A model generated the notes under the pieces. The model was not told the DNA's origin, did no database searches, and saw nothing but the letters and a program-made list of their open reading frames with translations. 10,803 nt of DNA, from assembly GCA_029051445.1 (NCBI GenBank), contig JAIDKP010000038.1, positions 1-10,803 on the forward strand, given 5' to 3'. The position numbers and the translations under genes were made by a program. Source of the DNA: Muribaculaceae bacterium (GTDB lineage: Bacteria > Bacteroidota > Bacteroidia > Bacteroidales > Muribaculaceae). Below, piece after piece: positions 1 through 10,803 of this stretch (the stretch's first letter is position 1; each line of letters starts with the position of its first letter).

Positions 1-30
1 CGCCTGAAAAATATCCAAACCTCAACACTC

Positions 31-75
31 AAAAAAGAGAGGCTGCGCCGTAAAACTTAATTACGACACAGCCTC
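31..75 (-). terminator. Intrinsic terminator, minus strand
   Basis: Arms at 39-53 and 61-75 pair over 15 bp around a 7-nt loop. Read on the minus strand, all pairs form, two of them as G-U wobbles. On the plus strand the same positions are C-A mismatches, so the structure is better as a minus-strand RNA. The minus-strand RNA then runs into a U-rich tract (complement of A31-36). It lies just after the minus-strand transposase gene and abuts the left inverted repeat at 76, so it may end that transcript or belong to the site into which the unit inserted. Confidence 0.8.
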
Positions 76-118
76 ATTCAAGCCACTAAAACATAGAGCC
101 TCGGAGAGGCGATGTAAT
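76..118. repeat. Left arm of 43-bp inverted repeat, REP-like
   Basis: This arm is the reverse complement of 589-631 at 42 of 43 positions; the only mismatch is base 91 against 616. Inside it, 98-110 (GCCTCGGAGAGGC) folds into a 5-bp stem with a 3-nt loop. CAT at 92-94 can pair with ATG at 112-114 across an internal loop, giving a bulged hairpin like those of bacterial REP sequences. The arm ends one base before the transposase stop codon. Confidence 0.9.
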
Positions 119-119
119 A

Positions 120-563
120 CTACATGAGATCCCCGCTATCGTATGCTACCCCCATATCAGATGCTATACGCCTGAACTCACTGTCGACTTCCGTAATCGA
201 ATGATGTTCTTTCTGTGTCTTTATATAGTTGGTCACAGATGTTCTACCCTCAGGCGACACACTTTTTGCATAATATTCGGCTGCCCATCCGCGAAACATT
301 GGAAAGCGAGGATCTTTCTTAAGCCAACCGCTTGAAAGTGACTTTATCTCACGTACAACATCGGAGAGTGTTCGCGCAGGAGTGAGATCAAGAAGTATGT
401 GCACATGATTTCCAATACCTCCTATCCTTAGAAGGCGACATTTGTTGTTATCAATCACAGACCATATAAAACGGTAAACATCCGGGAGATATTCTTCTGG
501 GAGTGTCATCTCTCGCTGTTTGGTGCAGAATACTATATGATATAGGGCGCATACTTTACTCAT
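120..563 (-). CDS. Y1-family (HUH) transposase, RAYT/IS200-like TnpA
   Basis: This is a 147-residue single-strand DNA transposase of the Y1_Tnp family (IS200/IS605 TnpA and REP-associated transposases). The HUH metal-binding motif is H53-V54-H55 (in GNHVHILLDL). The likely nucleophile is Y113, in a YxxxQ helix (Y113 to Q117). Conserved family segments are visible at RLLRIGGI (43-50), the SSGWLKKDPRFP region (77-88) and EYYAKS (96-101). Length is normal, and both catalytic motifs are present, so the protein appears functional. The ATG at 563 sits 5 nt after a TAnnTTTG box, and the TAG stop falls just inside the left inverted arm. No partner gene is seen. An IS200 element proper is the alternative, but the long flanking inverted repeat favours the RAYT type. 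Confidence 0.9.
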   Translation of the reverse strand: MSKVCALYHIVFCTKQREMTLPEEYLPDVYRFIWSVIDNNKCRLLRIGGIGNHVHILLDLTPARTLSDVVREIKSLSSGWLKKDPRFPMFRGWAAEYYAKSVSPEGRTSVTNYIKTQKEHHSITEVDSEFRRIASDMGVAYDSGDLM

Positions 564-568
564 GACGG

Positions 569-576
569 CAAAGATA
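569..576 (-). promoter_or_regulatory. -7 promoter box of tnpA, possibly leaderless
   Basis: On the minus strand this reads TATCTTTG, an exact match to the Bacteroidota -7 consensus TAnnTTTG. Only 5 nt separate it from the ATG at 563, so transcription would start at or within a few bases of the start codon. No clear TTTG (-33) box is seen at the usual distance. The box lies inside the inverted arms, so the unit carries its own promoter. Confidence 0.5.
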
Positions 577-588
577 GGATTTTATCTC

Positions 589-631
589 ATTACATCGCCT
601 CTCCGAGGCTCTATGATTTAGTGGCTTGAAT
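589..631. repeat. Right arm of 43-bp inverted repeat, REP-like
   Basis: This arm is the inverted partner of 76-118, with one mismatch (base 616). The embedded hairpin is at 597-609. The outer end touches the next hairpin, which begins at 632, just as the left arm touches the terminator that ends at 75. The inner end lies 12 bp upstream of the -7 box of tnpA. Confidence 0.9.
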
Positions 632-659
632 CCCCAGGCTCCCATTCGGTCGCCTGGGG
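632..659. other. Strong 8-bp hairpin at the edge of the transposase unit
   Basis: CCCCAGGC (632-639) pairs perfectly with GCCTGGGG (652-659) around a 12-nt loop. There is no U tract on either strand, so it is not a standard terminator. It leads directly into the tandem repeat region. It may be part of a dispersed non-coding repeat that travels with, or is a target of, the neighbouring transposase. Confidence 0.6.
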
Positions 660-675
660 TTTACAATAACGTCGC

Positions 676-866
676 GCCTCCCGGCGCTCATCATCCGAGG
701 CACTCCGCCTCAGCAGCCCTCGTAGCGATCAACACTGCGTGGTTGTGCCTCCCGGCGCTCATCATCCGCGATACACCGCCTCAGCAGCCCTCTTGGCGAT
801 CAACACTGCGCGGTTGTGCCTCCCGGCGCTCAACATCCGCGATACACCGCCTCAGTGGCCCTCATG
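676..866. repeat. 71-bp tandem repeat, about 2.7 copies, non-coding
   Basis: Units begin at 676, 747 and 818, each with GCCTCCCGGCGCTCA, a period of exactly 71 bp. Units 1 and 2 differ at about 7 of 71 positions. Unit 3 follows unit 2 closely to about 866, then diverges. Each unit has a GCC/GGC hairpin around TCCC at its start; in units 2 and 3 one pair becomes a wobble. Unit 1 also holds GAGGC-ACTCC-GCCTC. Because 71 is not a multiple of 3, the open frames across it change frame between units and are not credible genes. From 867 to 1046 I see no gene, repeat or clear promoter box. Confidence 0.85.
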
Positions 867-1046
867 TAACAGTCATCAACGAGACATCATCGAAACAAAC
901 TGCAAGGCTGCCACTGTCAATGCCGAGAGACGATGTTAACATCACTTGTCCCAACATTAACAATACATTACAAACAATCGAGTGTAGGCAAGCGTATTAA
1001 TAATGCATGGGGTATTCCGTGTACAACCTTTATTAGATTAGATACT

Positions 1047-1319
1047 ATGAAAGACTCAAAGAAAAAGCCGGTATTTGAGCCGGTAAGCACCGAAGAGGCC
1101 AAGAAAATCCGTGCCACAGTTGGTGAGGATGTTCCACCGTCGGGACTTGAATGCCCTTCTGGTGGTGACAAAGAATATGACTCTTGCTACGGAAAGAATG
1201 AAGGTGACTGGTGTTGCATCGATGTAGGTGAAAAGAATTACGGACGATGCCGATATGAGTCAGGAAGTTACTCAAAGCTTAAGTGCAAAGGTCCATTCAT
1301 CCTTGGCAGAAAGCTCTAA
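1047..1319 (+). CDS. Small six-cysteine protein of unknown function
   Basis: The product is a 90-residue hydrophilic protein that I do not recognise. It has a charged, cysteine-free N-terminal part (residues 1-35, containing EPVSTEEAKKI) and a cysteine-rich part with C36, C47, C56, C57, C68 and C80. The C-C-CC-C-C order is that of inhibitor-cystine-knot (knottin) peptides, though the loops here are longer than usual. There is no signal peptide or membrane segment. A Gly-Gly at 39-40 could mark a leader cleavage, but this is inference. The ATG at 1047 is chosen because upstream codons look like non-coding sequence; an ATG at 933 is in frame. No Bacteroidota -7 box was found. A strong terminator begins 11 bp after the stop, which supports a real single-gene transcript. 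Alternatives are a RiPP-like precursor or a small metal-binding protein. Confidence 0.65.
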   Translation: MKDSKKKPVFEPVSTEEAKKIRATVGEDVPPSGLECPSGGDKEYDSCYGKNEGDWCCIDVGEKNYGRCRYESGSYSKLKCKGPFILGRKL

Positions 1320-1330
1320 AGCTAAACAGG

Positions 1331-1377
1331 GAATGATAGAAGAGGCGGTCGCTCAGCGATCGCCTCTTCTATCATTC
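1331..1377. terminator. Bidirectional hairpin terminator between convergent genes
   Basis: The arms 1331-1352 and 1356-1377 form a 22-bp stem with a 3-nt loop (TCA); the only non-Watson-Crick pair is G1348 with T1360. It lies between the plus-strand six-cysteine gene (stop at 1319) and the minus-strand susD (stop at 1395). The U tract is weak on both strands, but stem strength and convergent position make bidirectional termination the best reading. Confidence 0.85.
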
Positions 1378-1394
1378 AATATCGGGGTAGAAAC

Positions 1395-3152
1395 TTAGAT
1401 TTCGTCAGGAGTGAGTTCGTCACCGCCATAACCGGGGTTCTGTTTCAGCAGGTTGTTGGAACCTATAACCGAATCACCTACAGGCAGACGACATACATTC
1501 TTGTCATTGGTTGCTGTGTGCGACCACCAGTTTTCAGTATGGAAAACACCCCAACGGATAAGATCGATACGGCGGCGGCCCTCACCGAGGAACTCAATCA
1601 TCCATTCGTCAAGCAGACGCCACTGGTCAAGGTTGCTTGCTGTCACAGGGTTGGGATCGGCACCGCCTACGAAGTTGCGTGCACGCACCTTGTTGATCAG
1701 ATCAGCCGCACCCTGCTTGTCGCCCTTGCGGAACTTACATTCGGCAAGAGTGTAGTATACCTCGGTAAGACGAAGGACAGGCTGGGATGCCGTGCCATAA
1801 AGACGATACTCGTTTTCGTCGGGGATAGGATATTTCACCAGACGCACGCCAGCGTTCTCTTCCGCGCAATAGTACATCTCTGACGGGAGATCGGCAACAG
1901 AGTTGTATTCACCGTTGGGATTGTCGGCACTCTTGAGTTTTGAGTAAGGGGCGACAGCATCGGTAATCGAAATCATTTTGCCGTTGAGCCATGAGCGGTT
2001 ACCCGTGCATACTCGTTCGGGATAACGGTCGTCCTGAAGGTCGCCGATCAGGAACATTCCCTCATATTCGCCGTTGCCGAGATAGCGATACTTTTTCTTG
2101 CGCAGGTCGCCGTCGTCAAACTTCTCATAAGGTGAGCCAAGCTTGATTTCAGGATTAGTTTCCATATAGAGCTTGCCCTCGGGATTGCGTGAGGGTGCGA
2201 GACACCATCCGTTGTTACATGATCCCGGAAAGCCTGTGTTTATGCCGAAATACAAGCTGATCCTATAAGGGAAGAAGTTGGTCCACCAGTCGTTTTTCAT
2301 CTGTGTGTAGTCGGCCGGCACACCCCATATAATCTCGGTCGAGGACTTGTTTTCAAAGTCAAAAGAGCCGTGCCATGTGTCCTCCAGTTCATAAGGGCCA
2401 TATACTCCATTGATGATGTCCTGGCAAATCTGCTCTGCCTCGTCAAACATCTGCACTCCGATATAGCTTTCGGCATTGAAATAAAGCTCGGCAAGAAGCA
2501 TCGCTGCAGCACCCTTGCTGATATAGCCGTCGATGTCCTGGTTCACCGTCTGGCGCGCAGGTAGTCCGGCAACGGCTTCTTTCAGAAGTTCCTCGGTATA
2601 ATCAAATGTTTCCTTGGCAGTGGCACGCGGTTTCAGAGGATCGTTTGTCGACTGATATATCGGAGCTCCGCCATACCAATCCATGGTCTTCATATAGAAG
2701 TAACCGATCATCGCCTGCATCTGTCCGAGGTGTGATGCCCGGTCTTCTTCGGTAAGATTCATGGCTGAATAGTCCAGAGAGTTGATCTGTTCGATCACCG
2801 TCAGGCATCTTGCGACACCCTGCATGGCCTCTTTCCAGTTGGTGTCAGCCCGGCTATGCTCCCAGTTCATGGTATGGTCATGAAGCTGGATGTAAGCACC
2901 GTTGTCATACCAGTCGCCCGACGTACGCGACGGGTTGATCATGGCATCGGCCATAAACTCGTTAATCGAGAAAACATGCTCTGCACAAAAGACCTTCCAG
3001 TGATAGAACGGGCGAGACAGGAGCTGATATATGTTGTTCTCATTTTCCACAAAGTTGTCGGGCACGACCTGGGAGTAGTAGATCTCGTCCATATTGCAGG
3101 ATGCGAGAGCTCCGATCATTGCGGCCGACATCAGCATATTTTTGATTTTCAT
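1395..3152 (-). CDS. SusD/RagB-family nutrient-binding outer-membrane lipoprotein
   Basis: This 585-residue surface lipoprotein acts as the lid and substrate-binding partner of the SusC channel encoded just upstream. Residues 1-18 form a lipoprotein signal ending in the lipobox LAS-C19; acidic residues (MDE) follow, as in Bacteroidota surface-exported lipoproteins. The C-terminal SusD signatures are LRLTEVYYTLAECK (from 460), INKVRAR (486-492) and the EG-RRRIDLIRWG stretch (from about 524). Length is normal and the frame is uninterrupted. Its ATG lies 24 bp after the susC stop codon, so the two are co-transcribed. No glycosidase, sulfatase or sensor gene is in the window, so the substrate (glycan or peptide) cannot be assigned. 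If SusC is silent in this orientation, SusD is probably silent too. Confidence 0.95.
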   Translation of the reverse strand: MKIKNMLMSAAMIGALASCNMDEIYYSQVVPDNFVENENNIYQLLSRPFYHWKVFCAEHVFSINEFMADAMINPSRTSGDWYDNGAYIQLHDHTMNWEHSRADTNWKEAMQGVARCLTVIEQINSLDYSAMNLTEEDRASHLGQMQAMIGYFYMKTMDWYGGAPIYQSTNDPLKPRATAKETFDYTEELLKEAVAGLPARQTVNQDIDGYISKGAAAMLLAELYFNAESYIGVQMFDEAEQICQDIINGVYGPYELEDTWHGSFDFENKSSTEIIWGVPADYTQMKNDWWTNFFPYRISLYFGINTGFPGSCNNGWCLAPSRNPEGKLYMETNPEIKLGSPYEKFDDGDLRKKKYRYLGNGEYEGMFLIGDLQDDRYPERVCTGNRSWLNGKMISITDAVAPYSKLKSADNPNGEYNSVADLPSEMYYCAEENAGVRLVKYPIPDENEYRLYGTASQPVLRLTEVYYTLAECKFRKGDKQGAADLINKVRARNFVGGADPNPVTASNLDQWRLLDEWMIEFLGEGRRRIDLIRWGVFHTENWWSHTATNDKNVCRLPVGDSVIGSNNLLKQNPGYGGDELTPDEI

Positions 3153-3176
3153 GTCTGTCTGTGTTGTTTTAGCTTG

Positions 3177-5999
3177 TTAGAAAGTAAGCTGGACACCCAT
3201 TGTGGCACGGATCGTCTGCGGATAGGTGTTTTCGCCGCTCTGGAACTCGAAGCCTGGGTAAAGTCCATTGATTCTCACCTCGGGATTGAGGCCGCTGTAC
3301 TTTGTGAAAGTCGCTACGTCACGCAGTGTCAGGTAAAGACGGGCTTTCTGCAGATAGTTGGTCCACTTCGAGGTATTGAGAGTGTAACCTATGTTGATCG
3401 CGTCGATCTTGACGAATGTAGCGTCCTCAATAAAGTAGTCTGTTATGATCTTGTCACCCTTGAACTCAATATTCTGGTCATAAAGGTGCTTGATGACATT
3501 CTGGCCGGAACTCTGACTGATACCGTTGTACATGCTCGGCTGATTATAGACGTCATGGTCAAACCAACCACGCAGCTGCAGACCGAAATCAAAGTTCTTA
3601 TAGCGGATTGTATTGTTCCATGTTGCGATGATTGCCGGCATAGCGTTTCCTACATACTGCTTGTAGGAGCTCTTCAGGTTTTTCTGAGACACGATACCGT
3701 CCTCACCTCCATCAATAAGGAAATTGCCGTCTTCATCAAATCCTGCAAACTTATAGACATAGAACTGTCCGATATCGATACCGTCGGTGAGTCTGACACC
3801 GTAGCCCGGACTGCCGGGAGTCGGGAAGCCACACTGGTCAAGGTATGCGTTATCCATGCCGAGATGCTTGATCTTGCTGGAACTGTGTGAGAGACTAAGC
3901 GAGGGTGTCCATGAAAAATCTTTATTCTGGATCGCGATACCTCCGATCTCAAATTCCCAGCCTCGTGACTGCATGGAGCCTATATTGCGGAGGATCTGAT
4001 TCTCGACATAGGGAGGCTGCGGTGCGTCAACCCAATAAAGCATATTGCTGACATTGCGGTTAAACCAGTCGAATTTACCCCACAGACGTTCGTTGAAGAA
4101 CGAGAAGTCAAGACCGATGTTAAACTCTTTGCTTTCCTCCCATCTCAGATCAGGATTACCGTTGTTGGCGGGACCATAGCTGGTCAGCCATGTGCTTGTG
4201 CCAGGAATAGGATATCCGGTACCCGAACTCGTAAGACGGGTTACTGTATTTCCTGAATCGAAATCGTTGTTACCGGTAACACCATAGGCGACACGCAGTT
4301 TGAGGTCACTGAGCCAGTCACGGGTGTCGTCCATGAAACTCTCACGGCTGATGCGCCAGCCACCTGATACAGCCCAGAATGTACCCCAGCGGTTATTGGC
4401 ACCGAACTTCGAGGATGCCTCGCGGCGAACCGACGCGCTTGCCATGTACTTGTCGTCGTAGCTGTAGTTGGCACGGGCAAACATCGACAACAGACGATTG
4501 CGCGGATCCTTGCTGGAGCTCATGCCTGCAAGGCCTTCCTTAAGATAACTGCCTTCGCCGAGATTCCAGGGACCGATACCGTTGATAGAGAAGTCGGAGT
4601 TATTTGCACTGAAATTCTCTACATTTTTCTCCCAGAAAGACCAGCCGGCCGTAGCAGAGATGTTGTGTTCTCTGTTCTCGCCGAAATCCTTGATATAGTT
4701 CAGATATGCGTCATAGCTGATCTGATTTGTCTTGCTGAAAGAGTGTGATGCATAGCCGCTTTTGCCGCCTACAATCGAATTCAGATGCCTGGCATCCTCA
4801 TAGTAGGTCTGTACCCACTGGCGACGGTCGACATTGGCAGAGCCATTGAAAGTCAGGCCATCCCAGATGCGCACTTTCAATGTTGCAGTACCAAGAAGCC
4901 ACTGATCCTTTGCATTATTGGTCTTAAGCATGATATCGGCAACCGGATTGGGCCAGTCTGACCCGGTACCGTAATCCGACACATTGTAATCCGATGGACT
5001 GTTCGGGTTCATCAGTGGAATCGTCGGGTTCATGACCATTGCATTGCGCACTGTGCCATAATCGCCACGCTGGTCACGGTCAGCCTCGCGTGCCTGAAGA
5101 CGCACACCGATTTCGACACGATTGTCAAACAGCTTGTAGGTAGCGTTGATACGGCCTGAATAGTCCTTGCGACCGTCACCGATAACAATACCCTCTTGAT
5201 CTTTATACATCAGCGATGAGTAAACCGAGAGGTTGTCGGTACCACCCTGAAGAGTGATCATGTGCTGCTGCGAGAACGGATGGTCGACTGTCACTGCGTC
5301 ATACCAGTCGGTGTCGTAACCGAAGTCTGAGCCAACGCCGTTTTCCACATACTCCGCAGCTGTCATCAGGTCAGGTTTCTTACGTACAAATTCGGTGGTG
5401 AACTCACCCGTATATGTAGCATGGATCTTCCCGACTTTGGCCTGCTTGGTCGTGATGAGGATCACACCTGCAGCAGCACGTGTGCCATAGATGGCACCGG
5501 CCGAAGCGTCCTTGAGCACGTCGATGCTCTCGATATCCTCCTGAGCAACTGAACGGATGTCACCGCCGGGGACACCGTCGATAACGATCAGAGGAGTCTT
5601 TCCGGCATTAACTGAAGCAACTCCACGGAGCTGGAATCCACTCTCGTTGTTAGGAGAACTGTTGTTGTAGATTGTCAGGCCGGAGACCTTGCCCTGAAGA
5701 GCAGATCCGATATCACCGCCACCGACACCGGCAGTGAGGTCGTCGCCCTTGATCGAGGTGATAGACGAGGTCACCTGCTTCTTTTGCATCGAACCGTAGC
5801 CGATGACCACGACGTCGTCGAGGACTTTGCTGTCTTCGAGCAGGGTGACGGTGATGGAGGTGCGGCCCTTGAGGGCGATCTCCTGGGGTGTGTAGCCTAC
5901 GGCCGAAACAAGAAGTGTGGCGTTGGCGTCGACACCGGTGAGGACAAAGTTGCCGTCCAGATCGGCGGCGGCACCCTTCTGTGTCCCTTTGACGAGCAA
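3177..5999 (-). CDS. SusC/RagA-family TonB-dependent transporter, 5'-truncated (silent cassette?)
   Basis: The product is a TonB-dependent outer-membrane importer that pairs with the downstream SusD. The 940 residues seen comprise the last part of the carboxypeptidase-regulatory-like domain (1-52), a TonB-box-like DDVVVIGYG (61-69), the plug (about 70-186, with LRG and PLIVIDGVPGG) and the barrel, ending in QLTF with the usual terminal Phe. Missing are the ATG, the signal peptide and the first strand(s) of the N-terminal domain, perhaps 45-60 residues. The reading frame is open only back to 6017, with a TAG at 6018-6020. The TTG at 5999 has no credible ribosome site and would not give an exported protein. 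No TAnnTTTG box lies in 6000-6060. The first 70-80 codons are about 60% GC, against roughly 40-47% in sampled barrel segments. The loss occurs beside a tyrosine recombinase gene, so a recombinational cassette is more likely than random decay. Confidence 0.9.
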   Translation of the reverse strand: MLVKGTQKGAAADLDGNFVLTGVDANATLLVSAVGYTPQEIALKGRTSITVTLLEDSKVLDDVVVIGYGSMQKKQVTSSITSIKGDDLTAGVGGGDIGSALQGKVSGLTIYNNSSPNNESGFQLRGVASVNAGKTPLIVIDGVPGGDIRSVAQEDIESIDVLKDASAGAIYGTRAAAGVILITTKQAKVGKIHATYTGEFTTEFVRKKPDLMTAAEYVENGVGSDFGYDTDWYDAVTVDHPFSQQHMITLQGGTDNLSVYSSLMYKDQEGIVIGDGRKDYSGRINATYKLFDNRVEIGVRLQAREADRDQRGDYGTVRNAMVMNPTIPLMNPNSPSDYNVSDYGTGSDWPNPVADIMLKTNNAKDQWLLGTATLKVRIWDGLTFNGSANVDRRQWVQTYYEDARHLNSIVGGKSGYASHSFSKTNQISYDAYLNYIKDFGENREHNISATAGWSFWEKNVENFSANNSDFSINGIGPWNLGEGSYLKEGLAGMSSSKDPRNRLLSMFARANYSYDDKYMASASVRREASSKFGANNRWGTFWAVSGGWRISRESFMDDTRDWLSDLKLRVAYGVTGNNDFDSGNTVTRLTSSGTGYPIPGTSTWLTSYGPANNGNPDLRWEESKEFNIGLDFSFFNERLWGKFDWFNRNVSNMLYWVDAPQPPYVENQILRNIGSMQSRGWEFEIGGIAIQNKDFSWTPSLSLSHSSSKIKHLGMDNAYLDQCGFPTPGSPGYGVRLTDGIDIGQFYVYKFAGFDEDGNFLIDGGEDGIVSQKNLKSSYKQYVGNAMPAIIATWNNTIRYKNFDFGLQLRGWFDHDVYNQPSMYNGISQSSGQNVIKHLYDQNIEFKGDKIITDYFIEDATFVKIDAINIGYTLNTSKWTNYLQKARLYLTLRDVATFTKYSGLNPEVRINGLYPGFEFQSGENTYPQTIRATMGVQLTF

Positions 6000-6096
6000 T
6001 CTGATTCTTGCTGAGATCTATGTTCTATAGTGTATTGCGGTTGCTTGAGGCTGTGCCGGGCGACTACCGGGCGACTACGTGAGGCACCGGCGGATG
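6000..6096. other. Junction between truncated susC and recombinase gene
   Basis: This 97-bp non-coding segment starts where SusC homology stops. It contains CTATGTTCTATAG (6018-6030), an imperfect palindrome with 4-bp arms, and a tandem direct repeat at 6058-6079. No promoter box for susC is visible on the minus strand. It is the place where a recombination crossover with an expressed susC 5' end would fall, probably in the shared coding bases at about 5980-6000. Confidence 0.5.
6058..6079. repeat. Two 11-bp direct repeats downstream of the recombinase gene
   Basis: GGGCGACTACC (6058-6068) is followed at once by GGGCGACTACG (6069-6079), matching at 10 of 11 positions. The GACTACCG core recurs in the same orientation and with the same 11-bp spacing at 7471-7487 on the other side of the recombinase gene. 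One helical turn of spacing suits cooperative protein binding, such as recombinase arm sites. No binding evidence exists here. Confidence 0.65.
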
Positions 6097-7425
6097 TCAG
6101 AGAAGATTGATGAGGTCACGTTTCATTTCTTCGTCGATGTCGCGGTATCGTGCGAATGCCTTGCTGCCGTCTTTGTGGCCTGAGAGGCGGCCGACGAGGC
6201 TCGGGTCTTTGACTTTTTTGTACAGGTTGCCTACAAAGGTGCGTCTGGCGAGGTGGCTGGTGGCTATCTCGTTTATCGGGCGCTGCTCCTCGAGTCCGGT
6301 CAGAGGATTGAGTATCGTGACCGTGCGTGTAATGCCGCACTGCAGGAATATTCTTTTGATTGCTTCGTTGTAGCGTTGGGCTGAGGTGAATGGCAGGAGT
6401 CGTCCGTCGGGTAGGTCGCGGTAGCGTTTTATGATTGTTGCGGCCTGCGGGTGCAGCGGTACGCGTATTACTTCGGGATGTCTCTGTCTTGTCTTTCCGG
6501 CGATGTATTCTACAGCTCCGCCTATGATGTTGCCGGCGGTAAGGCGCATCAGGTCGGAGACACGGCATCCGATCAGGCAATGGAAGATGAATATGTCGCG
6601 TTGTGCGGCAAGGTGTGTGTCGTGCGAGAGGTCGGTTTGTGCTATTATGTTGCGCTCGTCAATGGTGATGTAGTATGGCGTGCCGTATAGTTCGGCCTTT
6701 ATGCCGTTGTAGCGGGCAAACGGGCGGTTGTCGGTGAATTCCTGGTTGTAGCACCAGTTGAAGAAAGCCCTCAATGCGTTCAACAGGTTTACAATAGTGT
6801 TGTTTCCGCGTGGAAGCGGTCCGGCGTTTTTTCCGATTGAAGCGCGGTAGTCGTTGTAAATCTCAGGATATCGGGTGTGTATTTTGTGCTCGTCGCGCAG
6901 GAAGTTTTCAAAGTCGGTGATGTCGGCAGTGGTGAATGTGGAGATGTGTATGACGAACGGGGTGCCGTTTTCGGCGGTCCGGAAGGCTTCGTAGCGTCTG
7001 AGCGCTCGCCTGAGCACCCGATAGCGTTTTACCCGCCAATCCGAAAACTGGTGCGTGCTCAGATATTGTTCAAAAATTTCGTGAAACGGGTGCTGTGACG
7101 TGTTGCCGGCCGACCGGTGAAGATAGTCATGCAGTTTGCTGATGAAGTACTGTCGTGACAGCATATGCCGGGATGTCATGGTGGCTATGCGCAGAAGGTA
7201 CTGCTCGATTGCAGTCAGGTCTGATTCGATCTTCTGTATCTCCTCGGCTTCGGCGCGGTCGGCGCGCGGTCTGACGAATGATCCGTTCTTGAATCGTGAG
7301 GGGGATATGTATAGCCCTGTGTGGATGCGGGGCTGGATCCCCCGTGCGACAGAAATGCGCAGGATAATTTCGGATTTGCCCGAGCTGTTGACTTTTTTCG
7401 ATAGTTCGCGTTTTGTAGTTGCCAT
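6097..7425 (-). CDS. Tyrosine recombinase (phage-integrase family)
   Basis: This 442-residue site-specific recombinase breaks and rejoins DNA through a 3'-phosphotyrosine. The layout is that of Bacteroidota integrases: an N-terminal arm-binding-like domain (about 1-60), a SAM-like core-binding domain (about 110-225, including the NALRAFFNWC region) and a catalytic domain (about 250-442). All six catalytic residues are visible: R288 (GCRVSDL), K311 (AGKTRQ), H391 and R394 (SHLARRTF), H417 (LSGHKDG) and nucleophile Y427 (FARYRD). It should be active. The ATG at 7425 opens the conserved N-terminus (MATTKREL). It lies on the same strand as, and 97 bp upstream of, a susC without a start. No conjugation, phage or cargo genes are nearby, which favours a DNA-inversion or shuffling enzyme over the integrase of a large element, though a remnant integrase is possible. 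Confidence 0.93.
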   Translation of the reverse strand: MATTKRELSKKVNSSGKSEIILRISVARGIQPRIHTGLYISPSRFKNGSFVRPRADRAEAEEIQKIESDLTAIEQYLLRIATMTSRHMLSRQYFISKLHDYLHRSAGNTSQHPFHEIFEQYLSTHQFSDWRVKRYRVLRRALRRYEAFRTAENGTPFVIHISTFTTADITDFENFLRDEHKIHTRYPEIYNDYRASIGKNAGPLPRGNNTIVNLLNALRAFFNWCYNQEFTDNRPFARYNGIKAELYGTPYYITIDERNIIAQTDLSHDTHLAAQRDIFIFHCLIGCRVSDLMRLTAGNIIGGAVEYIAGKTRQRHPEVIRVPLHPQAATIIKRYRDLPDGRLLPFTSAQRYNEAIKRIFLQCGITRTVTILNPLTGLEEQRPINEIATSHLARRTFVGNLYKKVKDPSLVGRLSGHKDGSKAFARYRDIDEEMKRDLINLL

Positions 7426-7447
7426 GGCTGAAATTTTAAGTTATGTC

Positions 7448-7491
7448 ATGGCAAATGTATGGCAAATTCTGACTACCGTCTGACTACCCGC
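7448..7491. repeat. Four consecutive 11-bp repeats upstream of the recombinase gene
   Basis: Two 11-mers of one type (ATGGCAAATGT at 7448, then ATGGCAAATTC at 7459) are followed without a gap by two of another (TGACTACCGTC at 7470, then TGACTACCCGC at 7481). The second type shares GACTACCG with the repeat pair at 6058-6079. ATGGCAA also occurs in the opposite orientation at the recombinase start codon (7419-7425). The block overlaps the likely promoter of the recombinase gene, so it may serve both as binding sites and for autoregulation; both roles are inference. Confidence 0.7.
7452..7459 (-). promoter_or_regulatory. -7 promoter box of the recombinase gene
   Basis: The minus strand reads TACATTTG, matching TAnnTTTG, 26 bp upstream of the ATG at 7425. 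The implied transcript has a leader of about 20 nt. The box falls inside the first two 11-bp repeats, so a protein bound there would block it. No -33 TTTG at standard spacing is visible. Confidence 0.45.
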
Positions 7492-7519
7492 TTGCCTGCC
7501 TGATGATTGGCAGATGCTG

Positions 7520-8242
7520 TCATTCGAAATAGAATGTCACGACAACCATCGATGATGTGGCACGCTTTACGGCTTGTGTGAAACGCATTGTGGCCGGATC
7601 GTCGGCGAGATCGTGCCGGTCGTGCTGAAGCATGTCGCATAGGCCGAAACAGAATTTGACCTCAGGGATCAACTTGAAGTATGGAAGGTAGAAGTCGCAT
7701 CCGATGCCTACGGTCAGGTACAGGTCGGCGGTGCGCAACATCAGTGTCTCGGCACGCTTTTTGGCGACATCGAAGGCCGGCATCAGTCCGCCTGACAGGT
7801 AGGGGCGTGAGTTGCGGTAGCGCTGTCCCGAGAATTTCAGATCCAGGGGGAGAACGAGAAATGTTGATTTCAGTGTCTGTGAGACCGTCTGGCCTGATGT
7901 GTATTCGCGCATCTTCACATCGCGGCTTCCGAAGTAAAGCCCGGGCGTGAAGCGTAGGTTGAACCAGCGGCTGAGCCTTATGTCGCCCACGGCTCCGACG
8001 CAGAATCCCGGGGAGTAGGAGGGCTGTTCGGCATACCACTCTGTGCCGTCGTAGGCGATCTGTCCGGTGTTGGCAAAGGTCATGTCCTGAAAGTGGAAAC
8101 CTGCGGAGAAGCCGAGGTGGCATCGTCGCAAGTCGGCATAAGGCCGGTTCATCGGGCCGTGTCCTGTCGGCGCACACCATGACTGCGGTGACACTATCAG
8201 CAGCAGGGCGATGGCTACGATGTAGCGAAGCAGGTTACTCAT
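7520..8242 (-). CDS. PorT-family outer-membrane beta-barrel protein
   Basis: This 240-residue protein resembles the PorT/SprT family, whose characterised members serve type IX secretion. Bacteroidales without that system also carry relatives. A signal peptide covers about residues 1-24 (hydrophobic core IVAIALLLIV, likely cut after SWCA). The family segment NRPYADLRRCHLGFSAGF (32-49) follows, then alternating barrel strands such as FNLRFTPGLYFGS and YLPYFKLIPEVKFCFGL, and the end TFYFE. The ATG at 8242 is chosen because it makes an ATGAGTAA overlap with the stop of the WYL gene; the frame extends only to a TTG at 8251. Translation is probably coupled to the WYL gene. No other type IX secretion gene is in view, so a secretion role is not shown. 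Confidence 0.8.
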   Translation of the reverse strand: MSNLLRYIVAIALLLIVSPQSWCAPTGHGPMNRPYADLRRCHLGFSAGFHFQDMTFANTGQIAYDGTEWYAEQPSYSPGFCVGAVGDIRLSRWFNLRFTPGLYFGSRDVKMREYTSGQTVSQTLKSTFLVLPLDLKFSGQRYRNSRPYLSGGLMPAFDVAKKRAETLMLRTADLYLTVGIGCDFYLPYFKLIPEVKFCFGLCDMLQHDRHDLADDPATMRFTQAVKRATSSMVVVTFYFE

Positions 8243-9137
8243 AGTTGGCAAGGGCTTTGCGCAGCTGGTCTTTCACCATGGCGCGCAGTTCGTCGGGAGC
8301 CTCTACGGTGACATCTCCTCCCATTGATATGATTTCAGATACCAGGTCGGGGGTCAGCCGCAGCCGGTAGGTGAACACCGAGAATCCGTCGTGTATGTAT
8401 TCGTCCTGGCTGTGGTGCAGCGGTAGCGTCCTGAGGTATCTTGCGCGCCGGGAGTCGACACGGAGTCTGATATCATGCGGTTTTCCCATCGAGAATATGA
8501 CACCGAAAGAGTCGGAGGAGTAGGTTGTCGCATCAAAGTCGGCCGGAATCTCGAATGTTCCCGGAAGCATTGATGCCTTTACAATGCGGTCGAGAGCATA
8601 TGTCTTGATTTTTCCGTCGGCAGTGTTTCGTCCGGTCATGTACCAACGCTGTCTCAGTAGATTAAGGAAGTAGGGTTCGACTACGACATCGCGCGAAGGG
8701 TTCACACGTGTGTAAGGAGCGTAGTCGAACTGCACTGGATGGTTGTGTTTTACCGCGTCGATGACGATGTTCAGATGTTCGCGCGCCGATGGAATGTCCT
8801 CAAGGAAAATGCGGGATGAAATCTGCCTTGACTCGCTTACCACGCTGCTTGTCGCCGCCGAGTTGAGCAGCCAGTCGGTGATGGTGGCTCCGCGTCGCGG
8901 CTCGTCGCTTTCCTCGATGTAATATTCGAAAGTCGAGGAATTGTAGCGTATTTCGATGCCGAATACATCCTCGATGGCACGACGGTAGTTGTAGAATGTG
9001 CGCCGGGGTATTGTCTCGCCGTGAGACGAGAACTGTGACATACTCCACCGCTCCCTGATCTGTTCGAACGATATGCGTCGGTAGCGCCTTATAGTGTCGA
9101 CGATCCATATATAGCGTGAGAGTAGGTCGCGTGCCAT
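8235..9137 (-). CDS. WYL-domain transcriptional regulator
   Basis: This 300-residue cytoplasmic DNA-binding regulator has an N-terminal winged-helix region (about 1-75, with PRRTFYNYRRAIEDVFGI at 44-61). The WYL domain (about 125-190) contains the motif as W165-Y166-M167 within LRQRWYMTGR. A C-terminal extension (about 215-300) resembles the WCX segment. WYL domains bind ligands or nucleic acid and control many regulons; the ligand here is unknown. The ATG at 9137 (MARDLL) is preferred over the TTG at 9170, because the TAnnTTTG box at 9168-9175 would place the transcript start downstream of 9170. The stop overlaps the PorT-family ATG, forming a two-gene operon. It diverges from the DUF2851 gene, so it could also act on that promoter, which is inference. 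Confidence 0.9.
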   Translation of the reverse strand: MARDLLSRYIWIVDTIRRYRRISFEQIRERWSMSQFSSHGETIPRRTFYNYRRAIEDVFGIEIRYNSSTFEYYIEESDEPRRGATITDWLLNSAATSSVVSESRQISSRIFLEDIPSAREHLNIVIDAVKHNHPVQFDYAPYTRVNPSRDVVVEPYFLNLLRQRWYMTGRNTADGKIKTYALDRIVKASMLPGTFEIPADFDATTYSSDSFGVIFSMGKPHDIRLRVDSRRARYLRTLPLHHSQDEYIHDGFSVFTYRLRLTPDLVSEIISMGGDVTVEAPDELRAMVKDQLRKALANYE

Positions 9138-9167
9138 GACAGTCAAAGTGGTTAATGCGTTTATATG

Positions 9168-9175
9168 CAAAAATA
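9168..9175 (-). promoter_or_regulatory. -7 promoter box of the WYL-PorT operon
   Basis: The minus strand reads TATTTTTG, matching TAnnTTTG, 30 bp upstream of the chosen ATG at 9137. This gives a leader of about 25 nt and helps decide the start codon. A TTTG -33 box at the usual distance is not evident. Confidence 0.5.
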
Positions 9176-9271
9176 CCGAGACTGAGGGGCAACATTTCTG
9201 ACAGGAAAGTTAAATTGTGTGTTCTGGAGGTTAAAAAGTGATAATCGTGAATATCCTTTGACCTCTCATTA

Positions 9272-9279
9272 TACTTTTG
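9272..9279 (+). promoter_or_regulatory. -7 promoter box of the DUF2851 gene, possibly leaderless
   Basis: TACTTTTG matches TAnnTTTG and ends 5 nt before the ATG at 9285, so the predicted transcript starts nearly at the start codon. A TTTG at 9257-9260 is too close (11 nt) for the usual -33 spacing. The arrangement is the same as at tnpA. Confidence 0.5.
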
Positions 9280-9284
9280 CAACA

Positions 9285-10592
9285 ATGGAAAAAGTCATGC
9301 ACTACGTCTGGCGCCACAGGCTTTGGAATAATCCGTCGATGGAGACTGTCGACGGCAGGCGTGTGACGGTGATCGATCCCGGGCAGCCTAACAATGGTTC
9401 GGGTCCCGACTTTTTCAATGCAAAGGTGCGTATCGACGGGGAGCTTTGGGCCGGAAATGTGGAAATACACGTCAGGGCTTCTGACTGGTATCGTCACGGG
9501 CATGACAGTGATCCGGCCTACGACTCGGTGATACTGCATGTGGTTGATGCCGATGACGCTCCGGTTGAGCGTCCTGTCAGCGGAGGCAGGATCCCGCAGG
9601 TGAGAATGCCGTGTGTGGCCGACTTCGCGTCGCGGTATTCACGGCTTGTCGGAAACGCGTCAACCGAGCTTCCGTGTGCCGGTGAGATCGCGTCAATGTC
9701 CTCGCTCCATATTTCCGACTGGATTTCCGCTCTGGCTCATGAGCGCATTATCGGCAAGGCCGAGCGCATAACGGAGTTGCTCGGACGGTTTTGCGGCGAC
9801 TGGGAGGAGACAGCCTACGTTACGTTTGCCCGGGCATTGGGCCGTGGCATCAACGGCCAGGCCATGGAGCAGCTCGCGTTAGCCACGCCGCTGAGGCTAT
9901 TGCGCAAACATTCCGACTCTACCGTTGCGTTGGAGGCTATGCTTTTCGGGCAGGCCGGAATGCTTGAAAAAGAAGCGGCCGATGATCCTTATTACGCTAC
10001 GTTGCAGCGTGAATATGCGTTCTATCGTACAAAATTCGGCCTACGGCAGCCCAAGGCTATAGTGTGGCGGACATCAGGGATGCGCCCGCAAAGTTTTCCT
10101 CACCGTCGTGTGGCTTTGCTTGCGGCTATGATTTCCGGCGGATTTTCTCTTCTGTCAAAGTTGCTTGAGTCCGAGAATCCTGAAAATATCATGCGTCTTT
10201 TTCAGGCAGAGCTGTCGCCTTACTGGCAGACACGATATACGTTTGGCGCTGTTGCCGGACGTCCTTCACCTCCGCTGGGGCGCGGAGCCATGCAGTCGCT
10301 GGTTATCAATGTGGCGGTGCCGCTTATCTATGCCTATGGCAGTGTGGTCAGGGATCCCAAAGCAGAACAGCGGCAGGATCACGCTTTCGGTCTGCTCGAG
10401 CAGATACCGTCGGAAGAAAACAATATCGTATCGCTGTTTGTTAAGGAAGGTGTGGTCTGTCGTGATGCGTTCACATCGCAGGCTCTTATCCAGTTACGGC
10501 GAGTTTATTGTGAGCCGCGCAAGTGTCTCTATTGCCGCATCGGCCACCGGCTGTTAAGCCGGCGTGCGATGCGTCCGGTGATATCTGATTGA
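9285..10592 (+). CDS. DUF2851 family protein
   Basis: This 435-residue protein belongs to a conserved Bacteroidota family of unknown function. Conserved stretches are MHYVWRHRLW (5-14), VIDPGQPNNGSGPDFFNAKV (29-48), LWAGNVEIHVRASDWYRHGHD (54-74) and DPAYDSVILHVV (76-87). At the C-terminus, C409, C414, C417 and H421 (in KCLYCRIGH) could bind a metal. The spaced PD and ExH residues faintly recall PD-(D/E)xK nucleases, but this is only inference. The ATG at 9285 is chosen because family homology begins there and a -7 box lies just upstream; the in-frame GTG at 9219 adds residues unlike the family. It is probably co-transcribed with the DUF4491 gene 25 bp downstream. Confidence 0.92.
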   Translation: MEKVMHYVWRHRLWNNPSMETVDGRRVTVIDPGQPNNGSGPDFFNAKVRIDGELWAGNVEIHVRASDWYRHGHDSDPAYDSVILHVVDADDAPVERPVSGGRIPQVRMPCVADFASRYSRLVGNASTELPCAGEIASMSSLHISDWISALAHERIIGKAERITELLGRFCGDWEETAYVTFARALGRGINGQAMEQLALATPLRLLRKHSDSTVALEAMLFGQAGMLEKEAADDPYYATLQREYAFYRTKFGLRQPKAIVWRTSGMRPQSFPHRRVALLAAMISGGFSLLSKLLESENPENIMRLFQAELSPYWQTRYTFGAVAGRPSPPLGRGAMQSLVINVAVPLIYAYGSVVRDPKAEQRQDHAFGLLEQIPSEENNIVSLFVKEGVVCRDAFTSQALIQLRRVYCEPRKCLYCRIGHRLLSRRAMRPVISD

Positions 10593-10617
10593 ATATGTGT
10601 TTAAAAAAAAAGTAAAT

Positions 10618-10803
10618 ATGGAATTCATTGCACAATATAATCTTACAGGCCTTTCGATAGGAGTGGCCACATTCTTGATAATCGGTTTGTTTCATCCTCT
10701 TGTGATCAAAGGTGAATATTATTTCGGAGTCAGATGCTGGTGGGTCTTTCTTCTGATGGGGATTGCTGCGGTGGCGGCATCGGTCGCTGTAAACGATATT
10801 CTT
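10618..10803 (+). CDS. DUF4491 family small membrane protein (3' end beyond window)
   Basis: The first 62 residues are present and the gene runs off the window; the family is usually about 100 residues. Two membrane segments are visible, about residues 9-27 (LTGLSIGVATFLIIGLFHP region) and 41-58 (WWVFLLMGIAAVAASVAV). They flank the conserved HPLVIKGEYYFGVRCWW loop. These features match the DUF4491 family of Bacteroidota inner-membrane proteins, whose function is unknown. An A-rich stretch (10603-10611) precedes the ATG, as is common at Bacteroidota start sites. It lies 25 bp after the DUF2851 stop with no terminator between, so the two likely form an operon. Confidence 0.88.
   Translation, partial: MEFIAQYNLTGLSIGVATFLIIGLFHPLVIKGEYYFGVRCWWVFLLMGIAAVAASVAVNDIL

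Follow-up and report, generated by a model that had tools for sequence, protein, structure and literature searches.

A SusC gene without a 5′ end beside a tyrosine recombinase: probable silent half of an invertible SusC/SusD locus in a Muribaculaceae genome

The glycans that a gut Bacteroidota cell can import are determined by its surface-exposed SusC/SusD pairs. The stretch of DNA analysed here (10,803 bp; hereafter the window) is the entire contig C312 of MAG G000 (494 contigs, 88% complete), and it raises the question of why a SusC gene with an intact body should have no beginning and should lie beside a tyrosine recombinase gene. The original prediction took the pair for the switched-off cassette of a shuffling system, in which one expressed 5′ end is joined to alternative gene bodies. 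Comparison with the rest of the MAG and with its genus (four genomes, G000–G003, all fragmentary) supports this reading, as a partner copy and a shared core were found, and from their structure we infer the inversion itself. Judged from sequence, the window probably holds the unexpressed side of a SusC/SusD expression locus that can be inverted, and the switch would be run partly in trans by a domesticated integrase.

The silent SusC/SusD pair and its partner

The window carries, on the minus strand, a SusD gene at 1395–3152 (585 aa, ORF intact) with the SusD_RagB domains PF07980 and PF14322, and a SusC body at 3177–5999 (940 aa) with the Plug, the barrel and a partial CarbopepD_reg_2 domain. 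The SusC ORF matches the SusC/RagA profile TIGR04056 from profile position 22 and is intact to the terminal F; both silent pairs that are fully assembled (window and G003) consist of intact ORFs. Homology begins at L-V-K-G-T-Q-K and ends abruptly upstream of base 5998. Between L-V-K-G and the upstream stop there are seven in-frame codons (I-S-A-R-I-R-L) with no ATG, the first possible start being a TTG, and a signal peptide is impossible because seven codons leave no room for it. A scan for sigma-70-type promoters gave no promoter-like site in 5900–6200. A SusC without a start, with homology stopping near 6000 and with no promoter box, had been predicted, and all of this stands, the loss being placed at base 5998. 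Copies of SusC without a 5′ end number three, in three species (window, G001:C79 and G003:C11), and in all of them homology starts at the identical codon, while identity upstream of the boundary is 16–39% in every pair containing such a copy, which argues that the boundary is not due to chance.

Searching the own genome with 5700–6400 led to four other places, among them contig C49. This contig bears two genes that we take to be nadK and nadD, followed by a SusC with a start codon, a signal peptide (identified by eye) and an upstream region that is conserved among five expressed SusC copies of the genus. A partner with promoter and signal peptide had been expected outside the window, and the C49 gene answers that description. 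From exactly 5998, C49 and the window share 206 identical bases (5793–5998, minus strand; blastn 216/221 over 5778–5998) and none upstream of 5998, with divergence on both sides; the two SusC bodies have 43% identical residues over 680 aligned. The sequence at 5975–6000 has one further copy in the genome in that spelling (C49:2903), located inside the complete SusC, and the 5980–6000 stretch, whose uniqueness would have told against switching, is therefore present twice. The MAG thus holds alternative SusC/SusD pairs, one with a 5′ end (C49) and one without (window). C49 ends within its SusC and its SusD falls beyond the contig end; no second assembly displayed alternative joins at the cores. 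The 206-bp identity exceeds the need of a core site and may be the product of homologous exchange.

A complete SusC start in relatives without the recombinase had been named as a sign of simple disruption. Outgroup G133, of another genus, has such a pattern. Its SusC/SusD pair is complete and shares the 5′ module, the spelling of the core having drifted; there is no arm repeat (see below) on the 20 of 24.8 kb examined and no recombinase match at 1e-40, the last being weak evidence since this genome is 56% complete. Simple disruption nevertheless does not fit, because the own genome retains a complete SusC with that 5′ end.

The crossover core and its loci in related genomes

The candidate crossover core comprises 25 bp at 5974–5998 (minus strand) and coincides with the region predicted for the crossover, at about 5980–6000. 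Locus B, to which the window and C49 belong, is represented by four copies in three species; they agree in all 25 of these bases, and the next 159 columns are 73% conserved. Locus A encodes the same peptide in another spelling, which is also shared between species except for two third positions that vary within the first 23 bases. All synonymous spellings of LVKGTQK (Leu as CTN) were searched and eight places were found in three genomes, all of them SusC cores: the four locus-B copies have one spelling, and the four locus-A copies have a second one in which a single third position varies. G002 yielded no such spelling, and it also has no recombinase match at 1e-60. Between species, seven of seven core codons are identical at locus B vs. 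20–21/44 downstream (G000 pairs) and 35/47 (G003 with G001); at locus A the figures are 5–7/7 vs. 20–35 of 41–47 downstream. Codons upstream of the core are likewise kept between expressed copies (34/42, C49 with G003:C30), so some of the conservation of the core may be that of a conserved 5′ module. The start codon precedes the core by about 49 codons in the five expressed copies of the genus. Viral contigs gave no match to the core, and one match to the core pattern (G003:C29:1530) was dismissed as chance since it falls inside a long open frame. A putative 25-bp core within the coding sequence, with a locus-specific synonymous spelling kept across species, is new.

The recombinase is present in three of the four genus genomes at 1e-60, G002 (91% complete) being the one with no match. 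In G001 and G003 it adjoins PorT, WYL and DUF2851 genes, as in the window, where PorT/SprT (T9SS; NF052311) occupies 7520–8251 and the WYL regulator 8235–9170, both on the minus strand. SusC homology downstream of the G001 recombinase (G001:C79) starts at the same base as in the window. The G003 recombinase is cut by a contig end, which places its silent flank outside our view, and the locus B 5′ end recurs in G003:C30 after nadK and nadD, with several other genes between nadD and SusC.

Locus A of G003 (transketolase, PPTase, SusC; contig C11) offers the most complete layout. A complete SusC/SusD pair faces an inverted, 5′-less SusC/SusD pair in convergent orientation, with cores about 9.4 kb apart. 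It is here that inverted pairs with inverted repeats at the crossover are seen; the window and C49 are separate contigs of the same MAG. The 20 kb of C11 examined contain no recombinase match, and for this reason action in trans is assumed at this locus. The silent pair is missing from locus A of the own genome, where a solitary inverted core (23 bp identical to the expressed core, without arm repeat) sits between SusD and a presumably DUF5009-like gene, at the position that the silent pair occupies in G003.

The recombinase and its arm-like repeats

The tyrosine recombinase (6097–7425, minus strand, 442 aa) has an intact ORF with an arm-binding-like, SAM-like and catalytic layout. As predicted, it is intact and has the R-K-H-R-H-Y residues, but it is the 3′ end of the gene, and not its start, that lies 97 bp from the SusC boundary. 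R288, K311, H391, R394, H417 and Y427 are invariant in 12 aligned homologues, and we presume that they have the usual catalytic roles. Sequence searches of the PDB gave no useful match (four weak acetyltransferase matches with the single protein, best E-value 0.022; none with a profile at 0.01), and the predicted fold was therefore used for structure comparison. The model (mean pLDDT 78, pTM 0.51) shows three strands and a helix at the N-terminus, and its best match is full-length lambda Int (1z1b) with E-value 4.7e-08, TM 0.45/0.55 and rmsd 14.7 at that pTM of 0.51. Arm-DNA-bind_5 (PF17293) reached 15.9 bits against a cut-off of 22.6.

A 72-row tree unites the three recombinases of the genus in a clade (100/100) within an eight-row group (99/95) that includes the G154, G105 and G230 integrases, which carry the same repeat; the nearest relative of the clade is L070 (support 87/96), without the exact repeat. 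That the recombinase is lambda-Int-like and groups with island integrases bearing the same repeat is new here. At 1e-40, 91 of 397 family genomes have a homologue, counting those of the own genus, and the neighbourhoods that were inspected by eye look island- or prophage-like. No integrase from outside the genus was retained as a candidate SusC switcher. In seventeen stretches (L070–L086) neither SusC nor SusD was matched at 1e-4. Of the 58 recombinase loci on genome contigs, 5 match SusC at 1e-8; one, L126, is G001 itself, and the others (L134, L136, L139 and L165) have a distant SusC (26–28% identity) at 2.5 to 8.5 kb from the recombinase.

The tandem motif GTAGTC-N5-GTAGTC (period 11) occurs twice in the window, against a mean of 0.00 in 200 shuffles, and we treat it as an arm-like repeat. 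Both occurrences are on the minus strand: one at 6062–6078, 63 bp from the core, and one at 7471–7487, 45 bp upstream of the recombinase start, a position that it has in all three genus orthologues. Across the four genus genomes there are nine matches (none in G002) vs. one for a reversed control pattern, and seven of the nine stand at recombinase promoters or silent cores: three at recombinase promoters, two at locus B silent flanks and two at the G003 locus A silent flank. The remaining two (G003:C30:6726 and G000:C460:849) were set aside as chance matches since they are inside long open frames. The repeat is thus found beside all three silent cores of 5′-less SusC copies, one of them (G003 locus A) without a recombinase nearby, at a spacing that varies (63 bp in the window, 51 bp in G001 and 40 bp). 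No arm repeat was found near the five expressed cores on their contigs. New as well is this association of a putative arm site with the recombinase promoter (3/3) and with 3/3 of the silent cores found.

Of 20 recombinase homologues, 17 have a period-11 repeat upstream when the starts are set mechanically and 19 after four starts were moved by hand (L070, L074, L077 and L086), vs. 363 of 4000 random stretches, these homologues being related, some nearly identical, and so not 20 independent events. Other periods were met in 0–5 of the 20, and the letters of the period-11 repeat differ by homologue group. The G154 element (~3.4 kb) has GTAGTC repeats near both ends and a 14-bp att repeat that is the 3′ end of tRNA-Arg; at its far end the arm repeat is 64 bp from the att repeat vs. 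63 bp from repeat to core in the window. The spacing at the far end of the G105 element is 60 bp, with att inferred from a 12-bp repeat.

The proposed switch, rival explanations and known systems

As we picture the switch, C49 would be the expressed half of the locus, in which upstream region, start and signal peptide are fixed and continue into a SusC body other than that of the window, and in the cell it would be linked to the window. A crossover between two inverted cores in the CarbopepD segment (L-V-K-G-T-Q-K) would swap the SusC/SusD bodies, and either join would yield an in-frame protein since both cores are in the same phase. This inversion is probably the work of the recombinase encoded next to the silent core. 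Its binding sites are probably the GTAGTC tandem repeats, both that of the silent side and that of its own promoter (the latter pointing to possible autoregulation), and it probably serves the second SusC locus in trans. The repeats would stay outside the inverted segment, so that the SusC body next to them would always be the silent one. The recombinase itself probably descends from an island integrase, which would be the direction of domestication.

The relatives of the recombinase are integrases of islands that carry this tandem repeat near either end, and the 63 bp from repeat to core resembles the spacing at the far end of the G154 element and of the G105 element; the locus might therefore also be the relic of an integrative element, whose integrase inserted at the SusC core as attachment site and which, after later rearrangement, left a broken SusC and no switching today. 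We find this unlikely. None of the five direct-repeat families (≥12 nt) in 5900–8300 joins the recombinase flanks, the core is found once in the window (up to two mismatches allowed), and PorT was found in 36 of 41 relatives, which makes the PorT side backbone. Moreover, the silent SusC and SusD remain intact, the arrangement is conserved in three species, the genome also has a complete SusC with this core, and the silent pair at G003 locus A is inverted and has arm repeats but no integrase.

RecA-type homologous recombination or gene conversion between SusC paralogues could instead have made the shared 206 bp, with the recombinase an unrelated neighbour. We hold this to be quite improbable: the identity is indeed longer than a site-specific core, and at the TonB box of the two G003 locus A copies there is a further identical block of 62 bp, but at the boundary those copies share only 24 bp, followed by 75–78% in the 160 bp beyond it, three times the boundary is placed at one and the same codon, and arm-like repeats link the recombinase to silent cores. 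There is very little to be said for a chimeric contig joining a SusC body to the recombinase region, even though the MAG is in 494 contigs and G001:C79 and G003:C30 end 184 bp and about 250 bp past the core, as expected near a repeat; it is largely refuted by G001, whose assembly has the identical join at the same base, with arm repeats in the spacer of both.

For the switch that we favour, the closest known system is that of B. fragilis, where passages of PMC4747536 and PMC5729914 describe Tsr0667 as a single invertase that drives shufflon-type inversions at three SusC/SusD clusters, bringing alternative pairs to an expression site, and that also acts at nine other regions. For Region EE of strain NCTC 9343, a passage of PMC5729914 describes inverted repeats that overlap the start codon of susC and an invertible promoter ahead of the region. 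The likeness, with Tsr0667 compared by description, lies in the alternative SusC/SusD pairs, inversion to an expression site being our proposal here. In contrast to the NCTC 9343 repeats at the start codon, the present core is about 49 codons inside the gene, so that upstream region and signal peptide stay fixed, and the present recombinase is integrase-like with arm-like repeats. With the lambda Int/IntCTnDOT group it shares the fold match to lambda Int, the N-terminal three strands and helix, and tandem arm-like repeats near the core, recognised by sequence; unlike that group, it does not lie at the end of a recognisable element, has no matching repeat on the far side and, if our reading is right, inverts DNA between gene copies of the chromosome. 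According to a passage of PMC8138268, the tyrosine recombinases of mobile elements arose by gain of an arm-binding domain, and some tyrosine recombinases serve as switches through DNA inversion. The present case appears to combine SusC shufflon inversion with an arm-binding-like recombinase of the mobile-element type. In the R64 Rci shufflon and in shufflons of type I R-M specificity genes one fixed 5′ end is joined to alternative 3′ bodies. This is, by description, the design proposed here, with other cargo and, for Rci, another recombinase. Rci is named in the abstract of PMC11852207, and R-M shufflons are mentioned in passages of PMC5729914. Among open-licence papers we found none related by title to SusC DNA inversion in Muribaculaceae and none on Duncaniella phase variation. 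On our reading, the locus is a variant form of the Bacteroides SusC shufflon, which is itself already known.

If the reading is true, a single start region and signal peptide would serve a transporter that is swapped as a whole, diversifying diet and phage exposure within a clone. SusC shuffling would be extended to a family with a member deposited as Muribaculaceae (G027), and an integrase-type recombinase would have turned inverter, with arm repeats usable to find further target loci in other genomes. A broader scheme can be offered only tentatively, as we doubt it somewhat more than we trust it. In this scheme the domesticated island integrase would run transporter switching in trans at at least two chromosomal loci, the arms marking only the silent side (attL/attR-like) and leaving expressed cores bare (attB-like). 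Direction and rate may follow arm occupancy and the recombinase's own promoter, recombination would be confined to one locus by the locus-specific spellings, and cassettes of SusC/SusD bodies could be gained or lost at cores, as is suggested by the solitary inverted core in the own genome. A small Cys-rich protein encoded on the plus strand (1047–1319) faces the SusD end in the window, and a sequence similar to it by tblastx stands behind SusD at locus A (contig C297), making it a possible cassette companion.

SusC Bodies and Core-Like Sequences

The body of the silent SusC gene at locus A, the second SusC/SusD locus, in another genome of the same genus (G003; stretch L068, 10101–12947) shares 76% identity with one SusC from the genome under study (stretch L009, 1443–4757). 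The latter has a different N-terminus, and its neighbors are sigma/anti-sigma-like genes. SusC bodies thus seem to shift from one context to another. Concerning the core, the proposed crossover site within the SusC coding sequence, locus A of the genome under study contains a lone inverted 23-bp copy that lies outside any coding sequence (L223, 3210–3232). In the window, core positions 5986–5997 have a 12-nt inverted partner (92%) within the recombinase gene at 6654–6665, which is probably due to chance. Where the end of contig C41 (L007, 1–130) overlaps the start of contig C297, the two differ over a short run of mismatched bases, probably an assembly artefact.

Recombinase Repeats and PorT

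Tandem repeats with an 11-bp period were observed upstream of the recombinase homologues L071–L086, each integrase group having its own repeat, which offers a handle for predicting arm sites. The PorT gene of the window (7520–8251) lies apart from the T9SS-like genes, which come after PorT in most of the eight relatives compared.

Small Cys-Rich Protein and Y1 Transposase

A small Cys-rich protein is encoded at 1047–1319 on the forward strand. Pfam search gave no match for it, and tblastx revealed a resembling sequence at the same place, the gap behind the locus A SusD (G000, C297). An IS200-like Y1 transposase (120–563, reverse strand) is flanked on both sides by a 43-bp inverted repeat (76–118 and 589–631, 98%). 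Adjoining the transposase, an imperfect tandem repeat with a GC-rich unit was noticed by eye at about 670–860.
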